Assembly (NCBI RefSeq): GCF_000615975.1
Contig: NZ_BAMP01000011.1
Span: 1-64,000, forward strand
DNA from: Nitratireductor aquibiodomus NL21 = JCM 21793
GTDB lineage: Bacteria; Pseudomonadota; Alphaproteobacteria; Rhizobiales; Rhizobiaceae
Length of the DNA stretch: 64,000 bases
Direction of reading: 5' to 3'
Of this stretch, positions 1 to 64,000 are shown piece after piece. The notes below the pieces were generated by a model, which was not told where the DNA came from, did no database searches, and worked only from the letters and a program-made list of their open reading frames with translations. Each line of letters starts with the position of its first letter. The first letter of the stretch is position 1. A program made the position numbers and the translations under genes.

Positions 1-3000
1 CGGCTCGGCTGCGAGACGGCTTTCGCTTTGCTGGTCGAGCCCATGCATCCGGCCGGATTTCGACACGATGTCGGAAAGCTCCTTCAGCGCGTTCACCTGT
101 TCGGTGATGGCGTTGCGCATCGCCGAAGTGGACTGCTTGGCCTCAGCCGGCAGTTCTGCGATGCCGCGCTTCACGTCGCTGCGGGTCTGCTCCAGTTCGT
201 TGCGAATTTCAGCGGCCGTGCGGCGGATTTCATCCGTGGCCCCGCTGAAGCGGCTGGTGGCCGCTTCAACGACTTCGGCAATCGACTGGCGGATGCCGTC
301 GACCGATTGCTGCGTGCGGCCCTCGGCGGAGGTCAGTGTGCGCCCGACAAAATCTTCGAACGCATTCATCGTCCGCTCGATGTGCTCCGATTTTTCGGCC
401 AGGCCGGAGGCGAGGGCTTCGAGCGCCTTCTGGCGGTCTTCGAGATTGCCACTCAAACCGGACTGTGCGCGTTCGAGCAGCTCGGATGCCGTTTCCAGCA
501 CTTTGCTGTGATCTTCAAAGCGGCTGGCGATGGCAGAAATCTCACGCAGCGTCCTGTCGGAGAAATCGGCCAGGCGGCCCGAGTTGGCATTGATGAGGCT
601 TGCGGAATTGGAGAAGGTCTCCGCTGCCTTTTCCGCATTTTCGGCGAAGTTCGTGGCAGTGGAGCTGAGCCGCTCATCCACTTCGGAGAGATTCTTCGAG
701 GCGGTGGAGATCAATGCCCCCAGACGCTGACCCGAAACGCCAAGCTTCTGCAGAAGCTCATCGATATGGCCGCTGAGGCTCGACTGCACGTGCTCGAAGG
801 CCGAAAGCGCTTCATTCGTGCGGTTGGTGAGCGCGTTGAGGAGCGCTGCGTTCTCGGACTGCAGACGCTGCGTGGTTTCCGTCGTGATCGCTTCGATGCT
901 TTCGCGCAGTTCTCCGCCACTGGCTGCGAAACGCTCCACGAGCGGCTTTGCCGTCTCGTCCAGAATACGGGACATCTCGGAGGTACGACCGGCGAGGATC
1001 GCATTGAGCTCACGGGTCCGCTCTTCCAGGTTTGAGACGGTCTCGTTCGTGCGCTTGCCAATGTGCTCGTCGACCGAAGCGAAGGTCTGGGCGATCGTAT
1101 CGGCCGTGGAGACAAGGCGCGCCTGCGTTGTCGAGAGCTGCTGGTTGACATGCTGGGCGACCGATTCCGCGCTTTCGCGTAGGCGGGCGTCTGCATCGTT
1201 GACGCCGCCGGAAATCGCGCTCGCAATCATGCTGGCGCTGTTCGAGAGGCATTCCTGCAGGCTGGAAAGGGATTCGCCCATGGCGCTGGCGCGTGCGTCC
1301 AGCTCGGCCGAAGTCTGATGCGTGCGCGCGATGATGCGCTGATCGAAATCCTCGAAGGTTTTCGACAGATCCTCGGTGCGGGCCGCCAGTTGTTCGGTGG
1401 TCTGGTCAACGCGGGTGACGAGCTTGCGGTCGGCCGCGTCGAACGTGTCGGTGATCGCCCTTGTGTGCTGCGACAGCGTTTCAGCGGTCGATTCAAGGCG
1501 CGCTGCAATGCGGCCGTCAACTTCGGCAAATGTCTGCGCGAACACGCCTGCACGTTCGGTGAAGCGCGCGGAGGCGTCGTCGAAGGTGCGATCGATGTCC
1601 TCAATACGCGCGCCAAGCGTCGACGCGGTCTGTTCGGCACGCGCCGCGATGCGCTGGTCAGCGTCCTCGAAGACCTTGGAAGCTTCCTCGTTCAGCGTCG
1701 AGGTTGCCTCGATCACCTTGTCGCGCAGGGCGCCGGCGACCACGATCGCGCTGTTCTCGAGCGTGCTGCGCACATTCTCCACACCAATGGAGAGCGCTTT
1801 TTCCATGGTCTGGGTGCGCTCTTCGATGATCCCCGTCTGTTTGGTGAAGATCTCATTGACGCGCAGGGCCTCGTCTTCGATCACGGCATTGAGGGCCGAG
1901 CGGTGCTCGTCGATCTTGGCGATGTTGGCGTCGAGCGCCTGACCAAAGCATCCCGTGTCCTGGAAAGCTGCTGAACCTGCTCTCCGATCCCGGCCTCGAA
2001 GGTTGCGCGCGCCAGATCGAGCTTCTCCATGTCTTCGGTGAGCGCACCGGAAAGCCGCTGGTGCGTTTCTTCAAAGGCCTGGATCTGACGCTGTGCAGCC
2101 TCACTCATTCGCGACTGGGTGGCGTCGATACGCTCAATGCCTTCATCGAAATGCGCGGCCATCTGCGACCAGTTCTGGTCGAGACGCTTGCCGAATTCGC
2201 CGGCAGTGTTCTCCAGCATGATGCTGGTCGATGCCACGAGATCGGAGAGCTCGCTGCCGAGCGCAGACTTGCCTGCTTCGACAGCTGCCGAAACCTCGTC
2301 CTTGCCCTGTGCGAAGGTGCTGGCGATCTCCCGGGTGCGTTCGACGAGGGTTTCGTTGATGCTGCGCGCCCGCGCTTCCAGGGCCGAGTTGAGCTTCTGT
2401 GTGCCTGCGTCGAGCGCTTCGGCGCGGGTGGTGAACTCGGCAATGAGCGCCCGGCCACGTTCGGTGACGGCATTCTCGAGCTGGCCAAGACGGGTGTCGA
2501 ATTCGCTCGACATGGAGTCGGTCGCCTCACCCAGTGAGGAGAGCAGCGCCGAGCTGCGGGTCTCAAACAGCGTGTTGAGCGAACGGGTCGTCTGGTCGGT
2601 ACGCTCGGCAAGGGTTGCCATGCGTTCATCGAACAGATTGCCGAGCGTCTGCGCTGCGTCCTGGGTCTCCTTGGTGAGGGTGCCGAGGCGCGAATCGAGA
2701 ACCTTCGTCAGGGTCTGTTCCGCATCCTGTGTATTCTGGCTGAACGTTGAGATGCGCGAATCAAGGACATTGCCAAGCTTGGTTGCCGCTTCTTGGGCAC
2801 CATCGGCCAGAGCCGAGACACGCGAATCGAGCAGACCGCCGATCTTTTGCGTCGCCTCGTCGGTCCGCTCCGCCAGCGTCGCCATCCGCGTGTCGAACAG
2901 CGTGGCGAGGTTCTGTGTTGCATCCTCCGTGCCCCTGGTCAGGGACGCGATGCGTGTGTCGAGCAGGCTTGCGACAGCGTCACCGGAGGTGGTGATGCGT

Positions 3001-4199
3001 TCCGAAAGGCTCTGGATGCGGTCGTCGATGCCCTTATGCAGGGTGCCGCCGGTGCCATCGAGCTGCTTCAGCAGCGCCTCACTTGATGCGTTGACGGAGG
3101 CTGCAAGCTGCTTGGAAGCCTCGGCGATGGTCGCACGGATGCGCTCGCCGGCAGTGTCCAGCTCGTCCTTCAGGATTTCGTGCGCGCCGGCGATGGATGC
3201 GCGTACGCGTTCAGCGTGGCCGACAATGCCTTCACGTTCCGAGCCAAGCCCGTCAACCAGGTGGCGGATGCGCGATTCGTTCTCCGAATAGGCGCGCTCC
3301 AGTTCACTCACCTCGGTGTGGACCAAGGATTCGAGCTCGACGGCGCGGGTGAGGGTGCGGTCCATGCCGTCACCCATGGCCTGCACTTCACGGCGCACGG
3401 CCTGACCAACGGTCATGATGCGCTCATGGGCGAGGTTTTCAGGCTCGGCAAGACGGAAAGCAGCTTCCGCCATCGATTGCGCGGCAAGTCGCATTTCCTG
3501 CGCGCGGCGCACCATGACGGCAAATCCCCAGAACAGGATCACCGGAACGACAATGCCGACGAGCAGTGCAATCGCGTGCGGCGCCGCCAGAAGGGCACCG
3601 GTCGAGCGAATCTGCCAGAGCTCGGAGCCGTAAAGCATCTGACCGAGAAGAATGCCGCCGCCGATCCACAGGGCGGAGAGAACTGCGACGAGCCAATAGG
3701 CCGTGTTGGGTGCGCGGCGGTCGAATTTGCGCATGACCGCGCTGAAATCACCAGCCCGGTCGTCATTGGCGGGGGCGAATGGCTGGGAAGCGTTGTTCTC
3801 GGGCGCCGGGTCGACCGGTGTGAGGTTCTTGCGGTCGACAGGGGCGTCTTCGGTTTTCAAAGGCTTGGAGGCCGTGGCGCCTGCCTTGTCCGGCGCAGCA
3901 ACGCTGGAAGCCGGAGCGGCCGTATTGGCACCCGGGGCGTTTCCAGCCGTTTCCTTGGCGGACGTCGAGGTGTCTTTCTTCTCGCTCACGGTGACCTTGC
4001 CGTCTCCGTTCTGGTCGCGGTTTTCGCGCGCGAGTTCCTCGGCTGCTGCAGAGATCTGCGCTTCCAGATCCTCCATGGAGGCAGCGATATCCAGGTCGCC
4101 ATTCTCCAGACCGTCTGCAAGCTCCAGATCGAGGGCATCCTCGAGTTCCTTCGCAAAATCGCGCTTGGGTTGATTTTTCTTTGCTACTGTACGCGCCAT
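1..4199 (-). CDS. GPR/RgsE-like growth pole ring protein, giant coiled-coil membrane protein (partial, one frameshift)
   Basis: N-terminal ~1,400 residues of a protein that continues past the left edge. Residues 1-160 are acidic and low-complexity; two membrane segments lie at about 168-190 and 207-229; everything after is Ala/Glu/Arg/Thr-rich coiled coil. Residues ~412-609 are nine units of exactly 22 residues, each opening with a motif like LFDTR or VLDSR, the period of exchangeable apolipoproteins. In Agrobacterium and Sinorhizobium a >2,000-residue apolipoprotein-like protein with TipN-like topology (GPR/RgsE) forms a ring at the growth pole; length, topology and repeats fit, but the assignment rests on architecture. 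The frame breaks near 1945-1965: before it the peptide reads ..QQLSRTRDA, after it ..FGQALDANIAKIDEH, one base having been lost. Start ATG at 4199 follows the divergent intergenic region shared with the HPt gene. Confidence 0.72.
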
Positions 4200-4466
4200 A
4201 CCGCCAAACCTCAGCTACTCTCAGCCGGAGCCTCATACGCAAACTTGAGGAACCTCGTACTCCGACACTATGCCCAAAATGAGCCAATCGTATCGTAATG
4301 GGACAAGAGCCTGTTGAAAACATGCAATCGGTCCGATGTGTAAAAGTTTAAACATAAGGTTAACGACGTTTTTGGTGAAAGCGTCGCTTTGAAGCGAAGC
4401 CGTTAACCCGTTGTCCATCCGGCACTAATAGTGTGTGAAGGGTGCCGTAGAGGAAGCTGGGGACCG

Positions 4467-4823
4467 ATGCGCGGATCAAATCATGCCAAGCTTTTTGAGG
4501 AGAGAGATGTGTCTGCTGGCCCGACGCCGGTCGATCTGAAACACCTGTCGCGTCAGACCATGGGCGATCAGGCGCTGGCCCTTGAAGTCCTCGGCATGTT
4601 CCGCAGGCATACAGAAGGGCTCGGCGAGCGCATTCGCACTTCGGACCTTCAATCGAGGCGCGAGATGGCGCATGCACTCGTCGGATCGGCACGAGGGGTC
4701 GGCGCGATGGAAATTGCCGCCTGTGCTGCTGGTGTCGAAAAAGAACCAGCAGACGAGGAGAGCATAATGTGCCTGGTAAGCCTGATCCACGAAGCCAATG
4801 AATTCATTTCTGAATTAAGCTGA
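4467..4823 (+). CDS. Orphan HPt (histidine phosphotransfer) domain protein
   Basis: About 118 residues, essentially a single HPt four-helix domain. The phospho-accepting histidine is His69 in AHALVGSARGVGA, the usual H-x-x-[K/V]-G-S-[S/A] signature. Such a protein would shuttle phosphoryl groups between a hybrid kinase and a response regulator; no kinase or regulator is adjacent, so the partner is unknown. I chose ATG 4467, preceded by a purine-rich GAGGAAGC stretch; a GTG at 4431 in the same frame would add 12 residues. Divergent from the growth-pole gene. A perfect small hairpin (GATGCGA TG TCGCATC) lies right at the stop codon and may end the transcript, although no T-run follows. Confidence 0.8.
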   Translation: MRGSNHAKLFEERDVSAGPTPVDLKHLSRQTMGDQALALEVLGMFRRHTEGLGERIRTSDLQSRREMAHALVGSARGVGAMEIAACAAGVEKEPADEESIMCLVSLIHEANEFISELS

Positions 4824-4972
4824 TGCGATGTCGCATCCCAGCATACGGATTGCCTTTCGTCTCCAAAAACCATAAGTGATGCGCGAAACCCGGGGTGCAA
4901 CGGGCCTCGCCGAAGTAGCGCGCTCCATCTCCACGCACCCGCATCAAATCCAAAAAACTGCCGAGTATCCGC

Positions 4973-5293
4973 ATGCCGAAGATCACCTATATCGTTCCCG
5001 ATGGCACGCGCTTTGAGGTGGATGCCGAAAACGGCTCCACGGTCATGGAGAACGCCATTCGCAATGCCGTGCCCGGCATTGAAGCCGAGTGTGGCGGTGC
5101 GTGTGCCTGTGCGACCTGCCATGTTTATGTGGAGGAGCGGTGGTCCGATACGGTCGGCCAGCCTGAGGCAATGGAAGAGGACATGCTGGACTTCGCTTAC
5201 GAGGTTCAGCCCACCTCGCGCCTGTCCTGCCAGATCATCGTGCGTGATGATCTCGATGGTCTGGTGGTGCGCATTCCCGAACGGCAGGCCTGA
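4973..5293 (+). CDS. [2Fe-2S] ferredoxin, adrenodoxin type
   Basis: 106 residues with the complete adrenodoxin-type cluster motif: Cys40-x5-Cys46-x2-Cys49 and Cys86 in RLSCQI. Small acidic electron carrier of the cytoplasm, of the type that serves cytochrome P450s or iron-sulphur cluster assembly. No reductase or P450 gene is adjacent, so the partner cannot be read from context. It is not in the suf operon found at the other end of the window. Length is normal for the family and the ATG fits the start of the first beta strand ([10 protein letters not shown]). Confidence 0.93.
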
Positions 5294-5353
5294 GCAAAAG
5301 AGCCCGTGGCCAACTGGAAGCATCCGATGGCCGCAACTGCGCGGTGAAGCGTT

Positions 5354-5968
5354 CTAACCGGGGTTCCGTCCCTTTTCGAGCTGTTCCAGCCGGTAATTGA
5401 GCAGCCGCATCAGGCGCCATTCGAAGTTGCCGCTTTCGATGCGGTCGAATCTTGCCTGCGCCGCATCGTGTTCTTCGAGATTCTTCTGCGTCACCTGTTC
5501 GGCGCGCGCCTGAAGGGCTTCACAGGAAGAGCGCGGTGCAAGATTGCCAATCCCGTTTTCGATGCTGCGCGCGTAGCGTTTGGCAATTCCCAGATGGCTT
5601 TCTTCATGGCGCTTGATGTCTTTTGACAGCGTATCCCAGATGAGTGCGGTTTCCGGTCCGGCGCTCCTTCGGTTGCGCCAGCGGGGGAGGAAGACCCGCG
5701 CCTTGACCGAAACCCTGACGTTGGCGATGCGGCAGCGCCGGTTTTCTTCCTCGTAGGTTATCCTGGTCTTGAACTCCATCCGTGTCGCGCCGGGGTGTCT
5801 CTGCCCGGTGCTCTGCACATGCGGTCCACGCGAGCGGAGCTGTTCTTCAATTTCGCTCAGCGTTTTTCCGCCGATGGAGAAGTAGCTGTAGGTGCGTGAA
5901 ATGTCGGCGCTCGCGGTGGGAAAGGTACCCAGTGCCAGCAGGGCGAGTGTCAGCGTGATGCGTCTCAT
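5354..5968 (-). CDS. DUF922 family secreted protein, putative zinc protease
   Basis: 204 residues. An N-terminal signal peptide (MRRITLTLALLALGTFPTASA) precedes a domain typical of DUF922, which contains the sequence RHEESHLGIAKRYA, an HExxH zinc-binding motif. This suggests a periplasmic metalloprotease, but activity has not been inferred beyond the motif. The open frame extends 39 codons upstream of the chosen ATG at 5968; I prefer 5968 because it opens directly on the signal peptide and is preceded by GGAG at a suitable distance. It is divergent from folP with about 150 bases between the start codons. Confidence 0.8.
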   Translation of the reverse strand: MRRITLTLALLALGTFPTASADISRTYSYFSIGGKTLSEIEEQLRSRGPHVQSTGQRHPGATRMEFKTRITYEEENRRCRIANVRVSVKARVFLPRWRNRRSAGPETALIWDTLSKDIKRHEESHLGIAKRYARSIENGIGNLAPRSSCEALQARAEQVTQKNLEEHDAAQARFDRIESGNFEWRLMRLLNYRLEQLEKGRNPG

Positions 5969-6120
5969 GATGTCTCCGATCTTCACCCTGCGACGTCGGT
6001 TGCGCGATGACAAGCCCGGCGCTTCCGGTTTCCGAGTCGACCGGTCAAACACATTGCGGTTGATTTTGGCGGCAATGAGCCGCAAAAACGCCTGATTGTG
6101 ATCCGGAGGCTGAAAGCCTG

Positions 6121-6957
6121 ATGACTTTTCCTGTCTGGAAACTTGCGCATGGGCGCGAGCTCGCGCTCGGCCCCGACGCGATCATCATGGGCATTCTGAA
6201 CGTTACGCCGGACAGTTTTTCCGATGGCGGTGCCTTTGTCGGCGTCGAGTCCGCGCTCCGTCAGGCAGACAGACTGATCGGCGAGGGGGCACGCATTGTC
6301 GATATCGGTGGCGAATCGACCCGTCCTGGCGGTGCGCCGGTATCCGCTGCCGAAGAGCAGGATCGGATTCTGCCTGTGTTCGAGGCGCTCGCGGGGCGCG
6401 ATGACGTCCTTCTTTCCGTAGATACCTACCGGGCCGAGACGGCACGGCTCGCCGTCGCTGCGGGAGCCCATATCGTCAATGATGTCTGGGGGCTTCAGCG
6501 CGAGCCGGGCATTGCAGAGGTCGCATCGCAAAGCGGGGCAGGGCTCGTCATCATGCACACCGGCCGAGAGCGCGAGAAGCTTTCCGACGTGATCGCCGAT
6601 CAGTTCTCGTTTCTGCGCCGCTCGCTGGAAATCGCCCGCCATGCCGGCGTTCGAGATGAACAGATCTTGCTTGACCCGGGTTTCGGCTTTGCCAAGGACA
6701 CGCAGGAGAACATCGAGATCATGGCTCGTTTCGAAGAACTGGCCGGCCTTGCATTTCCCCTGCTTGTCGGTACATCGCGAAAGCGCTTCGTGGGTGCGGT
6801 CACGGGCCGCGAGAGCGCAGAAGATCGGGATATGGGAACGGCGGCGACCAGTGCGCTGCTGCGAATGAAGGGCGCAGCCGTTTTTCGGGTGCACGATGTC
6901 GCAATCAACAGGGATTCGCTGAAGGTAGCAGATGCTATGCTTGCAGCGCAGAGATAG
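6121..6957 (+). CDS. folP: Dihydropteroate synthase
   Basis: 278 residues. Condenses 6-hydroxymethyl-dihydropterin pyrophosphate with p-aminobenzoate to dihydropteroate, the sulfonamide target step of folate synthesis. Visible family motifs: MGILNVTPDSFSDGG near residue 23, the pterin-binding DIGGESTRPG, the D-x-x-x-x-D region, LLDPGFGFAKD and the C-terminal RVHDV. First gene of folP-folB-folK, with 12 bases to folB, so the three pathway enzymes are co-transcribed. Confidence 0.97.
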   Translation: MTFPVWKLAHGRELALGPDAIIMGILNVTPDSFSDGGAFVGVESALRQADRLIGEGARIVDIGGESTRPGGAPVSAAEEQDRILPVFEALAGRDDVLLSVDTYRAETARLAVAAGAHIVNDVWGLQREPGIAEVASQSGAGLVIMHTGREREKLSDVIADQFSFLRRSLEIARHAGVRDEQILLDPGFGFAKDTQENIEIMARFEELAGLAFPLLVGTSRKRFVGAVTGRESAEDRDMGTAATSALLRMKGAAVFRVHDVAINRDSLKVADAMLAAQR

Positions 6958-6969
6958 GCCGGTGAGGCG

Positions 6970-7332
6970 ATGATGTATGTAATCCGGATGAAGAACTGCG
7001 CTTTCTTCGCGCGTCACGGCGTGCACGACGAAGAAGAGCGCCTTGGCCAGCGCTTCTATGTGGATGCGGTGCTGACCGTGGAGCCTGGCCGTGCGCTTAG
7101 CGATGATTCTCTGGAGGGAACGGTCGACTACGGCGCGGCCTTCAAGGTCATTGAAGAGATCGTCGCTGGCAAGCGTCGATTTCTGATTGAGGCTTTGGCG
7201 CTGGAAGTGGCGAAGGCACTTGCTGCCCGCTTCCCGCAGATTGCGCGTTCTGAAATCACGATACGCAAGCCCAACGCTCCTGTTCCCGGAGTTCTGGACT
7301 ATGTCGAGGTTTCCGTGGTCTGGCCGCAGTAG
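6970..7332 (+). CDS. folB: Dihydroneopterin aldolase
   Basis: 120 residues. Converts 7,8-dihydroneopterin to 6-hydroxymethyl-7,8-dihydropterin and glycolaldehyde. Family features: FFARHGVHDEEERLGQRFYVD near the N-terminus, the conserved Glu/Tyr of the pterin site (VDYGAAF), and the C-terminal ..ITIRKPNAPVPG..DYVEVSV. Two ATG codons in a row (6970, 6973) could both serve. Its TAG stop is separated from the folK ATG by a single base, indicating translational coupling. Confidence 0.96.
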   Translation: MMYVIRMKNCAFFARHGVHDEEERLGQRFYVDAVLTVEPGRALSDDSLEGTVDYGAAFKVIEEIVAGKRRFLIEALALEVAKALAARFPQIARSEITIRKPNAPVPGVLDYVEVSVVWPQ

Positions 7333-7333
7333 A

Positions 7334-7855
7334 ATGCAGGACGTTTATCTGGGTCTGGGGGGCAATATCGGAGACCCGCGCCGGGCGATGCAGATGGTTT
7401 TGGCGGCCCTCGATGCACGGCACGATACGGAGGTTCTCGCCGTCTCGTCGCTCTATCGCACGCCCCCGTGGGGCAAGCTCGATCAGCCCGATTTTCTCAA
7501 TGCCGTTGCCATGGTGCGCACCAGCCTTGATCCGCATACGCTCCTCGAGCAATGCCTGACGATCGAACGGGCACTCAAGCGCATACGGGCGGAGCGCTGG
7601 GGGCCGCGCCCCATCGACGTTGACATCCTGTTTTACGGTGACCGCACCGTGGACGATGCCGGGCTGACGATACCGCATCCGCGCATGGCCGAGCGTGCAT
7701 TTGTCCTGGCTCCACTGACCGAGATTGCACCGGAGCGGGAGATTGGCGGAAAAAGCGCCAGAGCGCTCCTTGAAACGCTGGATCAGAGCGGTATGGAGCG
7801 AATTACGCCCGACGGAATGTGGTGGCGCGTCGATGGAGACAAAAAAAGCGGCTGA
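7334..7855 (+). CDS. folK: 2-amino-4-hydroxy-6-hydroxymethyldihydropteridine pyrophosphokinase
   Basis: 173 residues. Transfers pyrophosphate from ATP to hydroxymethyl-dihydropterin, giving the substrate for FolP. Motifs: VYLGLGGNIGDP at the N-terminus, SSLYRTPPWG, and the catalytic GPRPIDVDILFYG with IPHPRMAERAFVLAPL. The frame is open for 49 codons upstream inside folB, but ATG 7334, one base after the folB stop, matches the family's N-terminus exactly. A strong terminator overlaps the stop codon. Confidence 0.96.
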   Translation: MQDVYLGLGGNIGDPRRAMQMVLAALDARHDTEVLAVSSLYRTPPWGKLDQPDFLNAVAMVRTSLDPHTLLEQCLTIERALKRIRAERWGPRPIDVDILFYGDRTVDDAGLTIPHPRMAERAFVLAPLTEIAPEREIGGKSARALLETLDQSGMERITPDGMWWRVDGDKKSG

Positions 7856-7868
7856 AAGCCGCTTTCTT
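7845..7868 (+). terminator. Rho-independent terminator of folP-folB-folK
   Basis: Perfect 9-bp stem AAAGCGGCT / AGCCGCTTT with loop GAA, overlapping the folK stop codon and followed by a T-rich tail (TTTCTTCC). The A-run on the left arm makes it potentially bidirectional. Confidence 0.8.
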
Positions 7869-7918
7869 CCCGAAAACCTGACGACATGATCGACATGGCG
7901 CCCACAAGGCACCAGCGA

Positions 7919-8464
7919 TTACTGCCGGGCGATGGCTTCGATGCCGCCGGAATCCGTGCGCTTCAACTTCATTCCGATCACCGGAACCATATCGTCGTTC
8001 ACCTGCACCGAAATAGTGATGTGCATCGTGTTATTGTCGCTAATGCGCGCGCGCATCGCACCGCTGAGCGATGAGCGGTGAAGAGCGAACACCACGTCGT
8101 TTCCGATCACCTTGCCGCCGGTGACATCAAGACCCTTGCCGGCCGCGCCATCGAGGAAGGTTCCGATGTAGCCGCCCTTTCCACGTACCACGCTGGCCTT
8201 CATGGGCTGCGTGAAGACCCCGACACGACAGCTTCCGTCGAGTGCCATGCCAATCTTCTTGTCGGGTGTGCCACCGTCGAAATTACAGACGAACTTCGTA
8301 CCCTTGTATTTGCCGGCGACAATTTCGCCGGGACCGGACCAGCTTCCTTCTACGGACTGGAAAAAGCGCCGCTCCTTTTCCGAAGCTTCCGCCGTGCCGG
8401 CCAAACCGGAAATCGGGGCTGCTGCAGCGGCCAGAAGAGCGAGCTTGAGCGCGAATTTCAGCAT
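7919..8464 (-). CDS. Secreted protein of unknown function
   Basis: 181 residues with a clear signal peptide (residues 1-27, ending near TAEA). The mature part has two cysteines (Cys in FVCNFDGG and GSCRVGVF) and an SVEGSWSGPGEIVAGKYKG opening, resembling small rhizobial exported proteins annotated as hypothetical. No catalytic motif is visible. Convergent with folK, the two 3' ends being about 60 bases apart and sharing the folK terminator region. Confidence 0.75.
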   Translation of the reverse strand: MLKFALKLALLAAAAAPISGLAGTAEASEKERRFFQSVEGSWSGPGEIVAGKYKGTKFVCNFDGGTPDKKIGMALDGSCRVGVFTQPMKASVVRGKGGYIGTFLDGAAGKGLDVTGGKVIGNDVVFALHRSSLSGAMRARISDNNTMHITISVQVNDDMVPVIGMKLKRTDSGGIEAIARQ

Positions 8465-8661
8465 GAGCTAAAGAACCAGATCAGGTTGAAAAAGAAATCT
8501 AGCGGGAATCCTGCCGCAGATTGGTTAAGGCTTTGTCTACCATACCGACCTGATTCGGTGCAGCGGCCGAGTGCATCAAACCCGGAACCCCGGTTGCGAT
8601 AGTTCGCGAGTGTGTCTTTTGAGACTCACCCGATCAGCCGACGACTTCAGAGAAACTGGCG

Positions 8662-9726
8662 CTATGTTTTCGCGCTATCCTTGCCGGTCTTCTCGCTCGA
8701 CGCGAAACTCGTGAGTGCTTTCAGAAAGTCGCTGATGCCCGGGCGCTGAACGGCGTTGAACGGGAGGGGACGGGCGGCGTCCATGGCGGCGATACCGATG
8801 CGCGCCGTCATCATGCCGTTGACCACACCTTCGCCGAGTTTCGCAGAAAGGCGTGCTGCAAGCCCGTGGCCCACGACCTGCTGAACCAGCGTTTCGCCGG
8901 CGGCCATGGAGCCGGTGATGGCAAGATGCGTGAAAATGCTGCGCACAAGGCGCATGAATCCGAGGAATCCGGGCCGCCCGCCATAGAGATCGGCAATGCG
9001 GCGTGTCAGCCGCGCAGCCTCAAAGAGCACATAAGCGATGTCGACCAGCGCCCGGGGAGATACCGCGGTCACCACGGACACGCGCTTGGCCGCGTTCAAA
9101 ACCTGGGTTCGTGCCATGGCGTCGAGGGGCGCGAGCAGTTCCTTCTCGGCAACTGCGAGAAGGTCCGCGCCGTCGATAACATCGTCTTTGAGGCCCTGCA
9201 GCGTCGCGCGGCCGGCGGCCGTCTCGGGCTTGCGCGCCAGCAGACCCATGAGGTGATCCACCGTTTTCCTGGCTTCTGCGGTGTTATTGCGAAGGATCGC
9301 GTCCGCTGCATCCCGGCGCATCGCCTCGATGGAAGCGAGCCGCATGATGCCGAGTGCTTCACGAACAAGGATTGCCACGAACGCCAGCAGCGCTGTCGCG
9401 GCCACGCCGAGCGCCAGCCAGCCCAGCCAGTCGGCGCGGGTGAAGAGGTCACGGATCAACCGGTCGGTCCAGAGACCGATTGCCAGCGAAACGAGGATAC
9501 CGAAGGCGGTGAAGAAGACGCGGCCCAGTATGGAGCGGCGCCGCGATGGAACCGGCGGAGGGGTGGTGAGAGCCAGATCCGGCTCGGCGAAATAATCGTC
9601 GCTTTCGGCGACCACCGCTACTGCCTTGCCCGGGCCAACCACCTGCTGTTTTCGTTTGGCTGCCGGCTTTTCGACCTTTTCGGGTCTCGGCGGATCTATG
9701 CGAAACGATGCGGGCGCTCTCTTCAT
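8662..9726 (-). CDS. YcjF-like TIGR01620 family inner-membrane protein
   Basis: 354 residues. Basic, proline-rich N-terminus (1-80), two closely spaced membrane segments at about 85-135 (ILGRVFFTAFGILVSLAIGL and WLALGVAATALLAFVAIL), then a helical DUF697-type domain rich in Gly/Ala. The start overlaps the end of the YcjX-like gene by 4 bases, so the two are translationally coupled, as in enterobacteria where the pair is heat-shock or phage-shock related. The function of the pair is not established; here I infer only a stress-linked membrane complex from the family. Confidence 0.85.
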   Translation of the reverse strand: MKRAPASFRIDPPRPEKVEKPAAKRKQQVVGPGKAVAVVAESDDYFAEPDLALTTPPPVPSRRRSILGRVFFTAFGILVSLAIGLWTDRLIRDLFTRADWLGWLALGVAATALLAFVAILVREALGIMRLASIEAMRRDAADAILRNNTAEARKTVDHLMGLLARKPETAAGRATLQGLKDDVIDGADLLAVAEKELLAPLDAMARTQVLNAAKRVSVVTAVSPRALVDIAYVLFEAARLTRRIADLYGGRPGFLGFMRLVRSIFTHLAITGSMAAGETLVQQVVGHGLAARLSAKLGEGVVNGMMTARIGIAAMDAARPLPFNAVQRPGISDFLKALTSFASSEKTGKDSAKT

Positions 9727-11204
9727 GCGAGTTGGTCTCCGACAAGAAACTGAAGGGCCCGGTCAAGTCTGATATGCGGGAGGGAAAGGGTGAGGCCTTC
9801 GGCGGTTCGCTCGAGACGCGGCGGGCGAAACCGCACGAAACGGAGCGGGTTCTCGGGAGCGGAGCCGGCGTTTTCTTCATCCGGTCCCGGTTGCTGAAAG
9901 ATCAAACCGGGCTTTTCGGGCAGATCGCCTGGAAAAATTGCCGTTTCGGTTTCGCCGTCGAAGGTCTCACCGGCAATGGTTTCGCCCTCCAGCGGTGTTC
10001 CGATGATGACGGGCAGTGTCTCCTTGGCCTGTCTTACTGTTCCCTCGCGCGTCGCCCGCACGGCGGCCATGGCGAGAACGTCGACCGCGGCGCCGGAAAA
10101 ACCGGCCCGCGCGATGGCACGGTCGGCGAGCCGGCGCACGATTGCCTGCAACCGGTCATGGCTTTCGTGGTGGATGTGGTCCGCCTTGGTGGCCGCGACC
10201 AGAATCCGGTCGATGCGGTGCGAAAAAAGCCCCGTCAGGAGATTGCCCCGCCCCTGGCGGAAGCATGAGAGGATCTCGGTCAGCGCCCGTTCGAGGTCGG
10301 TAACGGCCTCGGCGCCCGCGTTCATGGCCTGCATTGCGTCGATCAGCACGATCTGTCGGTCGAGCCTGGCGATGTGTTCGCGGAAAAATGGACGAACGAC
10401 ATGCGTCTTGTATGCCTCATAGCGCCGCTCCATCATGGCATGCAGCGAGCCGGGCTTGCCCCGGGCGCCGGGCTCCACACCCAGCGGGGCGAAGGTCAAT
10501 GCCGGGGAACCCTCCAGATCGCCCGGCATCAGGAAGCGGCCGGGTGGCAGCGTCGAAAGCGCCCGGTGATCGGCCTTGCATGCACGCAAATAGGATGAAA
10601 ATGCCTCGAAAAGCCTGCGGGCGGTCATTTCATCTGCCGGTTCGTTCGGGTCGACCTCATGCGTCAGGGCGCGCCATTCAGCCGAAAGATCGGCGCGGGC
10701 AGGAAGGGCTGCCATCTCTAGCGCCTCGTGGCAGAAGGTTTCGTAATCCTTCGAAAGAAGCGGTAGGTCGAGCAGCCATTCTCCAGGGTAATCAACGATA
10801 TCAAAGGATAGTTTCCCGCGTGACAGGAGACGGTTCCATGCTGATGCGGATTCGAATTCGACCGTCAGGCGCAGCTCGGAGATGGCGCGTGTGGATTCGG
10901 GCCAGACACGGCTTTCGACAAGCGCGGCGATGTGATCTTCATACTGGAAGCGGGGGACCGCATCGTCCGGCTGGTGTTCCAGATAGGCCCTGGAAATACG
11001 CCCCGAACTCTGCGCGTCGAACAGCGGTAGCCGTCCACCATGCAGAAGATTGTGCACAAAAGCGGTGATGAAAACGGTCTTGCCTGCGCGTGAAAGCCCG
11101 GTAACGCCGATCCGAAGTGAGGGCGAAACGAGCCCGGTGGCGCGTCCGGCCAGCGTGTCGAGAGCGATCCGCGCTTCGTCCGTGTATGTGGTCAATGAAG
11201 CCAA
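9723..11204 (-). CDS. YcjX family GTPase-like protein (DUF463)
   Basis: 493 residues. A P-loop, GLSRAGKT, lies at residues 36-43, followed by the DUF463 family's FDIVDYPGEWLLDLPLL switch-like segment, LIDAMQAMNAGAEAV and VAATKADHIHH, which resembles the NKxD guanine-binding motif. The family binds nucleotide and is induced by stress in enterobacteria; a cellular substrate is not known. First gene of a two-gene unit with the downstream YcjF-like membrane protein, overlapping by 4 bases. Full length for the family. Confidence 0.9.
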   Translation of the reverse strand: MASLTTYTDEARIALDTLAGRATGLVSPSLRIGVTGLSRAGKTVFITAFVHNLLHGGRLPLFDAQSSGRISRAYLEHQPDDAVPRFQYEDHIAALVESRVWPESTRAISELRLTVEFESASAWNRLLSRGKLSFDIVDYPGEWLLDLPLLSKDYETFCHEALEMAALPARADLSAEWRALTHEVDPNEPADEMTARRLFEAFSSYLRACKADHRALSTLPPGRFLMPGDLEGSPALTFAPLGVEPGARGKPGSLHAMMERRYEAYKTHVVRPFFREHIARLDRQIVLIDAMQAMNAGAEAVTDLERALTEILSCFRQGRGNLLTGLFSHRIDRILVAATKADHIHHESHDRLQAIVRRLADRAIARAGFSGAAVDVLAMAAVRATREGTVRQAKETLPVIIGTPLEGETIAGETFDGETETAIFPGDLPEKPGLIFQQPGPDEENAGSAPENPLRFVRFRPPRLERTAEGLTLSLPHIRLDRALQFLVGDQLA

Positions 11205-11285
11205 AAGGCGAAATCCTCAAAAATCGCAAGACCTTGCATATAGGAACCCAAAGCCATGATTGAAGACCGTTGGCGCAGCGTGCCG

Positions 11286-11792
11286 TCAGAGGTCCGGCTT
11301 CAGGAAGGCTTCGAGCCGCCCGCCATTGCGTCTTATGTCCGCCAATGGTCCGGGAAAGCTGATGACTGCAAGACCGCATGTGGGAAAGCCGGAGGCGGTT
11401 CCGCGCATTGCCTGTTGATCTCCTGCGGAAGGAAGTTCGAACGCCAGATCCTCCATCATCGGATTGTGCCCCACCAGCAGCAATGTCTCAGCCACCTGCG
11501 CTTCCCGCACGGCGTGCAGATAGTCCGTTGCATCGGAATTGTATAATTCCTGGACAAGTTCCGTTTTTGGGGGGCTGTCGAAGAGTGTTGAAGCAACGAA
11601 TTCAAGTGTTTCGACGGCGCGCCTGGCTGGAGAACACAGGATCAGATCGGGAATGAGGCCGATTGAGCGCATGCGCATTCCAAGCGCCTTTGCATCGGAT
11701 TGGCCTGACTGGGTAAGGGTTCTGTCGAAATCCGACGTACTAGGTGCCGCCCAGCCGGCCTTTGCGTGGCGAAGCAGGAAAAGGCGGGACAT
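11286..11792 (-). CDS. SixA-like histidine phosphatase
   Basis: 168 residues of the phosphoglycerate-mutase-like fold. The catalytic RHG-type motif is LRHAKAGW with the phospho-histidine at residue 9; a second Arg-containing segment SPARRAVET and VGHNPMMEDLA complete the active site. SixA removes phosphate from HPt histidines; an orphan HPt protein is found at 4.5 kb, but a link between them is only a suggestion. ATG 11792 is preferred over the in-frame TTG at 11798. Confidence 0.88.
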   Translation of the reverse strand: MSRLFLLRHAKAGWAAPSTSDFDRTLTQSGQSDAKALGMRMRSIGLIPDLILCSPARRAVETLEFVASTLFDSPPKTELVQELYNSDATDYLHAVREAQVAETLLLVGHNPMMEDLAFELPSAGDQQAMRGTASGFPTCGLAVISFPGPLADIRRNGGRLEAFLKPDL

Positions 11793-12056
11793 TACCAAAA
11801 TCCGGGAAAAAACGAAGAAAACGCGCCAAGAAGCTGCTGGTTTGAACCAAAACTGCGCGGATTTTCCGTCATTTTATCCTCCGTGGAATCCCTTGATCTC
11901 CCCGGGGAGTTTATACGCATCCCGCGTTTGGAGTAGGAGATATCCACTATTTCCGCTGCAATTAACAAAAGCGTGAAGCATGCGGCCTTTATGCTTGTGG
12001 TTGCGGGGGTGCGTGAATATATAGGCGCGGGCGTCAAAACATCTCAGGGTGACTCG

Positions 12057-12473
12057 ATGAATGAGCTCAGAAATGCCGAATACGTGCCCACCGAGGACGA
12101 ACCCTTCATGAATGAGCGCCAACGCTCATATTTCCGTGCGAAATTGCTGCGTTGGAAAAGCGACATTCTCAAAGAAGCGCGTGAGACCCTCGAGGTACTG
12201 CAACAAGAAAGTGCAAATCACCCGGACCTCGCTGACCGTGCGTCGTCCGAAACGGATCGCGCAATCGAACTGCGAGCGCGGGACCGCCAGCGCAAGCTAA
12301 TTTCCAAGATCGATGCCGCCCTGCAGCGCATCGAGGAGGGGACCTACGGTTATTGTGAAGAAACGGGTGAGCCGATTTCACTGAAGCGGCTTGATGCACG
12401 CCCGATTGCGACCTTGTCGATCGAGGCACAGGAACGTCATGAACGCCGCGAGAAAGTCTATCGCGACGATTGA
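12057..12473 (+). CDS. dksA: DksA-type RNA polymerase-binding regulator with a degenerate zinc finger
   Basis: 138 residues. Coiled-coil DksA fold (residues 20-95) plus the C-terminal TraR/DksA finger region. DksA inserts into the RNA polymerase secondary channel and, with ppGpp, adjusts stable RNA and amino-acid promoters. In the finger only Cys100 (GTYGYCEETGEP) is kept; the other three positions of the four-cysteine motif are Thr/Gly or Ala/Arg residues (LKRLDARPIATLSIEAQERHE), as in other alphaproteobacterial DksA proteins. I chose ATG 12057 because the family starts near MNELRNAEYV; the open frame extends 28 codons further up. A strong terminator follows. Confidence 0.93.
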   Translation: MNELRNAEYVPTEDEPFMNERQRSYFRAKLLRWKSDILKEARETLEVLQQESANHPDLADRASSETDRAIELRARDRQRKLISKIDAALQRIEEGTYGYCEETGEPISLKRLDARPIATLSIEAQERHERREKVYRDD

Positions 12474-12520
12474 TACTCTACTTTAAGCAGGCTTTGACCC
12501 GGGCTTGTCTTGTTTTGTGC

Positions 12521-12549
12521 GCGCCACCCCTCTGGGCTGGCGCTTTTTT
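12521..12549 (+). terminator. Rho-independent terminator of dksA
   Basis: Stem GCGCCACCCC / GGGCTGGCGC with one mismatch and loop TCT, followed by TTTTTTC. Confidence 0.88.
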
Positions 12550-12586
12550 CTTGTCCACCGTCTGGTGAGAGCCTTGAACCGGGTCG

Positions 12587-13447
12587 TCAGTGTTTCTGTT
12601 CTGAAAGCTCTTCAAGCAGGCGGCTCATCTCATCTTCGAGCGTGTGTTCGCCGGCCTGATTCTGTGTGGCGGATTGCTCTGCGTGTGAGACTTCAAAATC
12701 AACGGCAGGCGCCTCGTCTGTGTGTCGCGAACCGGCGTCGGGTTCTGGTGGCCGGTGTTCCCCGGCGTCTTCGATATTCGGCTCACGTTTCGGGGCAGCC
12801 GGCGTCACGGCGGCAAGCGAACCGATCGATGCCGCTGTAACGGCGCGCCGCGGAGCGGGCGCCGACACGGGGTCTCGCATTGGCTGTGGGGCTTCTGTCA
12901 CTGCTTCTGCCGGATAACGGCGGGGCGCCGGCGCCGGAGCGGGTGTCGGCCGACTGGCTATCTGGATCGTCGGTTCCGGTGCTGACGGGCGGCGTTCGGG
13001 CTCGGGCTCAGGCATTTCCGGTTCCGGCGAAGAGGGGGCGGTGCGGGGCGCTTCTCTCTCCATATCCGGTTCCTGCATGCCGGAGGCTCGTGGTTCGACT
13101 GGCGCAGCTGGTTCTTCGACTTGGTGCGTCGCAGGCTCGGCAGTCGTGGCACGGGGCCCGATATTGGTTTCGATCACGAGATCGCCTGGTCCGCCGATCA
13201 GGATGAGGTGTTCCACATCATCGCGGCGCACCAGTATGAGACGTCTGTGGTTGTCCACGGGGGTGGCGTCCGTCACAGCCAGTCGCGGCTGCCTGCCACG
13301 CGCGCCGGAGATAAAGGTCCCGGCGGTAAACCGGCGGTTTACCCGGAGAAACACCAGAAGGACGACGGCGACGGCTATGAGAATGATCGTCCAGAAGGCC
13401 GCGGTCGCGTAAGCCTCTCCAAAAAATCCCACGAGCCAGTCGCGCAT
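12587..13447 (-). CDS. FliO-like single-pass membrane protein with a long proline-rich tail
   Basis: 286 residues. One membrane helix at about 17-35 (AFWTIILIAVAVVLLVFLRV) is followed by a short FliO-like beta domain (RLAVTDATPVDNHRRLILVRRDDVEHLILIGG, residues ~55-90). Residues ~100-250 are Pro/Ala/Glu-rich and probably disordered, and the C-terminus is a short acidic helix (LEDEMSRLLEELSEQ). FliO-like domains occur in the flagellar export gate, but no flagellar gene is nearby, and rhizobial proteins of this type sit next to dksA and cckA; a flagellar role is therefore uncertain. Divergent from cckA. Confidence 0.7.
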   Translation of the reverse strand: MRDWLVGFFGEAYATAAFWTIILIAVAVVLLVFLRVNRRFTAGTFISGARGRQPRLAVTDATPVDNHRRLILVRRDDVEHLILIGGPGDLVIETNIGPRATTAEPATHQVEEPAAPVEPRASGMQEPDMEREAPRTAPSSPEPEMPEPEPERRPSAPEPTIQIASRPTPAPAPAPRRYPAEAVTEAPQPMRDPVSAPAPRRAVTAASIGSLAAVTPAAPKREPNIEDAGEHRPPEPDAGSRHTDEAPAVDFEVSHAEQSATQNQAGEHTLEDEMSRLLEELSEQKH

Positions 13448-13688
13448 TCGTCTACTCCACTTTCAATTAGATCAGCCAAACTATGCGTCTCGCAGGGACG
13501 CGGCAACCCGCGGGTGCGCCGAGGGGGCCTGACTGCATGGTTTTCAGCAGCAAAATTCGCGCAAAGAAAGGCGATTTGCGTTTCGATTACATGTGTACGC
13601 TTGCAGATGCCGGGAGCCCTGATATATCCCGGAGAGGCCGGGTTCGCGTGGAGCCTGGCAGGAATTGGGCGCGACAGACGGGAAACGC

Positions 13689-16270
13689 ATGGCCAAGCAG
13701 ACCGGGGGAGAAATCCACGCAGCACCGATTGTCGACCAGAGTGCTCGACCCGGTGCCATCACGCGCCTGATCATATTCATCGTCATACTGACCCTTTCTG
13801 CGATTGCGTTCTCGGTTTTCCGCGAACGGCTGGGAGATCCGTTTCTGCTCGGACTTCTCGGCATTCTGGCGATGATCGGCGTGGGGTTTCTGTTCGCGAC
13901 AGCCATCGGTTTCGTGCAGGTCGCGCCGCGTTCGGCGGGAAGTGAACTCTCCAGGGCCTTTGTCGATTCCATGGAGGAGGGCCTCGTGGTTGCGGACACC
14001 AAGGGCCGCATCCTTTATGCAAACAATGCTTATGCGCAAATGACGGGTGCGACATCGGTGGCCGATGTGAAGACCGTCGACGGGCTTCTGTCAGACAACC
14101 CGGAAGCCGGACCGGTGGTGGAGAAGCTTTCGGCGGGGCTGCGCGACGGGCGCGCAGGTGACGGAGAGTTCCGGCTGTCGCGCTCCATCCGTCCCGGTGG
14201 TGCGCTCGGCGCACGCTGGTACAGAACCTGGGCGCGCATTTTCAAGCTGCCGGGTTATCGTCAGCCGGTGTCCGCGTGGCAGATTGCCGATATTTCGGAA
14301 GAACGCGCCGAGCAGGAACGCTTCTTCCTCGATCTTCAAAAGGCGATTGATCATCTGGATCATGCACCGGCGGGCTTTTTCGCGGCCGATCCCGACGGAC
14401 GTGTGACCTATATCAACGCAACGCTGGCGGAATGGCTGGGCATTGATCTTGCCAATTTCGTGCCCGGAGCCGTGCGCCTACCACAGATCGTTGCCGGCGA
14501 TGGCATGGCGCTGATCAACGCGGTGAAGGCCGATCCGGGCACTGCGCGCAACGCGATGATCGATCTCGACCTCTCCACCATGGATGGCGAGGTGCTTCCG
14601 GTGCGCTTCATGCACCGCGTGACTGCAAGCCGCGAGGGAACTCCGGGAGCAACCCGCACGATCGTCCTGAACCGCCAGCTGGGTGAGGACGCGTCAGCGG
14701 ACCTGCGCGCGTCCGAGGTGCGTTTCACCCGCTTTTTCAATTCCACGCCGATGGCGATTGCTTCGGTGGATCATGAAGGGCGGATCCTGCGCACGAATGC
14801 TCCGTTCCTTTCTCTGTTTTCGCGTGTGGTCGACAGCGATGCCGTGGAACGGCATATCCGGCTTGATGCCGTCATTCACGAGAACGACCGTGAGGCGTTT
14901 GCCGCAGCCCTCGAGAGGGCAAAGCAGCGCCAGGCGGAAATCGCGCCGATCGACACGATGCTGCCCGATGATGCAGAGCGGCATGTGCGCTTCTATGTGA
15001 ACCCCGTGGTCGACCACGATGGCGGGGAGGGCGCGGAGGAAGCCGCGATCGTCTATGCCGTGGAAACCACCGAGCAGAAGGCGCTCGAGGCGCAGATGGC
15101 GCAGAGCCAGAAGATGCAGGCTGTAGGACAGCTTGCCGGCGGCATCGCGCACGATTTCAACAACGTCCTGACGGCCATCATTATGGCCTCTGACCTCCTT
15201 CTGACAAACCACCGTCCGTCCGATCCGTCTTTCCCGGACATCATGAATATCAAGCAGAATGCCAATCGCGCGGCGTCGCTGGTGCGTCAGCTCCTGGCGT
15301 TCTCGCGCAGGCAGACCCTGCGTCCGGAAGTGCTCAATCTGACGGATGTTCTGGCGGATCTGAGAATGCTGCTTGCGCGCCTGGTCGGAAGTGAGATCAC
15401 ACTCTCCATCGAGCATGGGCGCGATCTTTGGCCGGTCAAGGCCGATATCGGTCAGTTCGAGCAGGTTGTCGTGAACCTGACGGTCAACGCACGCGATGCA
15501 ATGCCGGAAGGAGGCAAGCTTGCTGTGCGGACCCGGAACATTTCCGCCGAAGAGTGCGCCCAGTTTCCTTATCGCGAAATGGCAGCGGCCGACTATGTGG
15601 CTGTCGAGGTGAGCGACACGGTACGGGCATCGATCCCGAAACCATCAAGAAGATATTCGAGCCATTCTTCACCACCAAGGAAGTGGGCAAGGGAACCGGG
15701 CTTGGTCTGTCCATGGTGTATGGCATCGTCAAGCAGACGGGTGGCTTCATCTTCTGCGATTCCGAGCTGGGCGAGGGCACCACATTCCGCATATTCCTGC
15801 CGCGTCATGTTCCGAGCGAAGCGGAGAAATCTGCCGATGAAGCCGCCGCGCGGGGGAATGACGCTGCGAAGGCGAAAGAAGAGAATCGAGACCTTTCAGG
15901 CTCTGCACGCGTGCTCCTCGTAGAAGATGAGGATGCGGTCCGGATGGGCAGTGTGCGCGCACTCTCCTCACGGGGGTATGAAGTGCATGAGGCCAGCTCC
16001 GGCGTCGAGGCGCTCGAGATATTCAACGAGCTGGATGGCAAGGTCGACATTGTCGTGTCTGATGTCGTGATGCCGGAAATGGACGGTCCGACACTGCTTG
16101 GCGAGCTGCGCAAGGCGCAGCCCGACATCAAGTTCATCTTTGTGTCCGGTTATGCAGAGGATGCCTTTGCAAAGAACCTACCGGAGGATGCACAGTTCGG
16201 CTTTCTGCCGAAGCCATTCTCGCTAAAGCAGCTTGCAACCGTTGTGAAGGAAATGCTGGAAGAAGCCTGA
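13689..16270 (+). CDS. cckA: Cell-cycle hybrid histidine kinase CckA (one frameshift)
   Basis: About 860 residues when corrected. Two membrane helices at ~25-75, PAS domains between ~100 and 460, the HisKA phospho-acceptor His488 in GGIAHDFNNVLTAI, the HATPase domain, and a C-terminal receiver (RVLLVEDEDAVRMG, phospho-Asp in SDVVMPEMDG at codon 16061, Lys in FLPKPFS). CckA starts the phosphorelay through ChpT to CtrA and CpdR. The frame breaks at 15619-15621: GACACGGTACGG should read GACACGGGTACGG, giving the N/G1 box DTGTGIDPETIKKIFEPFF. One G appears lost from GGG. The start is ATG 13689; an upstream TTG is open. Pseudogenisation is unlikely because the gene is normally essential. Confidence 0.92.
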
Positions 16271-16334
16271 TCGTTTCAGGCTTATCGCCATTTGCAAAAG
16301 ACCGCGCCGATACGGTGCCCATAAAGCTGGACTG

Positions 16335-17639
16335 TCAGACTGAAACGGTGCGGCGAACGCGGTTTTGCGTTCCAAACAGTTTTATGTAGCGCTCGATTTC
16401 GGCTGGGTCGCCTGTTGCCTTTTCCGGGTTGTCGGAGAGTTTGACCGCCGGTTGGCCATTTGCGCTGCTCACCTTGCAGACGACCGAGATCGCCTTCAGA
16501 CCATTCACTTCCGTTGGCGCGCAGTTCTCGAAATCATTGGTAAGGTTGGTACCCCAGCCAAAGGCCATGCGCACCTTTCCCTCGAAATGGCGGTAGGCCG
16601 CTTCGATCGTGTCTACATCGAGGCCGTCGGAAAAGATCAGCAGCTTGTCACGCGGATCTTTGCCGTGCTTGCGCCAGAACCCCATGATGCGTTCCCCGCC
16701 TTCGATTGGAGGTGCGCTGTCGGGGCGGAAGCCCGTCCAGTCCGCGACCCATGGCGGGGCGTCACGCAGGAAGGACTCCGTGCCGAATGCATCGGGAAGC
16801 ACGATCAGCAGGTTGCCGCCGTAGTAGCTCTGCCAGTCTTCGAGAACGCGATAGGGAGCTTCGAGAAGCTCCTCGTCAGTTCCGGCCAGCGCTGCCAGCA
16901 CCATCGGCAGCTCGTGAGCGTTCGTGCCAAGTGCTTCCAGGTCCGTATCCATGGCGAGAAGCACGTTGGAGGTGCCGGTAAAGGAGTCGCCGATGCCTTC
17001 TTTAAGCGCTTCCACGCACCAGCGCTGCCAGAGGAAAGAATGTCGCCGTCTGGTGCCAAAATCGGAAATCCTGATGTCCGGCAGCTTCTTCAGGCGTTCG
17101 ACCTTGGTCCAGACCTTGGCCTTGGCGCGGGCATAGAGGACATCGAGCGCGAAGGGGCCGAGCGAGCGCATGGCAGCGCGCGATCGCAGCTCGTTGATGA
17201 TCGCAAGGGCGGGAATCTCCCACATGGTGGTTTCCATCCACTTGCCATGGAAGTTGAGTTCGTATTGGCCGCCACGGCGGGTGAGCTCATATTCGGGTAA
17301 CCGGAAATCCGCGAGCCAGTTGAGGAACTCCGGCTGGAAAATCTGCTTGCGTCCATAAAACGTATTACCGGCGAGCCAGATCATTTCCTTTTTGGTGAAG
17401 CGGATCGCACGGGCGTGATCCAGTTGCTCGCGCAGTTCCCCCTCATCGATCTCGTCGGCCAGCAGGACTGACTTGTTGCGGTTTATGAGAGAGAAGGTCG
17501 CGTCGACATTCGGATACAGTCCCCAGATCATCTGCAGCATCAGGAGCTTGTAGAAGTCCGTGTCCAGCAGGCTGCGGCAGATGGGGTCGAGCTTCCAGGC
17601 GTGATTAAAGACGCGGCGCGCGATATCGGTTTTCGGCAT
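16335..17639 (-). CDS. pncB: Nicotinate phosphoribosyltransferase
   Basis: 434 residues. Makes nicotinate mononucleotide from nicotinate and PRPP, the entry of the NAD salvage (Preiss-Handler) pathway. Family segments visible: [17 protein letters not shown] near the N-terminus, FLQWRQRW.. equivalents around the active-site histidine ([14 protein letters not shown]), and the phosphate-binding [39 protein letters not shown] used ATG 17639 ([15 protein letters not shown]); the frame is open 32 codons upstream without family similarity. Convergent with cckA; only ~65 bases separate their ends. Confidence 0.95.
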
Positions 17640-17896
17640 GATGTGCGTTTCCTGCGAGTGTAGTCCACCGGTTCGCGGCGTTCGTCCGGCAGACCACACC
17701 GGCGGGCCGCGATTGTCAACGACCGCCAGCGTCAAACCTTGCTATGCAAGGGGAAACGCACATCGAAATTGCCGCCTTCATCAGGCGCTAAACCTGGCTT
17801 TCGCCAGCTTTGAGACAATTGCGCGGCGGATGGTTAAAGCTTCGTTAACAGATGGGGCGGACACTGACTGTCGGGAGGAGTCTCGAGGAGATGAGT

Positions 17897-18235
17897 ATGA
17901 TCTACTCTGGCTTTTCCCAACGGCGTCTGGCTTTAAGTGGGGCTCTTCTTTTGGGCGCATTTGCGCCTTCATGGACAATGGCTGTTGCGCATGAGGCAAA
18001 GAGCGGCTGGCGCTATCCCTATGCCTGCTGCTCCGATCGCGACTGCCGGGAGGTCTCGAACGCCGCCGTCACGGAGGGACCCGAGGGATATGTCATCAGG
18101 ATAACTGGTGAAGTGTTGCCGTATACGGACAAACGTGTGCGCAACTCGCCCGATGGCGTGTTCCACTGGTGCTCCGTGGCCGGAAAGATGGATGGCCGCA
18201 CCATCTGCCTGTTTGTGCCGCCACGCAGCTTCTGA
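17897..18235 (+). CDS. Small secreted cysteine-containing protein of unknown function
   Basis: 112 residues. Signal peptide at residues ~1-32 (ALSGALLLGAFAPSWTMAVAHEA), then a compact domain with five cysteines: YPYACCSDRDCREV, FHWCSVAG and TICLFVPP. The paired cysteines suggest disulphide bonds in the periplasm. Similar short proteins are common and uncharacterised in rhizobia. ATG 17897 has GAGGAG six bases ahead; ATG 17891, two codons earlier, would sit too close to that site. It lies convergent to pccB with about 40 bases between them. Confidence 0.72.
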   Translation: MIYSGFSQRRLALSGALLLGAFAPSWTMAVAHEAKSGWRYPYACCSDRDCREVSNAAVTEGPEGYVIRITGEVLPYTDKRVRNSPDGVFHWCSVAGKMDGRTICLFVPPRSF

Positions 18236-18278
18236 CGCGGTGGAAGACAGGCCGTGAGGCGCAGCGCAAGGTGCTGTG

Positions 18279-19808
18279 TCAGAGCGGGATGTTGTCGTGT
18301 TTCTTCCAGGGGTTCTGGAGGTCCTTGTTGCGCAGCATGCGCAGGGCACGGGCAATGCGCGTCCGTGTCGAGTGCGGCATGATAACCTCGTCTACATATC
18401 CTCGCTCGGCCGCCACGAAGGGCGAGAGGAAGCGGTCCTCATACATTTTCGTGTGGGCGGCGATCTTGTCCGGATCGTCAATGTCTTTGCGGAAGATGAT
18501 TTCCACCGCACCCTTGGCACCCATCACCGCGATCTGGGCGGAAGGCCAGGCGTAATTGATGTCACCGCGCAGATGTTTGGAGGCCATGACGTCGTAGGCC
18601 CCGCCAAATGCCTTGCGTGTGATGAGAGTGATCTTGGGAACGGTTGCCTCCGCGTAGGCAAAGAGCAGCTTTGCGCCATGCTTGATCAGCCCGCCATACT
18701 CCTGCGCGGTGCCCGGCAGGAATCCGGGAACATCCACATAGGTGACAAGCGGAATGTTGAAGCAATCGCAGAAGCGTACGAAGCGGGCGGCCTTTCGGGA
18801 CGCGTCCGAATCCAGAACGCCCGCCAGCACCATCGGTTGATTGGCGACGAAACCCACCGTGCGGCCCTCCACGCGGCCGAACCCGGTCACGATGTTTTTG
18901 GCGAAGGACGTCTGAATCTCGAAAAAATCCGCTTCGTCGCAGGTTTTCAGGATTAGCTCACGGATGTCGTAGGGTTTGTTGGCATTGTCTGGGACCAGCC
19001 GGTCGAGAGAGTAATCGGGGTCCGAGACGGGCTGGAAACACTCCACTTCGGGGAGATCAGCCGTGTTCGACGTTGGCAGGAAATCGATCAGGCGGCGCAT
19101 CTGCAGGAGCGCTTCCACATCGTTGTCGTAGGCGCATCGGCGATGGAGGATTTGACGGTGTGGACGGAGCTCCGCCGAGTTGTTCGGCCGTCACTGTTTC
19201 GTTGGTAACGGTCTTGACCACATCCGGCCCGGTGACGAACATGTAGGAGGTGTCGCGCACCATGAAGATAAAATCGGTCATCGCCGGGGAGTAGACGTCA
19301 CCGCCCGCGCAGGGGCCCATGATGACGGAAATCTGCGGGATGACTCCGGAGGCGAGGACGTTGCGCTGGAATATCTCGGCGTAGCACCGAGTGCCGCCAC
19401 GCCCTCCTGAATGCGCGCGCCGCCCGCATCGTAGAAGCCGATGATGGGCGCGCGGTTCTTCAGCGCCATCTCCTGGACCTTGACCACCTTTTCCGCGTGC
19501 GCTTCGGAAAGGGAGCCGCCGAAGACGGTGAAATCCTTGGCAAAAACGAAGACGGTGCGCCCGTTGACCGTACCCCATCCCGTCACCACGCCATCGCCGG
19601 AAATGCGGGTTTTCTCCATGCCGAAATCGGTGGATCGATGCTCGACGAACATGTCGAACTCTTCGAACGTGCCTTCATCGAGGAACGTCTCAATGCGCTC
19701 ACGCGCCGTCAGCTTGCCCTTGGCGTGCTGGGCGTCGATACGCCGCTGGCCTCCACCCTCGCGCGCGGCGGCGCGGCGGCGTTCCAGCTCGAGAAGAACC
19801 TCTTTCAT
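18279..19808 (-). CDS. pccB: Propionyl-CoA carboxylase beta chain (three apparent frameshifts)
   Basis: About 510 residues when corrected. Carboxyltransferase subunit that carboxylates propionyl-CoA to methylmalonyl-CoA with the biotinylated alpha subunit, which is not in this window. Corrected protein shows [20 protein letters not shown], the acyl-CoA site [41 protein letters not shown] and [16 protein letters not shown]. Three single bases are missing: near 19386 (GGTGCTAC for GGTGGCTAC), near 19168 (GGAGCTCC) and near 19140 (GATGCGCC for GATGGCGCC). Each repair restores the family sequence, so I treat these as sequence errors. The start ATG 19808 gives [12 protein letters not shown], usual for rhizobial PccB. 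Confidence 0.9.
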
Positions 19809-19875
19809 GCTTGTCTCCCCCAAAGGCAATCAACGGCCCTTCTGCTGTTAGCATGGCGGCAGCGGCAGGAAAATA

Positions 19876-19903
19876 CGCCGTGCGTTCCAGATAACGCACG
19901 GCG
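19876..19903 (-). terminator. Terminator of gloA
   Basis: Perfect 11-bp stem CGCCGTGCGTT / AACGCACGGCG with a 6-base loop; on the minus strand it is followed by TATTTTCC, directly after the gloA stop. Confidence 0.78.
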
Positions 19904-19915
19904 CATTTGCAGAAT

Positions 19916-20355
19916 TTACCAGCTGCCGGTGTTTTCCATGGAGGCCCAGGGCTCGGCCGGCTCCCGTGCGCCGCCCTTCTGAAGGAGTTCGATCGAGATA
20001 CCGTCAGGCGAACGAACAAAGGCCATGCGCCCGTCGCGGGGCGGGCGGTTTATGGTGACGCCTGCTTCATCAGCCGGTCGCAAAGCGCGTAGATGTCGTC
20101 AACCTCGTAGGCGAGGTGTCCAAAATTGCGGCCCCCGTCATAGTCCTCCGGGTCCCAATTGTATGTGAGCTCGATCAGCGGTGCCTGTTCCTGGCTCGCG
20201 CGCGCTTGATCTGCAGGGGCCGAAAGGAAGATCAGGGTGAAACGTCCCTTCTCGTTCTCAGAGCGGCGAACCTCGGTCAGTCCGAGCTTGTTGCAGTAGA
20301 ATTCGAGCGATTCATCAATGTCTTTTACACGGACCATGGTGTGCAGGTAGCGCAT
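19916..20355 (-). CDS. gloA: Lactoylglutathione lyase (glyoxalase I), one frameshift
   Basis: About 146 residues when corrected. Isomerises the methylglyoxal-glutathione adduct to S-lactoylglutathione. Metal ligands of the family are present: His in LHTMVRV, Glu in [13 protein letters not shown], His in FGHLAYEV and Glu in ISIELLQKG. The reading frame breaks near 20066: ATGAAGCAGGC should read ATGAAGGCAGGC, restoring [20 protein letters not shown]; the natural stop is at 19916-19918 after MENTGSW. A methylmalonyl-CoA epimerase was considered because pccB follows, but the ELTYNW and SIELLQ signatures are those of GloA. Confidence 0.9.
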
Positions 20356-20581
20356 GTTTTCTCTCGCTTGCTGGTTTACGTATACGGTACAGGGTCTCTA
20401 CACGTTCTATTCGGCAATGTTGCACGTTAACCGGTTGTGCCGTTTTGCCGAAATCCCTCAAATCCGGCTGATTTCACCTGCTGTTGAAAATCAGAAACTG
20501 GGTCTTGCTATGCCACAAAGCGCCAATGCTATCTTTGAAACACACAGTGAGTCGGGCGGACTTGAGAAAAGGCTTGATGGG

Positions 20582-21178
20582 ATGGACGACAAGTCCTCGA
20601 CAACCAAGAGGTACGAGGCTGGCGATAAGGCGCCGAAGACGGATGACGTCGCGGAAACCGGGGAACTGGTAGAGATTTCCGGCGCCATCAAATGGTTCGA
20701 CGTGGCGAAAGGCTATGGCTTTATCCTCCCGGACAATGAAGAGCATGGCGATGTGCTACTTCACGTAACCTGCCTGCGCAAGGATGGGTTCCAGACGGCA
20801 CTCGAGGGCGCACGGGTCGTTTGCCTGGCCCAGCAGGGCGAAAAGGGGCTGCAGGCCTTCAAGGTGGTGTCGATCGATCTTTCGACGGCGGTTCACCCGA
20901 GTGAGGATCAGGCACCGCGCACCCATGTTACCGTTGTCGCAGAGAGCGGGCTGGAGCGGGCGATTGTTAAATGGTTCAACCGTACCAAGGGGTTTGGGTT
21001 CCTGACCAGGGGTGAGGGGACCGAGGACATCTTCGTTCATATGGAAACGCTACGTCGCTACGGTGTGACGGAACTGCGTCCCGGCCAGGTGGTTCTGGTC
21101 CGTTTCGGGCGGGGTGACAAAGGCCTTATGGCCGCCGAAGTCTATCCCGATCTTGGCACGTTGAACGCCGCGCACTAA
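20582..21178 (+). CDS. Protein with two cold-shock domains
   Basis: 198 residues. Two CspA-type beta-barrel domains: residues ~32-100 ([18 protein letters not shown] with RNP1-like KGYGFI, then DVLLHVTCL) and ~125-192 ([18 protein letters not shown], with DIFVHMETL). The first domain is less canonical (LLH instead of VFVH). Such tandem proteins bind single-stranded RNA or DNA and act as RNA chaperones. The start is uncertain: ATG 20582 (MDDKSSTT) or ATG 20510 (MPQSANAI), which adds 24 residues. Divergent from gloA, monocistronic or followed by the DUF192 gene 36 bases downstream. Confidence 0.86.
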
Positions 21179-21214
21179 TCTTGCGCGGCTCCCGTACCTG
21201 AGAGAGTGCCAGCG

Positions 21215-21712
21215 ATGCCGCGCTTTGTGTTTTCCCTGTCTCGCTGTTTCCTGTCTGCTGTCGTCGTCCTGATGGTCGCGGCAGCCGGGGCGCTGGCGCA
21301 GGGCTCGGCGATGCGGCTGCCGGTGGATTCTGAACCGCTTGTTGCGATCACATCGTCGGGCGAGGTTCGGTTTGACATCGAGATCGCTGACGAGCCGCAT
21401 GAACGTCACCGCGGCCTGATGTTCCGCCAGTCCATGCCGGCTGATCGTGGCATGCTCTTCGTCTTTCCGGCGGAGAGCCGGCAGGGCTTCTGGATGCAGA
21501 ACACGCCACTGGCACTTGACCTGATGTTTGTCGGTGCCGACGGCACGGTGCGGGCGATTGCACCTGGAACACCTTTCTCCACCGCGTCCATATCACCGGA
21601 TGTGGAATCTCAATTCGTGCTTGAACTGCTGGCGGGAACCGCGCAGAAGATGGGTATCGAGGTCGGTGATCGTCTGCGCCATCCGCGCATCGAGACTGCC
21701 GGCGCACAATAG
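21215..21712 (+). CDS. DUF192 family exported protein
   Basis: 165 residues. Signal peptide (RFVFSLSRCFLSAVVVLMVAAAGALA, cleavage near AQGSA) followed by a complete DUF192 domain: FDIEIADEPHERHRGLMFRQSMPADRGMLFVF, FWMQNTPLALDLMFV and the terminal ELLAGTAQKMGIEVGDRL. The domain is widespread and of unknown function. ATG 21215 is preceded by GAGAG; an in-frame GTG at 21206 is an alternative. The stop lies 23 bases before the first hydrolase gene, so co-transcription with it is likely. Confidence 0.86.
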   Translation: MPRFVFSLSRCFLSAVVVLMVAAAGALAQGSAMRLPVDSEPLVAITSSGEVRFDIEIADEPHERHRGLMFRQSMPADRGMLFVFPAESRQGFWMQNTPLALDLMFVGADGTVRAIAPGTPFSTASISPDVESQFVLELLAGTAQKMGIEVGDRLRHPRIETAGAQ

Positions 21713-21735
21713 TCAGCAGCGGCGCATATCCAGAG

Positions 21736-22500
21736 ATGCATTCTTTCAAACATGACGGGTTCGAACTTTCCTTTATCGATGAAGGGCAGGGCGATCCAAT
21801 TCTCCTGATCCACGGTTTCGCTTCCACCCACTATGTGAACTGGGTGGCGCCGGGCTGGGTGAAAACGCTGCGGGATGCGGGTTTTCGGGTGATCGCACTC
21901 GACAATCGGGGCCATGGCCGCTCGACCAAAAGCCATGACGAGGCGGTTTACACGCCCCGCAGAATGGCTGGCGATGCGGCGGCGCTGCTTGATCATCTGG
22001 ACATTCCGAAGGCGCATGTGATGGGTTATTCCATGGGCGCGCGCATTTCCGCTTTTCTCGCCCTTGAACATCCCGCGAAAGTCGCGACGCTGATCCTGGG
22101 AGGGCTGGGGCTCGGCATGATCGAGGGTGTTGGCGAATGGGATGAGATCGCTGAGGCCCTGCTGACGGACGACCCCGACACCATCGCCTCGGAGCGTGGT
22201 CAGATGTTTCGCAAGTTCGCAGACCAGACGAAGAGCGATCGCAGGGCACTCGCAGCCTGCATCGCGACCTCGCGTGAACTTTTGACCGAGCAGGATGCGG
22301 CGAGGATAGCTGTGCCGACGCTGGTGGCGGTGGGAACGCGCGACGATATTGCCGGTTCGCCCGAAGGCCTTGCCGATCTGTTGCCTAATGGCGTTGCGTT
22401 TGCCATTGAGAGACGGGATCACATGCTGGCGGTGGGCGACCGGACATTCAAGGCGCGCGCGCTGGCATTTCTGGAGGAGCACCCTCTTGATCGAACGTAA
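21736..22500 (+). CDS. Alpha/beta hydrolase
   Basis: 254 residues. Canonical fold with the oxyanion HGFASTHYVNW, the nucleophile elbow GYSMG (Ser ~102), an acid-bearing loop VAVGTRDDIAG and the catalytic His in ERRDHMLAVGD. Substrate is not predictable; candidates are small esters or lactones. The gene overlaps the next, unrelated-in-sequence hydrolase by 14 bases, so the two are translated as a coupled pair. Confidence 0.88.
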   Translation: MHSFKHDGFELSFIDEGQGDPILLIHGFASTHYVNWVAPGWVKTLRDAGFRVIALDNRGHGRSTKSHDEAVYTPRRMAGDAAALLDHLDIPKAHVMGYSMGARISAFLALEHPAKVATLILGGLGLGMIEGVGEWDEIAEALLTDDPDTIASERGQMFRKFADQTKSDRRALAACIATSRELLTEQDAARIAVPTLVAVGTRDDIAGSPEGLADLLPNGVAFAIERRDHMLAVGDRTFKARALAFLEEHPLDRT

Positions 22501-23356
22501 GGCGATTTCATTCGTCGGGGCCGAAGGCAATCGGCTGACCGGTGACATATGGGATGGTGGCGGCCAGCCGGTCGTTTTCCTGCATGGCGGCGGACAGACC
22601 CGCCGCGCATGGGATGCAACGGCGCGTGATGTTGCACGGCGCGGCATGCGGGCAATCGCGGTCGACCAGCGCGGCCATGGCGAGAGCGCCTGGGTGGAAA
22701 GCGGGCATTACGGCTTTCATCACTATGGCGAGGATGCAGCGGCAATCTTTCGCCAGGTGCACGAGCGCTTTCACACGCGGCCTGCGGCTGTGGGCGCATC
22801 GCTTGGCGGTCTTGCCTCTTTGACGGCGGAAATGCGGGCTGGCCCGATGCTGGACGCGCTGGTTCTTGTCGATATCACACCGCGCCTCGACCCTGCCGGG
22901 GTGGACCGGATTCAGGGTTTCATGGGCGCGCGGATGGAGGAGGGGTTTGCCTCTCTCGAAGAGGCGGCCGATGCCATTGCTGCGTATCTTCCGCACCGCG
23001 CACCGCGCCGCTCCCTCGAAGGTCTTCGCAAGAACCTGTGGCAGGGCGAAGACGGCCGCTATCGCTGGCACTGGGATCCGGCCTTCATCAAGGGCGCGGT
23101 AAACATCAATTCCGGCGCGGAAGCGCTGATGCAGGAACTGATTGCAGGCCTGCCGGAACTGCACCTTCCCGTTCTTCTTGTCCGCGGAATGCGGTCGGAG
23201 CTGGTGCAGGAATCTCACGCGCGGGAGTTCGTCTCACTCGCTCCGGCTGCATCTTATGTCGATGTTGGCGGTGCGGGGCACATGGTTGTCGGCGACCGGA
23301 ATGACGTTTTCGCTTCGGAAATCCTGAAGTTTCTGGGCCGCGACCAGGCGGCCTGA
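22487..23356 (+). CDS. Alpha/beta hydrolase, TTG start
   Basis: 289 residues. Motifs: VVFLHGGGQTRRAWDATA, the nucleophile in VGASLGGLASL, an LLVRGMRSELV acid loop and the His in VGGAGHMVVGDR. No ATG exists at the right place; TTG 22487 is preceded by GGAGGAG with 7 bases between, and gives MIERKAISFVGAEGNRL, a natural start. It overlaps the end of the preceding hydrolase by 14 bases. Convergent with the enoyl-CoA hydratase, 4 bases apart. Confidence 0.87.
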   Translation: MIERKAISFVGAEGNRLTGDIWDGGGQPVVFLHGGGQTRRAWDATARDVARRGMRAIAVDQRGHGESAWVESGHYGFHHYGEDAAAIFRQVHERFHTRPAAVGASLGGLASLTAEMRAGPMLDALVLVDITPRLDPAGVDRIQGFMGARMEEGFASLEEAADAIAAYLPHRAPRRSLEGLRKNLWQGEDGRYRWHWDPAFIKGAVNINSGAEALMQELIAGLPELHLPVLLVRGMRSELVQESHAREFVSLAPAASYVDVGGAGHMVVGDRNDVFASEILKFLGRDQAA

Positions 23357-23360
23357 TCGC

Positions 23361-24161
23361 TCAGCGCCCCTGGAAGCGGGCGGGCCGGCGTTCTCGAAAA
23401 GCCAGGCGCCCCTCCACATAGTCCGCGCTTTCGAAGGTAATGTCGCCCAGATCCTGCGCCTGCGAGACGTCGCCTGCGCGGCAGGACAGAGCGGCTGCGA
23501 TGGACGCCTTCGAGGCCCGGATTGACAGGGGCGCGTTGGCGGCGAGCATTGTCGCTATCTCCTGTGCCCGGCTGACCAGAACGTCGGTGGGGACAATTTC
23601 GAGAAGAAAACCGCACTCCCTGGCGCGTGCTGCGTCGATCCGGGCGCCGGTGAATGTGAGGTAGCGTGCCATCTGCGCACCCGCTGTGGCGACGATGTCT
23701 CCCATAGCCTCAACCGGATAGGCGAGGCCGAGCCGGGCAGCGGGAACTGCAAAGAGCGCATCCGGCGTTGAAATCCGCAGATCGCATGCCGCGGCCAGTC
23801 CGAAACCACCGCCAAAGCAGACGCCGGAAATGGCGGCAACCGTGGGCAGGCGCGTATTGCGGATGGCGGCAAATGCCTCTGCATTCAGCGCTTCATAGAC
23901 CCGCGCCGTTTCCGCATCCCGACGTACAGTCTCGAATTCGGAGATGTCAGCCCCTGCGCAAAAATTGTCGCCCGCGCCGCGCATGATCATCACGCGGGCC
24001 GTGTCGTCGGCGTCAAGTTTTTCAATCGCGGCAATGAGGTCGCGCCACATTGCCTGCGAGACAGCGTTCATCTTTCCCGGACGCGAGAGGATAATTGTGG
24101 CAACACCATCGGTGCAGGAAACGCGGAGGGCTGGCTCACTGGGATGGGCTGGCACTGTCAT
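23361..24161 (-). CDS. Enoyl-CoA hydratase/isomerase family protein
   Basis: 266 residues of the crotonase family. Oxyanion-hole segments: AGDNFCAGADISEF and ISGVCFGGGFGLAAACDLRI; the expected Glu of true hydratases is not obvious near AVPAARLGLAYPVEAM (the position is occupied by Ala/Arg), so an isomerase or other crotonase activity is possible. Acts on CoA thioesters in fatty- or amino-acid breakdown. Its upstream region carries a RIME-like repeat and is shared with the divergent cysE. Confidence 0.88.
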   Translation of the reverse strand: MTVPAHPSEPALRVSCTDGVATIILSRPGKMNAVSQAMWRDLIAAIEKLDADDTARVMIMRGAGDNFCAGADISEFETVRRDAETARVYEALNAEAFAAIRNTRLPTVAAISGVCFGGGFGLAAACDLRISTPDALFAVPAARLGLAYPVEAMGDIVATAGAQMARYLTFTGARIDAARARECGFLLEIVPTDVLVSRAQEIATMLAANAPLSIRASKASIAAALSCRAGDVSQAQDLGDITFESADYVEGRLAFRERRPARFQGR

Positions 24162-24565
24162 GCATCAATTTTCCTGTAAGTATGGTCACGGTTTTTTGCG
24201 GTTCAACTACAATGGCTTCTGACGTATGTTGCCATGCAAGGCAAGTTTACGCCTTGGAGCGTCGGACCGAAAAGTGGAATCCGGTTTTCGGATTATTCCG
24301 ATGCTCCATTAAGAGTTTAGATCGCCCTTTGAGCGTTCGGATGGGGGCACGGCGATCTAGAGCATTGCGCAGGCAGGTGGAATCACCTGAGGTCCGCATG
24401 AGCGCGGAAAACAGAGATATGGAACGTCCTTCGGATCGACATGACTTGCACGGGGTAATTTGTCGCAAAACCCCGAAAGACATGAAGTCTTCCTGCGGTG
24501 GCGCTTTGCGCATCCGCGCAAATCAGGCCGACCATTGCGGCCATATTCACAGGCCCTGAGCCCGG
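24162..24565. other. Intergenic region between enoyl-CoA hydratase and cysE
   Basis: About 400 bases between divergent starts. It contains a RIME-like repeat (24255-24364). The remaining ~200 bases up to cysE carry no gene I can support. Confidence 0.6.
24255..24364 (-). repeat. RIME-like palindromic repeat, copy 1
   Basis: Reads on the minus strand TCTAGATCGCCGTG.. to ..CCACTTTTCGGTCCGACGCTCC. Two nested hairpins: GTGC-CCC.. GGGCGATC half and the AGCATCGG..CCGAAAA..TTTTCGG..CCGA half. About 80% like the copies at 30391, 50014 and 62853. Confidence 0.85.
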
Positions 24566-25414
24566 GTGGAGAAATCCAATGAACGCACGCAACGCAATTC
24601 GTCAGCGCAGTCCGGCAAGAGCACGCCGCAGCCGGTGGATCCGATCTGGTATGCCGTGCGCGAAGAGGCAGAGGCCGCGGTTGCCAACGATCCGCTTCTG
24701 GCCGCGTTTCTCTATGCCACGATCCTCAACCATGATGATCTGGAAAGCGCGGTGATTCACCGGGTGGCCGAGCGGCTCGACCATCCGGACATGGGCGCGG
24801 ATCTCATCCGTCAGACATTTCACGCGATGCTCAATGCCGATCCGGAGTGGCGCACGACTGTTCGTGTCGATATTCAGGCCTATTACGACCGGGATCCGGC
24901 CTGCGATCGTTTTCTGATGCCGGTGCTTTACTTCAAGGGGTTCCACGCGATCCAGACGCACCGGCTGGCCCATTGGCTCTGGAACGAGGGACGACGCGAC
25001 TTCGCGCTATACCTGCAGAGCCGATCCTCCGCGGTCTTCCAGACGGACATCAATCCGGCAGCGCGGATGGGCAAGGGAATCTTCATTGACCATGCGACGG
25101 GGGTCGTGATCGGCGAAACTGCCGTTGTGGAAGACGACGTCTCAATCCTTCATGCGGTAACTCTTGGCGGTACGGGGAAGGAAACCGGTGACCGACATCC
25201 AAAGATTCGCCATGGCGTTTTGATTGGCGCCGGCGCGAAGATTCTTGGCAACATCGAGGTCGGTCACTGCGCCCGGGTCGCTGCAGGGTCGGTCGTGCTG
25301 AATTATGTACCGTCCGCCAAGACAGTTGCGGGTGTACCGGCGCGGGTTGTCGGAGAGTCCGGATGCAGCGAACCATCGCGCTCGATGGATCAGACGCTTC
25401 ACGGCGAAGCCTGA
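24566..25414 (+). CDS. cysE: Serine O-acetyltransferase
   Basis: 282 residues as read. Acetylates serine with acetyl-CoA, the first step to cysteine. Helical N-domain (~20-150) then left-handed beta helix; catalytic Asp in TDINPAARMG and His in IDHATGVVIGE, and LGGTGKETGDRHPKIRHGVLIGAGA. The displayed start GTG 24566 has no good ribosome site, whereas ATG 24579, in the next frame, follows GGAGAA closely. A lost base near 24613 (CCGGCAAG for CCGGGCAAG) would join them as MNARNAIRQRSPGKSTPQPVDP, in line with the other losses in this window. Confidence 0.93.
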   Translation: MEKSNERTQRNSSAQSGKSTPQPVDPIWYAVREEAEAAVANDPLLAAFLYATILNHDDLESAVIHRVAERLDHPDMGADLIRQTFHAMLNADPEWRTTVRVDIQAYYDRDPACDRFLMPVLYFKGFHAIQTHRLAHWLWNEGRRDFALYLQSRSSAVFQTDINPAARMGKGIFIDHATGVVIGETAVVEDDVSILHAVTLGGTGKETGDRHPKIRHGVLIGAGAKILGNIEVGHCARVAAGSVVLNYVPSAKTVAGVPARVVGESGCSEPSRSMDQTLHGEA

Positions 25415-25696
25415 GAGGGCTTCTGTAACCTCAGGATTGTTGTTTTTCGTTCCGATGGCGGCTGGAGAGTTCCCGGCTGATCGGAAACGCCTGTTGACCT
25501 TCGGAAGCTTTACGGCTGAAATCCCGGTTTCAGGGTTTACAGTAGCGCTGGGCTCATGCCAGAAGCGCGCCACCACAGCAGTGCCGTCAATCAGCTATCC
25601 GGGTGTTTTGTCGGTTCTGTACGAAATCTGAAGCTGCGCACAAGGGTTGCTAAGAATATCCGACCCTGGCGATGCGCGATGCACTGGAGATGTTTC

Positions 25697-25903
25697 TTGA
25701 ATCCCGAGGAAATCAGAAAGCTGGAAGCGTATTTCAAACGCACCTTCAACAATCCCGCCTTGAGTGTGAAGGCGCGCCCGCGCAAGGACGATTCCTGCGA
25801 GCTCTATCTGGGAGATGAGTTTCTCGGAATCATCTTCAAGGACGAGGATGAAGGAGAGCTTTCCTATAATTTCTCGATGGCCATTCTCGACATCGATCTC
25901 TGA
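25697..25903 (+). CDS. DUF3126 family small protein, TTG start
   Basis: 68 residues. Whole-length match in character to the short alphaproteobacterial DUF3126 family: NPEEIRKLEAYFKRTFNNPALSVKARPRKDDSCELYLGDEFLGIIFKDEDEGELSYNFSMAILDIDL-type sequence. Acidic, single domain, no known function. TTG 25697 is chosen since the family begins at NPEEI and GGAG lies 8 bases before it; ATG 25679 (MHWRCFL) is the alternative and would add 6 residues. A terminator follows. Confidence 0.85.
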   Translation: MNPEEIRKLEAYFKRTFNNPALSVKARPRKDDSCELYLGDEFLGIIFKDEDEGELSYNFSMAILDIDL

Positions 25904-25930
25904 GAAGCACTGCCAGATCATCTTTTTCGT

Positions 25931-25965
25931 AAGCCCGCATGCAACATGATTGCCTGCGGGCTTTC
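25931..25965 (+). terminator. Terminator after the DUF3126 gene
   Basis: Stem AAGCCCGCA / TGCGGGCTT around a 15-base loop, followed by TCTGATTT; probably also serves the convergent minus-strand gene ending at 26000. Confidence 0.75.
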
Positions 25966-25999
25966 TGATTTCGGTCTCCGGTCGTCGGCGCGTGTCCTG

Positions 26000-26788
26000 T
26001 TAGCCAGGTGCATTGAGAAGGCGCGCAACCTTCTGCTTTATCGCACTATCCAGAACCTGCCAGTTTCCCAGGAGCGAAGCAGGGAAGCGGTAGGTCATGC
26101 TAAGGCGGTTTCCCACGTTAATGTCTCGCTCGCAGGGCGCGAGCGCTTCGCGGGCCGCTGCGCCTGTCAGACAACGGGCAACAAATGGCTGACTCGTGCC
26201 CGTACCCTCTGCGATAGCTAGCACTTCCCCCGCATATCCCGAATCCCTCTTGAAGCGATGGAACCGAATGTTCCCGGGGCCGGCCACTGAGCGCGTTTCG
26301 ATGATCTGTCGGTAAACCGGCTCCAGCCTGTTGCTCATATCGCGCGACATCACCTGTTCCTCGAACGTAAGGAATATGATGTTCCGCGCTCCGTCGACAT
26401 GATTGAAATCGTTGCGCCGCCCGGGCGTGTATCCCTCAAGCTCGGGCCATGACAGATAGAGATCGAGACGCAGCGTTACGCCATCCATGCGCGCACTCTT
26501 GAAGCGGATCGCATTTTCAGGAACCGTCAGAACATTGTTCCGGATCACGATCTCCCGAAGCCTGACCGATTCGGTGTGGCCGGCATTCGAAAGGCTGGCA
26601 CCATACCAGCGTCCGAAAAGGAAGATGCCAAGAGACAGGACAAGGAGCACAAGGCAGAGCTGGAGCACGCGGATCGCAAGACGATGTCTCCGCGAAGCCG
26701 GCTCCGCGCCGGAATCACCAGTGGTTTCGCCGGTCGCCAGTGTCATCCCCTCGTGCACGCCTCCCACGGGTGGGAGAATCATCATCAA
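26000..26788 (-). CDS. Membrane-anchored protein of unknown function
   Basis: 262 residues. A basic N-terminus, one membrane helix at ~42-62 (VLQLCLVLLVLSLGIFLFG) and a periplasmic domain of ~200 residues with a conserved-looking core (RNNVLTVPENAIRFKSARMDGVTLRLDLYLSWPELEGY, NIIFLTFEEQVMSRDM, SQPFVARC). The type is common and uncharacterised in rhizobial genomes. Several possible starts lie within the first 15 residues (MMMILPP, MTLATGE). Divergent from the carbonic anhydrase gene. Confidence 0.72.
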   Translation of the reverse strand: MMMILPPVGGVHEGMTLATGETTGDSGAEPASRRHRLAIRVLQLCLVLLVLSLGIFLFGRWYGASLSNAGHTESVRLREIVIRNNVLTVPENAIRFKSARMDGVTLRLDLYLSWPELEGYTPGRRNDFNHVDGARNIIFLTFEEQVMSRDMSNRLEPVYRQIIETRSVAGPGNIRFHRFKRDSGYAGEVLAIAEGTGTSQPFVARCLTGAAAREALAPCERDINVGNRLSMTYRFPASLLGNWQVLDSAIKQKVARLLNAPG

Positions 26789-26951
26789 GTTTCTGAATAT
26801 CAGTGAAACCTTGGCTCTACATGGTAAAGGGACAGTAAATCCCGGCCGTCAGAGCTTCCTGAAGGATGGAGACGGAAGCGTTTTCTGAGGGGGCTATTCT
26901 GCTTTGGGGCGAGATGTTGCAGAGTGCGGTTTGGTCGAACTGGAGTGAACT

Positions 26952-27478
26952 ATGCCGATTTATGCACTGGCGGGCGAAAGCCCCGTCTTCGAAGACAGGG
27001 AAACCAACTGGATCGCGCCGGATGCCTCGATTATCGGACGGGTGCGGCTTGGTCGCAATGCCGGTATCTGGTTCGGTGCCGTTTTGCGCGGCGACAATGA
27101 GCCCATCGAGATCGGAGAAAACACCAATATCCAGGAGCATTCGGTGCTGCACACGGATATGGGCTTCCCGCTGCGCATCGGGCGCGGATGCACGATTGGC
27201 CACCGGGCGACCCTGCATGGCTGCACAATCGGTGAAAACAGCCTGATTGGGATGGGCGCAATCGTTCTCAACGGAGCGAGATCGGCAGGAACTGCCTCAT
27301 AGGCGCGGGTGCACTCGTAACAGAGAACAAGAAGATCCCCGACAATTCGCTCGTCGTGGGCTCACCGGCAAAGGTTGTGCGGGAACTGGACGACGAAGCC
27401 GTGCGCGCTCTTCAGTGGTCATCCGCTCACTACGTGGAGAACGGCAACCGCTTTCTGAATGAACTGAAGACGCTCTAG
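26952..27478 (+). CDS. Gamma-type carbonic anhydrase / hexapeptide-repeat protein (one frameshift)
   Basis: About 175 residues when corrected. Left-handed beta-helix protein of the YrdA/CaiE/gamma-CA family: WIAPDASIIGRVRLGRNAGIWFGAVLRGDNEPIEIGENTNIQEHSVLHTD with zinc-type histidines (QEHSVLH, GHRATLHG), and a C-terminal helix EAVRALQWSSAHYVENG. Frame breaks near 27276: GGAGCGAGATCGG should read GGAGCGGAGATCGG, restoring NGAEIGRNCLIGAGALVTE. The natural stop is TAG 27476-27478. Some members hydrate CO2, others are cryptic; which applies is unknown. Confidence 0.9.
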
Positions 27479-27492
27479 GGTCCTGACCCTAG
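27475..27492 (+). terminator. Perfect palindrome at the carbonic anhydrase stop codon
   Basis: CTAGGGTC CT GACCCTAG, a perfect 8-bp stem overlapping the TAG stop. No T-run follows, so it may protect the 3' end rather than terminate transcription. Confidence 0.5.
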
Positions 27493-27500
27493 GAGCCCGG

Positions 27501-27537
27501 AAAAAGGCGGAGCCGACCCATGGGGTGGGCCGGCTCC
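27501..27537 (-). terminator. Terminator of the BTLCP peptidase gene
   Basis: Read on the minus strand: GGAGCCGGCCC / GGGTCGGCTCC stem (one mismatch) followed by GCCTTTTTCC. It lies 150 bases past the corrected stop of the minus-strand peptidase. Confidence 0.7.
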
Positions 27538-27690
27538 TGTACCCGGTCGTTGGGGACGGGGAGGTGGGGACTCGACCGGGTGTCCCGGAGCGGACCCGGC
27601 TGCGCGGAGGTCAGAAGCGCAGTGTTGTCCGTCGGATGTCAGTCTGTCATGGGCGCGTCCCGTCCATTGCGCCCACGAGTATGGAATGTA

Positions 27691-28304
27691 TCAGCGGCTC
27701 GAGGCAACGCTGCCGACAGCGATGGCCCGCCCATCGTTGATGGTGACCCACTTGCCGGAATGAGACGCGACTGGCGTTTCAGATAGGTGTAGTCCGTATC
27801 GGTCCAAACTGAAACACGTGCTTCCAGATTGTCCAGAATATAGTCACCCATGCTGGTGACAACCGTCAGCACCGCATGTCCATCTCCGTTGGGCTGGCGC
27901 ACGACCGTGATCAGCAGATTGCCGGCCGGTACGCCCGCGCGGATGAGGCGCCGACGCTTCTCAAGAACGTAGTCCTCGCAGTCGCCATAGGCCTGAGGGT
28001 AGGACCAGTATTCCTCTACACCCCACATTTCCATGTCGGTGCGCGGCAGAACTGTCGAATTCACAGCGTTGTTGACGTCGATCATGGCCTGCCAGAGCTT
28101 CCGCGTGAGCTGCACCGGGCGCGGGCGCGCGGTGGTCTGGCGGCACTCCACCGGTTCACGCTGACACAGCTCATAGTGCCCGATAGGCTGGCTGGTAAGG
28201 CCGCCGACCTTCATGAAGTTGGGTGTGGCGAACGCCCCCGTGGTGAACGTCCCCATTGCGATTGCGGCTGCGGCCATGAGCCGTGCGCTTGTTGAAAGCC
28301 CCAT
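27691..28304 (-). CDS. Transglutaminase-like cysteine peptidase, BTLCP type (one frameshift)
   Basis: About 204 residues when corrected. Signal peptide (residues 1-26), then a LapG-like fold with catalytic Cys in YGDCEDYVLEKR, His in GDGHAVLTVV and Asp in YILDNLEA. Bacterial transglutaminase-like cysteine peptidases cleave surface or periplasmic proteins; LapG trims a biofilm adhesin. As read, the tail is nonsense after SRLIPA; a lost base near 27756 (CCGGCAAGTGG) restores KWVTINDGRAIAVGSVASSR with stop at 27691. GGGGAG sits before ATG 28304. The two downstream c-di-GMP-type genes (PilZ, PAS) point the same way but are separated. Confidence 0.82.
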
Positions 28305-28497
28305 TGTCTTGTCTCCCCGTTTGACGCGACAATGGCAGAGGGGAATTTATTCCAGGCAAAATTGCACAGTATAAGTCTCGATAAATTCTATCTGTATTTT
28401 GAATTAATAAGAATAAAAAGCGATCTTGTTTTGATTTTTATTTGAATAAAGTTTGCTTAAAATTGTAACGAAATTGAAGAAGCGACCCGGAGGCGGA

Positions 28498-28647
28498 ATG
28501 GAGAATCTGCGCGCGTTGGTGTTCGACGTGCCGGGTATGAAGCCGACGGATGTCTGCATGGTGGCTGCGCGCAATGACGACCCCGGAGCCGCGCGCGTGG
28601 TGCGGGCTCAGGGCGACCTTTGTTCTCTGGCTATGGGAGCATGGTGA
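28498..28647 (+). CDS. Possible small protein of 49 residues
   Basis: Short frame starting ATG 28498 with GGAGG five bases ahead, following a 100-base AT-rich stretch (28360-28460) unlike its neighbours. Sequence MENLRALVFDVPGMKPTDVC.. has no recognisable family. It stops before the convergent PilZ gene. Could be a chance frame; the good ribosome site and the AT-rich leader are the only support. Confidence 0.3.
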   Translation: MENLRALVFDVPGMKPTDVCMVAARNDDPGAARVVRAQGDLCSLAMGAW

Positions 28648-28728
28648 AAGGTGCCAGAAGCGACCTGCCGGCCGGAAAGGCCAGGGATGTGATTGCAGCG
28701 GATTTCGAGGTTCTGGCCCCCGGCGTCG

Positions 28729-29346
28729 TCAGACTTCGACGGGGAGCGAGAATTCCGCTTCCAGAGCCTGACGGTCCTGAATGCTGGCAAATTCGATGGC
28801 CACTCCGTCGTCGAAGTGGCGGACCACCTGGCCACGCATTGTGCCAATATGAACCTGGGTGCCCCGTTCGGGCCTGACTTCGCTCTCAATGGCTGCGCCG
28901 GAGAGCGAAAGATCGATAATGCGGCAGCGGTATTCACGGCCGTCTGGCAGACGCAGGACGCTGATCGGATTGCGCGGCGCGATACGCTCGTGGCGACGAT
29001 CCTCGGGGAGGTCCAGTTCGTGCTTGTTGGCGAGCCAGGTGAGCTGTGCTGCGAGCTTGTCGCGTTTGCGCTCCGATGCAACCACCGTCATGGCGAAACC
29101 GTCGCGGTTGACCCGGATGATTTCACCTTCGATGCGGCCAACATGATCGAGATAGGCGATAACACGTTCGCCCTGGCGGCCTGACCGCTGGGCGATCAGG
29201 CAGACATCGCCCGGCGACATGTCGGTCACGCGGCAAGCGTGTTCGCTGCGGTCTTCCAGCATGAAACGGCCGTAGATCGACACTTTCACGCGCTGAAAAC
29301 TGCGTCGCTCATCATCCAGTGTGGACCGGTTTATCGCCGCTGACAT
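28729..29346 (-). CDS. Protein with two PilZ domains
   Basis: 205 residues. Two consecutive PilZ-like domains: ~12-105 (RRSFQRVKVSIYGRF, DMSPGDVCLI) and ~115-200 (RRHERIAPRNPISVLR, DLSLSGAAIES). Both carry the RxxxR plus [D/N]xSxxG pattern for cyclic di-GMP, the second more completely (DLSLSG) than the first (DMSPGD), so at least the second may bind. No catalytic domain is present, so it is likely a receptor or adaptor acting on surface or motility functions. No obvious operon partner; the PAS protein behind is 90 bases away on the same strand. Confidence 0.88.
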   Translation of the reverse strand: MSAAINRSTLDDERRSFQRVKVSIYGRFMLEDRSEHACRVTDMSPGDVCLIAQRSGRQGERVIAYLDHVGRIEGEIIRVNRDGFAMTVVASERKRDKLAAQLTWLANKHELDLPEDRRHERIAPRNPISVLRLPDGREYRCRIIDLSLSGAAIESEVRPERGTQVHIGTMRGQVVRHFDDGVAIEFASIQDRQALEAEFSLPVEV

Positions 29347-29435
29347 GGTGGTATGCGCTCTTCGCTGTGGCGGTTCTGATGCCCAGTCGGGCAGCGCTAC
29401 ACTACGCCCAATCGGTTAACAACCGGTAAGAGCAA

Positions 29436-30073
29436 CTATACGTTGCGGCCACCGTCGAAGACCACCAGATGCCGGAAGCGACGGCCTGACCGGGCTCGAT
29501 CAGACTGTCGGTAATGGACCGTCGTTCGGGCACCAGTGGCGGGACTTCAACGGCAGGGCGGTTTTTCAGGAGCACCGGCTCGCGATCGGCATCGATGAGG
29601 CGCAGGGACGTCACTTCGCAGTCGACGAGGGCTTCTGCACCCAGCCAGAAGGGCTTTTCGCAGGCCAGAAGCGAGCCCATCGCGCGGGGGCTCTCCATCC
29701 CACCTTCCAGAGGCAGGAGCAAGAGCTCGAACGACGCCTTGTCGCCGGCTTTGTTTTTTCCGTCGAAAGCAAGAACGACGACGGACTTCATGTCGAAAAC
29801 GCTGCGTGCGAGTTTTCCGACCACTGTCTGATCGCGGCCCGCCCAAAGCGATGCGAAGGAAAGGCCCTTCAGCTCTTTTCCAAAAGTGGCACACAGCCGG
29901 GTGCCGGCGAGGCGGAAGACGGCTTCGCCCCGTGCGTCCTTTTCAAGGATGAACGTATCGGCCAGCAGGGACTTTATCTCTGCAGGCTCAACTTCCGTGC
30001 GCCTGGGGGCCGGACGGTTGCCGCGCAACCTGTTCCAATATTGGAACAACGTCACTGAACCATCGTGTCTCAT
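29436..30073 (-). CDS. PAS_5 (DUF1499-like PAS) domain protein (one frameshift)
   Basis: About 212 residues when corrected. The family has a variant PAS fold (residues ~10-130): MRHDGSVTLFQYWNRLRG, LLADTFILEKDARGEAVFRLAGTRLC, FGKELKGLSFASLW. Function unknown; such proteins are abundant in rhizobia. ATG 30073 has AAGGAG 8 bases ahead and opens on the family start, so I drop the 13-residue extension upstream. The tail breaks near 29471 (TCCGGCATCTGG): a lost C gives ASGHLVVFDGGRNV and the stop at 29436. Same orientation as the PilZ gene. Confidence 0.75.
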
Positions 30074-30334
30074 GCCTCTTGGCTCCTTACTTTCGGCCCG
30101 GGCCTGTCCCATAGGCGGACAGGTGCGGGCATTTTCAATAGCGACATGTGGATGGCTGCAGGTTGCGTGCCAGACCGGCCGGGGTTGTTCACCTGCCCGT
30201 TTTGTTAAGGTTAAAAAAGGGTTTCAATTGCGTGGCCGGCGGGGCGCTGGCAGTGTCTGGCGGTCAGCAAGACCGAATCATTCACATACGGGCAGGGCCG
30301 AAGTTCGGAACAAGAACCGGCAGGGGGGCTCGAC

Positions 30335-30371
30335 AAAGCCGTTCAGGTTGTTTTGCCTGGACGGCTTTTTT
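30335..30371 (+). terminator. Strong rho-independent terminator without a gene
   Basis: Stem AAAGCCGTTCAGG / CCTGGACGGCTTT (13 bp, one mismatch) with loop TTGTTTTG, then TTTTTTCTG. Orientation is plus; the upstream gene on this strand is more than 1.5 kb away and points elsewhere. Confidence 0.75.
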
Positions 30372-30390
30372 CTGTCCGGTGGGTCTGCTC

Positions 30391-30491
30391 GATCGCCCTG
30401 CGTCCATCCGGGCGCACAAAGGACGATGCAGACTGTTGATGGAGCATCGGAATAGCCCGAAAACCGGATTCCACTTTTCGGTCCGATGCTT
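30391..30491 (+). repeat. RIME-like palindromic repeat, copy 2
   Basis: GATCGCCCTGCGTCCATC.. to ..ACTTTTCGGTCCGATGC. First hairpin around GTGC-like TGCGTCC ATCC GGGCGCA, second around AGCATCGG .. CCGATGC with inner CCGAAAA/TTTTCGG. It ends 12 bases before the rhomboid start codon. Confidence 0.85.
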
Positions 30492-30502
30492 TAAGCAAAA
30501 TC

Positions 30503-31264
30503 ATGGACAGAGATGAAGATCACACGATTCCGACGGCGGCAGCCGACAGGGTGGGGCATGGCGGGAATGATGGACGCGAGCCCGTCTTCAATCTGGCGCC
30601 GGCGGTTGCGGGCATCGGCCTTGTATGCATCGCCATCTACGCGGTGGAAGCATTCTGGCTGAACCTGGATCAGCAGCTCTGGCTGATGCTGCATTTCGCT
30701 TTCCTGCCCATTCGCTATACGGGGCCGTTTGCACTTGATTTTTCAGCCCTGATCAGCCCGGTCACCTATTCCCTCCTGCATGGAAGCTGGGGACATTTGC
30801 TGGTCAACCTGATCTGGCTTGCCGCTTTCGGTTCGCCGCTTGCCAATCGGATCGGCACCATGCGCTTCCTGCTTTTCTGGATTGCGGGCGCTCTCTCAGC
30901 GGTCGCGCTTCATTTTGTACTCTATCCGTCATCTGTGGTTCCCCTGGTCGGGGCGTCCGGCTCCATTTCGGCAATGATGGGCGCTGCGGCGCGTTTTGCC
31001 TTCCGTGTGGACCGCCGCGCACCAAAACCGGCTTTCACCGGACCGGTCCTGCCGGTACCGGTGGTCTTGAGATCCCGGATGGTTCTGGTCTTCCTCGGGG
31101 TCTGGATGGTTGTAAACCTCGCCACGGGCGTATTCAGCGGCACGACGATCGACGGGCCGCAGATCGCCTGGGAGGCGCATATCGGCGGTTTTCTTCTGGG
31201 CTTTTTCGGTGTTCGTGCGTTCGATCGCCGCCATGCTGCGCCGCAATATCCTCAGGACAATTGA
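30503..31264 (+). CDS. Rhomboid family intramembrane serine protease
   Basis: 253 residues. Six or so membrane helices; motif HGSWGHLLVN (His93, His98, Asn102), the catalytic serine in GASGS (Ser152) and the catalytic His226 in EAHIGGFLLG. It cleaves membrane proteins inside the bilayer. The basic hydrophilic N-terminus (1-25) is unusual but the ATG 30503 is the first in frame. Followed by the CBS gene 85 bases downstream; co-transcription is possible. Confidence 0.92.
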   Translation: MDRDEDHTIPTAAADRVGHGGNDGREPVFNLAPAVAGIGLVCIAIYAVEAFWLNLDQQLWLMLHFAFLPIRYTGPFALDFSALISPVTYSLLHGSWGHLLVNLIWLAAFGSPLANRIGTMRFLLFWIAGALSAVALHFVLYPSSVVPLVGASGSISAMMGAAARFAFRVDRRAPKPAFTGPVLPVPVVLRSRMVLVFLGVWMVVNLATGVFSGTTIDGPQIAWEAHIGGFLLGFFGVRAFDRRHAAPQYPQDN

Positions 31265-31349
31265 CGAGCAGGCGAGACGGCACTCCACCACTTGCAAAGC
31301 ACTCGGGCTCGGCGCAACATTGGCTTGTTGCGAGGAGAAGGAGATTGCC

Positions 31350-31781
31350 ATGACGGTAAAGGCCATTCTGGACGCCAAAGGGCGCAATGTCGTCACCATC
31401 GCCCCGGATATGAAGCTTGCGGATGCGGCGCAGCTCCTGTCGGAACGCGGTATCGGTGCGGTCGTCGTGACAAAGGCCGATGGCCGGATCGCGGGCATAT
31501 TGTCGGAGCGCGATATTGTGCGCGTGATTGGCAGGGATGGTGCCGGCGCTCTCGAACAGCCGATTTCCAGGGTGATGACGTCGAAGGTGCAGCGCTGTCA
31601 TGAACAGAACACCATCAACGAGGTCATGCAGATCATGACCACGGGGCGTTTCCGCCACCTGCCAGTCGAGGAAAACGGCAAGATTGCCGGCATTATCTCC
31701 ATTGGCGATGTCGTCAAAAAACGGATCGAGGATGTGGAACGTGAGGCGGAGGACATTCGCAGTTACATAGCCACCGCCTGA
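31350..31781 (+). CDS. CBS-pair domain protein
   Basis: 143 residues, essentially a single Bateman module of two CBS domains (residues 8-62 and 72-128): ILDAKGRNVVTIAPDMKLADAAQLLSERGIGAVVV, ILSERDIVRVIG, MTTGRFRHLPVEENGKIAGIISIGDVVKKRI. Binds adenine nucleotides and probably regulates another protein; its partner is unknown. ATG 31350 has AAGGAG 9 bases upstream. It sits after rhomboid and ends at a shared terminator. Confidence 0.9.
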   Translation: MTVKAILDAKGRNVVTIAPDMKLADAAQLLSERGIGAVVVTKADGRIAGILSERDIVRVIGRDGAGALEQPISRVMTSKVQRCHEQNTINEVMQIMTTGRFRHLPVEENGKIAGIISIGDVVKKRIEDVEREAEDIRSYIATA

Positions 31782-31786
31782 AAGAT

Positions 31787-31816
31787 GAGAGGCTGCCATC
31801 TGGCAGCCTCTCCTGG
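31787..31816 (+). terminator. Bidirectional terminator between the CBS and YjhX-like genes
   Basis: Perfect 12-bp inverted repeat GAGAGGCTGCCA / TGGCAGCCTCTC. T-rich sequence follows on both strands (CTGGTTTT on plus, ATCTTTC on minus), fitting the convergent gene pair. Confidence 0.8.
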
Positions 31817-31818
31817 TT

Positions 31819-32076
31819 TTAGCGATTGTCGCCCTGTGAGCGAACAAGTTGCAACCCCCGCCGCGTGATGCGGTAGGGCCCGCCATTGCGCGACTGAATT
31901 GCGCGTTTGCGCTTGATTTTTCTGAAGACGATCACGTCAAGGCCGGGGAAATACCAGCCATCGCGCGTGATGCAGTTCAGTTCGATGATCTGACCGCGGT
32001 CATCTTTCTCAATGTCTATGCGGCCGCCCTGCGCCAATATGTGCAGGATGCGCTGTTCTGCGCGGGAAATGTCCAT
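31819..32076 (-). CDS. YjhX family (toxin-like) small protein
   Basis: 85 residues, full-length for the DUF2084/YjhX family: MDISRAEQRILHILAQGGRIDIEKDD at the start, DGWYFPGLDVIVFRKIKRKRAIQSRNGGPYRITRRGLQLVRSQ at the end. The winged-helix-like repetitive basic C-terminus suggests nucleic-acid binding. In E. coli YjhX is called a toxin with the partner YjhQ, a GNAT-type protein; no GNAT gene is adjacent here (the two GNAT genes lie 2 kb away past gatB), so a toxin-antitoxin role is only a possibility. ATG 32076 chosen over a 24-codon extension. Confidence 0.82.
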   Translation of the reverse strand: MDISRAEQRILHILAQGGRIDIEKDDRGQIIELNCITRDGWYFPGLDVIVFRKIKRKRAIQSRNGGPYRITRRGLQLVRSQGDNR

Positions 32077-32167
32077 ATCTAGAAGTCCTGGGAAAAAACC
32101 AGTGGCCGAATGGCCACAAAACATCGCCGCGCCATCCTGCGATGGCACGGGGTTTCAAGGTTTTTTC

Positions 32168-32199
32168 GCCCCGATCCTGTGTTGGTTCAGGTTCGGGGC
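32168..32199. other. Long hairpin between yjhX-like and gatB
   Basis: GCCCCGATCCTG TGTTGGTT CAGGTTCGGGGC: 12-bp stem, one mismatch, 8-base loop, in the divergent intergenic region. No T-run on either strand after it, so not a typical terminator. Confidence 0.5.
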
Positions 32200-32364
32200 T
32201 TCACCGGGCCTCAAGGCTGATGGACATAAAAACTCCGTTGGTTCGGGGTTTTCATAATGCAAACTTTGGCCGGAATAAAGCGCTCGGCTTGCCACGCGTG
32301 AGTGTTTGGTCTAGCGAATGCGCATTCATCATAGAACCATCCGACTGCACGGCACCGTGAACCC

Positions 32365-33867
32365 ATGACAATCATCGATACGCGCACGCCCGATCCCAAG
32401 CGCTTCATCTCCGGAGCGACCGGCGACTGGGAAATCATCGTCGGCATGGAGATCCATGCTCAGGTTACCTCTGAAGCAAAGCTCTTCTCCGGCGCTTCGA
32501 CGGCCTTCGGTGCGGAGCCCAATGCCAATGTCTCTCTCGTGGACGCGGCCATGCCCGGCATGCTTCCGGTGATCAACGAAGTGTGCGTAAAGCAGGCAAT
32601 CCGCACGGGTCTGGGTCTCAAGGCGCAGATCAACCTGCGCTCTGTTTTCGACCGTAAGAACTACTTTTATCCGGATCTGCCGCAGGGCTATCAGATTTCC
32701 CAGTTCAAGCAGCCGATCGTGGGCGAGGGTAAGGTGACGGTGTCCGTCGGCCCCGCCAAGGACGGTTCCTTCGAGGAAATCGAAGTCGGCATCGAGCGTC
32801 TCCATCTGGAGCAGGATGCCGGCAAGTCGATGCATGACCAGCATCCCACCATGTCCTATGTGGACCTCAACCGCTCCGGTGTCGCGCTCATGGAGATTGT
32901 CTCCAAACCTGACATCCGTTCGGCCGATGAGGCCAAGGCGTTTCTGACCAAGCTGCGAACGATCCTGCGCTATCTGGGCACCTGTGACGGAAACATGGAC
33001 GAAGGCTCCATGCGCGCCGACGTGAATGTTTCCGTGCGGCGTCCCGGGGGCGAGTTCGGCACACGTTGCGAGATCAAGAATGTGAACTCGGTGCGTTTCG
33101 TCGGTCAGGCCATCGAATCGGAAGCGCGTCGTCAGATCGCCATTCTGGAGGATGGGGGTGCGATCGATCAGGAAACCCGCCTGTTCGACCCCGCGAAGGG
33201 CGAAACGCGTTCCATGCGTTCCAAGGAAGAGGCGCATGACTATCGCTATTTCCCCGATCCGGATCTGGTGCCGCTGGAGTTCGATCAGGCTTATGTGGAT
33301 GCGCTCGCTGCCGATCTGACGGAACTTCCCGATGAGAAGAAGGCGCGCTTCATCGAAACATTTGGCCTCTCGGAATACGACGCATCCGTGCTGATTGCGG
33401 AAAAGGCCACGGCGGACTTTTTTGAAAAGGTTGCCGAAGGCCGCGACGGCAAGGCTGCCGCCAACTGGGTAATCAATGATCTTCTTGGCGCCTTGAACAG
33501 GGCCGGGCAGGGGATCGAAGACACGACAGTAACGCCTGATCAGCTTGGTGCGATCATCGACCTGATCAAGGACGGAACGATTTCCGGCAAGATTGCCAAG
33601 GATCTGTTCGAGATCGTGTTTGCAGAAGGTGGTGATCCGCGTGTCATCGTCGAAGAGCGCGGCATGAAGCAGGTCACCGATACCGGTGCAATCGAAAAGG
33701 CCGTGGATGAGGTCATCGCTGCCAATCCGGACAAGGTCGAACAGGCCAGGGCCAAGCCGACGCTTGCCGGCTGGTTTGTCGGGCAGGTGATGAAGGCCAC
33801 CGGTGGCAAGGCCAATCCGCAGGCCGTCAACGCGCTTGTGAAGGAAAAGCTTGGGATCGATGCCTGA
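32365..33867 (+). CDS. gatB: Aspartyl/glutamyl-tRNA amidotransferase subunit B
   Basis: 500 residues, full-length. With GatA and GatC (not in this window) it amidates misacylated Glu-tRNA(Gln) and Asp-tRNA(Asn). Motifs: [24 protein letters not shown], the kinase-like [45 protein letters not shown] and a C-terminal YqeY-like tail ([26 protein letters not shown]). The last 8 bases overlap the first GNAT gene, so the two are coupled. Confidence 0.97.
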
Positions 33868-34366
33868 CAGCGAGGAATTTTTCGTCCGCACGGCAGGCGA
33901 GCGCGACCTGCCTGCCGTGCGTGCGCTCCTCGTGGAGACGTGGCACGACACCTATGACCCGATCTATGGCCGCGCGCGCGTGGTAGAGATTACCGACACT
34001 TGGCATTCTCTGGATGCACTAAAGGCGCGTCTGAAGCGGCCGCATTCAGAATTCGTTCTGGCAGACAATGGCCGGCTGATTGGCGGTATGGCGTTTGCGG
34101 TGGCCGGAAATGACGGCAAGGAGATCCAGCTTCATCAACTTTATGTGCATCCTGAATGCCAGGGAAAAGGCATCGGAATGGCGCTTTTCTCCGAGATCGC
34201 TCAATGCTTCCCGGAAGCACGTGAAATCATGCTTGAGGTTGAAGAGGCGAACAGCAGGGCGAGAGCCTTTTACGCACATCTGGGATTTGAGGAGTTTGGG
34301 CGAAGCGGCGACTGCGGTGGTGCGGGTTTCGAGCTGCCGGCGCTCATCTATCGCCGGGGGCTTTGA
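33860..34366 (+). CDS. GNAT family N-acetyltransferase
   Basis: 168 residues. GNAT fold: [21 protein letters not shown] at the start, acetyl-CoA motif [22 protein letters not shown], and motif [21 protein letters not shown]. Substrate unknown. ATG 33860 lies inside the gatB end; the frame's earlier TTG 33851 is less likely. Followed by a second GNAT gene starting on the same base as its stop. A triplet unit gatB-GNAT-GNAT is the likely transcript. Confidence 0.9.
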
Positions 34367-34851
34367 TGGTGACGGGCGGAGAAACGGGCGCCGAAGGGCC
34401 GTTGATTCGAATCGCCGAACGGCGCGATGTTGAGGCGATTGTCTCGCTCTTCGCTGCGGACGGGGAGGGTGGCCACGGGGATACGACCGATCCGAATGCC
34501 GCAGGCGCCTATCTTGCGGCATTCGAGCGCATCAGCCGGAGCCCGAACGACACGCTTTACGTTGCCGAACTCGACGGCGAGGTTGTGGGCACCTTTCAGA
34601 CGACGCTTATTCCGGGCATGCCGGGGCGTGGCGGTACGAGCTTCCAGATCGAGGCCGTGCAGACCCGCAAAGACATGCGCAGCCGGGGAATTGGCGCGCT
34701 GATGATCACGCATGCTGTCGGTGAGGCGAAGGCGGCAGATGCGCGTCTGGTTCAGCTCATGTCCAATGCCGTGCGCGAGCGCGCGCACGGGTTTTATGAG
34801 CGGCTTGGCTTCGCAAAAAGCCATGTCGGTTTCAAGATGAAGCTGAAATGA
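34366..34851 (+). CDS. GNAT family N-acetyltransferase
   Basis: 161 residues. Motifs: LIRIAERRDVEAIVSLFAADGEGGHGDTTD, the acetyl-CoA site FQIEAVQTRKDMRSRGIGALMITHAVGEAKAADARLVQLMSNAVRERAHGFYERLGF. Overlaps the stop of the preceding GNAT by one base (TGATG), so translation is coupled. Its ligand is not evident; one possible relation is aminoglycoside or amino-acid acetylation, but nothing in the sequence decides. Not a duplicate of the preceding gene beyond the fold. Confidence 0.9.
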   Translation: MVTGGETGAEGPLIRIAERRDVEAIVSLFAADGEGGHGDTTDPNAAGAYLAAFERISRSPNDTLYVAELDGEVVGTFQTTLIPGMPGRGGTSFQIEAVQTRKDMRSRGIGALMITHAVGEAKAADARLVQLMSNAVRERAHGFYERLGFAKSHVGFKMKLK

Positions 34852-34953
34852 CTATGGAGCATTGTCCGGAGGCCTTGCCTTCCGGCGCGGTGGACGCCAT
34901 AACGCCAACCACGAGCCATCTCTGATGACGATAGCGAGCGACTTGAGGACGCC

Positions 34954-35352
34954 ATGAAGAAGTTTCTGCTTCAGTTTTTTACCTGGTGGAACGGCCAGAC
35001 GCTGGGCACGCGCTTCCACACATGGCGCAAGGGCACACGCGTCGGTGAAGATGAATTCGGCAATACCTATTATGAAGGCGGCAAGGATTCCGAGGGGCGC
35101 ACGCGCCGCTGGGTGATCTATAACGGCATTTCCGACGCCTCGCTGGTGCCGCCCGGCTGGCATGGCTGGCTGCACCACCGCGTTGACGTTGCGCCCGTCA
35201 ACGAGAATTACACACCGCGCGAATGGCAGAAGCCCCATCAGCCGAACCTGACTGGCTCGCCGGCTGCCTACCGTCCGCAGGGCTCGATTGCGAACGCTGC
35301 CGATCGCCCGCGTGTCACGGGCGATTACGATGCGTGGACGCCTGGCGGCTGA
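34954..35352 (+). CDS. NADH:ubiquinone oxidoreductase subunit NDUFA12-like
   Basis: 132 residues. The mitochondrial B17.2 accessory subunit of complex I has homologues in alphaproteobacteria; the segment LFTWWNGQTLGTRFHTWRKGTRVGEDEFGNTYYEGG and RRWVIYNGISDASLVPPGWHGWLHH is the diagnostic one. A peripheral, membrane-surface subunit. Stand-alone from the nuo operon, as usual. Followed by the DUF2155 gene ~115 bases on, a conserved order in this order of bacteria. Confidence 0.93.
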   Translation: MKKFLLQFFTWWNGQTLGTRFHTWRKGTRVGEDEFGNTYYEGGKDSEGRTRRWVIYNGISDASLVPPGWHGWLHHRVDVAPVNENYTPREWQKPHQPNLTGSPAAYRPQGSIANAADRPRVTGDYDAWTPGG

Positions 35353-35466
35353 ACCTGTTTGCTGATCTCGCCACAATTGCGCATTAGTCGTAAGCTTTAT
35401 CGTGGGTCGGGCGATTCCGCTGGACTCTCTCAGCGTGACAAGCAAACAGAACGGGTGTCGAGCCAT

Positions 35467-35889
35467 ATGAAGTCAGGCCAGAAGAAAAACGCCGGTTTCG
35501 GGCTGATCGTGGCATTGGGACTGGCTGTGCTGGCGACCGCGCCGGTCCAGGCTGCCCGGATCAAGCACCCGGTGGCCGAGTTCACCGGCATCGACAAGAT
35601 CACCGGGCGCATCATCTCTTTTGACGTTTATATGGACGAGACGGTTCAGTTCGGTGCGCTGCAGGTCACTCCGCGGGTCTGCTACACTTCGGAAGAGACC
35701 GAAGAGCCGCGCACGGATGCTTTCGTGGAGGTGGACGAGATTACCCTGGACCGGGAAATCCGTCGTATCTTTACCGGCTGGATGCTGGCCGAGAGCCCCG
35801 GTCTGAACGCCGTCGAGCACGCGGTCTACGATGTGTGGCTGAAGGGCTGCAAGGAAGACACTGACGTCCCGCCGCCAGAGACCAATTGA
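35467..35889 (+). CDS. DUF2155 family exported protein
   Basis: 140 residues. Signal peptide (FGLIVALGLAVLATAPVQAA, cleavage near residue 30) and a single DUF2155 domain: HPVAEFTGIDKITGRIISFDVYMDETVQFGALQVTPRVCYTS..ETTPRTDAFVEVDEI, with two cysteines (Cys in RVCYTS and KGCKED). Function unknown; alphaproteobacteria-specific. ATG 35467 chosen because the signal peptide starts there. The stop is 14 bases from the convergent aat. Confidence 0.9.
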   Translation: MKSGQKKNAGFGLIVALGLAVLATAPVQAARIKHPVAEFTGIDKITGRIISFDVYMDETVQFGALQVTPRVCYTSEETEEPRTDAFVEVDEITLDREIRRIFTGWMLAESPGLNAVEHAVYDVWLKGCKEDTDVPPPETN

Positions 35890-35903
35890 TCTGATTCTCC
35901 GTT

Positions 35904-36524
35904 TTACGGATTGAAGCGGGCCTCGCCGCATTGCAGTGCTTCCTGCAGGAGCTGCTCGTAGCGGTTCCGCGGCACGTCAATTGCGCCGAATTGCTTGAGA
36001 TGCGGTGTCGTAAACTGAGTGTCGAGAAGCGTGAAGCCACGCTCACGAAGACGCTTCACGAGATGAACGAGGCAGATTTTCGAGGCATCGGTGCGGCGTG
36101 AGAACATGCTCTCGCCGAAGAAGGCGCGGCCCAGCGTCACGCCGTACAACCCACCGACCAATCCTTCATCCGTCCAGGCTTCCACCGTGTGGCAATGGCC
36201 GTTCTCGAAAAGAAGCCCGTAGGCTTCGCGGATCGGTGCATTGATCCAGGTTTCGGTGCTGTCGCGCCGTGCCTCTGCACAACCTTCGATGACGCCGTCA
36301 AAGTCCGTGTCGAAAGCGATCCGGAAAGGATTGCGGCGCAGCGTCTTGCCCAGGCTTTTGGGGACGTGAAACGTGTCGAGCGGGATGACGCCGCGCATCT
36401 CCGGCCGCACCCAGAACACCTCCGGATCGTCGGCGCTTTCGGCCATCGGGAAGACTCCGGTGGCATAAGCGCGCAAGAGAAGATCCGGAGGAATCCGAAA
36501 TCCTGGTGCGAAAGGTCGTGCCAT
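35904..36524 (-). CDS. aat: Leucyl/phenylalanyl-tRNA-protein transferase
   Basis: 206 residues. Attaches Leu or Phe to proteins with N-terminal Arg or Lys, marking them for ClpAP degradation (N-end rule). Family segments: [88 protein letters not shown] 36524 gives the usual start near [16 protein letters not shown] 36557 would add 11 residues. Last gene of the accB-accC-aat run, 48 bases after accC. Confidence 0.95.
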
Positions 36525-36572
36525 CGTGCCCAACCGGCGAGGTTGCCGGAGAATCACATGGAGCGGCGGGCC

Positions 36573-37916
36573 TCAGCCCGTCTTCGCCAGGTAATTCTCC
36601 AGCCAGTGGATGTCGTAATCGCCGTTGGCGATGTCGGGATTGCCGACCAGGTCCTGGAACAGCGGCAGCGTGGTCTTGATGCCGTCGACCACGAATTCAT
36701 CCAGGGCGCGGCGTAGGCGCATCATGCATTCCACCCGGTTGCGGCCATGCACGATCAGTTTGCCGATCAGGCTGTCGTAGTAAGGTGGAATGCGATAGCC
36801 GGAATAGACGCCGGAATCGACGCGGATGCCGAGACCGCCGGGCGTGTGGAAGTGCGAGATCGTGCCCGGCGAGGGGGTGAAGGTGCGCGGGTCTTCCGCA
36901 TTGATGCGGCATTCGATGGCGTGGCCCTCGAAGCGCACTTCATCCTGCGTGCAGGAAAGACCGCCGCCCGAGGCAACGCGGATCTGCTCATGCACCAGAT
37001 CGATCCCGGTAATCGCTTCCGTGACCGGATGCTCCACCTGAAGGCGGGTGTTCATCTCGATGAAGTAGAATTCGCCGTTCTCGTAGAGGAACTCGATCGT
37101 CCCTGCGCCGGAATAGCCAAGATCGGCAATCGCTTTTGACACGATCTCGCCAATGCGGTTGCGCTGTTCGACATTGAGGGCAGGTGAATTTGCCTCTTCC
37201 CAGACCTTCTGGTGGCGACGCTGGAGAGAGCAATCACGTTCGCCCAGATGGATGGCCTTGCCGGCACCGTCGCCCATGACCTGCACTTCGATGTGACGCG
37301 GCTTTTCGAGATATTTCTCGATATAGACCGCATCGTCGCCAAAGGCGGCGCCTGCTTCGGCGCGGGCGGTGGAGAGCGCTTCGGCCAAGTCGGCTTCCGT
37401 CTTCGCGACCTTCATGCCACGCCCGCCGCCGCCGGCCGATGCCTTGATGAGAACGGGATAACCGATATCAGCGGCGATCCGTTTGGCTTCCACATCGTCG
37501 GTGACGGCGCCATCGGAGCCGGGAACCACCGGAATGCCCAGCTCCTTCACCGTCTTCTTGGCGGTGATCTTGTCGCCCATGATGCGGATGTGGTCGGCCG
37601 AGGGGCCGATGAAGGTCAGGTTGTGAGCGGCCAGAATTTCGGAGAACTTGGCGTTTTCCGAAAGAAAGCCATAGCCCGGATGCACGGCGTCTGCGCCCGT
37701 GATCTCGCAGGCGGCCAGAATCTGGTGAATGTTCAGATAGCTGTCGCGCGAGGGCGGCGGCCCGATGCAAACGCTCTCGTCGGCAAGGCGCACATGCATC
37801 GCATCCGCGTCCGCCGTGGAATGCACGGCCACGGTCTGGATGCCGAGCTCCTTGGCGGCGCGCAGCACGCGCAGGGCGATTTCGCCGCGATTGGCGATGA
37901 GGATCTTGTGAAACAT
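36573..37916 (-). CDS. accC: Biotin carboxylase subunit of acetyl-CoA carboxylase
   Basis: 447 residues, full-length. Carboxylates the biotin of AccB at the expense of ATP, the first half reaction of fatty-acid synthesis. Motifs: [28 protein letters not shown] at the start, the glycine-rich ATP loop [22 protein letters not shown], and the catalytic [27 protein letters not shown]. The start is 16 bases from accB's stop, so the pair is co-transcribed. Confidence 0.98.
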
Positions 37917-37932
37917 GCGCGCCTGCCCCGGA

Positions 37933-38400
37933 CTACTCGATCACAACCAGCGGCTCGCCGAACTCAACCGGCTGCGCGTCCTCGAAGAGGATCGCCGTCA
38001 CGGTGCCGGAGCGGGGCGCGGGGATCTGGTTCATGGTCTTCATCGCTTCGATGATCAGAAGCGTCTGGCCTTCCTTCACGGTCTGGCCAACCTGGATGAA
38101 GGCGGCTGCGCCCGGAGCTGGGGCGGCATAGGCGGTTCCGACCATGGGGGAGGGAACGGCATTCTTGGAATCGGCGGGGCTGGCAGCCGGCGCTTCTTCC
38201 TTGGCCGAGGCTGCAGGAGCAGCCGGCGCAGGCGCCGGAGCAGGTGCGGCGTAAGTCTGCACCGGCGCTGCTGCCTGCTTGGCCACGCGAATTCGCAGGT
38301 CGTCCTGTTCGACCTCGATCTCCGTCAGATTGGTGTCGTTCAAGATCGTCGCAAGCTCGCGAATGAGTTGCTGATCGACCCCCGTCTTCTTTGTCGACAT
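37933..38400 (-). CDS. accB: Biotin carboxyl carrier protein of acetyl-CoA carboxylase
   Basis: 155 residues. N-domain ~1-45, an Ala/Pro-rich linker ~46-80 and a C-terminal biotinyl domain (80-155) with the biotinylated lysine in [15 protein letters not shown]. First gene of accB-accC; aroQ lies 21 bases upstream, so the unit aroQ-accB-accC-aat is likely one operon, as in related genomes. Confidence 0.97.
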
Positions 38401-38421
38401 ATGCTTTGTCCTGCCTTGTTC

Positions 38422-38865
38422 TCAATCGGGCCGGCTTGCGGCCAGCGCGTCCAGCGCGAGTACATAACCGATTGTGCCCAATCCGCAAATCATGCCTTTT
38501 GCAGCCGGGGCAATCATCGAAACGTGGCGAAAGGCCTCGCGTGCGTGAATGTTGGAGATATGCACCTCAATCACCGGCAGCGGGCTGACGGCGCGGATTG
38601 CATCATGCAGCGCGATCGACGTGTGCCCGTAGGCGCCTGGATTGATGACGATCCCGGCGGCACCTTCACCGGCCTCATGAATCCAGTCAACGAGGTCACC
38701 TTCGTGATTGGATTGCCGAAACTCGATGTCCATGCCAAGCGATGCAGCCCTTTCCCGGCAGGATGCTTCGATCCCTTCCAGGGTATCGCCGCCATAGATG
38801 CCGGGCTCACGCCTGCCGAGCGCATTCAGGTTGGGCCCGTTCAATATGAAGACTGTTTTCGCCAT
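38422..38865 (-). CDS. aroQ: 3-dehydroquinate dehydratase, type II
   Basis: 147 residues. Dehydrates 3-dehydroquinate in the shikimate pathway. Family motifs: FILNGPNLNALGRREPGIYGG (Asn and Arg loop), DIEFRQSNHEGDLVDWIHEA, VINPGAYGHTSIALHDA, EVHISNIHAREAFRHVSMIAPAAKGMICGLG. Type II, dodecameric. Linked to accB-accC as in many alphaproteobacteria. Confidence 0.97.
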   Translation of the reverse strand: MAKTVFILNGPNLNALGRREPGIYGGDTLEGIEASCRERAASLGMDIEFRQSNHEGDLVDWIHEAGEGAAGIVINPGAYGHTSIALHDAIRAVSPLPVIEVHISNIHAREAFRHVSMIAPAAKGMICGLGTIGYVLALDALAASRPD

Positions 38866-38984
38866 GAAATTGTCCCCTGACCCCTCGCGGCACGCTCAAT
38901 ACGCTCCTCTATAGAGGGCTTAGACCGTGCCGCAAAGATGGCAAGGGGCTTCTTTGTCTGTCCACAGCGCGCTCAAGGCGCCGA

Positions 38985-39752
38985 TCAGTTGCTTTGCGTG
39001 CGTGCCTGGTCGATCTTCTCGGCAAGAACGTCCTTGCCCAGCGCGCCGAACACCACTTCATCGCCGATCACATAAGCGGGTGTTCCCGTGACGGCAAGCT
39101 GATTCGCCAGATCGTAGGTCTCGGCAAAGACCTTCTGGATCTCCGGATTCTCCATCTCCTTGCGCAGCGCGGCTTCGTCGATGCCTGTTTCTGTTGCGAT
39201 CTTCATGGCCAGTTCGCCGTCGGCGCGCGTTTCCGCGCCCAGAAGCTTCTGGTGGAAATCGGCGTATTTTTCCGGGGCAATCGCATGAACCGCCATGGAA
39301 ACCACATGCGCTTCACGCGACTGGGCGGAGAGGATCGGAAATTCCTTGAGCACGAAGCGGACATCGTCGTTTTCCTCGACCAGCGCCTGCATGTCCGTCA
39401 TGGCGCGCTTGCAGTATCCGCAATTGTAGTCGAAGAACTCCACGACCGTGATGGCTGCGTCGGGATTGCCCACCACGCCGTCGTAGGGACTGTTGAAGAG
39501 CTGCTCTTGTCTGTCCTTCATGACTGTCTGCTGGGCCAGTTTCTGCTCTTCACGCTGCTTCTTCTCCAGCGCGTCCTGGACCTCGAGCAGGATTTCGGGA
39601 TTGTTGAGCAGGTACTCGCGGACAATCTGCTCCACCTGCGGCTTGCCGAGCGGTGCTGCAGTCTCGGCCTGCGCCGTGGTGCCGAACAATGTGACTGGCG
39701 TGAGCAGGGCGGCCGTCGCCGCAAGCACTCGGATATTTCTGGTGAAGGTCAT
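38985..39752 (-). CDS. DsbA family periplasmic thiol oxidoreductase
   Basis: 255 residues. Signal peptide (residues 1-29), a coiled N-terminal segment typical of ScsC/DsbA-like proteins (residues ~35-75, LEKKQREEQKLAQQTVM), then the thioredoxin fold with the redox motif CGYC (FFDYNCGYCKRAM) and the cis-Pro in VTGTPAYVIGDE. It oxidises or isomerises cysteines of exported proteins. ATG 39752 (MTFTRNIRVLAATAALL) is preferred; an ATG 14 codons upstream would make the signal peptide atypical. Located upstream of aroQ. Confidence 0.9.
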   Translation of the reverse strand: MTFTRNIRVLAATAALLTPVTLFGTTAQAETAAPLGKPQVEQIVREYLLNNPEILLEVQDALEKKQREEQKLAQQTVMKDRQEQLFNSPYDGVVGNPDAAITVVEFFDYNCGYCKRAMTDMQALVEENDDVRFVLKEFPILSAQSREAHVVSMAVHAIAPEKYADFHQKLLGAETRADGELAMKIATETGIDEAALRKEMENPEIQKVFAETYDLANQLAVTGTPAYVIGDEVVFGALGKDVLAEKIDQARTQSN

Positions 39753-39823
39753 GTCATGTTCCGATTCATCTGATTGGTGGGCGGGTGCGCTCATGGGTGT
39801 CGATGGCGCGTCAATGGTTCACG

Positions 39824-41193
39824 CTAACCCGGTTTTCTGTACTGAATGATGTCCTGGGCACGCAGCCAGCCAGGCGTTCCGCGCTTCATCCGCTTTTGTG
39901 CTCTGGTGGCGAAGATTTTTGCATCCTGATAGCGGCCGAGATGAAAATGGCCTTCCGCCGTTGCCAGTTCGGCCGCAGCGATGTCTCCGAGCTGGCCATA
40001 GGCCTGCGCGAGATAACGATAACCATTGGCAAATTCCGGCTCGCGCGAAAGACCTGTCTGCAATTCGGAGGCGGCTTTTTTCACCAGATCCGGCTTGCCG
40101 GTCGCAAGAAGGGCCTGCCCATAGCCCACCTGCAGAAGGCCAGGGGTTCCCGGTGCAAGCGAAAGTGCTCTCGCATAGGCATTGGCCGCTTCTTCCGCAC
40201 GGCTGGCCTTGATGAGAATGTCACCACGCAGCTCCTGCAAATAGGCATTGCGCGGCATTTCCGCGATCAGGGCATCGACCTTTTGAAGTGCGGTGCGCGG
40301 GTTGCCATTGAGATAGGTGGCGATGGCATCGCCGTAGCGCGCCGGAATGCCGCGCGGATTGCCGCGGAACAGGCGCTGAACGGCCTGCCCACCTTCCATA
40401 TAGGCGGCGATCTTGGCCCGCATCATGTCGTGACGAAGCTGTAGCTGCGGGGGATCCTTACGATCGAAGTAGCGGCTCTTGCGGGCGAGCTCTTCCAGAT
40501 TGGCGATGCGCTCGCGCGGCATCGGATGGCTGATCTGGTAGGGATCCACATCGACGCCGGCCAGCGCCATGCCGCCGGCAAGGCGCTCGAAGGTCTTGAG
40601 CATGCCGTTGGCCGACTGGCCCGTTCGATTGAGATAGTCGATCGCCGTGCGGTCTGCTGTTGCTTCTTCGGAGCGCTGGTAGCCGAGCAGCTGCGCCGGG
40701 CCATTTCAGCGCCACCGGCTGCCATGCCCATGCCAGCCGTTGCCAGGCCGCGCGAATCCGAAGCGGCGCCGGCCACACCTGCACCGATGCCGATCAGTGC
40801 GGAGACAATCGCCATTGTCTGTGCGCGCTGCAACTGCTGGCGCAGACGTTCCTGATGACCGCCGGCGATATGACCGGCCTCGTGAGCGAGGACGCCAATG
40901 ACCTCGTTGGGCGTTTCCGCATCCGTCAGTGCGCCGGTGTGAATGAAAATCCGGCGTCCGTCGACAAAGGCGTTGAAGCTGCGATTGTTGACGAGGACGA
41001 TGTCTATGCCAGACCGGGAGAGGCCCGCCGCTTTCAGGATCGGTTGGGCATATTCCGAGATCAGGGCTTCGATCTCCGCATCGCGCACGACGGTCACTCT
41101 GGACTGGGCAAAGGCAGAGGGTGTCGAGGCGACAGTGAGATAGGCCGCAACGAGGAAAAGCGAAATGGTTCGCGTGACTGTCGTGTAAACCAT
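39824..41193 (-). CDS. M48 family metalloprotease with a TPR-like tail, BepA type (one frameshift)
   Basis: About 455 residues when corrected. Signal peptide (1-26), an M48 domain with the zinc motif HEAGH (AHEAGHIAGGHQERL) and a membrane-associated helix (IVSALIGIGAGVAG), followed by a helical TPR-like region to the end. BepA-type proteins assist outer-membrane protein assembly in the periplasm. The frame breaks near 40693: CGCAGCTGCTC should be CGCAGCCTGCTC, restoring RSLLGYQRSEEATADRTAI. ATG 41193 has GAGAG before it. Downstream of the DsbA-like gene's promoter region. Confidence 0.88.
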
Positions 41194-41304
41194 GGTGTTT
41201 CTCTCAAGCATCGCGAAAGTGGTAGACGAGCATGAGGGCGATGGAAAGGCAGAACCGCGTGCGATCATGGAGTTTTGATTACCAGCGTCGCCATGCCGCA
41301 AACA

Positions 41305-41333
41305 AAAGAAGCCGGCGCAGAACGCCGGCTTCT
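41305..41333 (-). terminator. Terminator of rne
   Basis: Stem AGAAGCCGGCG / CGCCGGCTTCT around TTCTG; on the minus strand it is followed by TTTGTTTGC, just after the rne stop region. Confidence 0.75.
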
Positions 41334-41358
41334 CGAGATCAAGTCGTCAGGAGCGCTA

Positions 41359-44129
41359 CTAGAAGAAGCTCTTGCGCTGCCACCAGCCGGTTTTGCGCGG
41401 CCGGTCACTTTCTGCAGGCTCTGACGAGGAAACAACCGGTTCGGCTTCCGCAACAGCGCTCTCCTTGACCGGAGCGTCTTTTTCCTCAGCCTTGGCTTTC
41501 GCCGTGCTGCGATGTGTGGCGGTCCGGCGCTTTTTCGGCGCAGGAGCGGCGGCCTCTTCCGATGCGACTGCCTCAGTGGCATCTTGTCTGGCAGGCCCTT
41601 CCTCTGCGGGTGGCGTCGCGCCATTGGTCGCTTCGGTCTTCTGGCTGTCGTCGGCTGCGGCAGCGGCAGTTTTGCGCGTGCGGCGGCGCGGCTTCTTTGC
41701 CGGCTTCTCGTCTGCCGCCGGTTCCTGTGCCGCGTCGCTTGAACCGTCCTGTTGCGGAGCGTCTTCTACCGCAGCTTCGACCTTGTCCGAAGTGTCGGCA
41801 TTCACTGCCTGAGGCTCTTCATTCCCGCTTTCGGTCTCGGTCTCTGGAGCCTGTGCGTCCTGCGCCTGGTTCTCGCGGCGGTTCTTGCGACCACCCCGTT
41901 TGCCGCGGTGACGCTTCCTGCGCTCGCCTTCACCACCCTCCGCAGCCGCTGCCTCGGCAGGCTCTTCGGAAGAAACAGCGTCTTCACCGGCGCTCGCAGC
42001 AATGGCATCTGCGTCGATGGAGCCTGTTCGGAGCTCTCATTCTGATTCTGATCCGCTGCTGCCTCACCGCCACCGTTGCGGTTGCGGCCGCCGCGCCGCT
42101 TGCGCTTGCGCCGCCGCTTGCGCGGCTCGCCATCCTCACCGTTGGTGGCTTCGTGTGACGGGGCGGCGGTCTCTTCCGGTTCTGCAACGTCGACCGGAGC
42201 CGTGGGGGCGGGCTGTTCCATGCCCGACTTGTCGGCGGGCTGCTGCCTGGTGATCGCAAAGTGCTGCGCACCGACCTCGTCGTCCGCTTCCACGGTGATG
42301 TTTACACCAAAGCGGTTCTCCATCTCGACGAGATTGGCGCGCTTGTGGTTGAGGAGATAGAGAGCCGTGGGGGTGGGGGTCCGCACTGCGATGTTGTTGC
42401 GGGAATCCTTGAGTAGATATTCTTCGATGGAGCGAACCACGAACAGAGCCACGGAGGAATCCGAGCGGATATGCCCGGTGCCGCCGCAATGGGGGCAGGG
42501 CTGCATCGTGCTCTCAAGAACGCTTGCGCGAATGCGCTGGCGGGACATTTCCAGAAGGCCGAAATGCGAGATGCGACCCACCTGGATGCGCGCACGATCG
42601 TTCTTCAGGCATTCCTTGAGGCGCTTTTCCACCGCGCGGTTGTTGCGGTTTTCCTCCATGTCGATGAAATCGATGACGATCAGACCTGCAAGGTCGCGCA
42701 GGCGCAACTGGCGCGCGACCTCTTCTGCCGCTTCCAGATTGGTCTGGAGCGCGGTGTCTTCGATGGAGTGTTCCTTCGTGGAGCGGCCGGAGTTGACGTC
42801 GATTGCAACCAGCGCCTCGGTCTGGTTGATGATGATGTAGCCACCGGATTTCAGCGTTACCTGTGGCTGCAGCATCCGGTCCAGCTGTGCTTCGATACCG
42901 TTGCCGGCAAAGATGGGTGTAACCTCGCGATAGGGCTGCACGACCTTTGCGTGGCTCGGCATGAGCATGCGCATGAAGTCCTTGGCTTCGCGATAGCCTT
43001 CCTCGCCTGCCACAAGGACTTCGCCGATATCCTTGTTGTAGAGGTCGCGCACGGATCGCTTGATCAGGCTGCCTTCCTCGTAAACGAGGGCAGGCGCGGT
43101 CGATTCAAGCGTGAGGGAGCGCACTTTCTCCCACAGACGCATCAGATAATCGTAATCGCGCTTGACCTCCGCCTTGGTGCGATTTGCACCCGCGGTGCGC
43201 AGGATGACCCCCATGCCCTGCGGTACATCAAGCTGCTTCACGACATCCTTGAGGCGCTTGCGGTCCTGGACGTTCGTGATCTTGCGTGAAATGCCGCCGC
43301 CGCGTGCCGTGTTCGGCATCAGGACCGAATAGCGTCCGGCGAGCGACAGATAGGTGGTAAGTGCTGCGCCCTTGTTGCCGCGCTCTTCCTTTACGACCTG
43401 AACCAGAAGTATCTGGCGGCGCTTGATGACTTCCTGGATCTTGTAGTTCTTGCGGGCGGCACGGCGCGGGGGCTGAGCCTCCTCCAGCGCGTCATCGGCC
43501 CCAACGGTATCGACATTGTCGTCCTCGTCGTCGCCATTGCCGTCATCTCCATTGCTGTCGTCTCTGGAACGGCTGCGACGGGAGCGCTTTCCACGCGGTT
43601 CTTCTGAAACCACATCGCCGGCTGCATCCGCAGCCATCGCCGCGGACTTTTCCTCGCCATCGGTTTCGGAAGCCTCATCGTCATCGGATGGCTCTTCGGA
43701 GAGGGTTTCGCCATTCTCCTCGTCAGCAGCGACATCGTCCTGTTTCGCCGACTTCTTCCGGGTGCTGGCACGGCGGCGCTTGCGCCCGCCCTTCTGGGTC
43801 TGGCGCTGCTCGCCTTCTTCCTCGTCTTCGTCCGCCTTGGCTTCCGCCGCCTCGGCCTCGATGAGTGCCTGACGGTCGGCTACCGGGATCTGGTAGTAGT
43901 CAGGATGGATCTCGCTGAATGCGAGAAAGCCATGCCTGTTCCCACCATATTCGACGAAAGCGGCCTGAAGTGAAGGTTCAACGCGCGTTACACGCGCCAG
44001 ATAGATGTTTCCGCGAAGCTGCTTCTTATCCTGAGATTCGAAATCGAATTCTTCGATGCGATTACCGCGAAGGACGACGACCCTTGTTTCCTCCGGATGG
44101 GAGGCGTCTATTAGCATTTTGTTCGGCAT
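41359..44129 (-). CDS. rne: Ribonuclease E (one frameshift)
   Basis: About 922 residues when corrected. Endoribonuclease and scaffold of the degradosome. S1 domain near the N-terminus (GNIYLARVTRVEPSLQAAFVEYGGNRHGFLAF), an acidic, Ser/Arg-rich insert (~110-200), the catalytic region with VAIDVNSGRST and IVIDFIDM, the zinc-link CPHCGGTG, then a disordered C-terminal half rich in RKRRRKRK-type motifs. The frame breaks near 42020: after SEQAP the original frame would read DADAIAASAGEDAVSS.., ending WWQRKSFF at 41359. ATG 44129 (MPNKMLIDASHPEE) is the family start. No C-terminal partner motif can be named. Confidence 0.94.
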
Positions 44130-44775
44130 AAATTCTTGTCTCCCCGGCAGAACGATTGTCGGGCTGGACTCCACGCGTGTCGCCGCAAGCCAGTGTGACA
44201 ATCTGTGCCGGATAATCTGAGGTTCGTCGGCGTTGAAGGCCGCGCGAAATTGGGCCGGAACACCGATTTCGCGGTGCATTTTAATCCGGATCTATTTCCA
44301 ATCGCGCCTGAAGCCATTCCATCGCCCGGCAGAACCGTTTCAACCAAGGCCCGGTTTTACGGGCCAGCTTTTGCTCATAGCGAGCCGGCGCGGACGTTTC
44401 TTAAGGTCCGGCCGTTTCCAATGTCAGAGCCCTCATGTCTGGAGAACGCCCTGAAAAATTCCTTCTGAATCACCGCACGTTCCGGTTTGCGGCAGCGGAA
44501 AAGGTTCGCCCCGTTGCTCATCGCCGTCTGTCAGCAGAGACTCAACCAGGCACGCGTATCGCGATGATTCATAGATGCTTTTATGATTTGACAGTTGTAT
44601 TGGCAACCCTGATTTCCATTGACGGGTTGCGTGGCAGGTCGATGCGGAACCCGGCGCGTATTTGCTCAATCGATCTGGAAAGCGCATATAAAATGCCGGT
44701 TTCCCGGCGATTCGAGAGCAAAATTGCCATCTTTGTTCGTAGGGAATCGATGTTGATTCGATAAAAATTCGCACA
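44130..44775. other. Long divergent region between rne and amiC
   Basis: About 650 bases without a gene. It contains the hairpin GGCCCG GTTTTA CGGGCC (44348-44365) and a TTGACA at about 44588 that could be part of a promoter. Ribonuclease E genes often have long, autoregulated 5' leaders; this space would allow one, but no conserved leader can be recognised by eye. Confidence 0.4.
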
Positions 44776-45984
44776 ATGCATCGCAGAGAGACGGTTTTGC
44801 ACAGACCAGCACTTTTGTTTTCGGTTGTTCTTGCGGCGATCTTTCTTGTCTTCACCAACGCTTATGGTGCTGATTCCGCGCTGAAGGCACATGATTACAA
44901 GATGGCGGGTGATGCGCAGTACACACGCATCGTCGTCCATTTCGACCGCAAACCCGACTTTCGATGGTTTCTTCTGCGCGATCCCAGCCGGCTGGTGATC
45001 GATCTCCCGCCGACGGACTTTTCTTTCGACCCGCTTGAGCTGCGCCCGCGCGGGCTCGTGGCCGCGGTTCAGTACGGTGCTGTCGATGCGCAGCGAGCCC
45101 GGCTCGTCTTCAGGGCGGTCGGGCCGTTCTCCGTGGAAAAGGCCGAAGTGAAGGAGAACGAGACTTCGGACGGGTTTCGCCTGATCATTGAACTGCGGGC
45201 AAGCTCGACCGAGGCGTTCGATGCGGCATTGCGTGCGAGCATGCTGAAACCGGAGACGGAAGCCCGGTTGGAGGCCCCGTCCCGGGCGCAGGATCGTTTC
45301 ACCGTCGCGCTCGACCCGGGGCATGGTGGCGCTGATGGTGGTGCGCGTGGCGTTAACGGCACGGTCGAAAAGCAGATCACGCTTCTGTTTTCACTGGAAC
45401 TCGCCAAGAAACTCGAGGAAACCGGGCTTTACCGGGTCGTTCTAACGCGGGAAGATGATCGGTTTCTGCGGCTCGACGAGCGGGTGCGGATCGCCCGGGA
45501 AAAAGGCGCGGACCTGTTCGTCTCCGTGCACGCTGACGCAATCGCAGTTCGCAGTGTGCGCGGGGCGACCGTTTATACGGTGTCCGACAAGGCTTCGGAC
45601 GCCGAGGCTGCTGCCACGGCTGCACGCGAAAACCTCTCCGACGAGATCGCAGGCAAGGTGCCTGAAGAAGAGCAGGATGAAGTCGAAGACATTCTGGTCG
45701 ACCTCATACGGCGCGAGACGCATGCGTTTTCCATACGCTTTGCGCGCACGCTGATCGGCAAACTGTCGGATACGGTTCAACTGGTGAAGAACCCGCACCG
45801 GTACGCGGGATTCCGTGTCCTGCGGGCGCCCGACATCCCTTCGGTTCTTCTGGAGCTTGGCTATCTTTCGAACCCGAAGGACGAGGCCCAGCTTCGGGAC
45901 CCGGCATGGCGCGCAGCCACGATGGATGCGATCATCGAGGCGGTGGGCTATTTCGCGAAGGCCAATGGCGGGGCTCGCGGATGA
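44776..45984 (+). CDS. amiC: N-acetylmuramoyl-L-alanine amidase
   Basis: 402 residues. Signal peptide (1-30), an AMIN domain (~35-145, binds peptidoglycan or the septum) and an Amidase_3 domain (~170-395). Zinc ligands visible: His in LDPGHGG, Glu in GTVEKQI and His in SVHADAI. A catalytic Glu follows in PSVLLELGYLSN. It cleaves septal peptidoglycan during cell separation. 325 bases separate it from mrcA, also a cell-wall gene; the pair may be expressed together. Confidence 0.93.
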   Translation: MHRRETVLHRPALLFSVVLAAIFLVFTNAYGADSALKAHDYKMAGDAQYTRIVVHFDRKPDFRWFLLRDPSRLVIDLPPTDFSFDPLELRPRGLVAAVQYGAVDAQRARLVFRAVGPFSVEKAEVKENETSDGFRLIIELRASSTEAFDAALRASMLKPETEARLEAPSRAQDRFTVALDPGHGGADGGARGVNGTVEKQITLLFSLELAKKLEETGLYRVVLTREDDRFLRLDERVRIAREKGADLFVSVHADAIAVRSVRGATVYTVSDKASDAEAAATAARENLSDEIAGKVPEEEQDEVEDILVDLIRRETHAFSIRFARTLIGKLSDTVQLVKNPHRYAGFRVLRAPDIPSVLLELGYLSNPKDEAQLRDPAWRAATMDAIIEAVGYFAKANGGARG

Positions 45985-46309
45985 TGCAAAGACGTTGCAA
46001 GTCTGCAACGCTGGCATGGATTAATGCGGCTGGAGGTGTTGGCATGTCTGCCGCCGTATTTTGCCCACAAGGCTGAGGCAGTAAGGGAAAACGCAGGATT
46101 TTCCAGAAGCTCCGGGTGTTCCGGGCGGAAGATCGTGACAAAAAGTGGTACTATAGAATCGCTAACAACGAAGATGGGCGGACTGCGTTGCTGTGACGAG
46201 GCACCATGCGTCATTCCTCTTTGTGATGCGGACAGAACTTGAAAGGCGGCCCCGGCGATCCCTGACTTTGACAGGGCAAGGCTATGTCGGGGTGTAAATT
46301 GGAGCGGGC
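45985..46309. other. Gap between amiC and mrcA
   Basis: 325 bases. A perfect hairpin CGTTGCA AGTC TGCAACG lies at 45993-46010 just after amiC, and a TTGACA at 46268 together with CTATAG at 46151 are weak promoter-like words. No gene I can support. Confidence 0.4.
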
Positions 46310-48765
46310 ATGGTACGTCTCATCGGGTATTTCTTTGGCGTGGGCATCGTGCTGGCGCTGCTGGTGGCAGCGGGCATTGCACTTTATGTCGGCGATCTGA
46401 CTAAAGATCTTCCCGACTATGAGGTTCTGGCAAAGTATGAGCCGCCGGTGACCACCCGTGTTCACGCCGCCGACGGTGCACTGATGGCGGAGTTTGCGCG
46501 CGAGCGCCGGCTTTATCTGCCTATTCAGGCAGTGCCTGACCGTGTCAAGGCGGCCTTCCTTTCGGCTGAAGACAAGAACTTCTACAATCACCCGGGCGTT
46601 GACGTGACCGGTCTTGCACGAGCCGTGGTCACCAATATCCAGAATCTTGGTTCCGGCCGCCGCCCGGTGGGCGCATCAACCATCACGCAGCAGGTCGCCA
46701 AGAACTTCCTTCTGACGTCGGACCAGACGATGCAGCGCAAGATCAAGGAGATGGTGCTCTCCTTCCGCATCGAGCAGGCCTACTCCAAGGATCGCATTCT
46801 CGAACTCTATCTCAATGAGATCTTTTTCGGTCTTGGCTCCTATGGCATCGCGGGTGCTGCGCTGACCTATTTCGACAAGTCGGTCAATGAACTGTCGCTT
46901 GCCGAAGCGGCCTATCTTGCCGCGTTGCCCAAAGGCCCGTCGAATTATCATCCATTCCGGTACACGGAGCGCGCCATAGAACGCCGCAACTGGGTGATCG
47001 ACCAGATGGTCGCCAATGGTTACGCAACGGCAGAAGAGGGCGAGAAGGCCAAGGCGACCGGGCTTAATGTGTCTCCGCGTCGCCGTGGAACCTATCTCTT
47101 TGCCGGCGAGTATTTCACCGAAGAGGTCCGCCGCGACATCATCTCCCGCTATGGAGAGGACGCGCTTTACGAAGGCGGGCTTTCCGTTCGCACGACGCTC
47201 GACCCGCAATTGCAGCTTTATGCCCGCAAGGCGCTGCAGAATGGTCTGCTTCGTTACGATACGCTGCGCGGCTATCGCGGACCGGTCACGCAGATCGACA
47301 TTTCTGGAGACTGGGGTGTTCCGCTCGGCGAAGTCGATGCCCTCAGCGACGTGCCGGAATGGCAACTTGCCGTCGTTCTGGGGACTGAAGACGACAAGAT
47401 TTCCATCGGCATCAAACCGGAACGTGTTGTCTCCGGTGCGCTTTCGGAAGAACGCGAGACAGGAACCATTGCGCTCGACGACATGAAATGGGCCATGCGC
47501 CATGTGGTCGATGGCAAGCGGGTCAAGGCGAACAGGCAGTCGGACGTCCTGAAGCCAGGTGACGTGATTTTCGTCGAGAAGAAACCGGATACGGAGCGGG
47601 CGTGGGAGTTGCGTCAGGTTCCCGAGATCGAGGGCGCTCTGGTGGCCATGGACCGCATACGGGACGCGTCCTGGCGATGGTTGGCGGTTTCTCCTATGCC
47701 GATTCCCAGTTCAACCGCGCAACGCAGGCCTATCGCCAGCCCGGTTCGGCCTTCAAGCCCATCGTTTATGCTGCTGCGCTCGACAATGGCTACACGCCGG
47801 CGTCGGTTGTGCTTGATGCGCCGATCTCTATTCAGGTCGGCAACGATGTGTGGGAACCGAAGAATTACGGCGGCAAGTCGGCTGGTCCCTCGACACTGCG
47901 TGCGGGCATTGAGCGCTCACGCAACCTGATGACGGTTCGCCTGGCCAAGGACATGGGCATGCAGCTCGTGGCTGACTATGCGGAGCATTTTGGCCTCTAT
48001 GACAAAATGCTTCCCGTGTTGGCCATGTCGCTGGGTTCCGGCGAGACGACGGTCATGCGCATGGTTTCAGCCTATGCAGTGATGGCGAATGGCGGAAAAC
48101 AGATCGTGCCTTCCCTGGTCGACCGCATTCAGGATCGCTACGGCAAGACTGTCTACAAGCATGACCGCCGCGAGTGCGTCGGCTGCGTTGCGAGCGAGTG
48201 GACGGGGCAGGATGAACCGGAGATCATCAACGATCGTGATCAGGTTCTCGATCCCATGACCGCTTATCAGATCACCTCGATGATGCAGGGCGTGGTGTCG
48301 CGCGGCACCGCCGTCACCGTTTCAGAGCTGGGCCGCCCGATTGCCGGCAAGACCGGCACGACGAACGACGAAAAGGATGCATGGTTCGTCGGTTATACAC
48401 CCGACCTCGTGGTCGGAGTGTTCATGGGCTACGATACACCGCGTCCGATGGGGCGTGGCTCCACGGGTGGTGGCCTGGCCGCTCCGATCTTCAAGGAATT
48501 CATGGCGAACGCCCTGAAGGATATGCGCCCTGTGGATTTTCAGGTGCCTGAAGGCATGAATATCATTCCCATCGATCGCAAGACGGGGATGCGCGCCCAG
48601 GCAGGACAGCCGGGCGTCATCATGGAAGCCTTCAAGCCGGGCACGGGGCCGGCCGACAGCTACTGGGTCATCGGCATGGAGGACCTGGAAGGCGCGGGCG
48701 GTCCCCGGGTGATTTCTCCCCAGGCCAACCGTGCGGTCAATTCGGGCGCCGGCGGCCTCTACTGA
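46310..48765 (+). CDS. mrcA: Penicillin-binding protein 1A (one frameshift)
   Basis: About 818 residues when corrected. Bifunctional murein synthase. N-terminal membrane helix (~7-30), glycosyltransferase domain with the catalytic Glu in AEDKNFYNHPGVD and QQVAKNFLLT, an OB-like insert, then the transpeptidase with SxxK (Ser in PGSAFKP), the SRN motif (RSRNLMT) and KTGTT. The frame breaks at 47653-47654: GACCGCATACG should read GACCCGCATACG, giving AMDPHTGRVLAMVGGF. One C lost from CCC. Read as a sequence error in an important gene. Upstream amiC acts on the same substrate. Confidence 0.95.
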
Positions 48766-48883
48766 CAATGTCGACCGATTATCGGCGTGTCCGCTTTACA
48801 CAGGCGGGCACGCTCCATATGGTCCGACGCGATTCAGGATTTCGTTCCTGAAAAATCCAACAAAACCGAGGTGTGGATCTGCA

Positions 48884-50015
48884 ATGCGTGCGGAAACCGA
48901 AAATCTTGTCGACGAAATCAAGCAGGCCATAAGCCTGCTGAGGAGGCATCTTTGACTGGGATGAAGCGGTAAAGAGGCTCGAATATCTGAATTCCCGCGC
49001 CGAGGAGGCTGATCTGTGGAACGATCCGCAGGAGGCCCAGAAGCTGATGCGCGAGCGCCAGATGCTCGAAGAGAACATCACCGGTGTCCGCAACCTGTCA
49101 CAGGCGCTTGAGGACAATGTCGGGCTCATCGAACTTGGAGAGGAAGAGGGTGACACCTCGGTTGTCTCGGAGGCCGAAGCCGCGCTGAAGGGGCTCAACG
49201 ACGAGATCGCGGCCCGTCAGGTCGAAATGCTTCTTTCCGGTGAGGCTGACGGCAACGACACCTATCTTGAAATTCACGCCGGCGCTGGCGGTACCGAGAG
49301 CCAGGACTGGGCGCAAATGCTTCTGCGCATGTACACGCGCTGGGCCGAACGCCGCGGCATGAAGGTTGATGTGATGGAAGTCCATGACGGCGAAGAGGCG
49401 GGCATCAAGTCTGCCACGCTGCTGATCAAGGGGCGCAATGCCTATGGCTGGCTTAAAACGGAATCGGGCGTGCATCGCCTCGTGCGTATTTCGCCATATG
49501 ACAGCAATGCGCGGCGGCACACCTCCTTTGCCAGTGCGTGGATTTACCCGGTCATCGACGACACCATCGATATCGACATTCCCGATTCCGAGGTTCGCAT
49601 CGATACCTATCGCGCGTCGGGCGCGGGCGGTCAGCACGTCAACACGACCGACTCTGCAGTCCGCATCACGCACATTCCAAGCGGTATCGTCGTTCAGTGT
49701 CAGAAAGAACGCTCACAGCACAAGAACCGGGCGACCGCCTGGGACATGCTGCGGGCGCGTCTTTATGAGGAAGAACTGAAGAAGCGCGAAGACGCGGCAA
49801 ACGCGACCGAAGCATCCAAGACCGACATCGGCTGGGGGCACCAGATCCGTTCCTATGTTCTGCAGCCCTATCAGTTGGTGAAGGATCTGCGCACAGGCGT
49901 GGAAAGCACCAGCCCTCAGGATGTTCTGGACGGCAAACTCGACGCGTTCATGGAAGCCGCTCTGTCGCAGCGTGTGCATGGCAGCGATGGTGCGGAGGTT
50001 GAGGACCTGGCGTAG
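48884..50015 (+). CDS. prfB: Peptide chain release factor 2 with programmed +1 frameshift
   Basis: About 376 residues after the shift. Recognises UGA and UAA stop codons. A short zero frame (23 codons, [23 protein letters not shown]) ends at TGA 48953, where ribosomes slip +1 at CTTTGAC to continue as [13 protein letters not shown]. Downstream the GGQ peptidyl-release motif (GAGGQHVN), the SPF codon-recognition region and conserved ARLYEEEL are present. The slip lets the protein control its own level: low RF2 pauses at TGA and favours the shift. ATG 48884 is about 120 bases after mrcA, possibly co-transcribed. The final TAG stop lies at the start of a RIME-like repeat. Confidence 0.97.
48941..48956 (+). 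promoter_or_regulatory. prfB: prfB +1 frameshift site
   Basis: AGGAGG (48941-48946), three bases (CAT), then CTT TGA C (48950-48956). The same arrangement as in Escherichia coli: an internal Shine-Dalgarno sequence that stimulates slippage at CTT into the +1 frame when TGA decoding is slow. Confidence 0.95.
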
Positions 50016-50118
50016 ATCGCCGTGCGTCCATCCGGACGCACAAAGGACGATCTAAAATATTAATGGAGCATCGGAATACCCCGAAAACCGGGTTCCGCTT
50101 TTCGGTCCGATGCTCTAG
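50014..50118 (+). repeat. RIME-like palindromic repeat, copy 3
   Basis: AGATCGCCGTGCGTCCATCC..to..TTTTCGGTCCGATGCTCTAG. First hairpin GTGCGTCC ATCC GGACGCAC is perfect; second pairs AGCATCGG with CCGATGCT. The element starts at the prfB TAG stop. Confidence 0.85.
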
Positions 50119-50179
50119 CCGGTCTGTCGGCGAAACAGGACAATACGGGCGGACGCATGGCGTTCGCCCGTTTTCACGT

Positions 50180-51478
50180 TCAGGAATCGCTTTCGAGATA
50201 TTTGGCGATCTTTCGTCCCGCCGAGATAAAGCGGGACGGGTTGATGGCTGCGCCGGATCTGCGCACTTCATAATGAAGGTGCGGCCCTGTGGAGCGACCG
50301 CTGGAGCCTACCTTGCCCACCTTCGTGCCGACATCCACTTTGTCCCCGGTCTTTACGAGAATCTTGCTCATGTGAGCGTAGCGCGTCGTCAGGCCGTTTC
50401 CGTGGTCGATTTCCACCATGCGTCCATAGCCGCCGTTCCAGCCTGCCTTGACGACGGTTCCAGCGCCGGTCGCGTGGATTGGGGTGCCACGGCGGGCGCG
50501 AAAGTCGATTCCGGCGTGATGTGCCAGGCGACCGAGAAACGGATCCTTTCGTGCACCAAATCGGCTTGATATCGGTGCACCAGGTGTCGGGTTCGCCAGC
50601 GGGAGCCGCTTTGCCTTCGTCTTCACCTCGTTCAGATGGGACAGTGCTTCATCCAGTTCTCGTACCTGATCCTCAAAGACAAGGGCCGAGGTGGCAGCGA
50701 GAAGCGGACCACCAACGTTCTGCTCCCTGTCATCTTCAGGGATTGTCAGGCCAACATCTTCCAGGGTGCCGGCAATGGCGTCGGCAGTCTGATAGGCGTC
50801 TTCGGCGAGCAGCCTCACGCTGTCGATCTGCTCAGTTTCAATTGATTCCAGCGCGCGGTTGAGCTTCACAAACAGATAGTCCGCCTTGTCCGCTGCTGAC
50901 AGCGGTCCACTCTGCTGGGATGTCTGGGCGCGCAGCGGCCAGGGAACCGTGTCTCTGGCCGAAGGAGCAAACGAGGCGACAGCGATGCTTCCGGTTTTTG
51001 TCGGGTCAAGCAACTGGTCGGTTTCAGCCTTGATCTGGGGCCTGGGGGCGGGCACCGGCGCATTCTCGGGAAGCAGTTCTGCTCCGGCTCGATTGAGCAC
51101 CGGAGCGAGGCGGCTTTGCCGTTTGGTCAACTGGTCCTGTCGGGCAAGCAGTTCGCCAACCTTTTCCTGCATGAACTGCTGATCGAGGAGCTGCCGGCTT
51201 GTGACACGATCGAGCTGTGCACGCAGGGCGGAGATTCGATCCTCGTAAGCCTGCTGAAGGCGCGCCTGGCGGGCGACGGTCGCACCGATCAGATCGTCGC
51301 GGAGCACCAGATAGGAAGTGGCGAGAAGATAACCGATGGCAAGCGCTGCAACAGCTGAACCCGCCATTGCAGCAATCCAGGGCCGCACGGTGAAGTGCCG
51401 TATCTTGTCGCCCCGTGCGATGATGATCGTATGGGGCTCCTTGCGTTTACCAAAAACCGCGGATTGCTGTGGGCGCAT
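50180..51478 (-). CDS. M23 family metallopeptidase, membrane-anchored with coiled coil
   Basis: 432 residues. One membrane helix (~35-57), a coiled-coil region (~75-130), a proline-rich linker and a C-terminal peptidase_M23 domain with HHAGIDFRARRGTPI and the zinc-binding GPHLHYEVRR. Such proteins cut peptidoglycan cross-links or, when degenerate, activate other enzymes; the ligands here look intact. Rhizobial relatives include cell-division and polar-growth factors such as RgsM, but the sequence alone does not decide. Located after bcp on the same strand. Confidence 0.88.
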   Translation of the reverse strand: MRPQQSAVFGKRKEPHTIIIARGDKIRHFTVRPWIAAMAGSAVAALAIGYLLATSYLVLRDDLIGATVARQARLQQAYEDRISALRAQLDRVTSRQLLDQQFMQEKVGELLARQDQLTKRQSRLAPVLNRAGAELLPENAPVPAPRPQIKAETDQLLDPTKTGSIAVASFAPSARDTVPWPLRAQTSQQSGPLSAADKADYLFVKLNRALESIETEQIDSVRLLAEDAYQTADAIAGTLEDVGLTIPEDDREQNVGGPLLAATSALVFEDQVRELDEALSHLNEVKTKAKRLPLANPTPGAPISSRFGARKDPFLGRLAHHAGIDFRARRGTPIHATGAGTVVKAGWNGGYGRMVEIDHGNGLTTRYAHMSKILVKTGDKVDVGTKVGKVGSSGRSTGPHLHYEVRRSGAAINPSRFISAGRKIAKYLESDS

Positions 51479-51651
51479 CGAGAATCGAACTTATGTTCAA
51501 GGGACCAAATTCGATGCCGATTACACTTGATTAGGGTTAACAAAGCTTTTCGCGTGCCGCTGGATGCGTTGCCAAATGCACTTCGGCAGGCTCATTGCCA
51601 ACGGCTTTTGCGGGCTTTCGTCATAAAACGGGCGGGGATAGGGGTCTGCGC

Positions 51652-52134
51652 CTATTCATCGCGCTGTTTTAGCGCTTTGACGGCGTCCAGCACCGCCTGC
51701 GCATGGCCCGGCACCTTCACCTTGCGCCACGTCTCGGCGATGCGGCCGTCCGGGCCAATCAGGAAGGTGGAGCGCTCGACACCCATATATTTGCGTCCAT
51801 ACATGCTTTTCTCGACCCAAACGCCATAGGCCTGGAGCGTCTCTTTGTCCTGGTCGGACACAAGGCCAATTGTGAGAGCGTGCTTGTTCTTGAACTTGTC
51901 ATGGCTCTTGGGGCTATCGGGAGACATCCCGAGCAAAACCGTATCCAGAGCATCGAATTCGGGTTTAAGGGCGGTAAAATCGATTGCCTCGGCGGTACAG
52001 CCGCTCGTGTCGTCTTTCGGGTAAAAGAAGAGAACCACGGTCTTCCCGCGAAAATCCGACAGTCTGATTTCGCTGCCGCCGTCACCAGGCAATGAAAAAT
52101 CCGGAGCTTCGCTTCCTTTGACGGGTTCTGTCAT
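51652..52134 (-). CDS. bcp: Thiol peroxidase, Bcp/PrxQ type
   Basis: 160 residues. Peroxiredoxin with the peroxidatic Cys46 in DDTSGCTAEAIDF and FYPKDDT. The second cysteine found five residues later in E. coli Bcp is replaced by Ile here, so this is a one-Cys or alternative-resolving variant. Reduces hydrogen peroxide and organic peroxides with thioredoxin. Full length, ends KALKQRDE. 173 bases upstream of the M23 gene, same strand. Confidence 0.93.
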   Translation of the reverse strand: MTEPVKGSEAPDFSLPGDGGSEIRLSDFRGKTVVLFFYPKDDTSGCTAEAIDFTALKPEFDALDTVLLGMSPDSPKSHDKFKNKHALTIGLVSDQDKETLQAYGVWVEKSMYGRKYMGVERSTFLIGPDGRIAETWRKVKVPGHAQAVLDAVKALKQRDE

Positions 52135-52211
52135 TTTCTTTCCCCTGTTTGTGGATAGCCGATGGATGGGAGAGATATAATGATGTCGGTGGATTCGTCC
52201 ATGGCTGCTGA

Positions 52212-55200
52212 GTGTCGACGGGAACGGTTTTGGATCAGGAAGGTGCTCCTCACAGGAAGGTCAGGTTCAAGCGCGGCGAGATAGCGGCTCTGGAAACGTA
52301 TCCGTCTACCCATGACAGGGCTCGCCGGGTTTTGAGACGCTCGGTCATGTGGCTATGGCTAAGGCGGTGCATCGGCGGTCTTTTCGTCCTGATCGCGCTT
52401 CTCGTTTCCCTTGGCGTGGCCATTCAACTCCTCGGAACCGGCTCCTTCGGCCAGGATCGATTGCGTTCGGCTGCTCAAAAAGCCCTGACAGCACTTGCGG
52501 GGTTCGAAGTGGAGGCGACCATGGGGAGCCTCCGGATCGTTCTGAGTGATCGCAGTCTGATCGCGCTCGAAATTCGCGATGTTAATCTGACAAAGGCTGA
52601 AACCGGTGAAACGCTGATCGACGCGGACACGCTGCATTTCGGTTTCAGGCTGCTGCCTTTGCTCAGGGGCCAGGTGCAGGTGGGCAGCGCGGAGATCACC
52701 GGCGCTCGTGTGCAACTGGCCAGTCTCTCCTCGCGCCCTGAGGAGGTGGCTGCGGTCGCCCGCTGGAAAAAGCCTGTCGATCCCCGCGTTATCGAGAAGG
52801 ATGTCTTCGATGGCCTGCGACGCGTCTACGCGCTGACCGAACGTACGGGAACGCGCTATCTTCGTCTGCGCGACGTGGTGGTCGTTGTGGATGAGATCAC
52901 CCAGCGCAGCCTCGCCATCGACGTCAATGCGTCGATGGCACCTTCCGGCAAACTGGACTTCAAGAGCAGTGTCACCTTCGATGACCGCGACATCGAACTG
53001 TCGGGAAGCGCTTTGCGGCCCGTGCGTGAGGGGCCGATCAAATCGCTCGATATCGAGATCGCCGCGCCAAAGCCGTCGCTTCTGGAAGCCGCGCGCACGG
53101 TTTCGGGGCAGACGCGGCGCACCGGTGGACTTCTCGAAGCGGTGCGCATTTCACTCAGCGGCGGGGAGACCGAAAGCGGCAACGGAAGGCTGCAATTTGA
53201 ACTGGCTCTGGAGGAGGCGCCCTTCGATCTTGGCGAAGACGGTGTATTGACAGCGACAGGGCGCATTCGCGCCGCGGTTGAACAAGACGCGGGTGCAATT
53301 GCCATCAACCGGGCAAGCCTGATTGTCGGCCGCTCGGCTTTCGACTTCACCGGCCGGATTGTTCCGGTAGAAATCCCGGGTGCGGGGAGTGCGGTCTACC
53401 GTTTCGAACTTGTCAGCGGCAAATCGACGATCGCTCCGATCGATTCTCCCGAAGCCGCCGTTCCGTTCGTTGCCGGGGCTTCGGGCCGCATCGACACGGG
53501 AAGCGGCCGGATCATCGGCGATACGATCCGCATAGCCACAACGTCGGGCGTGATCACTGCAAGCGCTGCGGTGACGCTTGCGGCGGGCAAGACGCCGGGC
53601 CTTTCGCTCGCCGTTTACACCAAGGGCATGCCCACGCATGAGGTGAAGCAGTTCTGGCCGTGGTTTGCTGCTTCCGGTGCGCGGGAATGGGTGCTGGAAA
53701 ACCTGTTCGGCGGGCGGGTTGTTGAAGGCAATCTGCGCCTGCGGGTTCCACCGGGGCGTTTCGGCAATGGCAAGCCACTGGACAATGAAGAAGTCAGCGG
53801 AGCCTTCGAGGTTGCAGATGCACGGTTCGACATCGCCGGCCGGATTCCGCCGGTGCGTGATGCCGTCGGCCGTATCGCCTTTCAGGGGGCCGATATCGAC
53901 ATCGGTATCGAAGCAGGGACGGTGTTCATGCCGAGCGGGCGCAAGGTTGCGGCGAGCAACGGATCGCTCAGGGTTCGCAATGCACATGTCAAACCACGCA
54001 TAGGCAAGCTGGAGATCGACGTCGCCGGAAAGGCGCCGGCGATTATCGAACTCGCTTCCTATGAGCCGATCGACGTTTCCGACAGGATCGATCTTGCTCC
54101 GCAGGATGTGACAGGAGATGTCACAGGGCATGTGAAGGCGGACATTCCTTTGAGCGACGGAATACCGCGCGAGGATCTCGGCTGGCAGGCGACGCTCGAA
54201 TACGAGAATCTCTCGATCTCAAAACCCTTTGACGGCCAGATGGTTGCCGATGCCAGCGGTGTCCTGATGGTAGAGCCGGGAAGGGCGGACATATCCGCCT
54301 CCGCAACCCTCAACGGCATTCCGGCACGGCTCGAACTCGTGGAGCCTTTCGGTGAGTCTGGAGTGGAGCGGTCGCGCAGGATTCAACTGACGCTGGACGA
54401 CAAGCTGCGAAACAAAGTCGTTCCGGGGCTCGACGAGATTCTCTCTGGTCCGATGACAGTCGACTATTCCGAGCTTGACGACGGCCGCAAGGCGCTGACC
54501 GTCCAGCTCGACAAGGCGCGTCTGACGCTGCCATGGATCAACTGGAGCAAGGGCGCGGGGATTCCGGCGACGGCGTCGTTTGTTCTCGATGAAAAGCCGT
54601 CCTCGATGGCACTGACGGATTTCAGGCTCTCCGGTGAAACATTTTCGGCCGCAGGGCATCTCTCCATCGCCGGTGGGAGTCTCTCCAGCGCACGTTTTGA
54701 AAGAGCGCGACTTAACCGCGGCGACGACTTCTCGGTTTCGGTCGATCGTTCGGAGAGGAATTACAGGGTGACCGTTCGCGGTGCAGCGCTGGATGGCCGA
54801 TCTTTGATCAAGCACTATCTCGGGGCGGAACAGAGGGGCGCGGGAGGCGGCGCGTCCGAAGCTGACAGCGCGAATGTGAACCTGGATGCGAAGCTTGCGC
54901 GTGTGTCCGGCTTCGGCGGGGCAGTGTTGCGGGACGTTTCCCTGAAGTATGCATCGTCGCAGCGTGGACCGGGCCGTCTTGATCTGACTGCAAAAACGAC
55001 GGCGGGCGGCGCCGTGACGCTGGCGCGGGACGCAAGCGGGATCGTTGCCAATTCCTCCGATGCCGGCGCGGTCATGCGGTTTGTCGATTTCTACGAGAAT
55101 ATGGAAGGGGGGCAGATGGCCCTCTCGTTGAGCGAGGGGAATGGCGGGGTTCTGAGCGGCCGCGTCTCAGCCCAGAACTTCTTCATTGTCGACGAGCCCC

Positions 55201-55601
55201 GTCTCCGCTCGCTGGTGTCGGCAACCGAAAACAATGGCGAGGTGGATGCCAACAGGATCAGCTTCGAGCGCGGCTATGCGACGGTGCTCAAAGGCCCGGG
55301 CCGTCTCGAACTGAAGGATGGCGTGCTGCGTGGGCCATTGATCGGCACCACGTTTCAGGGAACCCTGTTTGACGCAGACGACAACATCGCGATCACTGGG
55401 ACTTTCATGCCGCTTTACGGCCTGAACCGGATCTTTGGTGAGATTCCCGTGTTTGGCGGGCTTCTCGGGAATGGACGCGACCGCGGTTTGATCGGAATAA
55501 CCTACCGCCTCTACGGCAAGCTGGCTGAGCCACAGATGGAGGTGAATCCCATCTCGGCCATCGCTCCCGGTATTTTCCGGCAGATTTTCGAGTTTCGATA
55601 A
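52212..55601 (+). CDS. YhdP/AsmA-like giant membrane-anchored protein
   Basis: 1,129 residues. Basic N-terminus with one membrane helix at ~52-75 (GGLFVLIALLVSLGVAIQLLG), then a very long beta-rich periplasmic portion with DUF3971 and AsmA-like repeats (residues ~90-1100), ending in FMPLYGLNRIFGEIPVFGGLLGNGRDRGLIGITYRLYGKLAEPQMEVNPISAIAPG. YhdP-type proteins bridge the membranes and are thought to carry phospholipids to the outer membrane. The start is GTG 52212. Convergent with tyrS. Confidence 0.9.
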   Translation: MSTGTVLDQEGAPHRKVRFKRGEIAALETYPSTHDRARRVLRRSVMWLWLRRCIGGLFVLIALLVSLGVAIQLLGTGSFGQDRLRSAAQKALTALAGFEVEATMGSLRIVLSDRSLIALEIRDVNLTKAETGETLIDADTLHFGFRLLPLLRGQVQVGSAEITGARVQLASLSSRPEEVAAVARWKKPVDPRVIEKDVFDGLRRVYALTERTGTRYLRLRDVVVVVDEITQRSLAIDVNASMAPSGKLDFKSSVTFDDRDIELSGSALRPVREGPIKSLDIEIAAPKPSLLEAARTVSGQTRRTGGLLEAVRISLSGGETESGNGRLQFELALEEAPFDLGEDGVLTATGRIRAAVEQDAGAIAINRASLIVGRSAFDFTGRIVPVEIPGAGSAVYRFELVSGKSTIAPIDSPEAAVPFVAGASGRIDTGSGRIIGDTIRIATTSGVITASAAVTLAAGKTPGLSLAVYTKGMPTHEVKQFWPWFAASGAREWVLENLFGGRVVEGNLRLRVPPGRFGNGKPLDNEEVSGAFEVADARFDIAGRIPPVRDAVGRIAFQGADIDIGIEAGTVFMPSGRKVAASNGSLRVRNAHVKPRIGKLEIDVAGKAPAIIELASYEPIDVSDRIDLAPQDVTGDVTGHVKADIPLSDGIPREDLGWQATLEYENLSISKPFDGQMVADASGVLMVEPGRADISASATLNGIPARLELVEPFGESGVERSRRIQLTLDDKLRNKVVPGLDEILSGPMTVDYSELDDGRKALTVQLDKARLTLPWINWSKGAGIPATASFVLDEKPSSMALTDFRLSGETFSAAGHLSIAGGSLSSARFERARLNRGDDFSVSVDRSERNYRVTVRGAALDGRSLIKHYLGAEQRGAGGGASEADSANVNLDAKLARVSGFGGAVLRDVSLKYASSQRGPGRLDLTAKTTAGGAVTLARDASGIVANSSDAGAVMRFVDFYENMEGGQMALSLSEGNGGVLSGRVSAQNFFIVDEPRLRSLVSATENNGEVDANRISFERGYATVLKGPGRLELKDGVLRGPLIGTTFQGTLFDADDNIAITGTFMPLYGLNRIFGEIPVFGGLLGNGRDRGLIGITYRLYGKLAEPQMEVNPISAIAPGIFRQIFEFR

Positions 55602-55630
55602 AAAAGCGTGCGCCCGACCGGACACACGCT
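55599..55630 (-). terminator. Terminator of tyrS
   Basis: Minus-strand stem AGCGTGTGTCC / GGGCGCACGCT with two G-U pairs, loop GGTC, followed by TTTTTTATC. It sits between the convergent YhdP and tyrS genes. Confidence 0.75.
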
Positions 55631-55658
55631 CATCATTCAGATGCGATTGTTCCGCAGC

Positions 55659-56912
55659 TCAGACCGGGCGCAGAAGCACGTGCTTCTTCTTGCCGAGCGA
55701 GAGTTTTACGACGCCTTCTTCGGTGAGGTTGTCGAGGGTCACGGCCTGCCGGTCATCGCTGACGGGCTGGTCGTTGAGGCGCACCGCGCCACCCTTCACA
55801 TGCCGTCGCGCCTCGCCATTGGAGGCGGCAAGGCCTGCGGTCACGAAAAGTGACAGAACGCCGACGCCTTCCTCGAGCGCCGAGCGCTCCACTTCGATGG
55901 TCGGCAGCGTCTGCGCCAGTGCACCTTCCTCAAAAGTCTTGCGCGCTGTCTCGGCAGCCTCATCTGCCGCATCGCGGCCATGCAGCATTGCCGTCACTTC
56001 GGTGGCGAGAACTTTCTTCGCCTCGTTGAGCTCGGCTCCCTGCAGTGCCGCAAGGCGCGCGACCTCATCGAGCGGCATCGTCGTGTAGAGCTTGAGGAAC
56101 CGCTCGACATCTGCATCCTCGGTGTTGCGCCAGTACTGCCAGAAATCGTAGGCGCCGAGCATGTCCGGGTTGAGCCACACAGCGCCGTCGGCGCTCTTGC
56201 CCATCTTCGCGCCCGACGAGGTGGTCAGAAGCGGCGAGGTGAGGGCGTAGAGCTGCGGCGTGCCCATGCGGTGGCCGAGATCGATGCCGTTGACGATGTT
56301 GCCCCACTGGTCGGAACCACCCATCTGCAGACGGCAGCCAAGACGCCTGTTCAGTTCGACATAATCATAGGCCTGGAGGATCATGTAGTTGAATTCCAGG
56401 AACGACAGAGACTGCTCGCGGTCGAGGCGCAGCTTTACCGAATCGAACGACAGCATGCGGTTGACCGAGAAGTGGCGACCCACATCGCGCAGGAATTCCA
56501 GGTAGTTTATGCCCAGAAGCCAGTCGGCATTGTTGACCATCAGGGCGTCCTGCGGGCCGTCGCCGAAGGTCAGGTAGTTGGCGAACACCTTCTTGATGCC
56601 GGCGATGTTCTCGGCAATCGTTTCCGGCGTCATCAGCTTGCGCGCTTCGTCCTTGAACGAGGGATCGCCGATCATGCCGGTGCCACCACCCATCAAGGCG
56701 ACCGGACGGTGGCCGGTCTTCTGCATCCAGTGCAGCATCATGATCTGGATCAGACCGCCGGCATGCAGGCTCGGTGCGGTCGGATCAAAGCCGATATAGG
56801 CCGTGACCGTCTCGTTCCGGAACAGTTCATCGAGACCAGCGTCGTCGGAGGTCTGGTGAATGAACCCGCGTTCGCTGAGCGTGCGCAGGAAGTCGGATTT
56901 GAAGGCGGTCAT
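55659..56912 (-). CDS. tyrS: Tyrosyl-tRNA synthetase
   Basis: 417 residues. Class I synthetase charging tRNA(Tyr). HIGH-like signature [10 protein letters not shown], Tyr-binding [33 protein letters not shown]-like GAKMGKS, and a C-terminal S4 RNA-binding domain (residues ~350-415, [33 protein letters not shown]). ATG 56912. An inverted repeat GCGGATGCG/CGCATCCGC lies ahead of it at 56937-56965 in the intercistronic space. Confidence 0.97.
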
Positions 56913-56973
56913 GATCTTTCAGGCTCTTTGATTTTGGCGGATGCGACGCAGCATGACGCATCCGCGCGACGGT

Positions 56974-57648
56974 CTATTTCAGGCGTTTCGGGCGGGGTTC
57001 GGAAAGCTCGCCACGCAGACGGCGGTCCAGATAGTCCGAGCACTCCCCGATCAGTTCGTCGATGCGATCGGTATAGAAGTGGTTCACGCCGGGCATGGTT
57101 TTCTGGGTAATCGTAATGCCCTTCTGTGACTGCAGCTTGTCAACGAGGCCCTGAACGTCGGCGGGCGGTGCAACCTTGTCGGCATCCCCATGAATGATCA
57201 GACCGGATGACGGGCAGGGGGCCAGGAAGGAGAAGTCGTAGAGATTCGGCTGTGGCGATATGGACATGAACCCCTCGATCTCCGGGCGACGCATCAGAAG
57301 CTGCATGCCGATCCATGCACCGAAGGAGTACCCGGCGATCCAGCAGTTCTTCGAATCGGGATGCAGCGACTGCACCCAGTCGAGCGCTGCAGCCGCATCC
57401 GACAGCTCGCCGGTGCCGTGATCGAAGGCGCCCTGGCTTCGGCCGATGCCTCGGAAGTTGAAGCGCAGCGTGGTGAAGCCCCGGCTCTGGAACATGTAGA
57501 AGAGATCGTAGACGATCTTGTTGTTCATCGTGCCGCCGAAATGCGGATGTGGATGGAGGATGAGCGCGATTGGAGCGTTCTTTTCCTTCGACGGCTGATA
57601 CCGTCCTTCCAGACGTCCGGCAGGCCCGGCAAAAATGACCTCAGGCAT
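56974..57648 (-). CDS. Alpha/beta hydrolase, YsgA/AXE1-like short serine hydrolase
   Basis: 224 residues. Catalytic triad pattern: nucleophile GYSFG, acid in HGDADKV and His in GVNHFYTD; IALILHPHPHFGGTMNN carries the oxyanion strand. The family of short hydrolases with HPHP and FRGIGRSQG is common in alphaproteobacteria and of unknown substrate. It precedes tyrS on the same strand, 60 bases away, with a hairpin between. Confidence 0.88.
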   Translation of the reverse strand: MPEVIFAGPAGRLEGRYQPSKEKNAPIALILHPHPHFGGTMNNKIVYDLFYMFQSRGFTTLRFNFRGIGRSQGAFDHGTGELSDAAAALDWVQSLHPDSKNCWIAGYSFGAWIGMQLLMRRPEIEGFMSISPQPNLYDFSFLAPCPSSGLIIHGDADKVAPPADVQGLVDKLQSQKGITITQKTMPGVNHFYTDRIDELIGECSDYLDRRLRGELSEPRPKRLK

Positions 57649-57710
57649 GAGTACTCCACATTGGGCATCGCAGCATATCGAGTTACAAAGGGAACGATGT
57701 TCCTTAACCC

Positions 57711-57738
57711 TTGACGCGACGCCGACGCCTCCATAGAA
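57711..57738 (+). promoter_or_regulatory. Promoter-like pair before the suf operon
   Basis: TTGACG at 57711-57716 and ATAGAA at 57733-57738 with 16 bases between, matching alphaproteobacterial housekeeping promoters loosely (CTTGAC .. CTATAT). It lies directly before the Irr-box candidate. Confidence 0.5.
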
Positions 57739-57743
57739 GCTAG

Positions 57744-57760
57744 TTTAGAATTGTTCAAAA
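57744..57760 (+). promoter_or_regulatory. Irr-box (ICE) candidate at the suf operon
   Basis: TTTAGAA TTG TTCAAAA, one base from the palindrome consensus TTTAGAA-N3-TTCTAAA that I recall for Irr in rhizobia. Position immediately downstream of a promoter-like pair fits repression by haem-free Irr when iron is scarce. Confidence 0.7.
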
Positions 57761-57785
57761 ATGATGATGCGCAAGCGATCATCAT
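57761..57785 (+). promoter_or_regulatory. Inverted repeat next to the ICE candidate
   Basis: ATGATGAT GCGCAAGCG ATCATCAT: perfect 8-bp arms around 9 bases, with an inner CGC/GCG pairing. It could be a second regulator site or an RNA hairpin in the leader of the suf mRNA. Confidence 0.45.
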
Positions 57786-57909
57786 GTCGGCAAGCCGGGT
57801 AAATAGGACGGCTCGCCCTGAAAGTTCAAGGAAATTACGTCACTGCGGCCAAGTTTGGCCTGGAAGGCGTGAAGCAGACAGCGGATTCGCGGAGAAAAGC
57901 GGAAGGTCT

Positions 57910-59085
57910 ATGTCGGCAACCCGGGCATATCTCGACTTCAATGCCAGTGCGCCGCTTCTCGAGCGGGCACGGGTGGCGATGCTTGACGCGCTGTCGATGC
58001 CGGCGAATCCCTCGTCGGTTCATACCGAAGGGCGGGAAGCCCGTCGCGTGCTGGAAGACGCACGCAGGCACGTTGCCCGACTGGCTGGCGCGCGTCCCGA
58101 GCATGTGATCTTTACGTCCGGCGCAACCGAGGCTGCGGCAATGCTGCTCACCCCGCGCTGGAAAATGGGGCGGTCACCGCTCGGGTTCTCGGCACTTTAT
58201 GTGAGTGCTTCTGACCATCCGTGCGTTTTGAAGGGCGGGCGCTTTTCTCCAAGCCAGATCAAGACGATACCGGTGCGGCCTGACGGTTTGGTCGACCTTG
58301 TGGAGCTGGAAACCCTGCTCGCGGCGCATGACAACAATGCCGGTCTCCCGCTGGTTGCCGTGCACGTGGTCAACAATGAAACCGGCATTGTTCAGCCGGT
58401 AGAGGACATTGGCCGACTGGCCAAGGCCCACGGTGCTACCACCGTGTTTGATGCCGTGCAGGCTGCAGGGCGTATTCCTGTATATATTTCATCGGGTTAC
58501 GCTGACTACATCATTCTTTCTTCGCACAAAATCGGCGGGCCCAAGGGGGCTGGCGCCGTGGTTGGAAGTGCGGACCTGATGATGCCGGAGCCGCTGATTC
58601 ACGGCGGCGGCCAGGAAAAGGGGCATCGCGGGGGCACTGAAAATCTCGCTGCCATTGCCGGTTTTGGCGCTGCTGCTGCCGAGGCATTTGAAGGGCTGGG
58701 CCGCATTGCGGCGCTTTCCACCATGCGGGACCGATTCGAGGCCGCTATTCTGAAGCATGTGTCGGATGCCGTGATCCATGGCCGCGACGTGCAGCGGGTC
58801 GCTAACACGAGCTTCTTTTCCATTCCCGGCATGAAGGCGGAAACTGCCCAGATCGCGTTCGATCTCGGCGGCGTTGCGCTGTCAGCGGGCTCTGCCTGTT
58901 CCTCCGGCCGGGTCGGTCCCAGCCATGTGCTGCAGGCTATGGGACAGGGCGACGAAGCAAGTGCATTGCGGGTTTCCATCGGACACGCGACGACCGAACA
59001 GGATCTGGTGCTGTTCGACGTGGCTCTGGCCGGTATTGCGAAGCGGCGAAAGAATGCCGCGGGAACCGGGATTCAGGCTGCGTAG
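57910..59085 (+). CDS. Cysteine desulfurase, NifS/IscS type
   Basis: 391 residues. Supplies sulphur from cysteine through a PLP enzyme: aspartate-aminotransferase fold with FTSGATEAAAML, Lys in LSSHKIGGPKG, SIGH and the mobile catalytic Cys in SAGSACSSGRVGPSHVL. It is not SufS (a second, distinct enzyme later in the operon), so the operon has two desulfurases, as usual for rhizobial suf. ATG 57910 has GGAAGG ahead; the frame's earlier codons lack family similarity. sufB follows after 183 bases. Confidence 0.93.
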   Translation: MSATRAYLDFNASAPLLERARVAMLDALSMPANPSSVHTEGREARRVLEDARRHVARLAGARPEHVIFTSGATEAAAMLLTPRWKMGRSPLGFSALYVSASDHPCVLKGGRFSPSQIKTIPVRPDGLVDLVELETLLAAHDNNAGLPLVAVHVVNNETGIVQPVEDIGRLAKAHGATTVFDAVQAAGRIPVYISSGYADYIILSSHKIGGPKGAGAVVGSADLMMPEPLIHGGGQEKGHRGGTENLAAIAGFGAAAAEAFEGLGRIAALSTMRDRFEAAILKHVSDAVIHGRDVQRVANTSFFSIPGMKAETAQIAFDLGGVALSAGSACSSGRVGPSHVLQAMGQGDEASALRVSIGHATTEQDLVLFDVALAGIAKRRKNAAGTGIQAA

Positions 59086-59138
59086 CGTGGTCGAAAGGAA
59101 AAAATCGATGGTGAAGAGAGTAAAAATGGAGAAAAAGA

Positions 59139-59155
59139 CACATATTTAATATGTG
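59139..59155 (+). promoter_or_regulatory. Perfect inverted repeat before sufB
   Basis: CACATAT TTA ATATGTG, 7-bp arms and 3-base centre, in an AT-rich patch 114 bases before the sufB start. No known motif of iron or cluster regulators is recognised with certainty. Confidence 0.45.
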
Positions 59156-59268
59156 ACCGGATGAAACGTCCGCTCCGAAGCACTACATCCGGTTTGCAAC
59201 AAGGCAATCAGGGTGTGCACAATTTGAAGACGGCCGGGCCTTGACCCCGGCATGGATGGAGAACGCAT

Positions 59269-60792
<1,524 letters not shown>

Positions 60793-60819
60793 GGCCGGCG
60801 CATTTGTTTGGAAAAAATC

Positions 60820-61574
60820 ATGCTTGAGATCAAAAACCTGCACGCCCGCATCGCCGAGGACGGCACCGAGATCATCCGTGGCCTCAACCTGACCGTGAGG
60901 GCCGGCGAAGTGGCCGCGATCATGGGGCCGAACGGCTCCGGCAAGTCCACGCTGTCCTACATTCTTGCCGGTCGCGACGACTATGAGGTGACCGAGGGCG
61001 AGATCCTTTACAATGGCGAGTCCATTCTGGAAATGGATCCGGCAGAGCGTGCCGCCGCCGGCATTTTCCTTGCCTTCCAGTACCCGCTGGAGATTCCGGG
61101 CGTTGCACGATGGAGTTCCTCAAGACCGCCATTAACGCGCAGCGCAAGGCGCGTGGCGAGGAGGAGCTGAAGATCCCCGAGATGCTGAAGCGCGTGCGTA
61201 CCGCAGCCGACGAGCTCGACATGAGCATGGACATGCTCAAGCGTCCGCTCAATGTCGGTTTCTCCGGCGGTGAGAAGAAGCGGGCCGAAATCCTGCAGAT
61301 GAAGCTTCTGGAGCCAAAACTCTGCGTTCTGGACGAGACCGATTCCGGCCTCGACATCGATGCGCTGAAGATCGTCGCCGATGGCGTGAACGCCCTGCGT
61401 TCGCCGGATCGTGCCGTGCTGGTGATTACCCACTACCAGCGTCTTCTCGACTACATCGTTCCCGACACGGTTCACGTTCTCTACCGCGGCCAGGTGATCA
61501 AGTCTGGCGACAAGGATCTGGCGCTTGAGCTGGAGAAGAACGGTTACGCCGGCGTCATCGACGCAGCCGCTTGA
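60820..61574 (+). CDS. sufC: SufC, Fe-S cluster assembly ATPase (one frameshift)
   Basis: About 252 residues when corrected. ABC-type ATPase of SufBCD: Walker [10 protein letters not shown], signature [14 protein letters not shown], Walker [17 protein letters not shown] and H-loop [12 protein letters not shown]. The frame breaks near 61105: GTTGCACGATGG should read GTTGC-C-ACGATGG, giving [15 protein letters not shown]. One C lost. As SufC is essential here, a sequence error is likelier than a pseudogene. ATG 60820 chosen over an in-frame TTG 60808. Confidence 0.95.
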
Positions 61575-61583
61575 GGTGACGAG

Positions 61584-62855
61584 ATGAACCTTCATGCTCA
61601 AAACACGCTGACGGAGGCCGAGACGGCGCTGGTCAACGGCTATTCCAGCCGTTTTTCCGACCTGCCCGGCGATGCCGATGTCACCGTCCGTCGCGATGAG
61701 GCGCTCGAGCTTCTCAAGCAGGGCCTGCCCACGCGCCGCGTCGAAGCCTGGCATTACACCGACCTGCGCCGGCTTCTCTCCGTCGTTCCGGATTTCAAGC
61801 CGGTCGCCAATGCCGAGGCCGTTGCGCCGCTGATCGAAAACGCGCTCGTCCTGCCTGTGCTGAACGGCACTGCGCATGGCCGCGAGGCAGGACCCGAAGG
61901 GCTCACGGTCGCAACGCTCGCCGACAAGCTTCAGGAAGGCGCGCTGCCTGCCGAATGGCTGACGGCTTCCGACCGGTTCGACGCTGTCGGCGCGATCAAT
62001 GCTGCCTTCGTTTCGGATGGCTACTGGCTCGACATTGCCGAAGGTGCGGAGCTTGACCGCCCGATCGAGCTTCAGAATATCCATGCGGGCGGTCAGGTGC
62101 ATGGCCGTTTCGTGGTCAATGCGGCAGCCGGTTCAAAGGCGACCATCATCGAGCGCCAGACCGGTGCCGGTGATGCGCTTGCATCGTCCGTCACGCATCT
62201 GGACGTTGCCGATGGCGCGAATGTGCTGTGGATCCTGCTTCAGGAGCAGCCGGACGATGCGGCCTATCTTGGCCAGTTTTCGGCTTCGCTTGGCAAGGAT
62301 TCGAGCCTCACACTCTTCATCATGAACGGCGGCGGCAAGCTGGTTCGTCAGGAAGTGAAGGTTGTGGCGCGGGGCGAAGGCTCCGAGTTCAAGCTTCGCG
62401 GCGTGAACCTGCTCGGCGGTGAGACCCATTGCGACGTGACCATGGTGCTCGATCACCTGGCACCCGACACGGTCTCCACCGAAACGTTCCGCAATGTCGT
62501 AACGGGCAAGGCCAATGGTGTGTTTCAGGGCCAGATCCGCGTTGCGAAGGTCGCTCAAAAGACCGACGCCAAGATGGCCTGCAACACGCTTTTGCTGACC
62601 GATGAAGGCGGATTCTCTTCGAAGCCGGAACTCGAGATCTTCGCCGATGATGTGGCCTGCGGCCATGGCGCGACGGTGACCGATATCGAGAAAGAGCACC
62701 TCTTCTACCTGATGGCGCGCGGCATTGACGAGAAGACCGCACGCGGTCTGCTGGTCAAGGCTTTCGTGGCCGAGGTCATCGAGGAGCTTGAGGACGAAAC
62801 CGTGATCGAGGCGCTGGAGGCCAGGCTGGTCGACTGGTTCGCCGAGCACGGCTAG
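61584..62855 (+). CDS. sufD: SufD, Fe-S cluster scaffold subunit
   Basis: 423 residues. SufB paralogue completing the scaffold: RVEAWHYTDLRRLLSV, HLDVADGANVLWILLQEQ, LDHLAPDTVSTETFRNVVTGKANGVFQGQIRVAKVAQKTDAKMACNTLLLTDEGGFSSKPELEIFADDVACGHGATV. ATG 61584, nine bases after sufC's stop, in the same operon. Its TAG stop is the first three bases of a RIME-like repeat. Confidence 0.96.
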   Translation: MNLHAQNTLTEAETALVNGYSSRFSDLPGDADVTVRRDEALELLKQGLPTRRVEAWHYTDLRRLLSVVPDFKPVANAEAVAPLIENALVLPVLNGTAHGREAGPEGLTVATLADKLQEGALPAEWLTASDRFDAVGAINAAFVSDGYWLDIAEGAELDRPIELQNIHAGGQVHGRFVVNAAAGSKATIIERQTGAGDALASSVTHLDVADGANVLWILLQEQPDDAAYLGQFSASLGKDSSLTLFIMNGGGKLVRQEVKVVARGEGSEFKLRGVNLLGGETHCDVTMVLDHLAPDTVSTETFRNVVTGKANGVFQGQIRVAKVAQKTDAKMACNTLLLTDEGGFSSKPELEIFADDVACGHGATVTDIEKEHLFYLMARGIDEKTARGLLVKAFVAEVIEELEDETVIEALEARLVDWFAEHG

Positions 62856-62955
62856 AGCGCCGTGCGTCCATTCGGGCGCACAAAGGACGCTCTACCCTAT
62901 TGGAGCTTCGCATCGTGCTTTCCGAAAATCGATTTCGATTTTCGGGCCGATGCGA
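62853..62955 (+). repeat. RIME-like palindromic repeat, copy 4
   Basis: TAGAGCGCCGTGCGTCCATTCGGGCGCACAA.. to ..CGATTTTCGGGCCGATGCG. First half like the other copies (GTGCGTCC/GGGCGCAC); the second half is diverged (CGAAAATCG/CGATTTTCG). It overlaps the sufD stop and lies inside the suf operon. Confidence 0.75.
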
Positions 62956-63014
62956 TAATCCCAAACCACTCACACCCGCCTTTCTGAGCGAGGGGCGGGC
63001 ACGCGGGGTTCGAA

Positions 63015-64000
63015 ATGGACCAGAAGGTCGACACTATGCGTTATGACGTTGAAGCCGTTCGCCGGGATTTTCCCATCCTGGCGCGAGAGGTTTACGGCAA
63101 GCCGCTCGTCTATCTCGACAATGGCGCGTCGGCGCAGAAACCGCAGGCGGTGATCGATGCGATCACGCATGCCTACAGCAATGAATACGCCAATGTTCAT
63201 CGTGGCCTGCACTTTCTCTCGAACGCCGCTACGGATGCCTATGAAAAGGTGCGTGAAACGGTCCGGCGCTTCCTGAATGCGGAAAGCACCGATCAGATCA
63301 TTTTCACCAAGTCGGCCACCGAGGCGATCAACACCGTCGCCTATGGTCATGCGATGCCGAATATCGGCGAAGGCGACGAGATCGTTCTGTCGATCATGGA
63401 GCATCACTCAAACATCGTGCCCTGGCATTTCCTGCGCGAGCGCCATGGTGCGAAGCTCGCCTGGATCCCGGTCGATGAGGAAGGGGTGCTCACGGTCGAG
63501 GCGTTCGAGAAGACGCTGACCGACAGCACGAAGCTCGTCGCCATCACACATATGTCGAATGTGCTCGGCACCGTCACGCCGCTCAAGGAGATCATTCGGA
63601 TCGCCCATGAGCGCGGCATTCCGGTTCTGGTCGATGGCAGCCAGGGCGCTGTCCACCTGCCGGTCGACGTGCAGGCGCTCGACTGCGATTTCTATGTCTG
63701 CACCGGGCACAAGCTCTACGGGCCTTCCGGCATTGGCGTGCTCTATGGCAAGAAGGAGCGCCTTGCCGCCATGCGGCCCTTCCAGGGTGGCGGCGAGATG
63801 ATCGAGGACGTGACGCTCGACAACGTCACCTACAACGATCCGCCGCACCGTTTTGAAGCCGGTACACCGCCCATCGTGCAGGCGATCGGGCTTGGCGCGG
63901 CGCTGGAATATATCGAAGGCATTGGTCGCGAGGCGATTGCGGCTTACGAGGCCGATCTGGTGCGCTATGCGCATGACCAGCTTGGCCGCATCAATTCGCT
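63015..64000 (+). CDS. sufS: SufS, cysteine desulfurase (partial, cut by the window edge)
   Basis: First ~329 residues of SufS, group II desulfurase. PLP site region with VYLDNGASAQKPQAVIDA, HRGLHFLSNAATDAY, FTKSATEAINTVAY, SIMEHHSNIVPWHFL, VDGSQGAVHLPVDVQAL, the PLP Lys in TGHKLYGPSG, and GGGEMIEDVTL. It hands sulphur to SufE-type acceptors or directly to SufBCD. Start ATG 63015 is preceded by GGGGTTCGAA. It follows a RIME-like repeat by 60 bases. The catalytic Cys region lies beyond the window. Confidence 0.95.
   Translation, partial: MDQKVDTMRYDVEAVRRDFPILAREVYGKPLVYLDNGASAQKPQAVIDAITHAYSNEYANVHRGLHFLSNAATDAYEKVRETVRRFLNAESTDQIIFTKSATEAINTVAYGHAMPNIGEGDEIVLSIMEHHSNIVPWHFLRERHGAKLAWIPVDEEGVLTVEAFEKTLTDSTKLVAITHMSNVLGTVTPLKEIIRIAHERGIPVLVDGSQGAVHLPVDVQALDCDFYVCTGHKLYGPSGIGVLYGKKERLAAMRPFQGGGEMIEDVTLDNVTYNDPPHRFEAGTPPIVQAIGLGAALEYIEGIGREAIAAYEADLVRYAHDQLGRINS

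Follow-up and report, generated by a model that had tools for sequence, protein, structure and literature searches.

The DNA upstream of the suf operon in the window (the complete 64,000-nucleotide stretch analyzed, G000:C197:1-64000) is probably a control region that the operon shares with a divergent hydrolase gene, in which an Irr operator lies on the suf start, two promoters face each other, and a hairpin is located in the overlap of their transcripts. The window belongs to a draft genome (207 contigs, 86.6% complete), and the nearest named loci by sufS2 similarity are two from Nitratireductor (L008 and L009, 79% identity). The operon is ordered sufS2 (from 57910), sufB, sufC, sufD, and sufS. 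The features of the region and the operon are as follows.

56974 to 57648, minus strand: uncharacterized divergent alpha/beta-hydrolase gene, its predicted promoter being the opposite-strand one (Pfam Hydrolase_4 and Abhydrolase_1, above cutoff)
57711 to 57716, plus strand: suf promoter -35, TTGACG (alignment; near-fixed distance to the ICE box)
57733 to 57738, plus strand: suf promoter -10, ATAGAA (aligned block), with a start predicted from spacing at about 57745
57744 to 57760, plus strand: Irr (ICE-type) box, asymmetric variant TTTAGAA-N3-TTCRAAA (direct reading, conservation, shuffles)
57761 to 57785, no strand assigned: inverted repeat ATGATGAT-N9-ATCATCAT, a hairpin between the two predicted starts (repeat finding, folding statistics)
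57800 to 57805, minus strand: opposite-strand -10, TATTTA, with a predicted start at about 57793 (C-N-TA-W at fixed spacing from TTGAA, 80/81 loci)
57824 to 57829, minus strand: opposite-strand -35, TTGAAC (TTGAA in register, 80/81 loci)
57910 to 59085, plus strand: sufS2, IscS/NifS-type cysteine desulfurase, first gene of the operon (Aminotran_5, 164 bits; NifS/IscS models match below their cutoffs)
59269 to 60792, plus strand: sufB (NF008773, 921 bits, above cutoff)
60808 to 61574, plus strand: sufC, in two reading-frame pieces, 60808-61170 and 61110-61574 (SufC models match both)
61584 to 62855, plus strand: sufD (TIGR01981, 258 bits, above cutoff)
63015 to 63998, plus strand: sufS-like cysteine desulfurase gene, continuing past the window end (reading frame; named by eye from the sequence)

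In the proposed mechanism, a housekeeping-type promoter (-35 at 57711, -10 at 57733) would start suf transcription at about 57745, and Irr, made or active in iron- or heme-poor cells, would bind the operator on that start and block initiation. A second promoter approximately 50 bp downstream, on the other strand, would drive the hydrolase gene, such that the first ∼49 nt of the suf and hydrolase transcripts would be complementary, and the inverted repeat in the middle of this overlap could fold in either RNA. With no counterpart here of the RirA box found at Rhizobium-type loci, Irr may be the main iron input in this lineage.

The TTGACG/ATAGAA pair was located where the preliminary description had placed it, by direct reading and by script, with a 16-nt spacer. 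The TTGAC core is retained in 81/81 loci; its first base precedes the ICE box by 33 nt in 73 loci and by 29 to 34 nt in all 81. A scan of 57600-57920 for sigma-70 promoters of the E. coli type found none, the consensus being that of E. coli, and the promoter assignment therefore rests on conservation.

The Irr ICE consensus is a palindrome resembling TTTAGAA-N3-TTCTAAA. The box in the window, TTTAGAA-TTG-TTCAAAA (TTTAGAATTGTTCAAAA), is one base removed from the palindrome, as had been recognized from the first inspection of the sequence, and boxes of the TTTAGAA-N3-TTCTAAA form were recovered at mbfA in the same genome. Allowing ≤2 mismatches, it is the sole match to TTTAGAANNNTTCTAAA in the window; 100 dinucleotide shuffles gave a mean of 0.03 such matches, with 3/100 shuffles containing one. 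For comparison across genomes, the best 80 of 342 matching loci were taken as the near set (81 when the window's locus is counted). The box is present in 80/80 of these loci, 115 to 170 bp before the sufS2 start codon, with one mismatch in 79 and two in the remaining one, although the loci are related and do not constitute 80 independent events. At the level of the order, 31/57 loci with both the hydrolase and sufS2 have a box at ≤2 mismatches with base 14 free (including one doubtful match, L151, that overlaps the hydrolase start), compared with a mean of 0.38 and a maximum of 2 in shuffled controls; at this threshold, the box was not found in the other 26. The earlier claim of a promoter and an Irr box before suf was thus upheld at 80/80 loci, in a genome that encodes both Irr and RirA, and the iron-regulator reading of the box stands as what we infer from these sequence patterns. 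Because the box covers the predicted transcription start, a bound repressor would be expected to block the operon.

The same box recurs in the genome. In total, 8 places lie within one mismatch of TTAGAANNNTTCTAA, against 2 for a reversed-pattern control; a search with the exact letters of the window and 3 mismatches allowed gave a smaller contrast (8 matches at 7 places versus 3 in the control). Two of the 8 places precede mbfA (NF045676, 578 bits), one precedes a solute-binding-protein gene on contig C136, one precedes an Nfu gene, and one is the suf box itself. The others lie in a LysR-type/catalase intergenic region, before grpE, and beside a response-regulator gene, and the last two may be chance matches. 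The C136 gene is presumably fbpA; the profile scan identifies it as a solute-binding protein only. RirA is encoded in the genome (NF008886, 267 bits), and a C-terminal piece of Irr on contig C153 scores 147.2 bits to NF045678, for which the whole-protein cutoff is 150. Frame breaks are present in this irr gene (L105), in sufC (near 61100), and in the C136 solute-binding gene (L090), and the occurrence of breaks in all three points to assembly errors in the draft genome.

The suf box departs from the palindrome in a consistent manner, a feature that the preliminary description did not report. Base 14 is G in 44 and A in 37 of the 81 near loci and is never T; among 30 order-level loci, it is G in 16, A in 7, T in 5, and C in 2. 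The variant TTTAGAANNNTTCRAAA occurs 20 times in 25 genomes, compared with 3 for the reversed-pattern control, and 17/20 occurrences, the window's own included, are between the hydrolase gene and sufS2. For the perfect palindrome, 18 occurrences were found, spread over 15 of the 25 genomes; the 15 occurrences examined are at a solute-binding gene (7), mbfA (5), or neither (3), and none is at suf (Fisher p 2.9e-7 for the asymmetric variant at suf versus the perfect palindrome, among genomes that are related). Perfect palindromes are found at suf in other families (order-level loci L123, L147, and L148, and L172 from another order). The predicted suf operator is, on this evidence, an asymmetric ICE variant specific to its gene, with one perfect half on the promoter side and the other half off at a fixed position (TTCRAAA). 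The imperfect half could make this a deliberately weaker site, at which suf would be shut off later than mbfA. It is possible, if somewhat less likely, that the asymmetry is instead kept for a reason other than affinity, such as a signal that overlaps it early in the transcribed stretch, in that the deviating base would be at about +13 of suf, beside the hairpin, and is A or G in 81/81 near loci. The T found there in 5/30 order-level loci indicates that such a constraint is not absolute, and nothing speaks directly against it. If the weaker-site reading is true, a one-letter, gene-specific operator change would be a simple handle on the ranking of Irr targets.

The second iron regulator proposed earlier for suf, RirA, lacks its usual box here. 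TGA-N9-TCA overlaps the -35 in 61/61 Rhizobium-type loci and is found in 0/20 of the window and 19 allied loci (Nitratireductor, Chelativorans, Mesorhizobium, Pseudaminobacter, Phyllobacterium, and Brucella types, with one MAG included). A RirA box in the inverted repeat or elsewhere upstream was likewise rejected as a candidate, as the 400 bp preceding the window's start codon lack TGA-N9-TCA. The motif is present upstream of rirA in the same genome (L096), where an ICE-like box lies alongside it. RirA could nonetheless act at suf in the window, because only 5/10 RirA ChIP peaks in S. fredii carry TGA-N9-TCA according to the accessible part of PMC8822346. In 30 order-level loci, TGA-N9-TCA or a looser Rrf2-like site was detected in 7/10 with a hydrolase-sufS2 gap of >500 bp and in 3/20 without, a post hoc comparison of small numbers; gaps of this length probably hold a gene such as iscR. 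The distribution suggests an old Rrf2 site that was used first by IscR and later by RirA and that the window's lineage has lost.

Downstream of the Irr box, positions 57800-57829, which the preliminary description had passed over, look like a minus-strand promoter for the divergent hydrolase gene. Read on the minus strand, they contain TTGAAC-N18-TATTTA (or N17-CTATTT). TTGAA and C-N-TA-W were located by script at one spacing, with a variable spacer, in 80/81 near loci; in the exception, L030, the script chose another place, and the block is visible in the alignment. Promoter patterns picked after inspection of the loci match the antisense strand in 40/41 near and 10/28 far loci and the sense strand in 1 and 0, respectively. 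With a looser pattern, far-set matches were within the range of the shuffles (7 versus a mean of 3.4 and a maximum of 8). The hydrolase gene is divergent from suf in 80/80 near and 57/60 order-level loci, and it lies beside suf in 9/20 loci from other orders, corresponding to 9/10 of those with sufS2 in the stretch. A literature search for the divergent hydrolase together with suf returned no report, and suf starts were not found in the available portions of papers on transcription start sites in agrobacteria or on the S. meliloti Hfq proteome. It is unlikely that the block is instead an element of the suf leader or a regulator site. It does lie within the suf leader, and suf and the hydrolase gene are both present at every near locus, where their contributions are inseparable. 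Such an element would not readily account for two conserved minus-strand cores held at one spacing around a variable spacer, for the bias toward the antisense strand, or for the mapped P5 promoter of RSP_0444 in R. sphaeroides, as described in the part of PMC6956336 available. Since the candidate hydrolase promoter reads leftward, it would face the suf promoter, and the two transcripts should overlap by ∼49 nt.

The inverted repeat lies within this predicted overlap. Its arms (ATGATGAT at 57761-57768 and ATCATCAT at 57778-57785, with a 9-nt gap) are 100% complementary by repeat search, and a script also confirmed the perfect 8-base arms noted at first inspection. The arm letters vary between loci, even inside Nitratireductor, and pairing is kept on average. 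Shuffle-based statistics were used because MAFFT misplaced the arms of L010 and L011. Among 41 representatives drawn from the 81 loci at <75% identity, the folding z-score is lowest at +18 to +47 relative to the ICE box (mean, -1.44; 54% below -1), with near-set values of -1.43 for the sense and -1.73 for the antisense strand. At the same place, the far set (28 loci from 23 other families) has values of -0.84 and -1.20, the lowest at any other offset tested being -0.63 at -40, and stems of at least 5 pairs are found in 50% of far-set loci versus 22% in shuffles. Single hairpins reach p≤0.05 in only 15/41 representatives (the window's at 0.045), and stems counted at offset -20 are more numerous among the near loci because of the ICE palindrome itself. 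The repeat thus looks like a hairpin conserved in structure and not in letters. A search of 57640-57960 against Rfam gave no family match up to an E value of 10, and no intrinsic terminator (GC stem plus T run) was found on either strand of 57600-57920; the idea of an antisense terminator was rejected on this result.

The plainest reading of the hairpin is as a 5′-end element of one or both messages. A more specific form, in which it acts in a single one of the transcripts, as a 5′-end stabilizer or a pause signal, falls somewhat short of an even chance: the repeat is directly at the predicted 5′ ends and has structure without sequence conservation, whereas the signal is on both strands and the scan detected no terminator-like T run. 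Divergent transcripts that overlap are known as excludons, which the locus resembles in the complementary 5′ leaders of two divergent genes and from which it differs in that the predicted overlap is short and mutual regulation is conjectural. Mutual control of this kind, with the complementary suf and hydrolase leaders pairing as their hairpins meet loop to loop, is a doubtful reading of the repeat. The repeat is within the predicted overlap in near and far loci alike, and either strand can fold, the antisense with a slightly better score. Against mutual control, the accessible text of PMC6956336 reports that in R. sphaeroides P5 increased the activity of P2 when in cis, whereas antisense RNA was without effect when provided in trans. 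A second protein operator stacked with Irr, for instance for an iron or Fe-S regulator, is most improbable and was dropped, since, despite the perfect 8-base arms in the window and a distance 3′ of the start that would suit a repressor, a sequence-reading protein would keep the letters, which vary while pairing does not, and the repeat contains no TGA-N9-TCA; the preliminary description was wrong on this point, and its core find, an Irr box before suf, is correct, ordinary, and of a known kind.

That Irr controls suf is established, and what is new lies in the hairpin, the gene-specific operator, and the absent RirA box. In R. leguminosarum, suf is regulated by Irr and RirA (PMC5863699, as excerpted). 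The window resembles the Rhizobium system in the operon, the Irr box before sufS2, and the presence of Irr and RirA genes, and it differs in lacking TGA-N9-TCA on the -35. The closest parallel is the isc-suf locus of R. sphaeroides, where the accessible text of PMC6956336 describes promoter P2, for which an Irr box is predicted from -13 to +1, and, on the opposite strand, P5 for RSP_0444, a putative hydrolase gene; P5 was found by differential RNA sequencing (dRNA-seq), and the iscR mRNA is complementary over its first 28 nt to the P5 transcript. Shared with the window are the Irr box at the start site, the divergent hydrolase, an opposite promoter 3′ of the start, and overlapping 5′ ends, the sequence of the window containing both the divergent hydrolase gene and a candidate for the opposite promoter. 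The window differs in lacking iscR and in its longer predicted overlap (∼49 nt versus 28 nt), and the text searched from that paper makes no mention of a hairpin in the overlap.

The published data bear on the direction of the iron response in different ways. In the sections available of PMC6956336, Irr of R. sphaeroides bound P3 but, in vitro, failed to bind the P2 region with the predicted Irr box, and P2 activity in an irr mutant under iron repletion was approximately 2-fold down, not up. Repression by Irr fits the elevated suf transcripts of R. sphaeroides irr mutants, in which the increase is greatest under low iron (PMC3413700, in part). In S. fredii, a species of the type with a RirA box, suf transcripts rise when iron is low (PMC6386902, from the part available), which counts against such repression, because Irr acting alone as a repressor predicts a fall.

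A broader reading, which we put forward only tentatively, is that the face-to-face arrangement of suf and the hydrolase gene is an ancient, order-wide module. The half-degenerate Irr operator would time suf shutoff, the structure-only hairpin in the ∼49-nt overlap would couple the two messages, and a site of the Rrf2 type (IscR/RirA) at the -35 would have been lost in the window's lineage, with the result that suf would answer to heme through Irr and not to Fe-S status. If this is true, one essential operon would be wired differently in close relatives, by Irr and RirA in Rhizobium types and by Irr without a RirA box in Nitratireductor, Mesorhizobium, Chelativorans, and Brucella types, and the difference would predict opposite suf responses to low iron.

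Several minor features were observed in and beyond the leader. Positions 57784-57806 are a near-copy of the sufS2 start-codon sequence at 57910-57932, 126 bp downstream (ATGTCGGCAASCCGGGYAWATMK). An open reading frame in the leader, starting at ATG 57784 or TTG 57751, was set aside, since coding-like conservation was not seen when the alignment was inspected by eye. The sufS2-sufB gap (59086-59268) contains a promoter-like block, GCACTACATC, at 59180-59189 and a hairpin, GCCGGGCCTTGACCCCGGC, at 59233-59251, directly 5′ of the sufB ribosome site; both are similar in the relatives displayed, and the block may be the counterpart of the R. sphaeroides internal promoter P3. A perfect palindrome in the same gap, CACATATTTAATATGTG at 59139-59155, is identical in L008 and L009 and differs in the other 19 relatives aligned.
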